NCBI GenBank assembly: GCA_014706385.1
Contig: JACGZH010000003.1
Span: 823,501-887,500 of the forward strand
Reading direction: 5' to 3'
DNA: 64,000 nucleotides
DNA from: Phaffia rhodozyma
Lineage: Eukaryota > Basidiomycota > Tremellomycetes > Cystofilobasidiales > Mrakiaceae
How positions within the stretch are numbered: the stretch's first letter is position 1; each line of letters opens with the position of its first letter. The translations under genes and the position numbers were made by a program. Shown here piece by piece: positions 1 to 64,000 of this stretch. The notes under the pieces were generated by a model, which saw nothing but the letters and a program-made list of their open reading frames with translations, had not been told where the DNA came from and did no database searches.

Positions 1-31
1 TAAGTTTTGCTAAATGGCTGGCCTGCGTCAG

Positions 32-401
32 TAAATTTTAAAAAGCTCGACACTCATAAAGCAGTGTATCTAGCCACAGGATCTTATCTCTGATTCTTGT
101 TTCCTTCTGTCTGAATAGGTTGATAACTTTATTGGTCCAGACTTTGAGTACTTGAAGTGAGTCGTAATGACTACCGTTGTATCTTTGCCTTCCTTTAACT
201 ACATGTCTGACGCCTTGCTTTTTCCACTCCGTAAGTTCTACGGGAACAATTCCGGAAGCTGCTGTTCGAACCGCCGGGCATCGTCGTCGAAGAAGCATCG
301 GAGACGGAGATAAGCCTGCGGGTCTGACAAACGATTTGGAAGAGAGCGACGACGAGCAAGTCGACAAAGGTGCTTTGAAGAGGGGAGAGTTGGAGGGTTG
401 A
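32..401 (+). CDS. 3' end of an unrecognised protein gene (partial)
   Basis: The window seems to open inside an intron (TAAGTT at base 1, acceptor CAG at 29-31). Three exons then join in one frame: 32-63, 119-156 and 236-401, with introns 64-118 (GTGTAT...TAG) and 157-235 (GTGAGT...AAG). The joined tail reads NFKKLDTHKA, then VDNFIGPDFEYLN, then a basic patch (HRRRRS) and an acidic end finishing EGLEG-like at a stop at 399-401. Phases agree at both junctions, which is the main support. I do not recognise the family. The basic and acidic C-terminal tail would suit a cytosolic or nuclear tail region. The rest of the gene lies left of the window. Confidence 0.4.
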
Positions 402-661
402 AATTGATATCTGAAGACACACCCCATATAGATCTACAGATCGTCATGAATACAGACGATATTTTAAGTCGAGAAAAGCAAATAAGGAGATAATTGATTC
501 TAGCAGCCGTCTGTCGTTGAAAGATGATGTCAAAAAGAATGAGCCGTCGGTCTCCATGGTGACGAGAGATCCAAATACAGTCTCAATTTCAGAGGATAAG
601 ATGTTGGCAGTTTCTTCTTTACCATCGATCCGTCATCAAGCTATTGGCCATATCCATATCA

Positions 662-1664
662 ATGGCCACATCTACAACTACCCGGCCTGCTCCTTCCCGA
701 GCACCTCTTTCTCCGTTTGATCCTGGATCCCCTTACTCGTCTCGTCCTGTGCCCGGCTCGGTCGTAACTTTTCAACGAGGTCCCCTCCTTACCCGTCTTA
801 AGATCAATTCTTGTGCCCTCCTCGTTCTTGTCCTTTTTCGAACAACATCGTTCTACTTCTCATGGAGAGCGTTCTTATTCAGACATACCGGAATGAACAG
901 AGATTGGATCAACTTTGGAGAAACGGTCTTGGTCGCGTTGTTGATCGGAAACGCGGTCGTTGCCTGGAACGATTTGAGAAAAGTGATAGCTCAGCCAAGT
1001 GTTGGAGGTTCAGGGTTCACCCGGGGGTCGGCAGGTCGTGGGACGCCTATAAAGAGTCTTTCTAAACAGGTGCGAGAAGCTGTTATTCATCCACATGATG
1101 GAAGTCGATTACTGACTCGTGCTCTTCTGTCTATCTGCTTGTTGGGTGGCCGAAATTGTGAAATCCATTTCCTATGACTAAATTTATATTGAGACCCTTA
1201 AACAGACTCGGCCTAACCCAATCGCTCCCTCGCCTCTCACTGTTCCTCTGACTGCTACATCATCTCTTCCTTCCCTTGCACTGTCTACCTCGCTCTCTTC
1301 CCGCATTCTCCAGTCAACACCGACTAAACAATTGGCCGGGTCATCTGCTTCGATCGCTTCTCTTCAGTCTAAGCGATATTCTCTTCCTTTATCCCAATCT
1401 GCGCCCCCCTCTTCTTCCCCTGGTGATGCTACTGCCCCTATATATCCTCAACAGACATCACCGTCTCCATCTCTCAAGTCAATCTTGGCGAACTCGACTA
1501 ATTCTCCAAAACAGCCTCTGACCAGGTCAACCATGCTTTCACAGAGTACGACCAGCAGTTCTGGTCATCCAGAGGAGACAGGCGAGATTGACGGCAGTCC
1601 GCTCAAGGTGTGGAAGATGAGGCATTCACTCAACAAAAGCATGAACGGATCAGAATTTTACTAA
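662..1664 (+). CDS. Pom34-like nuclear pore membrane protein
   Basis: Two exons, 662-1069 and 1206-1664, join in phase 0 to give 288 residues; the intron is GTGCGA...ACAG. The first in-frame ATG is 662; the upstream codon at 644 is TTG. Two hydrophobic segments are visible: around residues 50-70 (SCALLVLVLFRTTSFYF) and residues 85-105 (FGETVLVALLIGNAVVAW). Each is flanked by basic residues, with a Ser/Pro/Thr-rich C-terminal half. This arrangement of a short N-terminus, two close membrane spans and a disordered tail with TPIKSLSKQ matches the fungal nuclear pore complex component family of yeast Pom34, which anchors the pore ring in the nuclear envelope. The assignment rests on architecture and a few motifs, so another two-span envelope protein is possible. 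Confidence 0.5.
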
Positions 1665-2130
1665 ATTATCGTCATAGTTGATCGGATACTATGGCGAACT
1701 CTTACAGGCATAGACCAAGGAGGGACTTCATCGTGACGCACCTTTTCTGACGATAGGAACAAATATAGAGAAGAGCATATAGATATCAAAGAGAACTATG
1801 GAAGGGATTTGGTTACACAGATGGTGAGACGACCAGATAGAGAATGAGTGGTAACAATCTCAGGGTTGCAAATACCATGGAAATGTTGCTAGTTTCAATC
1901 GCCCGGAAGGAACATATTTGTTTTTAGGCTAGACAAAGATCGTTACACTACATCGGAAGAACACTAATAAGGGATGCGAAGTAAAGAAAGAGGGAGGAGG
2001 GGCTGATTTAAGGCCAGTGTGACAATAAAACGTATACAGTGTAGAGAGAAACCGAAGACGGAAAGTGAACAAGAAGAACACAAGGTACAGGAGGATAATT
2101 GGGACCACATTCAAATCGGTTGAGACACAC
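1665..2130. other. convergent intergenic region
   Basis: This lies between the stop of the Pom34-like gene and the stop of the PUF gene on the other strand, so it holds both 3' untranslated regions. No convincing ORF, RNA gene or repeat is visible. Confidence 0.5.
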
Positions 2131-5100
2131 TTAGGCATGCATCTGTTTATACTGCAAGCAAATTTTGAGGATGTTTAAGAAGTTGTGTAGACTTGAGCAT
2201 TCCATTCGAATATTACTTCCGAAAAGACATACACAAAATGACTTACCAAAGACCCCTGCTGCCTCTGCCAGTCCAGCATTTGAGGTTGGTAGCCTCCATC
2301 ATACACAGAACCTTGGGGCGTTCCTCGAACACTCCCATTCTTCTCACCTCGACTGCTCGACTTTTGACGGGATGAAGACGAACGTCTCTCAAACCTTGGT
2401 GGGCTCTGCGCATACGTCTGTTGTACAAGACCACCATAATCAGTTTTGGCCAACGCAAATACACAGAAGGCAAACCAGCTTACAGCGAAAGGGTTGAAAG
2501 GATCTGAAAGAAAAACGGTAAAGTGTGATATGGATCAATTACGTGCGTCGACATCAGAACAGAGGTTGAGCAAATAGCTAGCTCTGAGCTTACCTGACGT
2601 AGGAGAGAAAGTCGGTGATGCAATGCTTCGGAATGAGTCTATTTGAGGCATTGACCCCAACATCAATGGCTGCAACGTAGAAGGCATGGCAGAAGGCCAG
2701 TTGCCCCCATTCATACCTTGCATAGGACTTGGCCGATTATGATCATACATTACTGGAAGATTCAATCCGTAGGGGAACGCGTTGAGGTTGGCGTATGAAG
2801 AGGATGGTCCAGGTTGAGATCTTGGTGTGTGCATTCCTCCGTAGGTCTGGGCGGAGACCTTGGGTGACATAGAATGTGGAAGGCCAACAGCCTATCATAG
2901 ACAGAGATCGTTAGATTAGTAACCCGACCGGAAGGAATATAAAAAATTGCATCCTACCTGTAGAAGTCGATGATACGATTGTGACGACGCGTCCTCGAGA
3001 GACAGAAGCACTCTCTTCGTAGCATCTACCAACGGTTGTCGTTCTGTGCGATCAAACGCGGCAGACGTGACAGTTTTCTCGATAACAGAGACTCCATAAA
3101 TCTCTGATGACCAGAAAGGAAAAAAAGAGAAGGGTTGTCAGTCGATCAAGTTCATGACACAGGAGGACAAGAATACAAGTAGAAGTGATAATTGATACTC
3201 ACGATCCTTGAGCACCCTAATCAAAACCTCATCGCCTGGCGAGGCGAATAGAGCGTCAAGCAAGATTTGTGAAGCTGATTTTAAAATTCATTGAGATTAG
3301 AAATCAAGACTGTATTTTTTTCGTCGCTGAAATAAAGACGTCCACTTACCCTCTGGATCAATCTTTTGGTTGATGATTCGTAGGACAGCTACGCTTGCCA
3401 ACTTATGGGTGCAAAGATGCTCCATGAAAGGAGCAAATCGAGGTGCAAGAAGCCGAAAGCGTCCATGAAGGTTTGACGAGTCCTGTACGGGAGATAATTT
3501 ATACTCAGTACAGGTCATTTGGTAATCCAAAATCGGAGGAATTGTTTTCTCACAATGAGCCATGTAACCAAAAGGGATCCTATAATGCAAAAGAACTAAG
3601 GTCTTCAAACTGATATTCTACAGCTTCATTTTATGATATGTTAAGTGGACATACCGTTAGGGGCAGTGGCCAACGGGATTGAATTGAGAACAATAGCAGT
3701 TGCAATGCGTTTCTAAATAAACACAACACACACGATCAATCTAGTATTCATTCGGCTCGCTACAGTCATCCAAAAAACATCAAAACTAACCTTTTGTGCG
3801 GGTGTCGTATGAGGACTATCTAAGCAGGTCCTGACTCCTCGTGACCCAAATCTGTTAAGAACGCAAAATAATAGATGAGTTTCCCAAATTCATATCGACA
3901 AACAAACTGCGCAGTAGCTCACCTTCCTTGTCCGATATCCCAAAGTCGGTCGCAGATCCCATCAAAGATGACTGATCAAGAGGAAGCTATGATTAGTCAA
4001 GTTGGTTGACATTTAATTGAAAGTGAAACCTGACAACACGCACAGTCGTTGGCAGGGGACTCAAAACGCGTGCAAAGCGATACCACATAATTTCCGCTAA
4101 GAGGGATGATACAAAATCTGAGATCAGATGAACAACAGGGTTGATTTTGTAAAGAAAAATGAGTACTTACTATTGGTCCAATAAGAGAGGAGGAATATAG
4201 GGCCTAAGATGCTGGCCGATGAGAGCAAACTCTTCAGGACTGTTCGAACAGTCGATGATCTGATGTAAACACCACAGATTCGTCAGCCTTGTTGTGTGAT
4301 GCTTGCTGACATGGTGATCTAGTAGCCAACAAACCTTTTGAGCCGCCCAAGTTCCGTTCTTGTGGCTACCAATCGATGCAAGGAAAGGAGCGATTCTCTC
4401 CAGCAGCATCAACCTGATAGACTGAGAACAGAACTGATACAGTTTCTGAATGATTGTGTTTCCAATGTCTAAGAAAATTCGCAGCAAGAAGGTGAAAACC
4501 TGAATCACAACAGGACCGAGAAGAGGATGACACTTACGATCACTCGCTAGCTCGACGCACTCCTCCATAAGATCCATAGCAAACGTGTTGAACTCTTCGA
4601 TTGAACAATTTCCATTCTCCAAAGCCTTTTTTACGTCTCGCAAAGCGGCCGCATCATATCTGCGAGTCGCCGACTGATCAACCACAGAAGGCACAGAGGT
4701 ATAGTATGTGGCTGGAGGAGAGAATTCTGATATGTATGATGGAGATATCAAGTTCAGAACGACATCAACGGAAAGTTGATGTTGGGAGCGATTGACAGAC
4801 TACCTACCTGCCATAGCCTGAATTTCGGGTTCGGCCTGAGGATCTCCAGCGCTAAAAACTCGCATGACAGTCTTTACACGATAAAGCAATTTGATGGCAT
4901 TAGACTCTTCTTTCCCTTTGATTAACGAATGACGACAAACTTGTAAAAGAGACCAACCTGTTGATCAGACACAGAAGGTTGCCATGAGGGCCCCACAGCT
5001 ACTAAAGAATCAGTAGTTGCTAATCCTTCGTGTTCGCCGCCAATGACCAGGTCAGAGGTCAGACTTGAGCGATAGTCTCCCAGAGGATGACCCCCCGTGA

Positions 5101-7518
5101 TTTGCTGGTCGGCAGAACTGTCAGAGCCGGCTTTAACCTATCGCAAGGTATATAATCATGGGTGAGTACACGATCTGGAAGAGAAAGGAACAAACGGACA
5201 AGTCCTACTGACCGGATAATTGTTCAACATATCTGCACCTGAACCGTTGGAATGAGAACTAGCTTTTGTGGGAACTTTGCCACTGATGGTCGAGAACAAA
5301 ACGCCGTAGAGTAGTCAGTATCATGATTGATACTTGAGCGAAATGTAGAGGAACATCACTGACAAATTGATCTTGATGGCACCAACATCAGGACCCAAGA
5401 AGTCTTTCATGTTGAGAGTTTTTCTAGCCAAAACGGCTGAATCATGCCGCTCGAAATTGACCTGCAGACCAACAGTTGTTCAGAGAGTTAGTCACAGTTC
5501 AACTAATGCATCTCGAAGATTCCACTCAACGGAGGACAACCCAGAACTCACAAATCCACAGTTCTTGTGGGTCAAGACTCTAACATTCTCGATGGGTCCA
5601 AAGGAAGAGAAGACCTGAATAAGGACAGCAGGAGTGGTGTTGCTGGGGATAGATCCGATCCACAGAGCTCTGGATGGAGTATCATTGACAACAGCAGCGG
5701 TGGACGCGCCTTGTGCGTTGGTTGGGGACGAGGCTGTCGGTACCCCTGGTCCAGGCGGCATGCTATTGGGATTTCCAAATCCGATCTTGACTGGGCTTCC
5801 ATTTGGCACTAATTTACCACGCATCCGGGTTTTAACATCCTCTGCTGCCCGAAGCGCATCCTCCATTTCCACAAAATTGACAAAGCCGCAGGTCTTCTCG
5901 GGAAGTAGTCGGACGGATTCGATTGGTCCATACGTGGTGAAGATCTGCATGAGCTCTGAATCAGTGACCGTAGAATCCAACTGACCGATGTAGAGACTTC
6001 GGGAAGGAGGGTGGGCTCCTTGGGTGGGAAGATGAGCTGGAAAGGGGGGCGCTGGTCCAGACAACCCGTCTGACGGGACGGGGTTAGGTGTTAAGGAGGT
6101 CGAAAGTGCGCCGTTCATATTGATCAGACGGGATACAGCGGGTTGATGAAGGTAGGATAAATCCATTTCCGAATGCGAGCGATCATGAAATATGGGCGGA
6201 CGCTTGAGAGGCTCGGTTATCAATGTCGACGCAGCCAATCGCTCCGACAAGAGATCGAGTTGTGCCTGTCGGGAGAAAGCTTCATCCTCATGCATCATAG
6301 TCGAAGCCATGGTAGTGGTCCGATGGGAAGGAGAGTCCATCAGAGTTCCGACGGACGTAGCTCTCGGTCTGTTAGACGGCATCAGATGGGTCGCCTTCTT
6401 GAATGCGTTAGGAGGCGTTTGCGAAGGAGTGTACATGGTAGATCCGTTATAGATTGGAGAGTCTATGTAGCTCTCGTGATTCACGCATTCGTCACCATAG
6501 TCCTCTGTAGATTGGATAGGAGCGAATACGCCTACTTGACGGTAAGGGCTTGATACAGTACTGGCTCGGTTGCGTTGACTTTGAATCTGTTGCTGAGCTT
6601 GAGCTCGAAGCTCACTAAGCGTCGCTGGCAGAGGCTGATGACCAGCAGGACTATCTGCAAGACCTAGATAATCGAGAACACCGGCTGCTTGCTCACTCGC
6701 AATAGAATCATTTGACTGAATCCGAGTGATCTCATCAAGGCGATGCTGACCGGAACCGTTGTTATAGGATGTTCGGTTGCCAAGCCAAGCAGAAGAAAAG
6801 ACCGAAGGTCCGAAAGCATTGGACAGCCCAGAAGCAGGAAGGGAGAGACTGCCAGAGCGTCCTCGACCTGAGCCAGAAGATGAATCAAGAACTTGTCGAA
6901 TGCTAGGATGAGCGGCGACACCTGGAGTTGATACAAGACTACTTTGGTTCCCAAGTTGAGCGGTAACTGTTCCAGGGACCGATACTCCAGAAACGGGAGC
7001 CGGTGCATTGTATCTCTGTGCTGCAGCATTGAGATTAGACGGAAGTGTCCTAGATATATAATTTGATTGAGAGGAAAGACAGTACGAAGAGTCAGGAAAT
7101 CAATGCATGTGTATGGAAGATACACACAGGCTGGTGTACGCGCTCACCCTGCTCGTGCCCTTCGATAGCCACTTCCTATCACCGTAGGCTGCTCTTCAAC
7201 GTTGGCATCTCCTTCAGCCTCGGCCTGCGAGCTGAAAGAGGAAGAAGAGGAATGCCGAAGAGCGGGAGGACGGTAGGGTTGAGCTTCGAGCTGTTCTAAC
7301 TCACGAGCCCTGATTGAATGTACGGTTGATCACGAAAATCAGCGGAATGAAACGAAAAATGAAGTTGGTTTCTGTAGCTTATTTTCATGTTCCTCAATCA
7401 GATCACAAACGGGAACGAACCTTTTGGCGTAAATTGCACTAGGTGCCTGGGGAGGAGGTGTCTTCCCAGATGCTCGTCTAGATGCTTCAGCAGCACTAGA
7501 ATTCGGTGCCAGAGACAT
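2131..7518 (-). CDS. RRM and Pumilio-repeat RNA-binding protein (Puf2/Jsn1 type)
   Basis: A long gene of many exons. The start ATG at 7518-7516 opens MSLAPNSSAAEAS and the last exon 2131-2151 ends YKQMHA-stop. Exons near 6480-5490 encode two RRM domains: SLYIGQLDS with RNP1-like CGFVNFVEM, then ALWIGSIPS with NCGFV. Exons from about 4750 to 2950 encode Pumilio repeats, including GNTIIQKLYQFCSQ and HKNGTWAAQKVCWLL. This RRM-then-PUF order is that of yeast Puf2/Jsn1, cytoplasmic proteins that bind 3' UTRs of mRNAs, often for membrane proteins. The C-terminus is Pro/Ser/Arg-rich, with an intervening exon of only 20 nt (2484-2503, residues DPFNPFA). The 3' exons 2131-2151, 2247-2417, 2484-2503 and 2594-2891 were phase-checked; the middle exon borders are approximate. 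Confidence 0.85.
2484..2503 (-). other. 20-nt mini-exon in the PUF gene
   Basis: Flanked by acceptor TTTCAG (minus strand) and donor GTAAGC. With one base from the previous exon it encodes DPFNPFA and restores phase 0 for the next exon at 2417. Without it the flanking exons do not join in frame. Confidence 0.6.
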
Positions 7519-8787
7519 AGCTAAGTGCCGAAAGGATGGAACAGTGAGGAATAGTGACCGTTCGAGAGCGGAAAGATTAAGTGTAAGGGAAAAGTTCGCC
7601 ACTACGATTGAAACCAAACGACATAAAACGATTTCTAGTCAGCATTTCCATATTCTCAGTCCAAACACCGAACGAAGAGAGAGCGCCAAGAGGATCATTC
7701 CGGAAGAGAACGGAGACTGAACACACGAGAAAGAAGGAGCTGATGATGGGGAACAGAAAAGATGGCAGATCGACTACAATGAAAGAGGTCGACTCACAGA
7801 TCAAATAGTCTGAGAAAGGAACAAGCCAGATGCCAGTTCACAGGGGATGAGTAGAGAGATGTCAGATTAGAATCCAGAGAAGAAGGTTCTGTGACAACAG
7901 CCTCAACAGATGGAAGTAGAGAAAACAAAGAGATCGAAAGATTGTGTCTTTAGAAGCGCAACAAATCTCAGGGCTCAATGGAACAACGGAGCCGACTCAC
8001 AAAATATTTATTTCAGATCGTATGATCCGTCTTTTCTTTTCCTCGTTCCGTTGATATGGCAAAACGTCAACGAGACAACCAGATGTTTGTACGAGGTCAA
8101 CGTAGAAAAAAGCGATGATCTTAAACACGCCAGCTGGAAGTACGAGAGATGAAAGGTGCTAGAGGATTTCTCTAACTATAAAAAAAAACTGCGCCACCGT
8201 CGGCGGGATTAACTCTTCAGCATCATCAAGGACAGACAGCATCTTAAGATCCATTGTTTAAGGGGACCAATCCTAAGTAAACCCTGTTTATATGATCAGT
8301 TCCCAAATGCGTTCAAGCACATGTTGAAGACAGCGACATTCGAAGTCATTCAGAAAAAAATGATTTGATCCAGATCGTAAAGAGGCGGGTTAGACGGAAA
8401 GCGAAAAAAAAATAGACAGAAGGACGACCGAGAAAGAGGGAAGAGAAAGGTAAAGAAGGACTCGAACAGTTCAATCAAACAAGAATCAAAAGGTAGCAAT
8501 AGGCACGAAGAGAAGCTGACGATGGGAAGGATAATGAAAACAAGAAGTGTGGCATTTTCTTTTTCACTCAGAACGCAAAGCAAAGTAGGGAATGACTACA
8601 CTGAGGCGAAGGAGAAGGAGAAAAGGAGAGGACATGGCGATTGTGATAGTAAGAATGACAGAGAGGACGAAACAACAAAAATAGACAAAAGAGAAAAGGT
8701 CGTGAAAGAGAAAGAAGAAGAATGGGAATTCATCTCTTCTTTAGCTCAATGCTTATATAAAAGACTAGCTAGCTTGGAGCTCAAGAT
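7519..8787. other. long non-coding interval: PUF 5' leader and CDC42 3' region
   Basis: About 1.27 kb with no credible gene. Near the PUF start it is strongly purine-rich on the plus strand, so pyrimidine-rich in the sense of the PUF mRNA. This suggests a long CT-rich leader or promoter, which is common upstream of fungal genes. The small ORFs in it are low-complexity and lack recognisable domains. The distal part includes the 3' UTR of CDC42. Confidence 0.5.
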
Positions 8788-10097
8788 CTAGAGAATCAAA
8801 CATCCCTTCCTGTTTTCATGAAAGGTACAAAAGAGGACCGCATACATATCAGCGGATATCAACATTATAAAGAGTTCAGTACAGGCGTACTTTTTCTTAA
8901 CCACAGGGGGTTCCAAAGCAGCGACGATGGCCTAGAATACCACGAATGAAAAACGCAACGTGTTAATATTGAAACATATCAATGGATGCGTCTTGAGAGA
9001 AAGGCCTGACCTCGTCGAAGACATTCTTGAGTCCCTTCTGCGTCAACGCTGAGCACTCCACGTATTTAACAGCTCCCAGCTCCCGAGCGAGTTTCTCTCC
9101 AGCGTCATGCGGCACTGGCCTCTGCTTCTGCTTGGCGAGCTTCTCCATCACCGCAGCGTCGTCTCTCAGATCCACCTGGGTTCCAACAATCAAGCAAGGA
9201 ACTCCGGGGCAGTGATGGTGGACTTCAGGGAACCACTTTTCCTTCACATTCTCGAATGATGCCGGGCTGGTGACAGAAAAACAAACAAGGAACACATCCG
9301 TCTGGGGGTACGACAAAGGTCTAAGTCGGTCGTAATCCTCCTGACCTGCAAATATAAAGATACACACGATGAGTTCGATACATAGATATCCGGAGAAAGT
9401 GTAAAAAAGACAGCTGAACGAACCAGCAGTATCGAAAAGACCAAGAGTATACGGATCCTCTCCAATCATAACGGTGACAGCATCTAAAATTCGATTTACA
9501 CAGCCGATAGTTTTCAGCATACGAGAGAAAAAATGATCATGACCAAAGTGCAACTTACAGTTGTCGAACACCGTAGGAACGTACTCGCTTGGAAACTGAT
9601 GTGATATTGGATGTCAGTAAGGCTCAGATGAACTTAGATTAAAACCTGACCAACTTTCTGTAATCGTCCAAATCGACACAGATCATAACGGAAACCTAGT
9701 CAGAAATTTAATATTCTCTTTTGCGTGGGCACAAGAGCAAACTACTTACATTAGTTGTGTACGAGATAAGCAAGCAAGTCTGTTGATACAAATAGACTCT
9801 GTCAGAACAGATAATTATCGAGTCCATGTTCAAACATAAATTGGCCATCAATCTTACCTTTCCGACTGCTCCATCCCCGACCTAGGTAAATTCAATCACA
9901 GAAGAAGAAGAATAACTGAGCATTCTTGATATCATCGACTTGAGTCGGATGCGGGAAGTAACTTATACTAACGACGACCTATATGGACAACAACAACACG
10001 CACAATGTCTGTCAGCCTTCATGCCATTCTTGTGAGAAAAGAGAAGCGAAATAGAAAAATAACAATAACAAGGACTGACACATTTGATAGTTTGCAT
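8788..10097 (-). CDS. CDC42: Rho-family GTPase Cdc42
   Basis: Ten coding exons were read by hand: 10080-10097, 9973-9978, 9858-9881, 9750-9779, 9655-9657, 9559-9595, 9424-9483, 9011-9345, 8891-8931 and 8788-8809. They sum to 576 nt, or 191 residues plus stop, exactly the usual Cdc42 length. Visible motifs are P-loop [11 protein letters not shown], switch [10 protein letters not shown], switch [20 protein letters not shown] and [18 protein letters not shown] polybasic KKKK lies before the CAAX box CLIL, so it should be geranylgeranylated and membrane-bound. Cdc42 is the master GTPase of polarity, budding and mating. The tail lies on its own 22-nt exon, and two internal exons are only 6 and 3 nt long. 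The upstream neighbour on the same strand is an SH3-RA polarity scaffold. Confidence 0.93.
9655..9657 (-). other. 3-nt micro-exon of CDC42
   Basis: The minus-strand context is GATTACAG|AAA|GTTGGT. It supplies the single Lys27 between TTN (exon ending 9750) and FPSEY (exon starting 9595). Both neighbours are in phase 0, so leaving it out keeps the frame but deletes a residue that family members have as K or Q. A CTGAC branch-like site precedes each flanking acceptor. Confidence 0.6.
9973..9978 (-). other. 6-nt micro-exon of CDC42
   Basis: On the minus strand the context is CCATATAG|GTCGTC|GTTAGT. The six bases encode two valines and complete KCVVVGDG between exon 1 (ends TGT|GTCAGT) and exon 3 (starts GTCGGGGAT). 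Every known Cdc42 has three valines here, so the exon is required. Confidence 0.8.
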
Positions 10098-10768
10098 CTT
10101 GATTCTACATTTGAGAAAAGGATGAGTGAATGCGGTTCGGTTCAGTTTTGTTGAAAGAAAAGGAATAGCACGCCAGCCCGAAACCGGAGGGGAAAAAGAG
10201 CAGTCAGTCCTGATGTTCACCAGTTGCTTCTTGCACCGACGACATGAACAATTATGTCCAACAAATCCATCCACCATTCCTTCTGTTCCGCGTCCTTGAT
10301 GAAGGACACATATCATGTCGTGAACTTTTAAATCAATTGAGATTGAGCATGGCCAGGAGGGAGTTCATCGCTTAGACAAAGGAAACGCCCCTGGCCTTCT
10401 CCAGTTCCAAATCCACATTCCTAATGATCTCATTTTCTAGAACGTGTTGATGCTTCCTTCTTCTCAAGACCTGACATGCACGATCCAGAATAAACCATAC
10501 TTACAATTTAACAAGCGAGGAAGAAGAGGAGACGAGGGGGATAAGGAAGGGATGTTAGGCGGGAGGGAAGAGGGGCGGTCTGTTGCTCGGCCCACAGGGA
10601 CGACACGATTTTGAATTTAGATTTGTTTACATAAGTCCTTAATAACCTTTATCACGTGACCCAAAAATGATCCAATGGATGTACATGATGGTGGTATAGG
10701 TATATAGAACACAATGCAAAAGGAGAGCGTACAGAACAAACTTGGAGGAGGGGATCAACAAGAAGTGC
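10098..10768. other. CDC42 promoter and 3' region of the SH3-RA gene
   Basis: Non-coding interval of 671 bp. It contains a palindromic E-box TCACGTGA at 10652-10659, the kind of site bound by fungal bHLH factors such as Cbf1. A pyrimidine-rich stretch on the minus strand lies closer to the CDC42 start. No ORF is supported. Confidence 0.45.
10652..10659. promoter_or_regulatory. palindromic E-box TCACGTGA
   Basis: A perfect 8-bp palindrome with a CACGTG core, about 555 bp upstream of the CDC42 ATG. bHLH factors bind such sites in fungi; use of this one is inference. Confidence 0.3.
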
Positions 10769-13700
10769 TCAGAGACTGCTTGCACCCGCTGCGAGCCTCA
10801 TCACACCGTCCATAAGGACGTCCAGCTCCTTATCAAAGTCGTCCAATCTACCTTGAAATTCCATCAGCTCTAGCTTTCCCTCAAACACAGGCCCGTTATC
10901 CCAGATCTTCTTTCCGAATAGAAGGTTCTCAATTTCATCCGTCCCTTTAGCTCCTCCAAGGAGCGACCCGGTCGGATTCTGAATCATACTCTTTCTTAGG
11001 TTCTTGAGCGTAGGTTCCCTCGCCCGAACGTTGATCAGAGCCAGCATATTCTTTATCCCAAAATCATCCCGGGTGACAACCATCTGACTGAATGCACTTG
11101 AATTTGACCGGAAAACATCACCAGCCAAAGGCGCGCCATTCGAGATTGGCAAATTTCTGGAAGTTGTCGTCGGAGTAACGGTTTCTGAGCCGAAAATAAG
11201 AGGTGATTGGGCTGGGATTAAATTAGTCTCAATTGATGACTGATCTCGAACAGAAGACGAGGAGGAAACAATGGCCTCATGAGGTGCTTCGGCCTTGGAG
11301 AAGACTGTCTTCTGGTCGGCCACCGGTCCCAGTGCTAAGTAAGACGGTACCGAGGACAATGGTGGGCGGCTCGATGTAACGGGTCTCACAGATCCATCCC
11401 TGACCTTCTGTAGCACTCGATCTATCTTCTCATCCAACTCGGCGTCTGCTTTGGAGTCTGCGTCAATTGCGTTTTGGGGTCGGTCTAGCGCAACTTCGAG
11501 CACGTCTTCAACGAAGGGTGATATCGCCCTATGCGAGGTCTTTGGTTGAAGTTTGTCAGAGGATATTTTGGATTCCGCAGGCGTCCATTCCTGTTCGACC
11601 AACTCGCTGATGTCGTATTCAGTAGCACCATCAGGCTCTATGTAAGAGTACCGGATTTTGTCAGACCGTTCCGTACCATCCAACGAACGAGATGACCGGA
11701 TTGTTCCTTTATTGGAAATGACTACGTCCACTCCAAGGGATGCGTTGGTTGAAGCAGACAGGACAGCAAATTGACTAGCCTTCGATGCAGCACGTTGGGC
11801 GGCGATGGTCTCTTGAATCGAGAGTGGCGGAGCCAGAAATTGAGCGGCCACAGGTGACACCTGAGGTGATGGCTCATACGCCGATGCAGTTGAGACTGAG
11901 CTAAACTGGCTATGATCACCATTCCGACTGTCAAGACTTGATTTTCCAATATGTCCGTCAGAACTGAAGTCCATGACGGTAGAACCTCGGGAGCGTCTCT
12001 GAGATTTAGAGGGACTATTTGGCTTTTGAGCACGACGAAGAATGAATACAGGGTCCGTTGATAAGAGATCTTCCGGAGTCGCCAGGGAAACTTCTCTTGA
12101 GCGGCGCCGCTCACGGGGATCCATTGTTGGAGGCGACTTCAAATTCGGTGGGACACTATAATAATCGATGACTTTTGCAGAGGGACTCAGAACAGCCTCT
12201 AGCGACGGACCAAGCAAACAAGCATATGATCAGCACAAACAAGCAATTGTCCCATGAGAGGAGTGCAACACATCAACTGACCGTCATCCTGTCCAGGCGC
12301 CTTGAGTGCTAATTTATATCTAGCCCTCGTTTGACTTTTTCTTTTGCTTGGTTTGTCTTCTACGTCATCGCCTCCGTCCACCACACCGTCAGTAATCCCA
12401 AATCGCTCTAGAGCAACCTCAATCGCTTCAGCGATTGTGGTATTGGTAGGAAGTAAGATGTATCGCTTCCTATCTCCCGGAAGCGCATTGAATGAAGAAG
12501 AGGGAGGCGATGAAGGAGATAGAGGCGTTTGCTTTCTCATCTCTGATTGTGAGAGGATTGCTTCAGAGTTTGGGTCAAACACCATATTCTCAGGAAGATC
12601 CGAGATATGTATGGCAATCTGAAGGGTGAATCGACCACTTGGCACAGATCCAGGAAATGTCGATAGAGGCTCTTGAGAAAGGGAATCGATGGCAGAAATA
12701 AAACTGTTCACAGACACAGAGTCGTTTGCAGTCCTCTTGTTAAGATAGAGCTTGACTTGAGAGTCATCACTGTAGTCTCCTAAACGAGCGATTGCTGGAT
12801 GAAGCGATAAATTGGAGGTTACAGAAGAGATGGATCCAACAGATCCGCGTCGAATTCTAGGGACGACTAGGGACTCGTCTTCCTCCTGAAGACGATTAAA
12901 AACTATAAGCGGATGACCTTCAGATCCAAGGATAGTCTCTTCGCCATCAATCCCTTTGATGGTAAGTATATATTGCTCAGTCGCTCCCAGCGAATCGAGA
13001 CGGAACCTCTGAATTGCCTGACGAAGAAGTTCGGAGGTAGTGGTGGTGTCGTTGAGCAAAACAGTCTTAAATGTCGAGTCAGAGTTAATCTCGTGGCCGG
13101 CAAAGACTCGAAGGACCGAGAGCATCTGCGAACCACTCGATCTGTCATTTTTCATGAGAGAACTGGTCGACCCGACCGTGGGAGATATCAACAAGCTTCC
13201 CGGGCGAGGATGAGGATTGATAGATGCTCGGGTGTTGCGGTGGGTTGAAAAAGACTGAGCAATCGTTGCAGCTGCTTGTGTTCCGTATGAGCTTGAAGCA
13301 AGACCTTGATCGATCGATGTCTTTGAGCTAGACGTCAGATACTTTTGATACATGGCTTGTTGCTCTTGATCTTTTTGCTGTAGACGAAGTGCGAGGGGAG
13401 AAACTGCTGCACTCGGACTACCAGAGACAGATGGGGGCGTCCTAACATCTCGTCTGGGTTTTTCCGGATCGGCCGAGGCTGGGCTCTCTGCTGGTGAGAA
13501 AGCATTCTCAAACTGGGGTGTTCCAGTCGAAGACTTAGTGCTGATTTCATCCGATGAAGAGCGTGCGTCTATTGGGCTTGTCTCATCGGACCCTGGAGAG
13601 ACAACAGTAGAAGAACTGATACCTCGGTCCTTCTTATCCTTCTTTTTGAAAAAATTGACGAAAACACCTCCAGCCTTCTTTTTTATTCCCTCTTCACTGT

Positions 13701-15416
13701 CCGAACGCTTTATCTTTCTGGTCGCGTTTCTTCCACTTTCACCTTCGCTTAAAGAGCCATGGTCAGCAGATTCTTTTCCGTCCTCCTCCTCCTCAGGGGA
13801 TTCATCTTCGAACCGGCTCGTATTTTCGATGGCGACACGCTTCCTACCTGGACTGGATAAAGCATCCAGAAGATTGGTATCTGACCCGCTAGGATAAAAT
13901 CGAGGAGGGCCTTCTACACGAGCCACTCGAGGAGTAGCATGGATTTTGCGAGTTTCTCCGTTCTCGAGAACTTGTTCCAAGAAGTCATCCGTTGAGGTGG
14001 GACGCAGAGAGGAAGGCTGTTGAGGTGAAGAAGAGAGGTTTTGATGGTAGGGATTATTGGATTCTGCGATCTTCGCTTGATGAGCCGTGTTGGATGCGGC
14101 GATCTGTTCTGACGGAAGAAGGACGCGTTTAGTTGTAGGAGACTGTTCAGATCGTATGCTGGCAGCAGAAGTTTGTCGGGAGAGTGATGTTTGAAGACTG
14201 GTCCCAATGATAGAAGACCCAGAATTGGATGAACTGGGTGACTCATGAGTGTTGACTGATGAGGGAGATTGATTGGGGTTGTCAGCCGCATAGATGGGAG
14301 CGGAGGGAGCGAGGCCAGAGCTAGCATTAGCGACCGAATGGTCGTCCCAGCTCATTCCGTCATCTGGCTCCATCATCATCTTTTGGATCGCTTCATGTCG
14401 ATGATCGCTGGATGAGACTTCGTCGTCCATTAACGTTCGATCCTGATAGCTGAGGCCGTATCCTTCGCCCATCAAATCTTCTGTGGTTTCAGATTCCTGA
14501 GTAGCTTCTTCCTCATCAGAGCACTCGTTTGCCTCTCCCTCTTCACCTTCCATAAATTCTTCGTCTTCTTCCTCCTGTTCCTCATTGTCTTCTTCGTCGT
14601 CATCATCGTCATCGTCCCATTCCTTCTGAAATCCAGGGTGATCAACATAGGTAGGTTCAGCAAATTTAATTCCTTCAGGAGATTTAGAAGTTCTTGACGC
14701 TTCGGATGATGAGCGCGAGACAGCGGAAGGTGAGTGGTTTCGTAGTTGAAGTCTTGAACCTTGGGCTTGTTCGTTAGCCGTCGACGCAGCGAGCTAAGAA
14801 AACAATTTATAGAGCTATTTTCAGTTCTTGTGACACCTTGAAAACACCAAAGAGACAATCGACAGAGAACTCACATATATATTTTTGTGCTGGTTTAGCC
14901 TAGCCAGCCGTTCAAATGGGGTTTCGATCAACTCTGCTGGGATATAGCCAATCTGGTTGTCCTTTAAGACTTGAACCAGCCACCAGTAGGCATTTGAGTC
15001 GTCCCTAAGATGCAATGCGTCGTTTCTCGTGACATTTGCTTGACCTTCAACCGTAGCAACGAAATTGTTTCTGCAAGATGATGGAAATCAGATCAGCAGC
15101 TCTAAACAGTCAAAGCGATTCGTCTTGAGTAGACTCACAAAGCATAATTTATCGAAAAGTCGATGTTTGAGTCAATAGACACTGAGCTCTGATGAATGGC
15201 GAGATATACGTTGTGAATATGAATTCTCACTCTCGACTCAAACCTCAGGCATGACATATATTGTGCTTCGAATAGAAGGAACCAAAACTCACATGGACTT
15301 CATCTGAATAACCTTCTTCATCCCCTTCCTCATAATATTCGTTGGATCTGTCGTCGTCGTCTTCATCCTCATCGTGTGATTGATGGCTTAAGTCTAAAAG
15401 AGACATCTTGTAAACA
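10769..15416 (-). CDS. SH3 and Ras-association domain polarity scaffold (Tea4/Bud14-like)
   Basis: Predicted start at 15416 (MSLLDLSHQSHDEDEDDDD, an acidic N-terminus), stop at 10769, roughly 1,400 residues. An SH3 domain spans exons near 15180-14875 (NNFVATVEGQANVTRNDALH, YWWLVQV, GYIPAELIETPFERLARLN). The IETPFERLARLN extension is the signature that fungal Tea4 and Bud14 share after the SH3. Farther on, near 13130-12730, lies a Ras-association-like fold (LRVFAGHEI, TFKTVLLNDTTTTSELLRQA), and a second RA-like segment near 12640-12290 (RYILLPTNTTIAEAIEVALERFG). The 12280/12205 junction gives QDDEAVLSPSAKV in frame. Between the domains are long Ser/Pro-rich disordered stretches. Tea4/Bud14 proteins bring PP1 and formins to growth sites; RA domains bind small GTPases. 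The gene precedes CDC42 on the same strand. Confidence 0.75.
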
Positions 15417-15751
15417 GGTCGGCCGGCAACTGATGAAGCCCAAGGTTTGCAAATATCTGTCGGATGTTGATCTATCAATATAGACCCCAAGATCCCGGAT
15501 GCTGACCAGAACAGAAGAGGAAAGATTGCGGTGTTGGTTGACGAGAAGTGGGTTGATGGGACGAGGAGAAGAAGAGGCTGAAATCCTTGATAACCTTCGA
15601 CGTGCAGACGCGACCGCAAAACAATCTCCTTTTATTCAAAACGTCCCTCCGAATGTGTTGGTTACTTGCATTCGCTAATTTTCATGTCTATTTAGTGGAG
15701 GTATGTATATATTGATCTGAGTGCAAATATAGGCTAAAGTAGTTCACGTCA
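15417..15751. other. intergenic region between APC3 and the SH3-RA gene
   Basis: It holds the leader of the SH3-RA gene and the 3' UTR of the APC3 gene, both read on the minus strand. An upstream open frame runs into the SH3-RA start but lacks a conserved sequence. No further feature is seen. Confidence 0.4.
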
Positions 15752-18700
15752 TTAAACATCTCTTCCTACGTCGTCACCCCCCTCCTCCTCTTCTTCATCC
15801 CTCCCCGAAGCTTGAGCCGCCTTGATGGCGCTACTCATCTTGGGATCAAGATCCAAAGCGTACGCGAAACTCTTCATTGAGTTTGCATGGTCGTTGATTT
15901 GTTTGAAAAGCTTTCCAAGAAGGAAATGGATGTTGAACTCGTTGGGCGTTTTGATAACTAATGTCTTGAGAGCCGCCAGAGCAGGCTGGATGTCAAAACG
16001 ACCCAATCAGGTCAGTCGATCTCTATGCGAATAAAGAGAACGAATTGAAGGAAAAGAAAAAACACGAAACGCACCATGATATGTCCAAGTCCAACCATTG
16101 CTTTTGCACGTCTAAAACCAACCATAGGACTGTCGGGCGCAATCTCAAAGGCTCGCTCGAATACTTTGAGAGCCTCCTCTTTTTCGCCCCTCTTCTCCAA
16201 AACCTAAGAAAACTATTACGATTAGTAGACCGGACTTAAATTTCGCAATAAGTGCATAAACTCATAAAGAAAAACAGCGCTTACTTGACCAACACATACG
16301 AGCAGAACCGCGTTGGACGGACTGATCTCGACCGCCCGACGAAAATGGTATTCTGCCTGGCGAAGTTTGTTCTTACACGTGTAAGCAGTTCCCAATCCAT
16401 ACCTACGGTCAGCAGCATCAGAATCAATGTCAATTCCATCTTCGAGGTCACATCGAGAATCACACAGAGGAGGAAGGAGTTCAGTATGGTTCAACTTACC
16501 AGGCTTGAAAATGTCGTCTATCGATCCTGAGAGACATCTGAAAGAATGCGATGCCTCTGTCAAATTCTTCCATACTGATTGCCTCATGTCCGCTCAATGA
16601 GTATGCATACGCGCATCTCGGATCAAGGTTACTTGCTCGTCGAAAACATCGCATAGCTTCGTCATGTTCCTTCTGAAGAGAAAATGCGTTTCCCGTCACA
16701 ATCCAAGCTTCGGGAGCAGTCGGATTGATCGAAGTCAATTCTTGGGAGAGGAAAGAAAGCATCGTTTCGTCGTTGAGATGCCAAAGGAGAGTTGAAAAGA
16801 GATCCATATCGCGTAGACGATAAGGATCGAGTTTTCGGCATTCAACAAAAGCTCTTTTCGCCTGGTATGATTGAAATCCACGAGAAATGAGCAAGCCGAG
16901 ACATGTGAGGAACCTTCGATGGTATTTTTACCTCCCGATCCAAAACATTGACTTACCTTGACATATTCAACCTGCTCGAAGTAGCATCTCCCCACCATTG
17001 CACGTACATCAGAATTAAGATATGAGACCTCATCCGGCAAAGCATCCAACATCTCTAGCGCGTCTTTGCATTTGTAAGCGCTCATGTACATGTCAGCCAA
17101 ACCAAACAGACGCATGATCTGGAGGATGTAGTTGTCGGCTTTGAGGAGTTCGACTGAAGAAGGTTCAGACAGCACGTCGGGTAGAGAAGGTGGTAACGGT
17201 GATCTGGATGAATGTGGTTGAGGAGAGTGAGGCTGGTCGGTCATCGAAGAATCAGATGCTGTTGGAGACATAGGATTAGATCTTTGACGGCGTTTGGGAA
17301 GGTTCTGCAGGAATGAAGATCAGGTACATCAGCTTTGCAGTTCTTTGTTCGGACATTGCAAAGATCCCCAGAATTAGCCTACTTTCGGTTTCCGATCTGC
17401 AACAAGTGCTGAACCAGGTACCTGGCTCAGCCGGCTACTTCTCCTCGCGAGTCCAGCTTGGTTGATGCTCTCAATAGAATTCGTCCGACTTCGGGACTGT
17501 GCAGTCAGGTATAAAGGATTCGATAGCGAGACAAAGAGAATTAAGCAAACGCTGATATCAGAATATGTTTACTAAATATATTCAACCCGTCGCGATACGG
17601 CCAACGAAACTAACCTTGATGCCCGCTTGTTCCGTAGGTGAATCTTCTGCTGTTGGTTCCAATATCATACCTCGACCTCCACGCGGCCGTTTCATAGGTA
17701 GTTTGCCAGTTCCTACTACGTTTTCCGACTCACAACCGGTCGTTCCAATTTGGGGAAACCCATCTCCATTCAAAGGGGGTGTTACAGCCGAAGAAGCTGT
17801 TGACAACCACGACGGTATGGAAGGACCAGCCGTTGGAAGAAGCGAAGGGTGTGAAGAAGGAACAGCCATTACTGGCGTCTGCGCTAAGCTGGATGAATGA
17901 TAACCGTGAGTCTGGCCTAAAGGATTGAGTTGATGATGAGCTCGATGAGTATGTTGATGAAAGGAAGATATTGACGAGTCAGGGCTTTGAACCCCTTGAG
18001 ATCCTCCAATCAACCAAGAGGCAACGAGAGGACGAGAAGCTCTAACTGCTGGACCGGCAGCCTCAGGTGTAAAGAACCCTATGCCGACTCTGTTTCCTTC
18101 TCCAGCTTGACTCGGAAAGAGTTGCTTTTTGAATAACCCTCCGGTATACCCATTACCGTTTACGGTTTGGTAACCCCAGTCAGGTGTTGCCGCTAAATTT
18201 GAATCTGAGTTCGAAGATTGTGCCGACAATTGGTTGACGGCATTTGGTGGATATAACGGAAGTGATGTTGTCGTCGGTATTGCTCGAGATGTACCCGCAA
18301 GTGGGCTTCCAGGCTGGAGAGGAGCAGGAACATTGGCTGAGGCGGGCACGGAGGATTGAGATCGAGAAGTCGGGAGCTGGTGTAGAGGAGGAAACACATC
18401 GACCTCAGGGAATACATACCCTGTGACTCAGCCAGAATGAAGTTATATCAGTCATTTAGACTCACTCTTCAACTAAACGCATGCTAAAGGTGCATCGAAA
18501 GGAACTCACCAAGTCGACAAAGACCGTGAAAGGCTTCCCAGCAGAAAGGATCCAGTTTGAGAGCTGTCAGGTAAGCATGTCCAGCTTGATCCGGCTCGTT
18601 GCCTTTTGATGATAGCGAAGCTTTCAAACAAAGTCTTGCCGCTTTTGTCAGAGCGTCCGATGGGGTAATAACAGGTGGTTTGAGAGCTTTTCAAAATTCA

Positions 18701-19217
18701 TTTCGGAACGCCATCAGCCATTTTTTGAGAAGAGTAATATTGTTATAAGCACACGCTAGACAAGTGAAGATCAGATATTTCGGATAGGCTTACGTGTCGG
18801 ACGAGTTCCCTCAGCTTCCCTAGCTTGACGCCTCTCAGACGCAACTTCCAAGAGCCAAGATCCATCTCGAAACCGACCAATTTGTTCACAGGCTTTTGCA
18901 CCGACTTCTGCCAACTCCACCTCTCCAAGCTCGGCTTCTTCTCGAACAAGGTTCCAAGCTGAATGGGGCGCCCCTGATGCCAGTAAGCATTCAGCGTACA
19001 AGTATCGTCCTAGGTGATTAGCTGGAGTGGAATGAAGGATATACCTAGATTGGAATGCCAATATGGAATGTAAGATAGAGGAGAGGAGAAGGGACGTGGG
19101 CGAGGCCGGAGAGAGGGCCATGTGAGAGACAACCAGGCAAGCAAGTCGGTCGACGACGACATCAACATCGGCGGCTGCTGGCTCGGAGGTTCTCGGAAAA
19201 AGAGATGGATACTCCAT
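15752..19217 (-). CDS. anaphase-promoting complex TPR subunit Apc3/Cdc27
   Basis: The ATG at 19217 opens MEYPSLFPRTSEP; the stop at 15752 ends a highly acidic tail (RDEEEEEGGDDVGRDV). The C-terminal half is a superhelix of TPR repeats with Cdc27-specific wording: DPYRLRDMDLFSTLLWHL, PEAWIVTGNAFSLQKEHDEA, AYAYSLSGHEAISMEEFDRG, YGLGTAYTCKNKLRQAEYHF and FLLGKLFKQINDHANSM. The N-terminal TPR region includes LGRYLYAECLLASGAPHSAW. In between is a Ser/Pro-rich linker of about 270 residues that interrupts the TPR array, as in other Cdc27 proteins. Apc3 binds Cdc20/Cdh1 IR tails in the APC/C ubiquitin ligase that drives anaphase. At least seven introns; borders of the middle exons are approximate. Confidence 0.88.
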
Positions 19218-19621
19218 GAGAGCTCTGAAGGACTATGGCCGACAGAAGAGATAGGGAGAACGAGAGAACAGGAAGAAGTTGAGCTTCCGAGAGGTATCAG
19301 AGAATGAGGCAATCGAGTATATGTGTTGATGTAATGGGGCAGAAGAAGGTCGTTCAGGCGACACGTTCAAAACACGCGTCAGATTGATTTCCTTCACATA
19401 TCGTTTCATTCGACAACGCTCGTTCTTCTTGCGACAAAACTTTCAAGATATATCATCGTAAAACAGAGAAGAAAAATTGTATGAAGAAAAGGAGAACGGT
19501 AGATGATGATACATAGAGAGAATGATATGTCAAAAGACCAAGAAGTGATGTGAAAGATGGTACACCGTGGAAGATAGAGGACGCAAGATCAGACATGAAG
19601 GCGAAGCACCCTCGAGACACA
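19218..19621. other. intergenic region between SYF2 and APC3
   Basis: Promoter and leader of APC3 plus the 3' UTR of SYF2, both on the minus strand. No gene-like ORF with a domain is visible. Confidence 0.4.
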
Positions 19622-21348
19622 TTAGAGAGCAGTTCCACGCTCAAAGTTTGCACGACTAAAATTTATAGAGGAAAGAGGATCACTGAATTAGCTCAGCGGA
19701 AAATTCACAGAAGTAACGGAGTAAAACGTACATCTCTTTGGTGTATTTGTCGTAGTATCGGTTGATCTGAGAATATGACATATGGGAAGATTAGTACAGA
19801 AGCAAGCTACCAATCGACGTGAATGCCTGACTTCATTGAGACTCGAGAATCACGGACCTTTTTGTTGAAGACCTTGTTGGCGTCATTGATGTAAGTAACA
19901 TCCCCATCTTCGTCGTTGGCTCGCTTACGTGAGTTGTTCTTTCGAAGCTCCATTCTGTTGGACAACAAGAAGGGAATAGTGTTGTGAGTTCCGAAAAGTC
20001 AAAAGAAAGTATGGGCTCGTCAAAGAAGAAGAAAAGAAGTATGTACGTCTTGTTTAAGTTCTGAACGACTCGATCGACCGCGTCCTCACTCGGCTTGTTA
20101 TCTGCATAGTTTAACCCGTTTGCATCCCTGTACAAATCATCGCTTGTCATCGGCTTCATTCTCGCTAGGACTTTTGAGGACGACGTGTTTGGATGTGTGA
20201 GTGTTCCAGCCGGAAGACCAAGAGCCTGCTCTCTTTGATAATTGTATGTCTGGAGATCAGGCTTGAGGCTGGCGGTCGCTTTTTCGTACACTCGATGAGC
20301 AGAATGGGCGTTATCTACCAGTTTGGCGAGATAAAGAGAGGTAACAGGGAGAGAGATTCATTCAGTCATGCTGCTAGGGTGCATATATGGATAGGATATG
20401 GTATGTTGAATCGAGGACCTACCAACGAAACCATCATTCGTTTGAGCTCTTTTCTCTTCCAACTTTTTCTCCCATCGATCGTTGTCCTCGATACTGTACG
20501 ACCAGTTTTTGTTTCGTTCGGTATCCTCTCCAAGCTCTTCTGCATCAGCTTGTTCTCGGAGAGTCTCTGCGAGTCGCCTTTTTTTCTCTAGACTGGCGAG
20601 CTCGCGGGCGGTTGTCTTGTTTCGCTGATGCTCAGTGATCAGATCCTTTCGATTGGCAGCGGTTGACGCGTTCTGCAAACAGAGCCGACATGTGGAAGGA
20701 AGGGGATACGAAGAACGTAAAACAACAAAAACACGATGATAAAGCATACAGTGATGGAAAGGAGCAAGAATTAATTGATCAGATGGACCAATGACTACCC
20801 AGGATAGACCCACCCATGAAGAAACCAGGATAAGAAACAAGACAAACCATCTTTTTTCGTAGCTCCCTCATCTTCTGCTGTCTCTCCTCCATGGTCAAAG
20901 CAGCTTTCTTGGGTACCTCGGTTGATTCAATCTCCGTTTCCACCTCCTTTCCTTTTCCATTGCCCTTTGCTGTTGTCTTCTTCTCATCCTTCTCCACCGG
21001 AGTCGGCTCAGTTCCTCGGGCAACATCATTCCCAATCGTTCCCGTTAAATCCTGTACTCTCTCGACCACATCCTCCACCGCATCAGTCATGGCCTCAACA
21101 GACGGGATCTCTGCCGACTCGAAATCACTCAAAGCTCTCTGGGCAGCATGAAAGTTATCAGAAACGGTTTCAACCACGTCGGATACCAAGTCCGTCACGG
21201 TATGAACGGCATTGGAAACAGTGTCAAGAATTCCAGTGGTCTCTGTTCCGGCTTCCACATCTGGAGGGGGAGATGATTTTCTGGATCGACTGCTTCGAGT
21301 GGAAGCGGTAGATTTTTTAGCTGCATCGGTCGCTTTGCGAGCAGGCAT
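19622..21348 (-). CDS. SYF2: pre-mRNA-splicing factor Syf2
   Basis: Starts at 21348 (MPARKATDAAKKSTAS) and ends at 19622. The Syf2 core is clear: MEERQQKMRELRKKM, NRKDLITEHQRNKTTAREL, DNAHSAHRVYEKATAS, YNYQREQALG, DAVDRVVQNLNKT, then INRYYDKYTKEIRANFERG. The last intron (GTACGT...TTTTAG) joins 19732 to 19655 so that the protein ends RANFERGTAL, the family C-terminus. Syf2 belongs to the NineTeen complex (Cef1/Syf1 group) in the active spliceosome. The protein is about 400 residues, longer than human (243) or yeast (215). The extra length is an N-terminal extension with repeated V/D/T-rich helical pieces (AVHTVTDLVSDVVETVSD, TDAVEDVVERVQDLTG). Its function is unknown. Confidence 0.9.
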
Positions 21349-21684
21349 TATGAAGAAAGATTAGGTAAAGAAGTAAAGGAGTGAAGGGGTGGTAAATATC
21401 GATGTTGGCGGTGTGGTTGAAGATGATCTATTTCGCGGAAGCTTCATTGGATTTAGATTTGATGATTTTCTGATAATCCGTATTACTTTGTTGATACGTT
21501 TAGACTACAGTCCGCTTGCCCTATCTTTCTGATCTGTTCGAACAAAGACCAGCTCGTCTCGGTTCATTTTCTTTTCAACAACAGATTGCTCCTCAGGCGA
21601 AGAATTGATTGATTTCATAGGATACAAAACAACACATGCCATCTTTTTTTATTTGTTTCCGTCTTACTTAGCCATATCTCAATC
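21349..21684. other. intergenic region between uL23m and SYF2
   Basis: Promoter of SYF2 and 3' UTR of the uL23m gene, both on the minus strand. Nothing else is recognised. Confidence 0.4.
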
Positions 21685-23257
21685 TCATACACTATCCTCA
21701 GCCTCCTCCCTCTTGGCTTGAGCAACCTCTTCTCGCAGAAGATTCTCTCTAGCCGTTCTGCGCTCCGCAATTCGACCAAACAGTTTACTACAAAGAAGAA
21801 AAGTCGATGACAGGTAGAGACACGAGTCAGTAAACGACTATATCCGCAACTTTCTAAGATATGGAAAGAAGAAACAGAGAGACATAAAAAAACGCACGGA
21901 AGACTCTTAGGGTTACCTCCACCCCATTGCTTGTTGTGCATTCCTCTGAGCCTGAATCGTGCTTCGTTTTCATCAATCAAGTTCTTGTAGAACCGCTCGT
22001 TCAAATCCTTGTCGAAGTCGGCTTTGGCCGTTGGAGTCATGTTGTCCGGATCGTTCGGGTAGTGGAATGGTTTGGTTAGTCCAACGACAGCCCGCTTGTA
22101 GTTGTACCTACTCTGACCAGAAAGCCATCGACCGGTTCGGCTCCGAACTCGAGGCGAGTTTGAAACGGCTGTGCGGACAAAAGTGGTATCCAAGTTATAA
22201 ACTGCCTTGAGGTAAGATGCGATATCCTGCTTCGTGATTGCTTTGGGTACTCGGAAGGTGGCGATGTAAGGATTGTAGGGTTCCATCGCGATCGGGGCAG
22301 TTTTTCGGCCTTTGGGTCGGATGAACGGCGTGTGGTTAGGGATCAAACGGAAAACAATATTTGGAAGGTATATGCGCTGTCCAACCACCTTGTTGGTCTA
22401 CAGAAATACGCAAAATGATCGTCGTTTGATATTCAATAAATGGTATCACTTGAGAAATTGAAAGTGTGTATAATACTTGGAGAAGAACTTCAAGGCTTTT
22501 ACGAAATAACGAGTAGAGTCGACCTACCCAATCTCCAGTTTTCTTATCTTTGACCTTGACCTGACCACGAATCCGTTGTCTTTTCACGACCTTAGCCTGC
22601 CTCCAAGCTAGCTGACTCTCTCTGACTTGTTCCGGTGTGGTAGGGTTGGTCGGTAGCTTTCCTTTCATCCGATCTTCCCACCATTGCTTAAGCTGAGGGT
22701 CATTTAAGACCGGAAGATCTTCTCCAGGCTGAAGTCGATCAATCTTTCGGGCGGTTCGATATCGAACTTTGAGAGGAATGGTTGATACCCAGGCATTTTC
22801 AGCGGTGAATTTTCCGTGCTCAGGCATCTTGGGATCCCAAGTAGGCCTAGTCTCTTTTCCAGGGATCACCGTAGGAGGATCAACTCGGGAGCCCTTTCGG
22901 GTCAGTGCAACAACGGGAAGAGCAACGAAGCAGAGAAAAAACACAAAAAAAATCAGCCAACGCGGTTGCAGTTGAATCATCAGATGGCAGCCAAAGACGA
23001 ATGATCGGCTATACCTTGAATGGAAGATGGTAAGGAAACGAGTATGTCTCATCTTCAGCTGGCTTTGAAGTCTCCTCCTCAGTGATGCGTTTCGAGGTGG
23101 GCTCCCGAGACGAGGGATCTGAAGGGGATGACCCAGAGCTAGTGGAATAGGCATTGAAGGAAGGCGAGAAAAAAAGACGACAAGCGGCAGTAGCCACGAA
23201 GGGCGAAGGAGATGAACGTCTGGTTGCCGCTCGGAGTGATGCCTGTAGACGAGACAT
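21685..23257 (-). CDS. mitochondrial large-subunit ribosomal protein uL23m
   Basis: Four exons: 23015-23257, 22528-22893, 21898-22397 and 21685-21787. They total 1,212 nt, or 403 residues, with matching phases. The N-terminus is a classic mitochondrial presequence, rich in Arg, Ser and Ala and lacking acids (MSRLQASLRAATRRSSPSPF). Residues from about 220 on carry the L23 fold: NPYIATFRVPKAITKQDIAS, YLKAVYNLDTTFVRT, then a fungal mitochondrial extension (LTKPFHYPNDPDNM, FRLRGMHNKQWGGGNPKS). It should sit at the polypeptide exit tunnel of the mitoribosome, docking the nascent chain to the inner membrane. Divergent with the RRM-RGG gene, 416 bp between the two starts. Confidence 0.88.
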
Positions 23258-23673
23258 TCTGTTGGGGTCTGTGTTGTTGCAAAGACACCGAGGTGCAAAG
23301 GTGCGAAGGTCGTCGGCAGCTGGGATGGAGGTGTGGCCGATTGAAGTCTATAAGGATCACATTTCAACTAGCAGCGCACGGACCGCCCACCCAGCCAACA
23401 GGCACAGATCCATCCAAGGCACGAACGGAGTTTCAAATTTTAGGCACAGTCACGTTTTTTTCTTCTTGCTGCCAACACCATCTCCTTTCTTCTTCACGAC
23501 GACAACGACGACCATCTCTCTTGCCTTCTCCTTTTGTACCCTCATCCAGAAGCACACACGCACACAGACAGAAAGAACAAGAAAGAGTTTGTTCCGAGTT
23601 CCGACAGAAGAAAAAAGGATTTAGTTTTGATCTTTACAAGAAGAAAAACAAGAGAGAAGGAAGAAATTTAGCC
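23258..23673. promoter_or_regulatory. shared divergent promoter, uL23m and RRM-RGG genes
   Basis: 416 bp between two divergent ATGs. The plus-strand side has a pyrimidine-rich block (about 23447-23540) followed by an A-rich leader before the ATG at 23674, typical of strongly expressed fungal genes. Confidence 0.4.
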
Positions 23674-26600
23674 ATGCAAGGCCAACAGCAACAACAATCA
23701 TCCTACCAAACCGATCCCTACAGTGCTCCTCCTCCCACAAGTGGATCTGGCTATACAGCCGACCCGTATCAATCGTATCAAACTGCGGGGTCTTATGCTC
23801 AGGGAGCTTATCCACCTCCTGTGCCTGCCGGCCAGTACTACCAGCCTGCGGCTTCGACTCAACACGCTTCCGGCCCGCCACCACAAGATACATATCATGA
23901 TCAGTCAGCATCTCAGGGCGGAGAAGGTGGTTACCAATCAGGATACAATGCTCGTGAAGGAGGTTTTCAGTCAGAAGGCTTCAGAGGCAGAGGCGGTTAC
24001 AGAGGCAGAGGTGGAGATAGAGGAGGATTTTCTGGTGAGCTATTCTACGGTCCCATTCAAGTCGTCGTTGCGGTCTCCTCTGTGTCTTTTTCTACTCTTT
24101 TCTGGCCTCTCTCTTTGGTCTATTTCGAATTACGCCTTTGGATGTCCGCCCTCCACTGCTCGTATGACTCTTTTACTATACCCTTCGACTCGGCTAGAAG
24201 GGAAAAATAAAAGAAGAAGAACAAAATTTACGCACACGCGTACACACGTGCGCGCATACATATATCTCGAGATATTCAATTCAACAGGCGAACCAGACGA
24301 CACCGTAATCATGTTGAGGCAAAGGAAGGTCTCCGGCCTTGATCGCTTTGCAAAGAACGAGTGGAAGGGAAACGATAGATCAGTGAGCCACGTGAAGATT
24401 CATTCGACTGCCCATGCGAGAATCCGTTACCAGGCAAGCAGACTATACGTCAGAGAGAGAGGTTCAGCTTTGGGAAGATGAAGACATTACTCGAAGAGGA
24501 GAAGAAGACCAGACAAGAGTGAAATCATTCTGAGGAAAGCCAAGCTGATTTAAGTCTATGCGTCTTGATTTCCCATAGACCGAGGTCGAGGTGGTCGACG
24601 GATCGTTTCTACCCATTCACTAGAGCAAGATGATGCCGAACACGATTCTTTAATAGCTGAACGAGTCAATAGGGAAAGACCTTGTAGAACGTTGTTCATT
24701 CGAAACATTTCCGTGAGCCTAGTCCTCCAATACATCATCCACTACCCACGTCAACAAACCCGTCCAATCTGATCAATGATCCTTCAACTTCTCGTAATCT
24801 TCACACTTGTGATAGTACGATGCTTTGGCCGATGAGATCAGAAGATCTTTCGAAGCATTTGGAGAAGTCAAAACATTCTTCGACTTGATCACCAACCGAG
24901 GGATGATCTTTGTCACATTTGTGTGTCCTCTCTTCTTCGATGTTCCGTTTCATGAGAGAATGCTTGTTGATTATGAGCGCCTTTTCCAAAGTACGATGTT
25001 CGAGCCTCTGAGCAAGCAAAGGAGGCTATGCAAGGCACTGAGATCGCAGGTCGCTCGGTTCGTTGAAGTCGATTATATATCCTATCTCGAAGTCATTATA
25101 TCACCTTTTCGTAATGCTTAACATGATTTGTTGGTGGTCTTGATCGCAGATCGATGTCCACTACTCGCTCCCTAGGCCGGACGAATCGAGCGGTGCTTGC
25201 GACGCTGACAAGAATCAGGTACGTAGCATGCGTATTTTTGGTTCTGTATGTGACTGTGTCTCTTACGTGGGCTCTCATCCGACGAAATTATATAGGGTTC
25301 CCTACATGTTGCCTTGATTGCTTCCCCAGGCAACCGGGCCATCGATGACGTCGAGCTAAGAAAAGTTTTTGGGGAAGTCGGAGAAGTAAAAAATATCAAA
25401 CCTCATGATACCATTCAGGAGTACGCCATCGTTTTCCCTCTTGTTTTCTTCTCACTTGCGAGATGATGCGGTTTTGAATCTGCGCTTACTCTTTACTCTG
25501 TCCGTTTTCTGCTTGGTGTTTGACAGGGATCGACTGGTAGAATTCTATGATAGCAGGGTGGGTTCAAATTGTTTTCATATCTCTCGTGTGTTCATCTACC
25601 TATGTCTTTTTTTTTGTTTCTTCACAGTCGGTCCGAGCTGCCAAAGAAAGGCTTGATCGATCCGTTTTCCAAGATGGGACACTGGAGATCAAATATGTTT
25701 GGGATGTCCCCGCCGTTCCTTTACCCGACGATCTGTATGTGGAATCCTTGGGTTCTCCTTCTGAGGAATGTCTTGCTCCATATGATGTATGGCTAACCGC
25801 CTGATGACTTCTTCGTTTTTCTGTTACACCTCCTTATCGAATCATAGTCAACACCCAACGTTAAGTTCTCGAGACCTGAGCCGAAACCGAGGTCGAGGTC
25901 GAGGCGTCCGAGGGACGCGAGGTCGGGGTGGTTACGGTCGGTATGAGGACGACTACCGTTCCGACTATCAAGACGACCAAAGTTATGATAGTTACTCCCG
26001 TGGTGGATATACTGACGGCTATCGAGGTCGTGGCCGTGGTCGAGGAAGAGGCGGCTACGGCGGCGGTTATGATGATAGCCGAGACGGCTATGAGGGAGCC
26101 TACGATAGTCGATCAGGTGGTGCCGGTGCTGGAAATGGCTATTACGGTCGAGACAGTCGAGAAGGCTACAGCAGGGAGAGGAGTCGAAGTCCGTCCAGAC
26201 GAGGAGGTTATGACGATTATCCCAGGGGAGGCGACGGATATTCATACGGGCGAGGAAGAGGCGGAGCCACTGCTTACCGTGGAGGACGTGGAGGTAGTCA
26301 CGGGGGGGGATACGAGGAAGGGTACCGAGCAGACCGGGGCCGGTACGAAGGAAGGGGTCAGTCACTTTCGATCGCATTCTTTCTCAGTGTCAACGAAGAA
26401 GCTAAAACCATGACTTTTCCATAGACTACGGAGGATACCAGGAGGGAGCTTATCAAGCAGGACCCTCCTACGCAGGACCTCCTCCTGCTAGCGGTCCCTC
26501 TCCTACCACCGCATCGTACGGTCGACCCGGTCCCCCTCCTGTACGATCTTGACCCTTCCCTCATGACAAAATACCACATCTGACTCTTCTTGTTTCTGAT

Positions 26601-27439
26601 CTCCTTTTTACGTTCATAGCCTGTAGACGAGCGATTGGAAGCAGCCAAGAAAGTCCAGCAGCTCCTCAGCTCTTATGGAGGTGGAGGTGCTTCTCCAGCT
26701 CAGGCTCCTCCATCCGCTGCATCCGCCTCGGGTCCAGCTGGCAGTCCTTATGTAGCTTATGCTGGTCAACCGGCCACTGCTCCCTACAATGCCTCTGTTG
26801 CTCTACCAACTCAGTATTACGCCAACCCTAACCAGGCGCTTGGATCTACGCCTTACGGTTACAATCATCCTACTACTGGATATCAACCCACCCCCCCTCA
26901 TCAGCAAGCACCTCCACCATCGTCCTACCCTCCTGCTCCTGCTATCGATCCTCGAACGACCGCTTCGGATCCTCGAAACCCCCCACCAAGCGCTGGTCTC
27001 CCCCCTCCCTCTTCTTCAGCCTCTTCTTCCGCGATACCGTTAGCTGGTGGAGGAATGAGTGTCAACCCTGGAATCCTTGCACTCCTTCAACAGACTCAAA
27101 CTCGACTGCAACCCCCGACTTTAGGTTCGGGCCCATCATCGGCATCACCGATCCCGCCGTCGGCTGCAGGAGGTGGTTACAGTCCTCTGCCACCTGTGGG
27201 AGGTAAACCCGGACAAATAGGAGGACCACCACCCTCTGCTGCTGCCTCAGCCTCGGCAGCAGCCCCGGCGGGCGATGTCTCGCAACTTTTGGCTTTGCTA
27301 GTAAGTATCTGTTTTTTTCACTGACCCTTTTGAATCGATTCGCTTGATTTGCTCATGTTTATACTACAAATGTTGTCGACTCTGACCGCTTTCGTCATCT
27401 TGTCGTGTCAACCAACAGGCCAACAAGTCTGGGCAGTAA
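23674..27439 (+). CDS. RNA-binding protein with two RRMs, RGG box and low-complexity ends
   Basis: Exon 1 (23674-24034) starts MQGQQQQQSSYQTDPYSAPP, a Q/Y/G/P-rich prion-like segment ending in RGRGG. RRM1 is spread over exons 24579-24712, 24816-24920 and 24992-25057 plus the next one: TLFIRNIS, YDALADEIRRSFEAFGEVKT, GMIFVTF, YDVRASEQAKEAM, DVHYSLPRPDE. RRM2 follows: GSLHVALIASPGNRAIDDVE, KVFGEVGEVKNIKPH, DRLVEFYDSR, AAKERLDRSVFQDG. An exon at about 25855-26355 is an RGG/RGRG/GGY box with SRSPSRRGGY. The C-terminus is Pro/Ala-rich and ends DVSQLLALL|ANKSGQ-stop at 27437-27439. RRM1-RRM2 spacing and wording resemble Mei2-type RRMs 1 and 2, without Mei2's C-terminal RRM3. The join between exon 2 (from 24288) and 24579 is unresolved. 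Confidence 0.8.
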
Positions 27440-27684
27440 CGGTTTTTTTGAGATATCCCAGTTTGTCTTGGTTTCCATGATTGTTATGTTATATCGCTTC
27501 CTGTCGATCTTATCTTTATCTGTCTGTTCATGTCTCTGTTTGATTCACATCAGTTCTTATACGCTATATTTAGTTTTGTAATCACAATAAGAGATATATC
27601 CTCCTTGCTCTACGTTTCCAATCTTTGAATGCACAATCATGAAAGTCAACAAACATCATTCTTCATCACTTTCTTGCCGCTAAT

Positions 27685-30600
27685 TTATTCTGTAACCGCC
27701 CTGACGACGGTCTCGCATCTCACACACAGCATGTTTTCCCTAGGGGCGGAGTAGACCCAACATCTAGGGCATTTGTGCATGGATGAGGGAAAGATTCGAA
27801 CGTATAGTTCGGTCGTTGAAGTTCTTTCTTCTGAATCTGTTCAATGTTCAAAAAGCCAAGCGCGTGAATCAGTGTTCGTAAAATGATTGAAAAGAGAATC
27901 TACAAGATTTACCTGATGTGATTGTCTTGCTGTATTCCCAACTTTGGGGTTCATCTATAGGTTGAGCCATAAGCGTCACGTGTGAGACTGCAAACAATCT
28001 AGCCAGTATATCACCTGTTGACATAGATCGAGTTTTAATCCCATTGGTATCGCATTGATGCAAGCAGAACTGGGAGAACAGAGAAAGTCTGAAATGACGT
28101 ACGGTTTTTCTGTAGAATCTTTTGGAAGGACCCGTTGGGAGCAGATGTGAATTCCAAATGAGCCTCGAGAGAAGAGCTCAATTTTCTATGAGGACGATCA
28201 TCAATGTGAGACAAACATCCCGAAAAGAGCACACAAACCGACCAAGGATGATATGAAAAGGAGAAGAAGATGTTTTGCTACGTACTCTTCTTTTTTTCCA
28301 GTGTCGATTAATGTTCGAACAGCTTTTCGAATCTCTATCAAAGCTTCAATTTCAGATTCTGCTTCTTCGTCTTTCCAAGATTCCTCCTTCACATGGGTGT
28401 TCATCAGGCGAAGATCATCAAATCAATCAGCAACATGATCAGATAGAAGAAAGGAAGGAAAAAGGCGAATAATTTTGGGCTAACAGGTCTTTGTCGTCTT
28501 TGCTCAAAGAAAGAACGATCTGTGTTCTTTATATCAGGCCGATGCGAATGAAGTTCTTCAATCAGATATGGGAGAATAGGACCAAGCTCTTGAGAGACAA
28601 CATTGACGACCTGTTTGAAGGTTTCAGCGATTGTCACATGTAGAAAATGTAAAATAAGGACATTAGTTTTCTCTCAAAGAAGCACTGTCAAAGCGGCTGG
28701 ACAAGACAGACCTCTTTAAGGACCGACAGGTGAATTTGCCTGTTCATTTCCTCCGGAAGATCGGCATAAACAGTATCCTTGACCGCGTCGAAGTAAACAC
28801 TAGACAAATCGTTGAGGAGTAATATTGTTTTTTCGACCACTTGATTTGTGAACAAGAGATAGTGATTTTATCTTCCAATCAGACCTCAACAAATCCACAC
28901 TGGCGTCAGGAAAGACAATGTATGAAGTACTGACCTTGATGATAGCTGAAAGCAGTGTAAGATGAACGAGTCGAATGACAGTATTTCCATAGACTATGAA
29001 GAACATATCGATCGATCTACAGATGAAGTGTCCTTAAATCAGTTTAGAACAGACGATGTACTGTTTCAAGAAGAAAACAGAAAAACATACCACAGAGAGA
29101 TCATCTCGATGGAAGGAACTGATTGGCTGGGTGTCCGCTCGAAGATTTCCTACACAAAACTTGAGCAGTACTCGAAATCGCTGAAGCTGAGATGAAGCCT
29201 TCTCAATAGATGATTTTCCTATCGAGAGGTCCGTGGTGTAGTCAGTTGCCGCCGCACAGAGACGAAGAACATCTGCACCTTGAGGACCAAGCTTTGATTG
29301 TAAACAAGAAAGTAAGCGACAGGACTGCAACCTTGCGTGTGGATAAAAAGCAGCACACGTCAAAATTCAACTATACCTTGGATTTGTTTCCGTTTGTAGC
29401 GAAAGCCGTTCCGTCCAGGATAGAAACCGGACTAATCACATTCCCGTCACTCTTACTCATCTTTTCCATCGAGTCATCTAACACCATTCCGTGTGTAATG
29501 ATCGTCTTGTATGGAGCAACGGGTTTACTTTCGCCATTCATGACCTTTGCATCTGCCGAGAGGTACGTTAGGAGAAGACTCTGGAACCAACCTCGATGTT
29601 GATCGCTTCCTTCCAACACGACATCCGCCACATGGCCACTGGACGAACGATCGGCGACATTCGTCCAGGCAGATCCACTATCGAACCATACATCCATTGT
29701 ATCTGTTCCTTTACGGTAGGTCTTCCCGGACTCTCGAAGGGCAGGCGTGAGGAACACATCAACAGGGGCATCCCACCAGTGGGATAGACCTTTTTCGCTC
29801 AGGACGTCGATGATGTGAGATACTGATTCGGAATTCAAAATAGCCTCGTCGGTAGACTCATCGTAGAGAGCGGGGATGGGTACCCCCCATGTACGTTGTC
29901 GGGAGATGCACCATTCAGATCGAGACTTGATGAACGCTTGTAGTCGGTTTCGGGCTGTATAGCGTAGAAGAAGAACTGTAATGAGCATTTTCTTACACCG
30001 ACAAGTGCGGAGCTAGATGCGGTTTGGTAGACACTGACAGCTTGCAGGAACGAACTCGACGTCTGAGAGAGATTTCAAAGCAAAGTCTTTGACTTTTTCA
30101 AGGTTTGCGAACCACTGCGAGCTGGACCTGTAACCCGAAGCCAAATGAAGTAGAGTTAGATATCGATGGGATATCTTGAACAAGATGGCCGTAGCATCAG
30201 CAACATAAGGACAAAAGAAAACAAACCTGATCAAGACTGGCTTTTTTGTCTTCCAGTCGTACGGATATTTATGGGTATACTTCTTCGCCTTCAATAGCAG
30301 TCCCCTGTCCTTCAAAACGTCTACCATAATTTCATTTCCTTCTTCCAAGACCGCCTTGCCGACCAACCTGTCTTCTAAAACATCATCTGTGAACTTTCCA
30401 TCCGCGTCTATCGGGCAAACCAAATCTTTCGGATGAGACAATCCGCCAGTAGCAGCATGTTCCTTGAACGTAACAAAGTCTTCGAGTCCGTGCGCGGGCG
30501 CACAATGAACAAGACCGGTTCCGACAGTGGAAGTTACGTGAGAAGAGGCTATGATGCGTAGAAGAGAAGGATTTGAAGAGGCGTTGTCCGATGAGGGCGT

Positions 30601-32560
30601 ATTGACAAAGACGGGCTGATAGGTGGTGTCCAACAGATCGGCACCTGTGATCGAAAAGGAGAGTAATCACAATTAATGGGCTGAACAATATCTGATCGGC
30701 CTCTGCTTTCATATGAGGATGGAAATGAGCCTCGTATGACTTAAGTATCTTGATTCGTATTCACCATTGAAAGTTGCTAACTTCTCAAAAACCCCCTCTA
30801 CCGTTGAGCTGTTGCTATCTCCCAAATCCTTGGTAAGATCCCCAAGTCGATCCTGAGCAGCAATCAGAAGCTGTCCTGTCGACTTATATCGAACAAGTGC
30901 GTAGTCCATATTTGTGTTCACCATGACAGCCTGTCGGAAGTAATAATTAAATTTCAATAAAGAAGTAAATAAGAAGACACAGATTCAGAGGCATTGATCA
31001 TCGACCAACGAAATAAACTTTGAACGAGCAAAAGAGCTATACTGGAAAAAGAATCAGGACCTAGAAGACGAACCATGTTACTAGCCATACTCCAAGGCGT
31101 TGTTGTCCAAATGAGTAATGAAATATCATTCTGATTCTCGATCTGGTTGTCTTCGAGCACTTTCTCCAACTTAGATCCAGCCTGTGCCAGGTTCAATTTG
31201 ATGTACGCGCTCAACGAGACGTGATCTTCTACGTATTTTAACTCTGCCTCGGCTAACGCCGTTCGAGATGAGGGAGAATAGTAAGATGGTCGATGATGTG
31301 TCTTGATCAAACCTGTTCGTAAGAATTCAATCATCAGGGTTGGCTTCGGTTAGTTGATCGGTGCGCATTTGACCAAGTATTGAGACCCAGAAGAAAGACA
31401 AGATTGACCATTTTCCACCATCATCTTGAAAATCTTGAGCTGTCTGATCTCATACTCATGATCTAAAGTCCGATACGTTCCCTCTTTGCTCCAATCGGCC
31501 ATCACACCTAGCATCTCCATTTCTCCTCGTTGTAACTGAACGCATTCTTCGGCCAGACTTTTGGCAGCTGATCGGATCTCGCTCGGAGCTAAGTCATGAA
31601 AGTCTTTCTATTGTCGAGAAAATGAGAACCACGGAGATTGTATTACGTGTGTGTATGTGATCAAATCCACGAGACAAAGAAAGTCAAGACAGAAAGGGAA
31701 GAACGGACGTCTAGTTTTTTGAGAGCTTTATTCTCGATAGGAAGTCCATGACAGTCCCAGCCAGGAACATAATTAACTCTCGATCCTTCAAGCACTTCAT
31801 GCCGATTAGTAATATCTTTCAATATTCTATTGAGGGAGTGACCTAAAAGATCGGCCAAGAATGCGTAGACTTTCAGGTCAATGGATGCAAACAACAAGAG
31901 TAACAGGATTTAAGATGGCTTTACATACCCATATGTAAATTCCCGTTAGCATAAGGGGGTCCGTCAAGAAAAACAAATTCTTTGCCTCCCTTGTTATGTT
32001 CTCTCTACATCATCAAGAGGAACCCCAAGTACAATCAATACTTTTTGATGACGAAGACGAGTGATAATTCCACTGATGTTGCGTCCGATATCGGCGAATG
32101 AACTGACCTGCCATCTATACAATCCACCCATCGTCTTTTCTCCAAAAGTTTCTCTAAGAGTCTTGACATTCGGTCTTTGAGGGAATGTCGTCTTTGGTAG
32201 GATCAGTGTGCTTGCGTACTTCTTTGAATCGGTCGTCGTGTGTGGTTTTGTGCTTTGCTCAGTCGTCAGTGTCGACTCAGGCAATCGCTCTTCTGATTCC
32301 TTTTGCTCTTTAGCGGACCGAGGGAAGGAGAGAGAGAGGCATCTGGAAGAAAGTAAACTGGCTGGAGATCGAATGAGGCATTGATGAGAGATGAACCGAG
32401 CTGGGACATTCGTCCTAGCTGCAGAAAGAAACATCATCTGGCTATGCTGATGCTGATGCTGATGACGATGATGATGGTAATGACGCTGATGATGGTAATG
32501 ACGCTGATGATGGTAATGACGCTGATGTATGCTGAGATTGGGCAGAAGAGTGATTGTCAT
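27685..32560 (-). CDS. ISM1: mitochondrial isoleucyl-tRNA synthetase
   Basis: Class I synthetase of roughly 1,050 residues. The N-terminal catalytic motif is [13 protein letters not shown], with the HIGH-type HMGH split by an intron at about 31929, followed by [18 protein letters not shown]. The insertion (editing) domain is in the middle. Then come [50 protein letters not shown] and the KMSKS loop [13 protein letters not shown]. The last exon gives HKCPRCW and MLCVRCE, the C-terminal zinc finger of bacterial/mitochondrial IleRS; the stop is at 27685. Two in-frame starts exist: 32560, which reads through a His-rich tandem repeat, and 32437, opening [20 protein letters not shown], an ideal mitochondrial presequence. 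I favour the inner ATG for the mitochondrial form. Confidence 0.92.
32470..32523. repeat. 18-bp tandem repeat, three perfect copies
   Basis: The unit GATGATGGTAATGACGCT occurs at 32470-32487, 32488-32505 and 32506-32523, with degenerate GATGCT-type flanks on both sides (about 32442-32469 and 32524-32527). In the IleRS frame on the minus strand each unit encodes six His-rich residues (HYHHQR type). It sits between two candidate start codons of the IleRS gene. Confidence 0.85.
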
Positions 32561-33128
32561 CGGCCTGGGCTGTGAATAACCCTAACTACGACCTTCTCAG
32601 GATACAACATACCAACTACTGTTGATGCCAGCATGAAATATAACAAGAACAGGCCCTTGGTTGTTATGCTCATCAGTTCAAGGCTTTCGATTTTCTTGCT
32701 CTTTGATCTGTCGAATGTAAGGAGGTTGTTAATGTACGCGCGAGTATGTTGTAGACATGCGAGACTCGTCTTGCGCTAACTGAAATGTTTTCGAAAAGAT
32801 TAGGAAGCCTACTGAAAAGCGATCACGAAAAAAAGGAGATGGAAAGATCCTTCTCCTTGCAAGGTCGTTCCATACTCGTTATCGAGCTATCAAGCATCTC
32901 CACGACCAGACGATAAGACGACCAATCTGTTCTCATTCAGACTCGCCTTCTCATGGCAATTCCGACATATTGAAACTCGACGCATATACACCGTGCATAC
33001 ATCGCGGCGCTCAAGAAGGGTATGAAGAAATGCCTGGGTGACTATCGGTAGTCAGCCATGACCCACAATACATCTGATCTAACTCTTCATCCAAACCCAA
33101 AAGAGACCCCAACTATCAGCCAAGAAAG
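32561..33128. promoter_or_regulatory. divergent promoter region, ISM1 and NAA40
   Basis: 568 bp between the outer IleRS ATG and the Naa40 ATG. No supported ORF. It should contain both promoters; no specific site stands out. Confidence 0.4.
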
Positions 33129-34209
33129 ATGTCCTCAGAAGAATTATCGGCATCATCCTCTGCTAGTTTGGTTGCTTCAGCTCAGAAGGTGAGTAAATGA
33201 TTCCGCTCACCTCATATATTCGAGTATATGTACAAAGCTGTAGATACATATCCGCGCACCCTTTAGCTCTCGACAGTGGAGATATTACAATACATATCCG
33301 AGGTTTCCTTGCCCAGCTCGAGTCAGGGTCAGCACGAATTCAAGACGATTGTTCGGAAAGCTCCTTTCTTACAGACAGAGCAAGACGAAATTTTCAGTAT
33401 ATTTTCTACGAATATGCGTCAGCTGTATGTCTTTGTCTTCGTTCTCATCGTGCTAGTCGATATAGATATCAATGAACATCTCGAACGCGTACACATACAG
33501 ATACGTAAATTCTGCTTTCGGCTGGAATCCAACCTCAAAGAAAAAAGAATTGTTCCACAAGTCGTCAAGATACGCGATCGTGAGAGAAGTCAAATCAAAT
33601 ATGATGGCGGGATACATCATGTTTCGCTTCGATCAGGAGGAGAGATTAGACGATGAATTGGACCCTGTTGTCTACATGTTTGTTCCCTCATTCGCCATTG
33701 TCTCTAAGCCTATATGAATCATGCTTACACCGACACTGAACACGTATTGTAGATATGAGCTTTCCGTCAATCCAAAGTTCCAACGATCAGGATTAGGGAG
33801 ATACCTCGTGAATGCTGCAGGAGAGATTGGCAAGAAGACAAATATGCGGAAGATGGTTTTGACCCTTTTGAAAGGTCCGTTCTCCTTGTCCTCTCTATTC
33901 GTCTTGCTCTCTCTCTCTTTTTGTCCTTTTCCTCGCTCTTGGACAACTCAAGATGACGATGTTTTTAACGGTTTGTTATTCCTTCTCATGGGGTCACCAA
34001 GTAGCCAACGCGAAAGCATCGACCTTCTACGAATCAATAGGGTACGCTTGTGACTCATTTCGATATTCACCAACAATTCCATTTAACACTCTCTCGTGCC
34101 TCCTTTGATGACTTGAAATGAGGACAGGTTTATGATAGATCCGATCTCGCCATCCCAGTTTCCTGACCATGAATCTGTCGATTATGAGATTCTTAGTAAA
34201 ACGATATGA
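33129..34209 (+). CDS. NAA40: histone H2A/H4 N-terminal acetyltransferase NatD (Naa40)
   Basis: Six exons: 33129-33188, 33267-33424, 33501-33677, 33753-33874, 34002-34041 and 34128-34209. They total 639 nt, or 212 residues, and all phases agree. The GNAT acetyl-CoA motif A is QRSGLGRYLVNAAGEIG, preceded by YELSVNP and followed by MRKMVLTLLK and NAKASTFYESIGF. The C-terminus FMIDPISPSQF...DYEILSKT matches the FEIDDSSPS...YEILSR ending specific to Naa40/Nat4. NatD acetylates the N-terminal serine of histones H2A and H4 and is ribosome-associated. Exon 2 uses the acceptor at 33265-33266; the next AG downstream would change the frame. Confidence 0.88.
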
Positions 34210-34465
34210 TATGATCATCTTGATTTCTTTCCACTGTCTCTCATGTTTTTAAACCCTTTTCTCAAGTTAAACTATATGCGCAAGTCTTTGACCCGGTTGA
34301 CAAGAACTCAGAGGTCCAACAGTAAAAGGATTCATATATCTATCGTTCAAAACTCTCAAAGATAAGAGCAAGAATAAGCAGTGTTTTGTATCTATCGAAT
34401 CGTTCAAAGTTTATAAAGAAGGGTAGGGCAAGAGAACGGGAGGAAGGCGGAGCAAAATAGATCGT

Positions 34466-35478
34466 TTAATCCTCTCCCTCGACAATCCAGTAGGAAGGAG
34501 CATCGAGCTTCTTATCTCCCTGTCAAAATTCAAAGGCACGGTGAAAAGAAAAGTCAGTCAAGAGGATCAATAAAAGTTTGATCCTGAACGAGAACTTACG
34601 TTGAGGAAGGGGACTGTTCCAGAGGAACAAGGAACAAAGACATGGAACACAATGAAAGCTGTTAACAGGCTGCAAGAGAGGATGGTTCAAATGATCGAAA
34701 CAAACTTACGTCCAACAACAAACAAGTACTCAATAGTCTTTCCACCGGCCTTCTTGACCAACTGTCCGGCCGCAGAAGCACTTCCACCAGTAGCAATCAA
34801 ATCATCAACCACCAACACATTGGCTCCCTCCGGAAGGGAACCCTCCTGAATCTCGAAAGCGTCCTCTCCGTACTCGAGGGAGTAGGTCACCTTGTGGCAT
34901 GCGCCAGGAAGCTTCTTGGCCTTTCGGACAGGAACAAAGGAGCATCCCAATCGAAGAGCAAGCGGAGGTCTTTTTGTATCATGATAGCAAGAGAAAACGC
35001 GTCGCCAAAGTCAGGCCCTCTTATCTTCCCTCACTATGATATTCTTCTGCGGAAATAAGAGGAGAAAAACCAAGACAGAACTCACCCAAGGAGGAATCCA
35101 CGGGCATCCAAACCGACGATGGCATCGATCTTCTTGATACCAGCCTTAGGCATGGTGACCGTGTAGATGTGGTTCAAGAAGTGAGTGAGGAGCATCTCGA
35201 AATCCTGGGGATCCCTAAGGATAGGCAAAAAGTCGATGAATGTGACGCCCTTGATAGGAAAGTTGGCTGATGACACAATTACAATAGCAGTATCAAGCCC
35301 GTACACAAACACAGAAGTTTGAGGAGATATAAGTTAAATGATAAGGAAGGTATGAAGGAGGATTTGCGGTAGAAAAGAACGCACGGTGAAGACCCATCTT
35401 GGACTTCAAGTGAGCGACATCACTCGTGGGCACCTCGGTGGTAGCAGGAGGGTTCGCGATCTCGGAAGGAGCAGACAT
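34466..35478 (-). CDS. APT1: adenine phosphoribosyltransferase
   Basis: Starts at 35478 (MSAPSEIANPPATTEVPTSD) and stops at 34466. Family segments in order: FPIKGVTFIDFLPILRDP, IDAIVGLDARGFLLG, LGCSFVPVRKAKKLPG and the PRPP-binding loop VLVVDDLIATGGSASAAGQ. Then come LPFLN on a 14-nt exon (34600-34613) and the end SYWIVEGED. The enzyme makes AMP from adenine and PRPP in purine salvage. Active-site pieces are all present. The start gives a short hydrophilic N-terminus before the family core. At least four introns; convergent with NAA40 (256 bp between stops). Confidence 0.93.
34600..34613 (-). other. 14-nt mini-exon of APT1
   Basis: The minus-strand context is GGAACAG|TCCCCTTCCTCAAC|GTAAGT. 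With one base (C) from the preceding exon it encodes LPFLN and leaves phase 0 for the last exon, GDKKLDAPSY. The residues fit the APRT C-terminal region. Confidence 0.75.
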
Positions 35479-35794
35479 CTATTTATCAAACGAACTCGCA
35501 GGATAAGCTGACCTAGCGCCAACCAAATCTATACACTAAGCATATAGGATCTAGGACGAACGATATCAATGGTGGTGATGATCAGAAAGGAAGGTAGAAG
35601 AGGAAGAGAAAAAAATGTTTGTTCGGCTATCAACTCGCCCCGAAAATTAAGCTAGACGCGCTGCGATAACAGGTGTGGCTGTGCTAAAGCAAAATCACGG
35701 CCGAGAAAGAGACATTACCGATACGACCCTATATAAGACGTTGCCAAAAACTACATGAATTCAGTGTACCAAAGTGTTTAACGGAGACAACATC
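35479..35794. other. intergenic region, APT1 promoter and SLC35F6-like 3' UTR
   Basis: Both flanking genes are on the minus strand. No ORF or motif is supported. Confidence 0.4.
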
Positions 35795-38194
35795 TCAAGA
35801 CCTAGTCGCGCTTTCATGAGACGGTTGCTCGACGTCGACCACATCCAACCCGACTCTTCCAGCCAGCCCCTCTGCTGGCAACTCTGCCGTAACACCCAAT
35901 ACTTCCTCTCTAAGCTCATCGTCGCCTCCTGGAAGGGCGATCTCTCCTTGAGGAGTGACTCGGAGGCTCTTGAGAGGAGGCTGAACGATCCCGTTGAAGA
36001 TAAGAGTGAAGTAAACGAGAAATGCGAATCCCGAGAGTTGAAGAATTGTGGAAGGAAAGATAAGATGTTCCCAGCCTATTCCAATGGAGACAGCCCAGAT
36101 GAGAAGAGTTCGACACGTGTCAATCTGAAGAAGACAGATAGCAAATGGATATCAGGTCAGAAAGATCAGGCATGATACGAGTTCAAATGAGCAGAAACAA
36201 CGTACAGTAGACCGAGCGTTGGCTGACAGCAGCTTGGTAACCGAAAGTCCAAAAAAGTTGAAGGAGCTAATGGACAACATACTAAAAGAAAGAAGAATGA
36301 AGAAGGACATATTCTCAATCACGTCCATAGCTATTTGACCTGTTGAGATATACACACATGCAAAGCGACAGCGCCCAAACAAGTCGATGCTCGGTAACTT
36401 GGTGGTAGAGTTTGTAGACATCAAAGTAATCACTCTTTTCTGAGAACTAGATGAGGCGTAAGAAAGATGACTTTCAGTCAGACTGCAGCGACAGGCCATT
36501 GAACCAACCAAGGTACGAAGATAATTGATCAAAGTATTACAAGAATATGTAGGATAGGCATGGCGATAGCAGTTGCGATAAAGCCAAAGAAACCTTCCAG
36601 TCCGACCGCGAGCTGTGTGCAATCGAAGGCTATGAGCACATACAATGAAGGATGACGAAGACCCCTTAAAACAAATATCGACTCACCAAAGGAGGAACCG
36701 AATGAGTTGCCATGATCTTCTCTTCCACAACGAACTGAGTGGCGGTGAACAGCTGAGAACGAGGTTCATATGATGTAGTTTTTTTTAGTATTCGAAGAAA
36801 GCAGCTCTCGTTGATGGGCAAGCTGAGACTGACCTGAGCAAAGAGAATCAAGAGAATACCTCCAAACACTGCAGCACTATTCTCTTCATCTTGTAAGACG
36901 ATCCCTTCTCCATGGTCGTTCGAGGGTTTGAGAGAGCCACTCAAGCCGACGAGCGTCACTCCGATCATGACTCCGACCAAGGAAAGCCATTGATAGAGAT
37001 GCAGCCGGCCTGGTCAACAGGATATAATGTGAGCCTTCTCTAATGACCAAACAAATAATACAAGCAAGCCAAAGGACAGACTGACGATGGAGAAAAACCA
37101 CACTGAGAGCCCCAACGAATAAAATGAGGGAGCCTCTCGTCATTTGGTAGATTGACACCGGTGTTAAGATTAGTCCGGCGTTCATCAACTGTTTGTAGAT
37201 GACAACTTGGTAGGATCAGCTGGGTCATCGAAAATTATTGGATGTGGAGATATCTAACTTACAGTGGTAGCAGTCATATCACAAAAGGCAGGAAAGAAAA
37301 ACAGGAGCATCTTCCAAGTTCCAAAGAAGGCCTTTTCGACCTCTTCTGACTCTGAGAACGGACTCGGCTGATCGCCGTCGTCATCGTCGATGCCTGCAGC
37401 GGTGGTAGCTTCCTGACGGTCTCGTTCATCTTGCGAGAGCGCCTGATAGTTTTCTACATTACGATCACCGGGAGTCAACTTCCGGCCGAATTTTTGGAAG
37501 AGGCGCACGGCTCTAGTGGTGCCTGAGAAGGGGCTTGTTGGGCTGGCAAGGTAGTTGTATAGGATGGGCAGTAGACAGAGCACTTTTTAATGCAAACAGA
37601 TCTTAGTCAGCTTCACATGATATATCATAAATCAGAATGGTTAGATGAGCATGATCTGGGCTCACTCTCTCCAGCGAACATGTCTATAGGTGATGAAACA
37701 TAAACGTTGTCGTCAGCATCATTATAGTTCAAGTTGAAGAATGACTGGGAGAAACATACTCAGAGACTGAAATACGGGCTGTTCGAACGCTAATCGGTCT
37801 GCTGGATTAGGACTCTGACAGTTTTCGACACTAATCATCCATAGAGATATGAGGGTAGAGAAAACGAGATACAACCAGTCAATAGATCATCCAAACCCCT
37901 TGTGATTAATCCTTTCTGTGACCGGCTATCCAGGTACGAACCATTCCATATCCTGTAAGTCCAATGAGCCGCATCGAGTAAAAGAAGATCGAAAAACAGA
38001 ATTAACAATATGTATAGTGAAGCAACAGTATACAGCTGGTCTATTGCTTGGGAAAGAAAGATTCGATGAAGAATCAGTCGTGTGATGGTCAGCTGAAATG
38101 CACGAACCTGCCATTTGGTCAAGAGGGAATTTGCAGCTCCGGTGGTGAGCATGCCAATCACGAGGAACGAAGCTGATGAAGTTCTGGATGACAT
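35795..38194 (-). CDS. SLC35F6-type drug/metabolite-superfamily membrane transporter
   Basis: Starts at 38194 (MSSRTSSASFLVIGMLTTGA, the first membrane span and the GAANSLLTKWQ motif); stop at 35795. Then follow DMECVENCQSPNPADRL (an 11-nt exon plus the next) and FEQPVFQSL, matching the GTANSLSTK...QD/FEHP pattern of SLC35F6. Later spans include TRGSLILFVGALSVVFL, LVGVMIGVTLVGLSGSL, FGGILLILFAQ, ATQFVVEEKI, MDVIENMSFFILLSFSMLS, FNFFGLSVTKLLSANARSTV and LSGFAFLVYFTLIFNGIV. About ten spans are expected. A cytosolic loop rich in Asp/Glu (DDDDGDQPS) interrupts the array. The tail is long and acidic. Human SLC35F6 is lysosomal/mitochondrial; the substrate is unknown, so I give no transport specificity. 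Confidence 0.82.
37942..37952 (-). other. 11-nt mini-exon of the SLC35F6-like gene
   Basis: The minus-strand context is CTTACAG|GATATGGAATG|GTTCGT. It joins KWQ to CVENCQSP through the residues DME(C), which correspond to the conserved QD.QC of the family. A second small exon, 37666-37683 (18 nt, residues NMFAGE), follows in the same gene. Confidence 0.7.
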
Positions 38195-39347
38195 CGCGGA
38201 CGTATGATGTTTGTCTGACTAGATGTATGATTCTATCCTTCTCTTCTTGATTGTTGTGAATATTTAGTCAAGACAGTAGCTGGTGTTGATGTTTGAGATG
38301 AAGGTTAGGCAAAGCTAACAAAAGATGATTGATCCAGATGATGACTCTTTTGCTAGGGTTATAAATTTGGTTGAATCCGAAGAACTCAAACTACGCATGT
38401 CCATTTGCTTGCATACTTCCATCGCTCTGTGTTTTGTCGGTCCTCGAAGCTCTTTTCTTATATCATGAGAGAAAATGTAGAAAACAACGCCGAGATGGAT
38501 CGTTTTGCCTCTAAGCCTCTGGAGGAGAAGATGCGTTTCCTTTCAAACTAGTTCCTCTATCAGTTTGTCGTTCAAATCTTCCCATATACTTCTCATCTGC
38601 ATCTCGCTCTAACCGAGATATTAAGATAGTTGGCATATAAATCTGATCAACCAACATATTGGATCGCATAACATCCGGCTTTCTCGACACAAGGATTCGG
38701 ATCTCCTATCTATTCCCAGCGTAAACGTACTCGGCCATTGCATCCAGAGAGCCTCAGTATACAATCTGCTTTGATGTTTACATTGTATTGCGAACACTTT
38801 GGATAGAATTGGTCATGTTCTTCTGTGGATGTGTTACAAGCAGATCACGAGAACGATGAAGATACGTGACATGAGTTGACCCCGAAGCACAACGCAACTC
38901 AATAATGGCCGAGATACTTCATTATATATGCCTAGATACTTTGACTGAGTACCATGATGACTCATTGTGAGGATCGCCCTTTTTTTAGGCTGAAGTAGAG
39001 ACATACACGCACACATACATCTGTTTACAACGTTTAAGCAACCTGAGTGAGCATTGTCTTGGATGGCAAATATATGATCTCAGAGAACTCTGAGACAAAC
39101 GTGAGATATCTTGAGAAGAGAGAACGAGCAGGAAATTCGACGACACTCTCGCCGGCATCATCCGGCCCGAGTTTAACCGAAGGTTAGCCAGAACCGGCTC
39201 CCCTCCGTTCAGACTTCTTAAGACCGAACCGACGGGAATGTTGCATCTATCATCTTACTCATTCTATCCACTCTATCCACTCTGCTCGCTTTTGACTCGT
39301 CTCATCCATTTGCCGTCCATATCTTTTCCTTTAAAACACACACAAAA
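38195..39347. promoter_or_regulatory. long divergent intergenic region, SLC35F6-like and SET genes
   Basis: 1,153 bp without a credible gene; small ORFs inside lack domains. It holds a perfect 8-bp inverted repeat at 39078-39095 and, close to the SET gene, a short direct repeat (CTATCCACT twice, about 39264-39282) inside a pyrimidine-rich block that probably marks its promoter. Confidence 0.45.
39078..39095. promoter_or_regulatory. 8-bp inverted repeat TCTCAGAG-aa-CTCTGAGA
   Basis: Two perfectly complementary 8-bp arms with a 2-bp spacer, about 250 bp upstream of the SET-gene ATG. It could be a dimeric-factor site; that is inference. Confidence 0.3.
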
Positions 39348-40101
39348 ATGACTATCTCCATACAAAAAGCCAACATGGCATACATCGACTCGGGATATAC
39401 CTCGGAGGCGGAAGCTTCTCCAGATCCTAGCGCGGAACTCCTTCAATCACATCCGGGCCTCCTCACCGTCACCTTGAGGCCGGGTACGGCAGACTCTTAC
39501 CTAGTTGTTAATAAAGACTTCAAAAAAGGAGACTCCATCACAAAGATTCAAGGATGGACTAGGCAAGTTTTGGTCTCGTGCCTTGATCTCGTTTTCCTTC
39601 ACAGTAAATACTGATCAGATGTCCGTTCGATTTATTCAGAGAACCCCAGAAGGCCTATTCTACCGTTCAAGTCGGAGTGTTACCGACAGACAATATCGAA
39701 CTCAACACTTCTCTATTGTATATCAATCACTCATGTAACCCAAATGTCGCATTCAATATCACATCCAATCCTGACGACTGGTACCTTGAAGCCTTGAGAG
39801 ACCTCTCTGAGGGTGATGCCCTTAGCTTCTTCTACCCCTCGACGGAATGGGAGATGGACAGGCCGTTCAAATGTTTGTGTAGAGAAAAAGTCAGGGATCT
39901 TGTTCATGTCCTTTCTGGTGAACTACGTATCGCTTGCAAATTTTGTCTCATTTCGTTTCCTCTTGCTTTGTCATCTTACAGAACTGCCTAGGGACAATTG
40001 ACGGAGCATCTAAGCTTCCACGATCATCGCTAGAAGCCCAAGCATACATCTCGGACCACATCTGGGCTCTCAAAAGAAAACAAGAGTCGGTTAGCTCTTA
40101 A
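39348..40101 (+). CDS. small SET-domain protein
   Basis: Three exons, 39348-39562, 39640-39889 and 39982-40101, total 585 nt, or 194 residues. The C-terminal SET signature is present: SLLYINHSCNPNVAFN, then EGDALSFFYPSTEWEMDRPF and a post-SET-like FKCLC...CLG with cysteines. A late helix has AYISDHIWALKRK. The first part lacks the usual full SET core length, so this belongs to the group of short fungal SET-like proteins whose methyltransferase activity is not established. Intron 1 has a GC donor (AG|GCAAGT); the GC-AG reading is needed to join WTR to EPQKAYSTVQ in frame. Confidence 0.82.
39563..39639 (+). other. GC-AG intron
   Basis: Donor AG|GCAAGT at 39563 and acceptor TTATTCAG at 39639. 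The alternative GT donor five bases downstream gives the wrong phase for the next exon. GCAAGT is the known strong form of GC donors. Confidence 0.75.
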
Positions 40102-40408
40102 AATTTGTACGTAGCGCTGATTCTTTCACCCATGTGTCTTTGTCTCTTGCTTATATTCTTCCGTTTCTCTCCTTATCGATCAGGTTTGACAGCTCGTGAA
40201 AAAAAGAGGAACTGTTTGTTTGAAGAAGAAAAGAAACTGCTCATTTTGCTTGTATCATAACCAAGTGCATAAGAAATGTATCAATGGCCCCCCTTTCTGA
40301 TCGTAGTTTCAATGTACATACTGGGAAACAGCGACGGGTCAAATGTTGAGAGAAAGAGAAGACGAAGTAGATACGCCTACAGGCACAGGGGCAGGGACAC
40401 ACATATAT
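40102..40408. other. convergent intergenic region, SET gene and ERI1-like gene
   Basis: It holds the two 3' UTRs. Nothing else is recognised. Confidence 0.4.
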
Positions 40409-42707
40409 TCATGATCTTCGGGATACATTCCAGATGATTTCTCCTCGTTCAACACCCATCCAAGGCCATGTTTTCGAACCAGATTTGATAAATAAGTTCG
40501 GACATAAGGTTTCGCCTCGACGAGCGAGCTCAATCAATAAACGAGCGATATTTCTTGAATCCTATCGTATTTTGACATATTTTGCCACAAGATTCATCTT
40601 CAGCCTCAACCTCCTTGACTTGGATCTTCAAAACGAGACAAAACAAGGAGATAGAAACGTACATCGATTCCAGAATGTTGTCTGCCTTCAAACTCACCCA
40701 ATCCTAGCTTCTCCAAATTCTTTTTTATCGTCCCAAAAAAATTAGGCGGTTCTCTTCCTTTCCCTTTACCACTCTTTCTTCTTCTCGAAGTCATATCTTT
40801 CTTTTTCTCTTCTAGCGCACGCATCTTTGTCAGATGCCGTTCCCTTTTTGTCATAGGGGCTTTGGGTGAAGAAGAGGGTTGAGACTGAGACAAAATCAAG
40901 TGGGAAGGGAGGAAAGAAGGGTCGATGTTGGGGTTGATAGACGCTCGATTTGCAGCCGGCGACGTCGAAGGAAGAAGGGTAGAGGAACTGGATGTGTTCG
41001 TGGTGTAACTCTCCTTTATGTTGTCTGTGGTCGAATTTATTTCCTCTTCTACAGTGTATGATGCTGAAGTGAGAGGCGATGGTGGTGATGAAGGGGAAGA
41101 AAGTGACGGTTCCGCCTGTTCCTCTAGCCAGAGTCTGGTCAAGTATTTGGAGAGAAAAGTCTTGATGTCAAGGACGTCACCTGTGAAGTACTCAGGTATA
41201 GCGATATTGGATATAAAGCATTGTTTAGCTATCTGTTTTGAATCCACATTACGTCATGTATCGGTTCATTGATCAGTCAGTACGGGTGTTAAAGGCACAG
41301 GAATCAGTACTGTGAGAAAAGGTAGTCCAGGACAAACAAAGTCTCGAATGTCGAATGGCTGCAAGTAGGTCCCCAAGAACAAGATATAGACATGAGTCTT
41401 CTCTACATTTTTCCATTTGTTCCTCTGTTAAAAACTAGGAGAAGAATGAAATAAATAAAGCTGAGACTCACTCCGTCAGTGATCCAGAGAAACGATTCGG
41501 TCTTTCTGTCATTTGACTCGGAATTTTTCAAGGTAGAATTCGACACAAGACCGTGTTTTGCCATCCATGTCTCGAGATTCACTATGGCTTCAGGAAATGT
41601 AGGCGCTGCATCGACTGTCTCCTTCAAAATCCATGGTAGCGGTGACGTGATAGACAGGCCGAGTGAGAAACAGAGTGAACAAACGATACAAGGGAGAGTG
41701 GAAAAGGAGGAGAGATCAAGGCGCTTACCTGGTTGATTCCTGTTAAGGTTGTGCAATACGTTGATAGTTTCGGCTGGAAAGTCGGACGGACATAAGATTG
41801 AAACTCATCCTCTATGTATAGCTCCATAACTGTGACACTAGTGGATTCTTTACAGGACTCTGAACTTAAGTCTGTCTTTTGACGAGCGCGCCATTTCAGT
41901 AGCACTACTGGAAGTTCCTGTAATGGATGAGTATTCCCTGTAAGCCGCACAATAGACGTTGATGAACATGCTGTTTGAATATTGAACGAACGAACAATCA
42001 CTTCGTTGGGATAGCCAAATTTATGATCACCGCTCTCGCAAGTAGCCTCGATATCCTGTCCAGCAAAATGATGATTGATTCCAGACTGATTGAGATTAGC
42101 AAGTGACATGAGGCAAAGCAGTCGACAATACTCGGGTGTCTTACAAGAACGAGGAACGAGTGGTATCGCTTCGACCCCGGCCATAGAGTGCAAGTGTCAG
42201 CTACGTCTACGATCAATCGTTATCCTGATCAGTAGATGATAGAGCCTACGCCTTTGATTGTTGAGAAGAAATCGGTCTGATCTTGAGTCAAAGATTCCTC
42301 ATCGAGTCCATCTGACGTGACCTCTTGACTGCCATGAAGTTCATTCCAAGCTTTGCGCGTACGTCTGTAAAGAGAGAGGCAGCGATGACAAAAACGTTGG
42401 TCAATCCCTAAGTTCTGCATCCAATACACGAAGTCGTATTGAACAGACTTCAGGAGGGTTTCTTTTTTGCCTTGAGTAGAGAGACCGAGCTGCTGAAGTT
42501 GTTCTACCAGAGTATTTCGGTTGAGTTCAAATGGAAACATCAGCTCAGACAACGAAATTTGATCGGATTTAAGTGACGGAACGAAGGCTACTGATAAGAA
42601 CGAAGCGCACACTCACGACGAAGCTGATATGTGCCGTCCGAAGATTTCGGTTTTGGGAAAGGTGCGCCCTCACTCCTGCCGCTACCACTATCGCTTAGAT
42701 TGTCCAT
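40409..42707 (-). CDS. ERI1-like 3'-5' exoribonuclease with SAP domain
   Basis: The start at 42707 opens MDNLSDSGSGRSEGAPFPKP; the stop is at 40409. An N-terminal SAP-type segment reads FELNRNTLVEQLQQLGLSTQ and GKKETLLKSV. The DEDDh exonuclease follows: Exo I YHSFLVLDIEATCESGD (D and E), NEVIELPVVLLKWR, then YCTTLTGINQETVDAAPTF. Exo II is FLWITDGPFDIRDFIAKQCF, and Exo III is GRQHSGIDDSRNIARLLIEL with the catalytic His and Asp. All catalytic residues are present. ERI1 proteins trim 5.8S rRNA and histone mRNA ends and degrade small RNAs. Between Exo II and Exo III lies a Ser/Pro-rich, then basic, insertion of about 120 residues absent from animal ERI1. At least eight introns; key junctions were phase-checked. 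Confidence 0.88.
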
Positions 42708-42964
42708 CTGACAATGACGGTGATGTTGCTAGACAAACCAGCAGGGTATTCAAGTCTCTAATTATTTACTGTGACTTTTTCTGATATATGAATTTATTTA
42801 AGTACATAGGAATCTCGCTCTACGCCGAAACAGATGGAAAGATGGAAATCAAGATGAACATGGTGAACAAACCCTTTCATAGCATTCATCACCTTCTCTT
42901 TTCTCAATCAGACTTCATCGATAACAGCGACATAACAAATAGAAAGGCCAGGACGGAATATAAA

Positions 42965-45900
42965 ATGAATACATCCTACCTGCTCTCTTCCGCTCTTTCG
43001 CCGGCCCACTATGCGTTTGTTCACAAAATCGAGCAGGCGTCTTCCATCCATCAGCTCGACCTTATATGCAGAAACGAGATTGACACCATCCGGAATAAGG
43101 TCACTCAGAGAAAGAAGCCGCTGAGGGAGGTAAGACTAAGTTTCCTTCGCATATAACATCCACATAGAGTCATCGATCTCATGGTATGTCTGCAACAACG
43201 CAGACTTCGGCTAGGGAATGTCTCATCTTCATGCTATACATCGCAACTGTACAACCTCTCGCTACAGATTCTACCAGAAAAAACCTCGATTTTGCCAGCA
43301 TTCTTGCTCTCAACCTGGCAGAAGGAGGGAAACCAGCTTCGGTTAGAAGAGCAGGTACATCTGACTCATAGTTTTCTGGAGTTGTGAGCATGATGCTATT
43401 AACTGACCTCCTGAATATTGGTTGACTGCAGGTTATCTGTACCTGAACCTCACCCTCAGGCCAACAGATGACTTCTCACTACTTCTTTTTAATACTATAT
43501 TCAAAGTTGGTCATCTCGTTTCAATAGAAAGCTTAATTGTCTTCTGATTATGATCCATGTGTCCAACTACAGGATCTTCGGTCATCTCATGTACCCACGA
43601 TCGCTCTCGCCTTAAACTCAATCATTCAAAATCCGTCCAAAGATATCGTCCCTGCCATTCAAACTCAGCTGGTTCATCTCGTCTCCCACAAGTCGTTAGT
43701 CATATGAAAACTTTGTTTCTCCAATTGTGTGGTTCTTCAGTCTTTCTTATTCGTAGCGAATCTCCTGAACACACTATAGATCGGATATCAGGCGTTTGTC
43801 TCTTTGTGCTCTTACAAGCCTGTCGAAAGATTCACCAGACGTCCTTATGGGATTGAAAGAGCGCAAGATATGGAAGCGCTTAGAGGACAAAGATACTGGA
43901 GTAGCACTTCATGCTGTTCGAGCTTTGAGACGAATGATAGAAGTGAGTGTTCAAGCAAGTATCAAAACACAGTCTCACGCGTGGAACTGATTTTCTATCT
44001 TCAATGGGCCAGTTTTCGCTGGTTTCTGAATACGTTGCTATTGGTGCCTTGATGAAATGCCTTGCGGCCAATGTTGATAGATGTAGTACTGGATTATCGC
44101 CATCTGTTCAACTGGAGGTCATTCAAACACTTGCTCTCCTCTCATTCGAAAATTTTGGAACGTTCGTGCGATAGTCGTTACCATTGAATATACCTTCACA
44201 CACTGATATCTATTCTTGTTCTTTCCTGAAGTCAGGGAGATGATCTAGTCAAATTACTGAGTACTTCAATCGAGGCATCAAGCTCTCAGGCACACCGACA
44301 AAGTAGGCTCTACATTCTGTCAACCCTCTGGTCAAGTGAAAAGGCTTTATCTGATGACATCAAACGGGAACAATTCTAGCACTTATTCTCCAGATCTGTC
44401 TCCTTCTGCTCCAGCTTCCAGAATCATTCTCTTCTTCTCTGATGCAGCTCCCAGCAACATCCCAATCTTCATTCTTTCAGTCCATTCAAAGCGCCCTTCA
44501 CTCTAGTCAACCTAACGAATACATTTTCGCCTTGAGATGTCTCGAAGCTCTGAGTGGGCATATCAGCGTCTGGGAGGGCTCACTCAATGAAGGAGGAATG
44601 GAACAAATCATGAATGGACTTAATAGTACTGACGAGCTTGCTAGAAAGCTGGTTCGTCAAATCTATACAGTATACTCTGATATTATCTACAGCATCTTGC
44701 TTACTGTTTCATCGACCCTTCTGATCAATAGACGTTGAAGATTTTGAGCCGACTGTCACCTTCACTTCCTGAACTTCACCTTGACAGAATTATAGCTTCT
44801 TTCCCAACATCAAAGTCCTACTCTAATCTCGAAATACTGAAAACTCGATCCCTCGAGGTTTTGGAAATACTGGTGGGCGTTCCCTTGACTCGCTCAGATG
44901 ATGGCACTCGTACCGCACGCCTCTTGTGGAGTATTCTGGAAGGGAAGAGTGATGCCCATAAACCAATGAATAAAGACGACAAAGATAGAGACAGAGTCTT
45001 GGAATCGATCGTTGGTCGGGTACTAAACATTATATCTAATGGTAACTATCGGAACGGTTTACGTTGTATATTTTTCAACCCAGGCTGAAACTTGATAATA
45101 CCCTCTCTCTCTTTCTGTCATGTAGCCGGCACTGAAGCACAAAATGCGTTTTTGGGCGCTTTCTTCGCAAAGTCATCTGAGACGACTCCAAAGTCCTTGA
45201 CAACTCAGATGATCTTAGCAGTGCTGGCGTGTGAATATACCCAGGGTTTCTCAAAAGAGTTGAGCGCATCTCTTCCGAGTGATGTGCTGATGGCTTGCCT
45301 GAAAGAAACTTCGGATGGTGAGCCGTTTTCATGAAGTTAAGTCAATTGTCATCTCGACTGACCTATGAGCTTAATTTGGTCATTATATCTCCAGAACCTG
45401 TCAAAGAAGCTCTCTTGATCTCTTTGTTAGGTCTATGTGTAAAGTCTGATGTATTAAGCGGGCAAGCTGTGACTGACATAAGAGGAGCTGTTGAGGAATT
45501 GGGGAGTAGGAGCGGAAATCACTTGAAAAAGGTCAGTTGTTCCTCAGAATGGCTGAAAGATTGAAGCATAATCATGTCTCATACGTTGAATCTGCACACC
45601 ATCAGAGGTGTGAGACATTCTTACGTATAGCTTCTTCAGAAAAGAGCTTCAGGGGGATGAGGTCTTTGCTTGAGAGTGGTTATCAGGTGAGCGGCCCCTC
45701 TTCATTTGACATCCCTAGGGTCATGTCTCTGATCACTCTTCGTGATTATAAATCACAAAGCTTCCCTCGATCCTTTCGGCTTCTCGGAAATATATCTCCA
45801 GCCTGCCTGCCCTCTCTTCTTCTTCCTCCTCGCCTAAGCCCTTTTCTGAATCTTCTAGCCGTAAACTTCATGAACCACCTCGAGATCTCTCAACAAGTGA

Positions 45901-46408
45901 ACTCAAATATGGACCGTACCCCACAGCTAAGGACCCGAAAGTCGAAAAATCCAAACGGAAGCAACGTGATCAATCATCGGTGATGTGGAGAGAAGATATG
46001 GACCAAACCATCACAATCGAACGAGATGATGTAAACTCCAGATATGCATCGAGGAGCTATAATTCGGAATCATCTGAGGTTAGTCAATCATCCTTCTTTC
46101 GCGGACTATCAGCATACCAATGGCATAAGATGGATTCTTTGATCCACTAAAGTCAGATAGTTTGGGCAAAACGCTTGTTCTACACACCTATGTGCGGTCT
46201 ATCTATATCCGACACTATTCACGAATATCTGTTGCTGGTATTTCGCCATTCTACTACTGATCTTCTCTTTCTTTGCCATCTTCACATATAGAACCGTAGG
46301 TTTCCATCAGAAGAGGAAGTAGATGAAGACAATCTTGATGGAAACATGCTGGACCTATTGGAGCAGTCTCCTTTCATATCGTCCCCAGTACATGATTTCT
46401 CTACCTGA
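42965..46408 (+). CDS. adaptin large subunit, AP-4 epsilon-like
   Basis: Starts at 42965 (MNTSYLLSSALSPAHYAFVH), stop at 46406-46408. HEAT-type adaptin N-terminal repeats: ARECLIFMLYIATVQP, VRRAGYLYLNLTLRPTDDFS, LLLFNTIFKDLRSSHVPTIA, HKSSDIRRLSLCALTSLSKD, EDKDTGVALHAVRALRRMIE and LEVIQTLALLSFENFG. The phrase LLLFNTIFKDLRS and the VRRKA-like block fit epsilon (AP-4) better than gamma, alpha or delta. Adaptin large subunits form the trunk of coat complexes; AP-4 sorts cargo at the trans-Golgi. The tail is Ser/acidic (EEEVDEDNLDGNMLDLLEQS) with no obvious ear domain. Many introns; one junction (about 43689/43782) gives HKS|SDIRRLS in frame. A divergent gamma- or AP-3-type origin is not excluded. 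Confidence 0.72.
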
Positions 46409-46723
46409 TTTGTAATAAAACGACCTGAGAGCGTAAGCGGGGTAACCTTTTCTGTAGAAGCTATAGCGTGTTTGTTTTGGTTTGCCAAGTCATATGGGGT
46501 TGTGTTTTCTTTCCTCAGATCTTAGCGAGACTGGAAAGGTAAAGATTTGAGAGTGCAAAAGTCAATGAGGCTGAGAAAGAAGAAAGCACATTCATCATCC
46601 TGAGAATCTAACAAGTGATGAATAATTTACTCTATAACACAAAGCAATGACAAGAGGAAAAAAAAAGAGAAGTGAAAGATAGGGGAAGATAGTGATGAAA
46701 GTTTTGTAGGAAGAAAAGCTCAT
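46409..46723. other. convergent intergenic region, adaptin and THI20-like genes
   Basis: 3' UTRs of both genes; the sequence is A/G-rich on the plus strand. No other feature. Confidence 0.4.
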
Positions 46724-49278
46724 CTATAGATCATCCACTTGAAGGTCCATGGCGCCGTCCCAGAATCCGATCTCCAGCCTGGTACATCTCTCCCAGATTT
46801 TTGTGAGTTCAGCAAGTCGACTGGCTGTGGGGTTTATCTCAGCAATTCTGGTCTCGAGCGTCTCTGTTGTTCAGATGGGTTTACCGTTGAAAGAGACAGA
46901 AGTCAGTCAGAAGGTCGAGCAGCGCGAGAAGTGTTCGTCTCATTTCTCAAGACTATAGAGAAAAGGACAAACTGATGGAGGAAGTAACAGCATCTTGGTA
47001 TTCTTGTCCAGAGTAATCCTTTATCCATCTGTTGGTTACAGAATAAATCAGAAAGGAAAAAAAAATGGGGAACCGATTGATTTCACCAAACTTGTCAATA
47101 TATTCTTGATATCTCGAAGCTAGCAAGATTGGAGAAGAGAGAGCAGGTACGTACTGCTGATATGGGTTTCCCTCCTCAAAAAATCCATCTTCTGCCTTAT
47201 CGATCTTTTCTCTGAGCATCAATCCGACCTCACCATATCCTAAACAGCAACTGGCCACCGCGAGCAAAAGATCCATCACGGACCCTCTTTGCCCGACATC
47301 GAGAATATAGAGCGCGTAGGCGGAGGTCGCCGGCGTTTCAGGAGTCGCCAGTAGCTGGGGAAGATCAACTGAAAAGGTTTCACAGAACTACGTATGCAAA
47401 AACATTTGAATAGAAAAAGAATTACTCAGAATGTCAGAGAACATGATGGCTTGGGAAACTTCAATGAAATTTTTAAGAGCAAGAACGAACTTTGACATGC
47501 ATCTCCGACTCTCGAGCTACATGCAGAGCAATTTCAGAGAACGCTTTGATATCCTTGAAGTCTGTGGTCTTGAAAGAAAGCAAGGCGTGCGCTCGAGCGT
47601 AGTGCTATTTGAATGTCTCAAGACAAACGTGAGACCAATGTTTGTGAAGGAAATTGGGCATGAAACGCGTATCGAATTGATTGAAGGAAGAAGAAGAAGA
47701 AGAGAAAGAACCGACCCGAAGATAATGATAATCTTGCTTGATGTAATTTTCAAATCGCCTTCGATCGAGCGTCCCCTTGCCCAATTGGACCACAAACGGA
47801 TGGTTTACGTACTGATTCCAGAGGGGCTTTATCGAACTGATCAAGTGAGTTGTGAATGGATAAGGGTTTAACGCAGTCGGACTGGAATTGATTTGCCAAA
47901 TCAAATCAAGTTAGTATCAAAATCTGCCGGGTTATATCAGTGATGACAGGATGAACTAACGCAGGAAGCGGCTTGTATGTGATGCAATGGAGATGATCGA
48001 GTGGTCCGCTGCCTGATCCTACTTGATGCAAGGTTGCTGCAATGATCGCTCGCTTTACATACTGGACCGCGAGTATCGTCGACGATTGAACTGTCAAATA
48101 GATTTGAATTAGTCGAACATCAGCGCTGTGGGGTATTCCAATATACTCTCTGTTTCAAGATCAACCTTGACAGCATACGTACCCGTCTCGCCCTTTCCCA
48201 AAAAGACAGCTAAAGCAGCTGAGAGTGTGCATCCCGTACCATGGGTATCTTTTGTCTCGACTAGTGGACTGACGATTGCTGTGAAACGCCCGGTTGATTG
48301 ATTTCGGGTCTCAGCCGGCTCGTACAATACATCGATCACAACCTTTTTATCTTGCTCCTCTTTACCGGGGGCTAAGGCATCAAGAATCTTGATTGACATT
48401 TCCTGAGGCCAGATTACCTGGATCTCGCACTTAGTTTTCTCTTCCAGCGTCTTCTTTGCTCCTTCTTCATCCAAAAGTTCGGTCACAGCCGCCAAGGACA
48501 AACTAAGGTGGCCTCCTTTGAGGAGAACGTTCGCGCAGCCTAATTTCACCAAATCCTCCGCTGCTTGAAACATGCCTTCAAGGCTATCGATTTCTTTTTG
48601 AGACCGAGAAGGATCCGCAGCGGCGAGAAGCATGCTTGCCTCAGGGACATTGGGTGTCAGCAATGTACCCAAGGGGATCAGCGAATTGACGAGCGCGGAG
48701 ATTGCATCAGTAGGAAGAAGGGTATGACCAGAGGTCGATATAGTGACTGGGTCGATAACGAGCGGCACGCGGGGCGAGGCAGTTGATTTGAGAGCTTCGG
48801 AGAGCGATCGAATGATGGAAGCATCAGCGAGCATGCCCGTTTTAATTGCTTTGGGAGGAATGTCGGACATCACGGCGTTCAACTTTTTTTTTTTTTTTTA
48901 CCGAGAGTAAGAAGGGATGAGAAGATGACACATCATGAGCATCAGCTTCTTGTCAACACCATATAACAGACACCAATAGATGTGATGGAAATCTACCTGA
49001 TCGACGACAAATTCGGCCGGTACAGAATGAACTCCCCGAACACCTTGGGTGTTTTGTGAGGTCAGAGCGGTAAGGACGGTCATGCCGTATGTGCTCAAGG
49101 CCGTAAACGTTTTGAGATCGGCTTGAATGCCAGCGCCTCCGGACTACGTAGACGAAATAGATGAGCGAGTTGAAAATACACACATGCACACACAAACACA
49201 CACATAGGCACATATACAACCAAGTACAGACAGACTTACCGGGTCAGAGCCCGCGATAGAGAGTATAGGGCAGTCCAT
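46724..49278 (-). CDS. THI20: hydroxymethylpyrimidine/phosphomethylpyrimidine kinase fused to TENA (Thi20 type)
   Basis: The start at 49278 gives [13 protein letters not shown], continued after an intron by [13 protein letters not shown], the ribokinase-fold HMP kinase signature. Then [57 protein letters not shown] and [20 protein letters not shown] (anion hole and catalytic Asp). After [16 protein letters not shown] a C-terminal TENA (thiaminase II-like) domain begins: [50 protein letters not shown], and [14 protein letters not shown] at the end. Such fusions phosphorylate HMP for thiamine synthesis and salvage breakdown products. A Lys/Glu-rich insertion of about 60 residues lies before the DTHGTG loop. 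One intron ends with sixteen A residues before its AG. Confidence 0.93.
48883..48899 (-). other. A16 tract at a 3' splice site of THI20
   Basis: The minus strand reads A16 then G, followed by exon TTGAACGCCGTG (LNAVMSDI). The exon boundary at 48882 is fixed by the protein family ([11 protein letters not shown]). No polypyrimidine tract separates branch and acceptor. Confidence 0.75.
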
Positions 49279-49391
49279 TGATGAGAGCGTGTAGAAGATA
49301 GTATGGACAGATCGGTGTCGACGTTGGTAGCGGAAAGGTTCCGTTTTTAACTTCCCCGCTTCTCCCGTCATTCTCCATCCATCAACCAACC
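49279..49391. promoter_or_regulatory. compact bidirectional promoter, THI20 and glucosylceramide synthase
   Basis: Only 113 bp separate two divergent start codons. Both genes must share core promoter space. No thiamine riboswitch-like structure is evident by eye. Confidence 0.6.
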
Positions 49392-51435
49392 ATGCCGCCC
49401 TTTCCAATGGGTCAACCCTCTCTTCGTTCAATGGCGTCATCGCCGTCTGCAGTGGCAACGGCTACTCCTTCCGCAGGTTCCGATCTGTTGGATGATCAAT
49501 GGACTTCTTCTTTGACATCTGGACTTGCCGGGCTGGTGCTCGTCTGGTATGTCGTCATGTGGGCGATTTCTGGTCTAGGGCTCTCCGTCGCGTAAGTATT
49601 TTCAAGTTCTCTCATCTCTTTTCCAGCCGTTTAGTTGGGAAAATTAAACAGGTGGAAGATAGCATGATGCTGATGGGAATATATCTGGACTACTTGTATG
49701 TTTGTTCACGTGTGTTAAATACAGTATTCGTCGCTATCGTCCTCGCCCGGTAGCACCTCCTTTAGACACACCGACCCCGAAGCCAGGAGTTTCCATTCTT
49801 CGACCGCTGAAAGGACTTGATCCAAATCTATACGAAAACCTGCTTTCCTCTTTCACCCAGGATTATCCTGGGCCTCTTGAGATAATTTTTTCTTTGGCAG
49901 ACGAGAATGACCGCGCGTTAGGCGTAGTAAGAGAGTTGATTGACAGGTTCGGCGCAAGAGAAGGAAGGGAGGACGGGGTAGATGTAAGAGTGGTGGTCGG
50001 TTCGTCTGTTTCATTTTGAGTCTTTGATCTTGTCCTCCTAAACAGATGACTGGAACGTTCTTCTCTCGATGACTGTCACAGGTGAAACTCCTTTAGGACC
50101 AAACCCAAAAATCAACAATTTAGCTAAACCATTTGCGCTGGCAAAATACGACCATCTCTGGGTGCTCGATTCTGGAATCCTTCTCCCCTCTCGTCAGACC
50201 TTGTCCCGAGCGATAGATCAATTTCTTCTTAACCCAGGGCCTTCTTCCTCAGTATCTTCGACCTCATATTTGCCGTCTTCTGGACACAAAACTGAGAAGC
50301 AAAGAGTGGGGCTAGTCCATCATGTACCTTTTGCGGTGATCCCTCCTAGAGGGAATAGACCATTGGGCAGTTGGCTCGAACGTGTGTTCTTGAACGGGAA
50401 CCACGCGAAGATGTATCTCGCAATCAACAAGTTGAGCACTTCTTCTTCTTCCTCAAGTAGCCTTATGTGCAACAGACGTACGAATCCTGATGAGCTAACA
50501 GATGCAACATTTTGGGATTCCAAATTGAAACCATCTTACAGAACAGAATTAGATTCATGCGTCATGGGTAAATCTAACTTTTATCTGAAATCCGATGTGC
50601 AAAAGATCATTCCTGGTAGAAAACCTCCAAGTCCGTGTCATTTTCCCCATGCCTGTTTCATTGTTCTTTGCTTTTCTCTTTTCGTGCACCACCCGTTTTG
50701 ATCTTTCTCGCACTTGCTTTCTTCCTTCCCACAGACCCGGCCTCTAATCCACCACCGATTCTGGGTCTAGCTTCGTTTTCACCATATTTGGCAGAAGACA
50801 ACATGTTGGCTCTTTCCCTGATGCATCAACTATCCATTCGTCATTCAATTGAAACACCGGATGTGGCAATCAATTTGATTGGACCGATGACTTTCCGAGA
50901 TTACTTCTGGAGACGCGTCCGGTGGATCAGGGTCCGTAAGGAAATGACGAAAGCTGCTACATTGGTCGAGCCGCTGACCGAGAGCGTGGTTCTGGGTTTC
51001 CTGACCTTCTGGGCCCTCCGAACGTATCTGTCTGAATCGTTCTTTGGGAACCTTGTTTGGTGGAAAGCGTTCTTGGCTTTCTGGATCATTCACTGGACCT
51101 CGTGGGCCACGTTGGATTGGAAAGTGATGACCTCCTTGTCTCCCACTCCATCTGAAGAATCCGGAGAGCGATTTCAACTTTTGGGAGCATGGATGATCAG
51201 AGAGTGTTTGGCGTTCCCAGTGTGGGTTGTTGCGATGATGGGTAATACGGTTGAATGGAGAGGTCGAACGTACGTCGTCTTGCCTGATGGCAAAGCAAAG
51301 GAAGTTCAGAATGGGGATGGAAATGGTGTTGAGGAGGTAGAGGCGGGCGAACGCTCGACGATGTTCGCTTGGTTTAGAAGTCGTAGACGTCAGCAGGCTC
51401 AAGGGTTAGGATATGAACGGATCTCATCTAGTTGA
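49392..51435 (+). CDS. GCS1: ceramide glucosyltransferase (glucosylceramide synthase)
   Basis: Starts at 49392 (MPPFPMGQPSLRSMASSPSA), stop at 51433-51435. An N-terminal membrane span is GLAGLVLVWYVVMWAISGLG. GT21 motifs follow: VSILRPLKGLDPNLYENLLS, the D1 region FSLADENDRA, D2 LWVLDSGILLPSRQTL, D3 YLAEDNMLALSL and the (Q/R)XXRW motif RRVRW. C-terminal hydrophobic segments are VVLGFLTFWAL and AFLAFWIIHWTSW. The enzyme transfers glucose from UDP-glucose to ceramide at the Golgi face, making fungal glucosylceramide needed for polar growth and alkaline tolerance. Introns near 49593, 50000 and 50620 were checked for phase at the motif joins. A Ser-rich stretch (about 50440) sits in a variable loop. 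Confidence 0.93.
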
Positions 51436-52098
51436 AGTAGACCAATAGCAGCCGTAGCTATCAGTGTAGTGTTTCGTGCATATACAACTTTGTTTTTCCA
51501 GATTGTTTGTCTTGTCAAAATTACTTTTGACGAACATGTGATTCGACTATGATTGAATCGTTGAGTGAATAACAGTGTTTTGTGGTGTAAAAAAAGATTG
51601 ATCAAAGAGTGCAACCTGGCACTCTACGAAAATAGGGAGAGATAGATGACTGTCTAATAGATCGACGGATCAACCGTCCGAGTATAGATATAAAGTCTGG
51701 AGGTGACGGAGTAACAAGGAAGAGCGGCGTGGGGAATCAATGAAAAACAACCAGTGTTCGCCCCGAGCGGATTCTCGTCAAGAGATGGGCAAACCGCCAA
51801 GTTTGTAATCGGTATAACGTCGTGACCAAGGTTGACAAGGCAGCGAAACGAGAGGGAACCAACATATCAAGGTAGAGCAAAGAGCCTCGCTAGGAGGGGG
51901 TTTCCCGTCCTCAGATGATGGTCCCCAGTCATTCGCGCCCGTTATGGTGACGACGAGAGAGAGGTAGGAAGAAAAGAGGGAAATGAGGGGGCCATGACCG
52001 GCATGTGACAGTGAAGGTTCCAGCCTTGACACTTGAAAAAGAGAAAGAGAAGAAAAACCAAAACTATGCACAAAATGCAGCCTGTACTGTTCAAACAT
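51436..52098. other. convergent intergenic region, GCS1 and DPBB genes
   Basis: 663 bp with only 3' UTRs expected. The ORF at 51778-52098 on the minus strand is low-complexity and ends beyond the DPBB stop, so it is not supported. Confidence 0.4.
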
Positions 52099-53280
52099 TC
52101 AGTTGAATGAGTAAGTCACATCAACCTGACCCTCCTCCTCAGAGGCAATTGAGGTGAATGCGCCAACAGAGAGATCAATGGAGTAGGTCGTAGTGCAGGT
52201 AGGGCACAAGTCGGCGACGGTGGCAGTCGTCTGAGCACCGTTGGACTTTCGAGTAATGGTGATGGTCTTGCCGCAGTACTTCAAAACAACAACATGACAC
52301 ATGTGAACACATCAGCGGAGTGCAAACAACAACTGATTTAGGAAAGTCAGACTCACGTCGGAAGGAGAGCCTCCATCATTTCCGTAAAGGGCGTAAGGAA
52401 GCGCGACCACATGGGAGTCGTCAGAGTTGTAGTTACCACAGGCACCGGCGTTCCCCTCCTGGTAGAAGTAGGTAGCGTGACCTATTTAACCAGAAAAGAA
52501 GAAAATGAAAGGAATCAGTCATGGTACTGAAGTAACTACCGATAGCGGCTTTGGACTGACCAGAGTAGGTAGAAGCGGCAGCAGAGGTCGTGGCAGAAGC
52601 AGCGGCACTGGAGACGGTCGACGATACAACGTTGCTGGTGGTCGAGGCAGTAGTAGTCACGGCGGCGGCCTGGACGATAGCGGTGGTGGTAGCGGCGACA
52701 GTGGAGGTAGCGGTGGCGGTGGTGGCGACGGCATCACACTCATCGTCATCCTCGACGGCGGCAGAGGAGGTAGCGGCGACGGCAGAGGTAGACGAGCTGG
52801 AAGCGGCGACACAGATGGAGGACAAGCTGGACACGGACTCGGTAGCCAAAAGAGGATGGCAGCACTCGTCAAAGAAAGTAGTCCCGTGCTGGGTCTTGCA
52901 CTAGATGTGTGTTTTCACGAAAGAGGGAAGCGACAGATGAGTCAATTGACGTTTGGTTTGAATAAGGATCGATCGCTGGACTTACGGAGAACGAGTCGTA
53001 CTGCGGTAGAAAAATCAGACAACATTCCCAAGGGGGAAGAGAAAAAAAGGTAAACAAGACAGATCGAGGAGGAGGCAAGTCAACAAAGCGAACGCCACAT
53101 GCGTGTTTCTAAGCGGCAACATACCCGAGCGTGGTAGACATCGTAAGACTCCAAGTATCCAGTGGCCCAACCGGCAGGAGCGGTTGCTCGAGGGGCGACC
53201 TCGGCTCGCCTTATAGGGATAGGGGCGGCCTGACCAACGGCGGCGAGAAGGATGGTAGCAATAGAAGCAAGGGCGAACAT
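52099..53280 (-). CDS. secreted double-psi beta-barrel (expansin/RlpA-like) protein
   Basis: Starts at 53280 with a signal peptide (MFALASIATILLAAVGQAAP) and a basic pro-region (IPIRRAEVAPRA). A Cys-rich segment (CKTQHGTTFFDECCHPLL) precedes a long Ala/Ser/Thr/Val linker, likely O-glycosylated. The C-terminal DPBB domain reads GHATYFYQEGNAGACGN, DSHVVALPYALYG, YCGKTITITRKSNGAQTTAT and VADLCPTCTTTYSIDLSVGA, then ends near DVTYSFN at 52099. Expansin and barwin relatives act on cell-wall polysaccharides. No catalytic Asp/Glu pair is claimed, so it may loosen or bind wall polymers instead of cutting them. Confidence 0.85.
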
Positions 53281-54020
53281 TGTATTTTTAGGCTGAAAGG
53301 TTGTTGAGTTTGAGAATTTGAAGTCTTAAAGGTCAACCGGCAAGCAAACAATGCGAAAACGTGTGCAGTTGCGATGAAGAGAGCGCAAGAGACAGAAGAG
53401 AGAAAGAAGAACGTCAACAGAAGAAGCAACATCAGCTGAATGACAAAGATAAACTGACCTGTTGAATGTGGTTTTGCTGTAGAAGCTGTGGGTAAGTCTG
53501 TATAAGACGGTGAAGGTGGTGTAGAGTTGGGTGAGAGGGCTGGGTTGGCTGGGAAAGGAAGGGAGTGTGGGAGACCTAAAGAACGAAAAAAAGAAGAGGA
53601 TTGTTAGTGATGGATGGAGAACAAAGGAGAAGAAGTTGAACGGTGAAGGTTAAGGAGGATGCTGGGGCAAAGGAACAGTGATCACGTGGGATTTTGACCA
53701 CATACAGGGCGGTGCTGAATATGTACTCAAATCACCTGGGCCTCTATGACCATACATCTAGAGAGAATAGATGCTCATGTCGATTCATCGATATGCAGAT
53801 GATAGAAGCGCACTCTCATACTGAATACACCAACTCATAAACCCTCCAAACGATGAGTAGTAGGAGAAAAGTGATGGCGAGACTTTGAGGGTATATGGCT
53901 GGGCTTACGTAATCTCGGGACGGCCTCCATTCCACCCGTTTGAGTTCCATTGAGTGCAACCGCAACTGCAGCCATCACCCTCAAGCAGCAGCAGCCATCA
54001 AGCAGCAACAGCATCCCATC
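53281..54020. promoter_or_regulatory. divergent promoter region, DPBB and SCAMP genes
   Basis: 740 bp. It includes a CACGTG E-box at 53683-53688 and a CAG/CAA-rich stretch just before the SCAMP ATG (about 53981-54014). The leader of the DPBB gene is pyrimidine-rich on the minus strand. Confidence 0.4.
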
Positions 54021-55689
54021 ATGGGTGAGTGCATTCCATCTGTATCAAGGCGTGTACACAGTAGCGCAGTATACCTTCAATTCGGTCGATATGCTTACCG
54101 TTTGGCAATCAAACACCTTCTCTTTCTTTGTTTGACCTACTAAATACACAGCCTATTCTGGTCAGCACACCCCTTCCTCCTTGCTCTTTCCATCAGGTCC
54201 AATGCACTCATATATACTCTTATTCAAACAGCTTCAGATAACCCGTTTGCTGATCCATCGGTAGACAGTCGGTCTGTCAACGAGAATCCGTTCGCCTCTT
54301 CAACAGAACTGCCTCAAGTTCAGCCAAGCTTTGCCGAAAGGGAAGCCGCATTGAACGCCCGCGAGGCCGAGCTCGCAAGAAGGGAACAAGAGATCGCTGC
54401 AAGTGGCATCCAGCCCAATAATTGGCCTAAGTGTATGTTATCGTTCTGTGTTCCATCTAGCCTGAATCCTCACCTTACTTCCGCCTAATGTCGTCGTCGT
54501 CGTCTATACAACAATATCTCATAGGGTATCCGATTATGCACCACGACATCCATGCCGTTATACCAGAACAGTCTCGGGCGCTCATGACACGTCTCTATCA
54601 GTTTCGTCTTCAACTTTCCCTGCTCCTTTGAAACTAATACCTTTAGCAGTAGCAGACACGAAAACTCACCTGTTCCGCAAACATCGCCTCTACAGCCTCT
54701 GGCTCGCGTTGGTCGTGACATTGATTGTCAATATCGTCGCCTGTGTTCTTCTTCTCATCTCTGGCGCGTCGGACGGAGCAAAGGACATGATCGGCGCTGC
54801 AGTCTATATTCCGTTCATCGGCATCCCCTCGTTGTATCTTTGGTACAGGTAAGATCTAATTCCTCATCATATTAGCAAAGATCCGCATAATTGTATACTG
54901 ATCCTTTTCACTTCTTAGACCTATCTACTATGGATACGCCAAAGAACACGCGTTCTTCTTCTATCTGTGAGATCTGCCCTTCCCACCACCTTCATTGCAT
55001 TAACTCTGCTCTCGGCTCAACCATTATAACTTCACCGACGATCTAGATACTACATCTTTGCTGGGTTCCATATCTTATTCTCGGTATACATGGTTGTTGG
55101 GTGAGTCATTCCAGAAGAGTATTCGATATAACCAACATCTACACTCGCTCATCGCCTCTCTTTCATACAGAATTCCATCAACTGGATCTGCAGGTTTGAT
55201 CAACATGATCGCCATGTTTGCTGGTCAGCACTGGGCTGCTGCCGTGTAAGCTCTTTATTCGTGTTTCTGCCTTCTTCTTTCCTTTCTACTTAACGCAAAC
55301 TTCCTTCCGACTCTCTTCGATATTTGTCGTAAATCTCAGATTATGCGTGCTTGCCTCGGTTGGGTGGGTTATTCAGCTGTTCGGCTCGCTTCTCTTCTAC
55401 AGACAGGTATGCTTCTTTCTCTCTCTCTCGTGTCTCTTTATAATCATAAGAATCGACTTGTAACGATGTATTATTGATCACCTATGTCTCATAGATTTGG
55501 GCACACGGGAAGGCCGCTGGACAGACGTTCGAGAAAGCCAAGGGAGAAGTCGCCTCTCAAGGTCTTTGGTCCGTCTTCTTCCTACATTCATGTTGTATCT
55601 GCTTTGGTTTCATAACTAACATCTTGCGAACGGCACGTATCTGAACCGATTCATGTAGGGCTTACCTTTCGCATATGCGAACAGTATAA
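54021..55689 (+). CDS. secretory carrier membrane protein (SCAMP)
   Basis: The coding start ATGG at 54021-54024 is followed by a 9-nt exon (54152-54160) and then an exon from 54232. They join as M-AYS-ASDNPFADPS, giving the typical NPF-repeat N-terminus (NPFA twice). A helix of heptads follows (EREAALNAREAELARREQEI), then the SCAMP signature YPIMHHDI after NNWPK. Four membrane spans come next: WLALVVTLIVNIVACVLLL, MIGAAVYIPFIGIPSLYLW, IFAGFHILFSVYMVVG and LCVLASVGWVIQLFGSLLFY. They are bounded by PIYYGYAKEHAFFFY and the tail HGKAAGQTFEKAKGEVASQG, ending YLSHMRTV at 55687-55689. SCAMPs act in post-Golgi and endocytic recycling through EH-domain partners. The exon around 54600-54650 is uncertain. 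Confidence 0.85.
54152..54160 (+). other. 9-nt micro-exon of the SCAMP gene
   Basis: Context AATACACAG|CCTATTCTG|GTCAGC. It connects the 4-nt first coding exon (ATGG, then GTGAGT at 54025) to the exon starting 54232 with matching phases, and yields MAYSASDNPFADPS. Confidence 0.65.
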
Positions 55690-56041
55690 TCCTACGATAA
55701 AATATCCTAAGCGAGCAATTTTGGTTTCCTAATTCGTCTACCACATTCTCACTCTACAGTACTTTCTTACTGGGTTTCTGGCCTCTTCCTTCTGAATATC
55801 ATGGTCTGTTATCTGGTGCATGATGTGTATATCAAGACATCTCAACAAATGAATTCATAGTTGAGGAAAGGGAGTCAGAGTGACTAACCGGTCTGACGAA
55901 ATGTATCCTCGGTTGTTTAGTATATTCGCCAACGAACGCTTTGATCTTCATTCACAACGTTTCTTTGACCATCACAACAATAGCAAGAGCAAGAGTAAAC
56001 CCCGGAAACCAAAAACTCGAAACCGAAAAAGAAAACCAAAC
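55690..56041. promoter_or_regulatory. intergenic region SCAMP to TAP42
   Basis: 3' UTR of SCAMP and promoter/leader of TAP42 on the same strand, 352 bp; an A/C-rich leader (about 55970-56041) precedes the ATG. Confidence 0.4.
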
Positions 56042-57805
56042 ATGTCCTTCGCAGAAGATCTGGAAGAATTATCGCTCGCAGAACTTTTCTCGAAAGCGTT
56101 GATCCTGGCAGGTGGGGTATATGATGAACCTACGAATGCTGAATCTACCCAGGTTTGTACACTCTCTCGTTCTCAGCTTTCGGGTCTGTCTCTGTTGTGT
56201 CTCCCTTAAGTTTGACAGTCAGAAATCTTCGGAAACGCTTTACAAAATAGACCGCACTGGAAACATCATATCGAGCGACTCAACTAGCCAAGAATCTACT
56301 TGACGCCCGAGGAGTGTTCTCCACAAACGAGCAAGTCGAAGACGTCAGCACTCATGGGTTAGCCTTCATGTTTGTCGGTTATGTAGCTGGCGAAGTCGGA
56401 GGTCGGCTCAGAACCGAAGGGAGAGATGAAAGGGTGAGAAGATTGAAACAGGCAAAGGTTCGTTCATTTTATTTTTCTTGACACTAGGCAACTTTCCTTG
56501 ATCGGACATCAGTAATATATCTCAATAACCTAAATCTTGATGAACAATTTCAGATCGACTTCCAGGGGTTCATCAATCTTCTGGACGCATACTCTATCGT
56601 TCCTCCTTCTGAAAGAGAGAAACTTCGAAGAACAGGCACGAGAGATCCTACAATACGACGGGAAGAAAAGATCAATCAGTTCCGATGGGAGAAGCAAGTT
56701 CGATCTAGTCTCGAGGTATGTTTGGGCTTGCCTGTCTCTCCATTCTGACTCTGGTGAAAGATCGACCAAAAGGCTGACGATTAAGTACTACTAGACATTA
56801 TCAAACCGAACGACTTCCGATACTTCTTCGAACGATTTCATGCTGATCAACTCTCTTCTCCCTCCACCCCCTTCGACACCATCCTCCTCGTCTTCGTCAG
56901 CCTACTCTCATCTTGAAGCTTCCAGGACATACACTCTTGCTCTACTCTCACTACTTTATGCTCAAACGTTAAACTCGCTCGAATCGATTGAGCAGGAGGA
57001 AGAACTCCTCTCAAACGCGCCTGCAGAGATTTCGCCGGTCAGACCAGGTGAAGGAGAGAGAGCAGACGACAGGTCAAGAATGAGGGATGGCGACGACAAC
57101 GAGACGGCAGCGTGGAGATTGGATAGGGTCGATAGAGGTGGTCCTGATGGGAGAGGCGAGCTTATGGATAAGTCTGGAAAGGTCGGTTGTTCTGCTTGTT
57201 GGACCGCGAGTTGACTCCATCGTGATCGATGTCTGTCCTGACCATCTCATTTCTCCTCCTGTTTTCTTTTTCTGCATACAACAAACAAATAGCCTCTGAG
57301 ACCTTTCACAGTCCTACCATCGGCTACATCAACAGATGAAAGGACGAGACTCCAATCAGAAGTCTTCAGAGCAAGTCATAGGTTACCTACGATGTCGATC
57401 GACGAGTATCTAAAGAACGAGTTTGATACAGGAAGAGTCATCACCGGAGGCGGGTTCGTTCTACTTTCTTTTCAATCTTTTTCAATCGTCACGAATCTTG
57501 ATCTGTCAGTGTCCTGATTGATCATTAATAATCTTGACGACATAATAGGAAAGCATCGGAAGAAGCTCCAACGACCAATGAAATCCTCCAGTTAGCTTCC
57601 GAACAAGACGGTCTTCTCTCTGCCATCGAAGCGGATGAGAAGAAACGGTTGAAGGATGAGAACTGGGCAGTTTACACCGAAGAGAACGCAAAGGGTGCGG
57701 GAAACACCATGAATCGGTAGGCTTTTCTCCCCCTGTTTCCGCAGATCGAGCCAGAAAACAAAGACCCACCGTTTGACGACCATTTTTTTTTCTCATAGGG
57801 GTTGA
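56042..57805 (+). CDS. TAP42: TAP42/alpha4 regulatory subunit of PP2A-like phosphatases
   Basis: The start at 56042 opens MSFAEDLEELSLAELFSKAL. The family N-terminal helices follow (SYRATQLAKNLLDARG, GEVGGRLRT) and then the core IDFQGFINLLDAYSIVPPSE, TGTRDPTIRREEKINQFRWE. After an acidic linker comes the Tap42 C-terminal signature LRPFTVLPSATST, EVFRASHRLPTMSIDEYLKN and a Lys/Glu-rich tail. Tap42 binds the free catalytic subunits of PP2A, PP4 and Sit4 and is controlled by TOR. The last exon is just 7 nt (57799-57805): G completes the Arg codon, then GGT and the stop TGA. Confidence 0.9.
57799..57805 (+). other. 7-nt terminal coding exon of TAP42
   Basis: The intron 57717-57798 (GTAGGC...CATAG) is followed by GGGTTGA, which completes Arg, then Gly and the stop. 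If the intron is retained, translation stops at its first codon (TAG), so the protein would be only slightly different. Confidence 0.6.
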
Positions 57806-58263
57806 GTGGTCTCTTCAATGAATGATCTTGAGTTGGTTTCGGTCTTTCATCCTCCGTTCAAGACAGAATCCATCGTATAATTTACATTGAAGACAAAATG
57901 ACATGGATAAAGGGGAACGATCATGAAGTATGATCAGAAGTTTCCGTGAAGCTGAAGAGAAAGGACGTGATGGACAGACGTATGATGACCGGCTGATGAC
58001 AAGCGACCGAGGAATAAAAATATGAAATCACAAATAACGGATAGCGCAAAATGTGATGGACAGACAAAGATAGAGTGAAGGAGGACAGATCGAGACAAAG
58101 CATATTTGAAGAGAGAAAACAAGAGTAAGAATGATCGAATGAACATCAACGGCCTATGTTCGGCAACTCTTTCTAATCGCCAAGCGAGATCAGAAGAGAA
58201 CGGATTCTCTTCTGATGAACAGCAGCATAGAATGACGTGATGGGGCCTCCACGATACAAGAGC
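57806..58263. other. convergent intergenic region, TAP42 and LisH-CTLH genes
   Basis: 3' UTRs of both genes; low-complexity A/G-rich sequence on the plus strand. Nothing else is recognised. Confidence 0.4.
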
Positions 58264-60041
58264 TTATACGTCGAGGAACTCGGAGAGAGCAAATGTTCGA
58301 TGTTCTTTGAAGTACTGCCGATACGTTATTCCCAGAGAATCATTCATCAAAGAAGATTCAAGGTTCAAAGAATGTTCAAGATTCAGAGAAGTGAGCAAAT
58401 ACATAGAGGGGACACCAGTGCAATCTTCATCATATAAAGGCGAGACATCGGACTCACGCTGGCCAATGTTTCCCACTCTGCACCGTCTTCCTTCGTCCAC
58501 GGAGGAACTGGATCAACGTTCTGTTCAGAAAGTTGGTCCCAAACGACTGATGTTTGTCGAACGAGGCTCTCCAATACCGACGGAGCTGCTTGGCCGGTAT
58601 GAACTGAACTCAGAGGATTGAAGAAGAAGAAGGTCAGTCGTTGAAGACATCTAAACTACATCTCGCACTCAGTTGGTTAGGTGATGGAAAGACTCACTCA
58701 AGATGGCTGAGTTGATCTGGTCGGCCAAGGCCTCTCTCCGTTCCCGTTCTAAATACTTCTTCGTCGGTGCCGTCTCTGGGGGGACGTATGCGAACAAGCT
58801 AGTGACTCCGTGAAGCTCTTTTCTGTACCAGTCCCTGTCACGTTCTTCCTGAAGCGATTCCACATGGTTGTATAAATCCCTTGCTTTGTTAAGTGCCAAG
58901 TTAAGCGAGGTCGATAACGCTGACGAGTTTGATTGAGCCGAGCTCGTGGGGGAAGGATTGGGTGAATCTACAGGCGTGACAGGGGTCTTCGAGTTAGGAG
59001 GATAAGGCAGAGGAATCGTTCGGATCAGTTCAATAAAGATTTGAATCTGAAGGTTCAGGTATACATGTGGTGGATGTATTGAAGATGCCAACACTGGTTT
59101 GAATGTGGACGTCGGATTTGAGACGATAGTAGCGCTCGGACTAGGGGCTGAGGGTTTTGACTTTTTACGGGAAGGCGTCGACGGGGTTGTATCGGGCTGA
59201 GAATGTGTCGGACCAAGAGAAGGGGTAGGTTGATTGATTTGAGAGGTTGAACCGAAAAACAGAGGGAAGTGTTTGTTGATCAGATCGAGCGCCAAAGAAG
59301 TCTCCCCCTTAAGAATGGCGATCTTGATGTCTGCATATTAGGGACAATGAAAGGTGATGAAAGCGCAGACAGGCTTAATGCGTGTCTCCTATAAGATACA
59401 ACATCTCTTGCGAAGACTACTTGCCTTTCCGGTACCCTATCTGCTTAAACTCAGTTTCTGAGAATCCTCCTGACTTCATCTGATCCTCCTCTAGATCATC
59501 CGGTCGGACTTCGTGCCCTGGATCTGACGGCTTTCCTATCGGCTGTGATGATGCTACTGAAGAATCTTCCTCGGCGGCCATCATAGCCTCATCTCCATCT
59601 GGATCCGGGTTAACTTCTCCTATCAAAGCTTGAGCTGCTACTTCAGAGGCTGGGTCCACCATGTATTGGACTGACTCTCCATTCGGATCAGATACAGACG
59701 TTGTGTCGGCCGGGTGTACATCCTGATCTGAGCTGTGGCCCAATTGGGAGGTTTGCGAAGACTTTCCTTTGGAAGTTGATGAGCGAGGCTGGGAAAGTGC
59801 TCTTGCAGTAGCCAAGTACGTATGATGAGAGAGATACTCCAGAACGATTCGTTTCTGATCGTGCAGAGGAGCCGTACAAATGGCAAGGAAATGAGACAGA
59901 AATACGATGTCGATAAGCAGAGTTGTACCTCAGGATGTTGCAGTCATAGTCACAGTCACAGTCACAAACACTCACCACATGAGACGGATCTGGTTCATGT
60001 TTGACATTGGAGACCTTCATGACCGATGTTTTCTGGCTCAT
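58264..60041 (-). CDS. LisH-CTLH-CRA protein (RanBPM/GID-type scaffold)
   Basis: First exon 59976-60041 (MSQKTSVMKVSNVKHEPD) is followed after a 121-nt intron by a LisH motif: KRIVLEYLSHHTYLATARAL. A disordered acidic segment leads to a CTLH-like part (GFSETEFKQIGYRKG, DIKIAILKGETSLALDLINK) with a Pro/Ser-rich insertion. Then comes the CRA region: YLNLQIQIFIELIRTI, LNKARDLYNHVESLQEE, REALADQINSAIL, then IHTGQAAPSVLESLVRQTSV. The end is YFKEHRTFALSEFLDV at 58264. Such proteins scaffold the GID/CTLH ubiquitin ligase. The CRA wording resembles RanBP9, but no SPRY domain precedes it, so it may be a Gid8-like or SPRY-less relative. Confidence 0.75.
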
Positions 60042-60933
60042 TAATCTGTAAACGTGATGAACGGGGTGGTTGGAACGGGGGTTATGGAGGGGATTCAAGA
60101 GTGTGGTTGATGGGAAGGTGATGGGTGATGGGAGATGCTGTCTGAAGGTGCCGACCGAGAGCGTTGTAGTGGAATACGCGGTAAGAGTTTGACCGCGCAT
60201 CGCTGGGTTAGATGTGTAGGATCCCTCAATAAACAACATCATCCTCTCCACTTGCCGAGATATAATCTACAAGATGTAGAACAAGGGTTTGAACAGAACG
60301 GGTCTGGCAGGATTGAAGCATTCTTTTGACTACACTTCGAGTAGAAAAGATAGCATAGGTGTCGTCGCAGCGCAAATAGACCAGGTCTGGATACGTTCAA
60401 GCTTTAGATGATCAAGCCATCTGAGGAAGCCTTATAGATCTAACTCTGGCACAGAGTGCCAATCATCATCTTCACTGAATACCTCATGAGCAGAGATCTG
60501 AGATGAATCATCCCCTATCCTCCATATATCAAACGCTTCATCGCCACGCAAGCCATGCAACCAGCGAATTCAAAGAGCGTGTGAGGGTGTTTATACATGT
60601 GTACAGTTGGATGTGGACGCAAAGGGCGCCAGCTGACTAAGCAAGAACGACCCGTTCTCCCACCAAGCCTCCACCTGCGGCTTCTTAACCTTCTTCTTCT
60701 TTCTGACCGCTCGCTCGCGTTCGCTACCCAAACAACAACCGTTTGTCGTCGTCTTTTTTATAAGCAACCTCTAGTCGGTTTTATCAGGTCTGTTCTGACC
60801 AAGTGTACTGTTTGTCATCGGCCATTCATATGAGACAGAATAATACATACTCTGACAAAAAAATCGAGTAGAGATACCCTCTTGTGCCCCCCTTCATTCT
60901 TCAATTACTCCTTCTGATACCCCTTCTTTCTGG
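60042..60933. promoter_or_regulatory. divergent promoter region, LisH-CTLH and SAP genes
   Basis: 892 bp. Only short ORFs without domains. A pyrimidine-rich block precedes the SAP gene start at 60934. Confidence 0.4.
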
Positions 60934-63900
60934 ATGTCAAGACGAACAACGTCTCGTTCAGTCTCTCTATCATCGTCTAAGTCCGTCAGTCGTTCGACTC
61001 GTTCCCGTTCTACGTCTTCCAATACTACAACAGGAACCTTACTTCCCAGACGGCCTCTCAAACGTCCGAAGCGGACCGTCCGTCCGTCGTCGTCATCACC
61101 GTCATCATCCTTACACGCGTCTGATCCGGGCCTCTCTGGAGATCAACAGACAGACTCCGACCAGGAGTCAACCTCAGAACTGGAAGAAGATCCGGATGCT
61201 ACTCTACATGCTTCTGATATAGAACTCGCTCGGCCTAGCTCAGTTTCCATCTCGTCATCTGCCTCAGTGGATGTTCCGAACAGACCGCTCCGGAGAGCCG
61301 CTAGCCAAACTTACCCAGGGCTGACGTCTAATTCGGTATCATCTAGGATGGTAGGCAGGAAACGAAAACGAGCTGGGTCAGAAGGAGAGTTCACGAAAGT
61401 CGCATTTGGGAAAAGCGGTCTAGAACTTGTGTCTCGTCCGGTCAACGGACGAGGAAGTAGAAAGTCTGGTACCGGCGCAAACGGTCTCATCGGCTCAACC
61501 GGTAAGGCGAAACCTAGGTTGCAGGGCGTTGAGCTGGATGTGTTTGGCACAACTGAATCAACGGGGAAGAATAAAAGGAGTGCAAGTGCGAATACGAATA
61601 TGAGTACAAGATCAGGAGGAAGTGATATGTCTATCGGATCGGAGAACATTTCAAGTGAGGCTGGCGGTACGGATGCCGAGTCGACCACTAGAACAGAATA
61701 CGACCTGATCGATCCTTGTAAGTTTTTTCTCCACATCCTATCTTTAGGATCCTGACCAACACTCTTTGACAACGAACTCTGTATGACAACGCTTTTATCA
61801 ACGGGATCTTTCAGCCGATGACCACCTAATCTATCAAGCGTCTCGAGCCCAACTTCAACGAACTCGCAAGGATGTTCTCATTCGACTTCTAAAAGTTGCC
61901 GGACTATGGGACGAACTCTCCAATGAAGCCGAAAGAACGAAGACCAGCCTGGTTGATCTTCTTGTAGATGCGCGCGAACCGGTTGGCCCTAGGACTCGAA
62001 GTCGAAGTCGCACTTCATCCTCAGCCTCAGTACCTTTATCTTCGGCATCATCTAGCTCATCAGCGAGGTCTTCGCTATTGAGTGATGATGAGTATTCGTC
62101 AGACGCAGATCCAACCCCCAGAAGGCCATCGAAAATGAAGCTTTTGGGGGTCAATGGACGAACCAGGAGCTCCGCAGGTTCGGTCTCGTCCGACAGTCAA
62201 CATGACCAAGATGGTTCACAGAACGAAGCCGAAGGAAGCTCAAACCAGGAGGAAGGAGGATTCAATCATAAAAAGAGAGGTGACAGATCGAGGAACGTAA
62301 GAAACCGAAGCGTAAGCTTGGGTTTGGATATAGGGAGCCAAGGGTCTGCTGTGAGTCAGAAATCCAGCAGGAGAAGAAATTCTGAGAAAAACCCGTCACA
62401 GATGATCGGCGCGTCCCCTGTTCAAACGAGAGCAAGAGGAGTAGTTTCTTCAAGCACGACGCCCAAACACGCTACAACCCGACGTACTCGGAAAACAACA
62501 ACCTCCTCTCTTCCGTCAGTCCGTTCTGGTCAACCCTCTCCTCCTAAGACTGTGATAAACGGTATGCACCATCCTGAAACCGAATCTGGAAGAAGCAGAA
62601 AAGGCAAAGAAAGGGAGGACGCAGCTCGGGTTCTACGCTCAACCTCGCCTCTATCATCTCGCTCCTCTTCGTCCGCATCATCCGCACACTCTGTACAGTC
62701 GTCCAAACCACCCTCATCTTCATCTTCTGCTTCTGCCGCTCTGTCGGATAAGGATCACTCAGACCGAACAAGACCTTTGAGACGGCAGACTCGATCGAAT
62801 TTAACATCAGTTTTGACTAAACCAACGGATTTGAATGTATCGTCATCGACGGCGATACAAAAAGGCACAAAATCAAGGGGAGGGAAACACAAGGATGGAC
62901 AGAGGAGAGGAGGGCAGATTCCGACGCCACCTAGTGATGCGGATGTCGAGTCGTTCTCGGAGGGAGATGCCGAGGGAGAAGATCTTGAAGTGGCGGAAGA
63001 AGAGGACGAGGATGATGTGGAAAGGGAAGTGAGCGATGTTGATGAAGGAGCCCTGGAAATTAACGGCAGCGCCGTTCAATCAGATGAGGAAGACGATCTG
63101 GATGTGACCGAGGAGGAGGAAGAAGCGAAAGCAGGCGAAAAAGAGACTGCGAAAAAGGAAGTCGATGACGATGGAGATTTCGTGGAGGATAAGGCTTGGA
63201 AACGCGTAACTCGGCGAAGTGGGCTCCGAAAAATTTCTGTCCCAACGATTATCGAGTTGACAGAGGATGAAGAGGACGAGCAGGATGAGGACGACGATGA
63301 GGATATGCAGAGCGCAGAGGAACTCAAGGACAATGAAGACGAGGATGATGAAGAGGGAGTCGAAGGCGATGATGGAGAATATATTCCTGAAGGGAAGGAC
63401 TCCCAGGTCGGTGATATCGGTGATGGCGAGACAGAAGTTAACATGGATGATGACGATGGTTTGTTCATTTTCCAGCCTTGAAAATAGATGCTTTGAACGT
63501 GCCGCTAATCATACATCCTTAACTTTTCTGATTCTACAGACATCGACCTCAGTAACTTCACGCATGCAACCCTTTTACGGCTCCGTCGTGATGCTCTCGT
63601 CAGACTGTGTTCTTCGAGAGACATCGAAGTGGTAGGGACAAAGCCGCAACTCGCCCAGGCCTTACTTGATTGGCGTGATAACGAAGGCGAAGACGGAATC
63701 GATGATTCATCCTCCATCTCCTCCGCTTCTACCGCTCGACCTAATTCCACGAGTCCTCCCAAGACACGTCGGCCACGACGACTTCATGACAAGGATCCAG
63801 TCTTCCGAACGAATGCCAAGATAACACCGACATTATACCAGCCCGGCCATGTCCATCACGAGCAGAAACACCCTTCGGTCACACCGCCGCCTTCTGGACA

Positions 63901-64000
63901 TGCTCATCAAGGTGGTATTGGAACAGAGGAGTTGAATTTGGATCTAGAAAGTTTGGGATTAGAGGATAAAGAAATACCATGCGAGCAGTTGGTTAAGATG
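60934..64000 (+). CDS. large disordered nuclear-type protein with SAP-like motifs (runs off window)
   Basis: The ATG at 60934 opens MSRRTTSRSVSLSSSKSVSR. Exons 60934-61720, about 61815-63460 and 63540 to the edge. Long Ser/Arg and acidic tracts alternate with basic patches (GRKRKRAGS, RRKR-like), fitting a nuclear protein. Two helical segments resemble SAP motifs: SRAQLQRTRKDVLIRLLKV near 61840, and RLRRDALVRLCSSRDIEVVG with TKPQLAQALLDW near 63580. SAP motifs bind AT-rich DNA. A very acidic block (about 62940-63460) contains several E/D runs. I do not recognise the family, and the C-terminus lies beyond base 64000. Function unknown; chromatin association is an inference. Confidence 0.6.

Follow-up and report, generated by a model that had tools for sequence, protein, structure and literature searches.

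The CDC42 gene of the basidiomycete Phaffia rhodozyma, located on the minus strand at positions 10097–8788 of the window (the whole 64,000-nt stretch of DNA that was analysed; G+C content 46%), encodes a Cdc42 protein of 191 residues only if an exon of 6 nt and an exon of 3 nt are included. Both microexons were confirmed at the level of the genomic sequence, and we consider it very probable that they are real, normally included exons that are spliced by intron definition with removal of the flanking introns in turn, and that they belong to the tail of a near-random placement of introns. Should RNA bear out this exon map, a strongly conserved polarity gene relies on the joining of a 3-nt exon.

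The CDC42 locus and its two microexons

The locus was parsed with a protein-to-DNA spliced aligner that was written for this analysis and sets no minimum exon length. Three fungal Cdc42 proteins from outside this genome, P0003 (Ceraceosorus guamensis), P0039 (Cryptococcus neoformans) and P0012 (Cutaneotrichosporon oleaginosum), were used as queries and gave the identical ten-exon parse (Table 1). The ten exons sum to 573 coding nt (191 codons), and when joined they yield a complete Cdc42 protein followed by a TAG stop codon at 8790–8788; all nine introns, ranging from 59 to 101 nt, are of the GT-AG type. The product could be aligned over its entire length with human CDC42 (1grn_A, E 7.2e-107), the residues contributed by the microexons being covered, was identical to it over residues 1–47 and showed 94% identity to P0003. 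It has the P-loop, switch I and II, the length and the end-to-end similarity of a Cdc42 protein as well as a C-terminal CaaX box (CLIL). Searches of the genome examined (19.77 Mb, 15 contigs) revealed a single near-identical Cdc42 locus and no other CDC42 orthologue. An earlier note on this DNA, made from the sequence alone, had assigned the gene to CDC42, placed the two microexons within it and counted ten exons giving 191 codons plus stop; the full-length match to 1grn_A, the spliced alignments, the exon joining and the enumeration described below bore out each of these points, and the four joins it had predicted (10080|9978, 9973|9881, 9750|9657 and 9655|9595) all matched the minus strand exactly. 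Close to CDC42, at window positions 12199–14553 of the minus strand, there is an ORF carrying a Ras-association domain (PF00788, E 1.2e-9), which we take to be reminiscent of Ste50.

Table 1. Exons and introns of P. rhodozyma CDC42 in window coordinates. Shuffles are those of the full alignment test; branch sites are candidates and are given by their distance from the 3' end of the intron.
Feature	Position	Strand	Length (nt)	Remarks
Exon 1	10080..10097	-	18	MQTIKC
Intron 1	9979..10079	-	101	GTCAGT...ATATAG; weak donor; candidate branch site CTGAC at 33 nt
Exon 2	9973..9978	-	6	microexon GTCGTC, Val7-Val8; 0/400 shuffles
Intron 2	9882..9972	-	91	GTTAGT...ACCTAG; no YTNAY candidate 6-60 nt from 3' end
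Exon 3	9858..9881	-	24	VGDGAVGK
Intron 3	9780..9857	-	78	
Exon 4	9750..9779	-	30	10 residues
Intron 4	9658..9749	-	92	GTAAGT...TTACAG; candidate branch site CTGAC at 42 nt
Exon 5	9655..9657	-	3	microexon AAA, Lys27; 0/400 shuffles
Intron 5	9596..9654	-	59	GTTGGT...CATCAG; candidate branch site CTGAC at 18 nt
Exon 6	9559..9595	-	37	12 residues + first base of Tyr40
Intron 6	9484..9558	-	75	
Exon 7	9424..9483	-	60	
Intron 7	9346..9423	-	78	
Exon 8	9011..9345	-	335	
Intron 8	8932..9010	-	79	
Exon 9	8891..8931	-	41	
Intron 9	8810..8890	-	81	
Exon 10	8788..8809	-	19 coding	C-terminal CLIL, then TAG stop

With 6 and 3 nt and GT-AG borders on all sides, exons 2 and 5 belong to the class of microexons (about 30 nt or less, between two introns), and both lie between phase-0 introns. 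Val7-Val8 fall in the first beta strand, shortly ahead of the P-loop, and Lys27 shortly ahead of the effector loop; without the microexons the protein would read KC-VGDG and TTN-FPSEY at these places. Single exons that could fill the two gaps were enumerated, allowing GT or GC donors, lengths divisible by three of up to 60 nt and flanking introns of at least 40 nt. Exactly one exon supplied VV in gap 1 and exactly one supplied K in gap 2. No other single exon on the list gave the exact residues, and a 3-nt GTC exon in gap 1 provided one V only and had a poor donor (-5.1). The claim that the 6-nt exon is the only way to obtain the triple valine thus stands for single exons of a length divisible by three with introns of at least 40 nt on both sides. 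Among 20,000 dinucleotide shuffles of gap 1, a VV exon arose in 37 and never with splice sites as good as those observed, while a K exon arose in 580 of the 20,000 shuffles of gap 2, five of which had sites at least as good as observed. When the full alignment was repeated on shuffled gaps, none of the 400 reached the observed score for either microexon.

The motif VVVGDG was present in 116 of the 120 best homologues (of 7,988 scored). At residue 27 these 120 proteins comprised 61 with TTNKFP, 55 with TTNQFP, one with TTNAFP and three that were off-pattern (one of them TNNKFP), so the position that the earlier note had described as a conserved lysine is conserved but the lysine itself is not. 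The junctions expected upon skipping, KCVGDG and TTNFP, were absent from the 125 proteins in two lists that each hold the best 120 of 7,988 (clustered at 90%), and when a Cdc42 version lacking VV and K was used as the query, complete Rho-family proteins were again top-ranked.

Tiny exons and intron positions in other genes

A survey of 29 gene-query pairs with the aligner yielded 32 exons of at most 15 nt. Five of them were dropped from the shuffle test because a neighbouring exon was shorter than 12 nt. For 18 of the 27 tested exons, including both of CDC42, the observed score was matched in none of 400 shuffles and the optimum contained the small exon. This group contains a 3-nt exon (TCG) of a RHO homologue (L005:2726-2728 (-), G000:C14), which is flanked by introns of 346 and 360 nt, a 5-nt exon in a RAB11 homologue (L021:920-924 (+)) and a 6-nt exon in an ARF1 homologue (L073:811-816 (+)). 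Moreover, an apparent 2-nt exon (GT), which completes Cys6 of a RAC homologue (RAC-b, L007:2944-2945 (-), G000:C3) and whose site context, read directly, places it between introns of 99 and 103 nt, was matched in one of 400 shuffles. The feature is therefore not peculiar to CDC42, where the earlier note had placed it, and tiny exons look like a property of this intron-dense genome. Seven of the tested exons were weakly supported or unsupported (score reached in 57 of 400 shuffles for L086, 6 and 15 for L084, 46 for L080, 15 and 2 for L025, and 400 for L028) and were set aside as evidence; for exon 7 of L022 the score was reached in none of 400, but the local optimum there lacked the small exon.

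The structure published for the CBR.2 gene of Xanthophyllomyces dendrorhous, another name of P. rhodozyma (exons of 82, 12, 121, 307, 111, 154, 92, 40 and 74 nt; introns of 247, 126, 104, 92, 95, 86, 121 and 87 nt; PMC4605618) was fitted by the locus G000:C1:1346150-1348150, with 16 of 16 splice dinucleotides and an open reading frame; the locus ends inside the last exon. The published CBR.1 structure fitted in part and without an ATG-anchored match; the exons that agreed measure 82, 35 and 173 nt and the introns 68, 93, 97 and 132 nt. The CBR.2 fit, together with the single locus nearly identical to Cdc42, speaks for P. rhodozyma as the source and against Cryptococcus. Two further observations were made on gene structure: the start codon of actin is apparently split AT|G by a 338-nt intron (L049:654-655 (+)), and a crtI-like multi-exon gene, all five pieces of which scored below the family cut-off, adjoins a histone H3-H4 pair (G000:C1:69953-74447).

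Several intron positions are common to related genes. CDC42 shares the introns after K16 and N26 with both RAC homologues, and the latter also have the C6 (phase 1) and P29 introns in common, so that a 9-nt exon is common to both of them. The V9 (phase 1) intron is found in one RAC and in RHO, the K96 intron in four Rho-family genes, and the RAB1 (L033) and RAB8 (L022) homologues share, in the same phases, a 13-nt WDTAG exon consisting of WDTA and the first base of G. Such sharing could mean that the positions predate the gene duplications, or that the same sites gained an intron on two occasions; the data fit both. In the Cdc42 model of Leucocoprinus birnbaumii (P0038) the sequence is normal from VGDGAVGK onwards and directly preceded by an unrelated N-terminus, the appearance to be expected if annotation had gone wrong at this very V8|V9 boundary. 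The Flagelloscypha Cdc42 model P0016 contains extra residues after DTAG, beside the position of the G60 intron of Phaffia CDC42. Both models look mis-spliced, and mushrooms may possibly have introns at similar positions.

The spacing of introns was compared with random placement for 102 spacings in conserved genes, taken from the 16 of 29 pairs with a good alignment; divergent or repeated genes were excluded. Observed and expected numbers were 1 and 2.8 for spacings of at most 2 nt, 3 and 4.1 (95% range 1–8) for at most 3 nt, 6 and 8.1 (inside the random range) for at most 6 nt, 12 and 11.9 for at most 9 nt, 19 and 18.9 for at most 15 nt, 20 and 24.5 for at most 20 nt, and 37 and 34.4 for at most 30 nt. 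Three of the 19 spacings of at most 15 nt (11 nt in L003, 9 nt in L022 and 2 nt in L007) failed the confidence filter. In this small sample of 102 spacings, no depletion of tiny exons relative to random placement was detected, suggesting that splicing imposes little or no minimum exon size here; the smallest classes were below expectation, and the counts may also accommodate a mild floor. On the evidence of the survey, tiny exons seem to be no special devices but the short tail that random placement of introns would be expected to give. Intron density in P. rhodozyma and its order is the highest that has been reported for fungi, at 7.5 introns per gene with a mean intron length of 111 nt (PMC5103461), and 15 scaffolds of the published assembly are described as covering 98% (PMC4393869, which also names the public RNA-seq run ERR575096). 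A bolder reading, on which our judgement is evenly divided, is that Phaffia, and perhaps all Cystofilobasidiales, set no effective minimum for the length of internal exons, which would follow random intron placement down to 2–3 nt, and that the spliceosome would thus work by pure intron definition. If so, hundreds of exons of 1–10 nt would have been overlooked in conserved genes, some of them kept since old gene duplications, as might be the case for the 9-nt exon of the two RAC genes and the 13-nt WDTAG exon of the RAB1 and RAB8 homologues.

Splice sites, mechanism and alternative explanations

The splice sites around the microexons were scored against 94 introns from the genome's own aligned genes (median 96 nt, shortest 67 nt, 95th percentile 242 nt), a training set that was parsed with a rough starting consensus and includes the introns between the larger CDC42 exons. 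Intron 5 is shorter than any of these 94 introns. The donors of introns 1, 2 and 5 fell below the training median (8.5th, 14.9th and 26.6th percentile, respectively), and the acceptor of intron 2 (CTAG) was at the 8.5th percentile. A YTNAY branch motif 6–60 nt from the 3' end was absent from introns 2 and 6, as it was from 7 of the 94 training introns. Microexons showed no sign of being compensated for by stronger sites or shorter introns; the introns upstream of the 21 confident microexons were, if anything, longer (median 115 vs 96 nt, P = 0.015, uncorrected). In a genome search that skips simple repeats and very common words, intron 1 and the stretch from intron 4 through AAA to intron 5 matched only themselves at E 0.001, and an introner origin of the flanking introns was discarded for these two single-copy stretches.

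The mechanism we find most plausible is splicing by intron definition or in steps, as proposed in the earlier note; it fits both the short introns of the training set and the lack of a detected exon-size floor. The standard spliceosome would suffice: U1 at the donor and U2 at the branch site would pair across each short intron, so that the exon itself would need no bridging. Three nucleotides should be too few to accommodate U1 and the 3'-site machinery at once, so that the flanking introns would be removed one after the other, and the intron still present would serve as ordinary exon sequence during removal of the other, leaving no minimum exon length. In evolutionary terms, the microexons would be the short tail of near-random intron placement in one of the most intron-dense fungal genomes known. 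The sequence establishes the gene identity, the exon map, the chance statistics and the similar cases in other genes; inclusion of both exons in the mRNA, their constitutive use and the order of intron removal are what we infer. Pairing of sites across the intron has been described in yeast, where Prp40 bridges U1 and the branch-point protein (PMC8378409). A domain search of the genome found FF domains at two loci (C1 and C8), both of them candidates for Prp40. A search with PF15230 (SRRM_C), a domain linked to the eMIC of SRRM4-type regulators, gave no match in the genome and none in control genomes either.

Two special forms of splicing were rejected: a stwintron, since the introns on either side of a microexon possess full GT and AG sites of their own and are separated by coding sequence, and recursive splicing with a zero-length exon, since the 6 and 3 nt must stay to restore the protein. 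An obligatory single order of intron removal, stwintron-like or recursive in that the inner site could be used only once the first ligation has taken place, is a variant of intron-defined splicing in turn and not exclusive with it. We regard it as rather unlikely for CDC42: steric interference between splice-site factors on microexons is an established view (PMC8378409), and the donor context of the 2-nt exon of RAC-b does change on ligation, but AAA forms the last three exon bases both before and after ligation, so that the donor context is unchanged and, as far as the sequence indicates, either order would leave a normal substrate.

Regulated cassette exons, with part of the mRNA skipping one or both in frame and the resulting Cdc42, lacking VV or residue 27, serving to control dosage, seem very improbable to us. 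Some skipping would be possible, since the length of each exon is divisible by three and the introns around it are in phase 0, and the introns that would then be formed (198 and 154 nt) are within the range of the genome (95th percentile 242 nt); of the four donors on either side of the microexons, three score below the training median. However, the fold predicts that a protein lacking VV would be without a proper P-loop strand and should lose nucleotide binding, none of the 125 best homologues carries a skipped junction, and other supported microexons (5, 7, 8, 11, 13 and 14 nt) could not be skipped without loss of the frame, which speaks against a general cassette pattern. It is hardly credible that one or both microexons are spurious and that the real protein lacks these residues or obtains them by non-GT-AG splicing. 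Although the 3-nt case is intrinsically short and K exons arose in 580 of 20,000 shuffles when site quality was ignored, at the observed site quality they were reduced to 5 and VV exons to none; skipped junctions were missing from the best homologues, and exons of this kind recur in several paralogues. The explanation that we prefer is that both microexons are real and normally included.

Comparison with known microexons

Microexons are an already known kind of exon, and the CDC42 pair is among the smallest fungal ones found by our literature search; no report of 2–3-nt exons in Phaffia or other fungi was found among the open-access papers listed, at most 20 titles per search. Since P. rhodozyma is a routinely grown and transformed yeast, an exon map confirmed in RNA would bring minimum exon size and the dispensability of exon bridging within direct reach of experiment outside plants and animals. 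Annotation can easily overlook small exons, as has been pointed out for plants (PMC8831610), and the gene models of intron-dense fungi may therefore lack residues in conserved proteins.

Within the same species, named Xanthophyllomyces dendrorhous in that work, the intron-dense CBR.2 gene was reported from genomic DNA and cDNA to contain an internal exon of 12 nt, four times the length of the 3-nt CDC42 exon (PMC4605618). Another basidiomycete, Phanerochaete chrysosporium, has P450 genes with microexons coding for 2–10 amino acids (PMC1184071); these belong to one family, the shortest (6 bp) is twice as long as the 3-nt exon, and they were proposed as candidates for alternative splicing. The microexon of Trichoderma virens Xlr2 is likewise fungal and has a role in the protein, but this organism is an ascomycete and inclusion depends on glucose, making the exon an alternative switch (PMC11121469). 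The animal microexons that depend on PRP-40/PRPF40A are too small for exon definition, and intron definition has been proposed for them as we do for CDC42; unlike the exons described here, they are often alternative and neuronal (PMC8378409). Very small coding exons that are often misannotated were also described in plants (15 nt or less, 1-nt exons included), where 2,398 cases in ten species are reported with RNA-seq support (PMC8831610), whereas the Phaffia case consists of one gene and a small survey of sequence. The view of the earlier note that 3 nt is near the physical limit was too strong, given the 1-nt exon of Arabidopsis APC11 (PMC4674806) and the apparent 2-nt exon of the RAC homologue. 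APC11 resembles CDC42 in that a constitutive ultra-short coding exon is part of a conserved gene, and its authors favour intron definition with sequential removal of the introns; it differs in being a plant gene, in the length of the exon, in the change of frame that would follow its loss, and in having been tested with cDNA and reporter constructs (PMC4674806).
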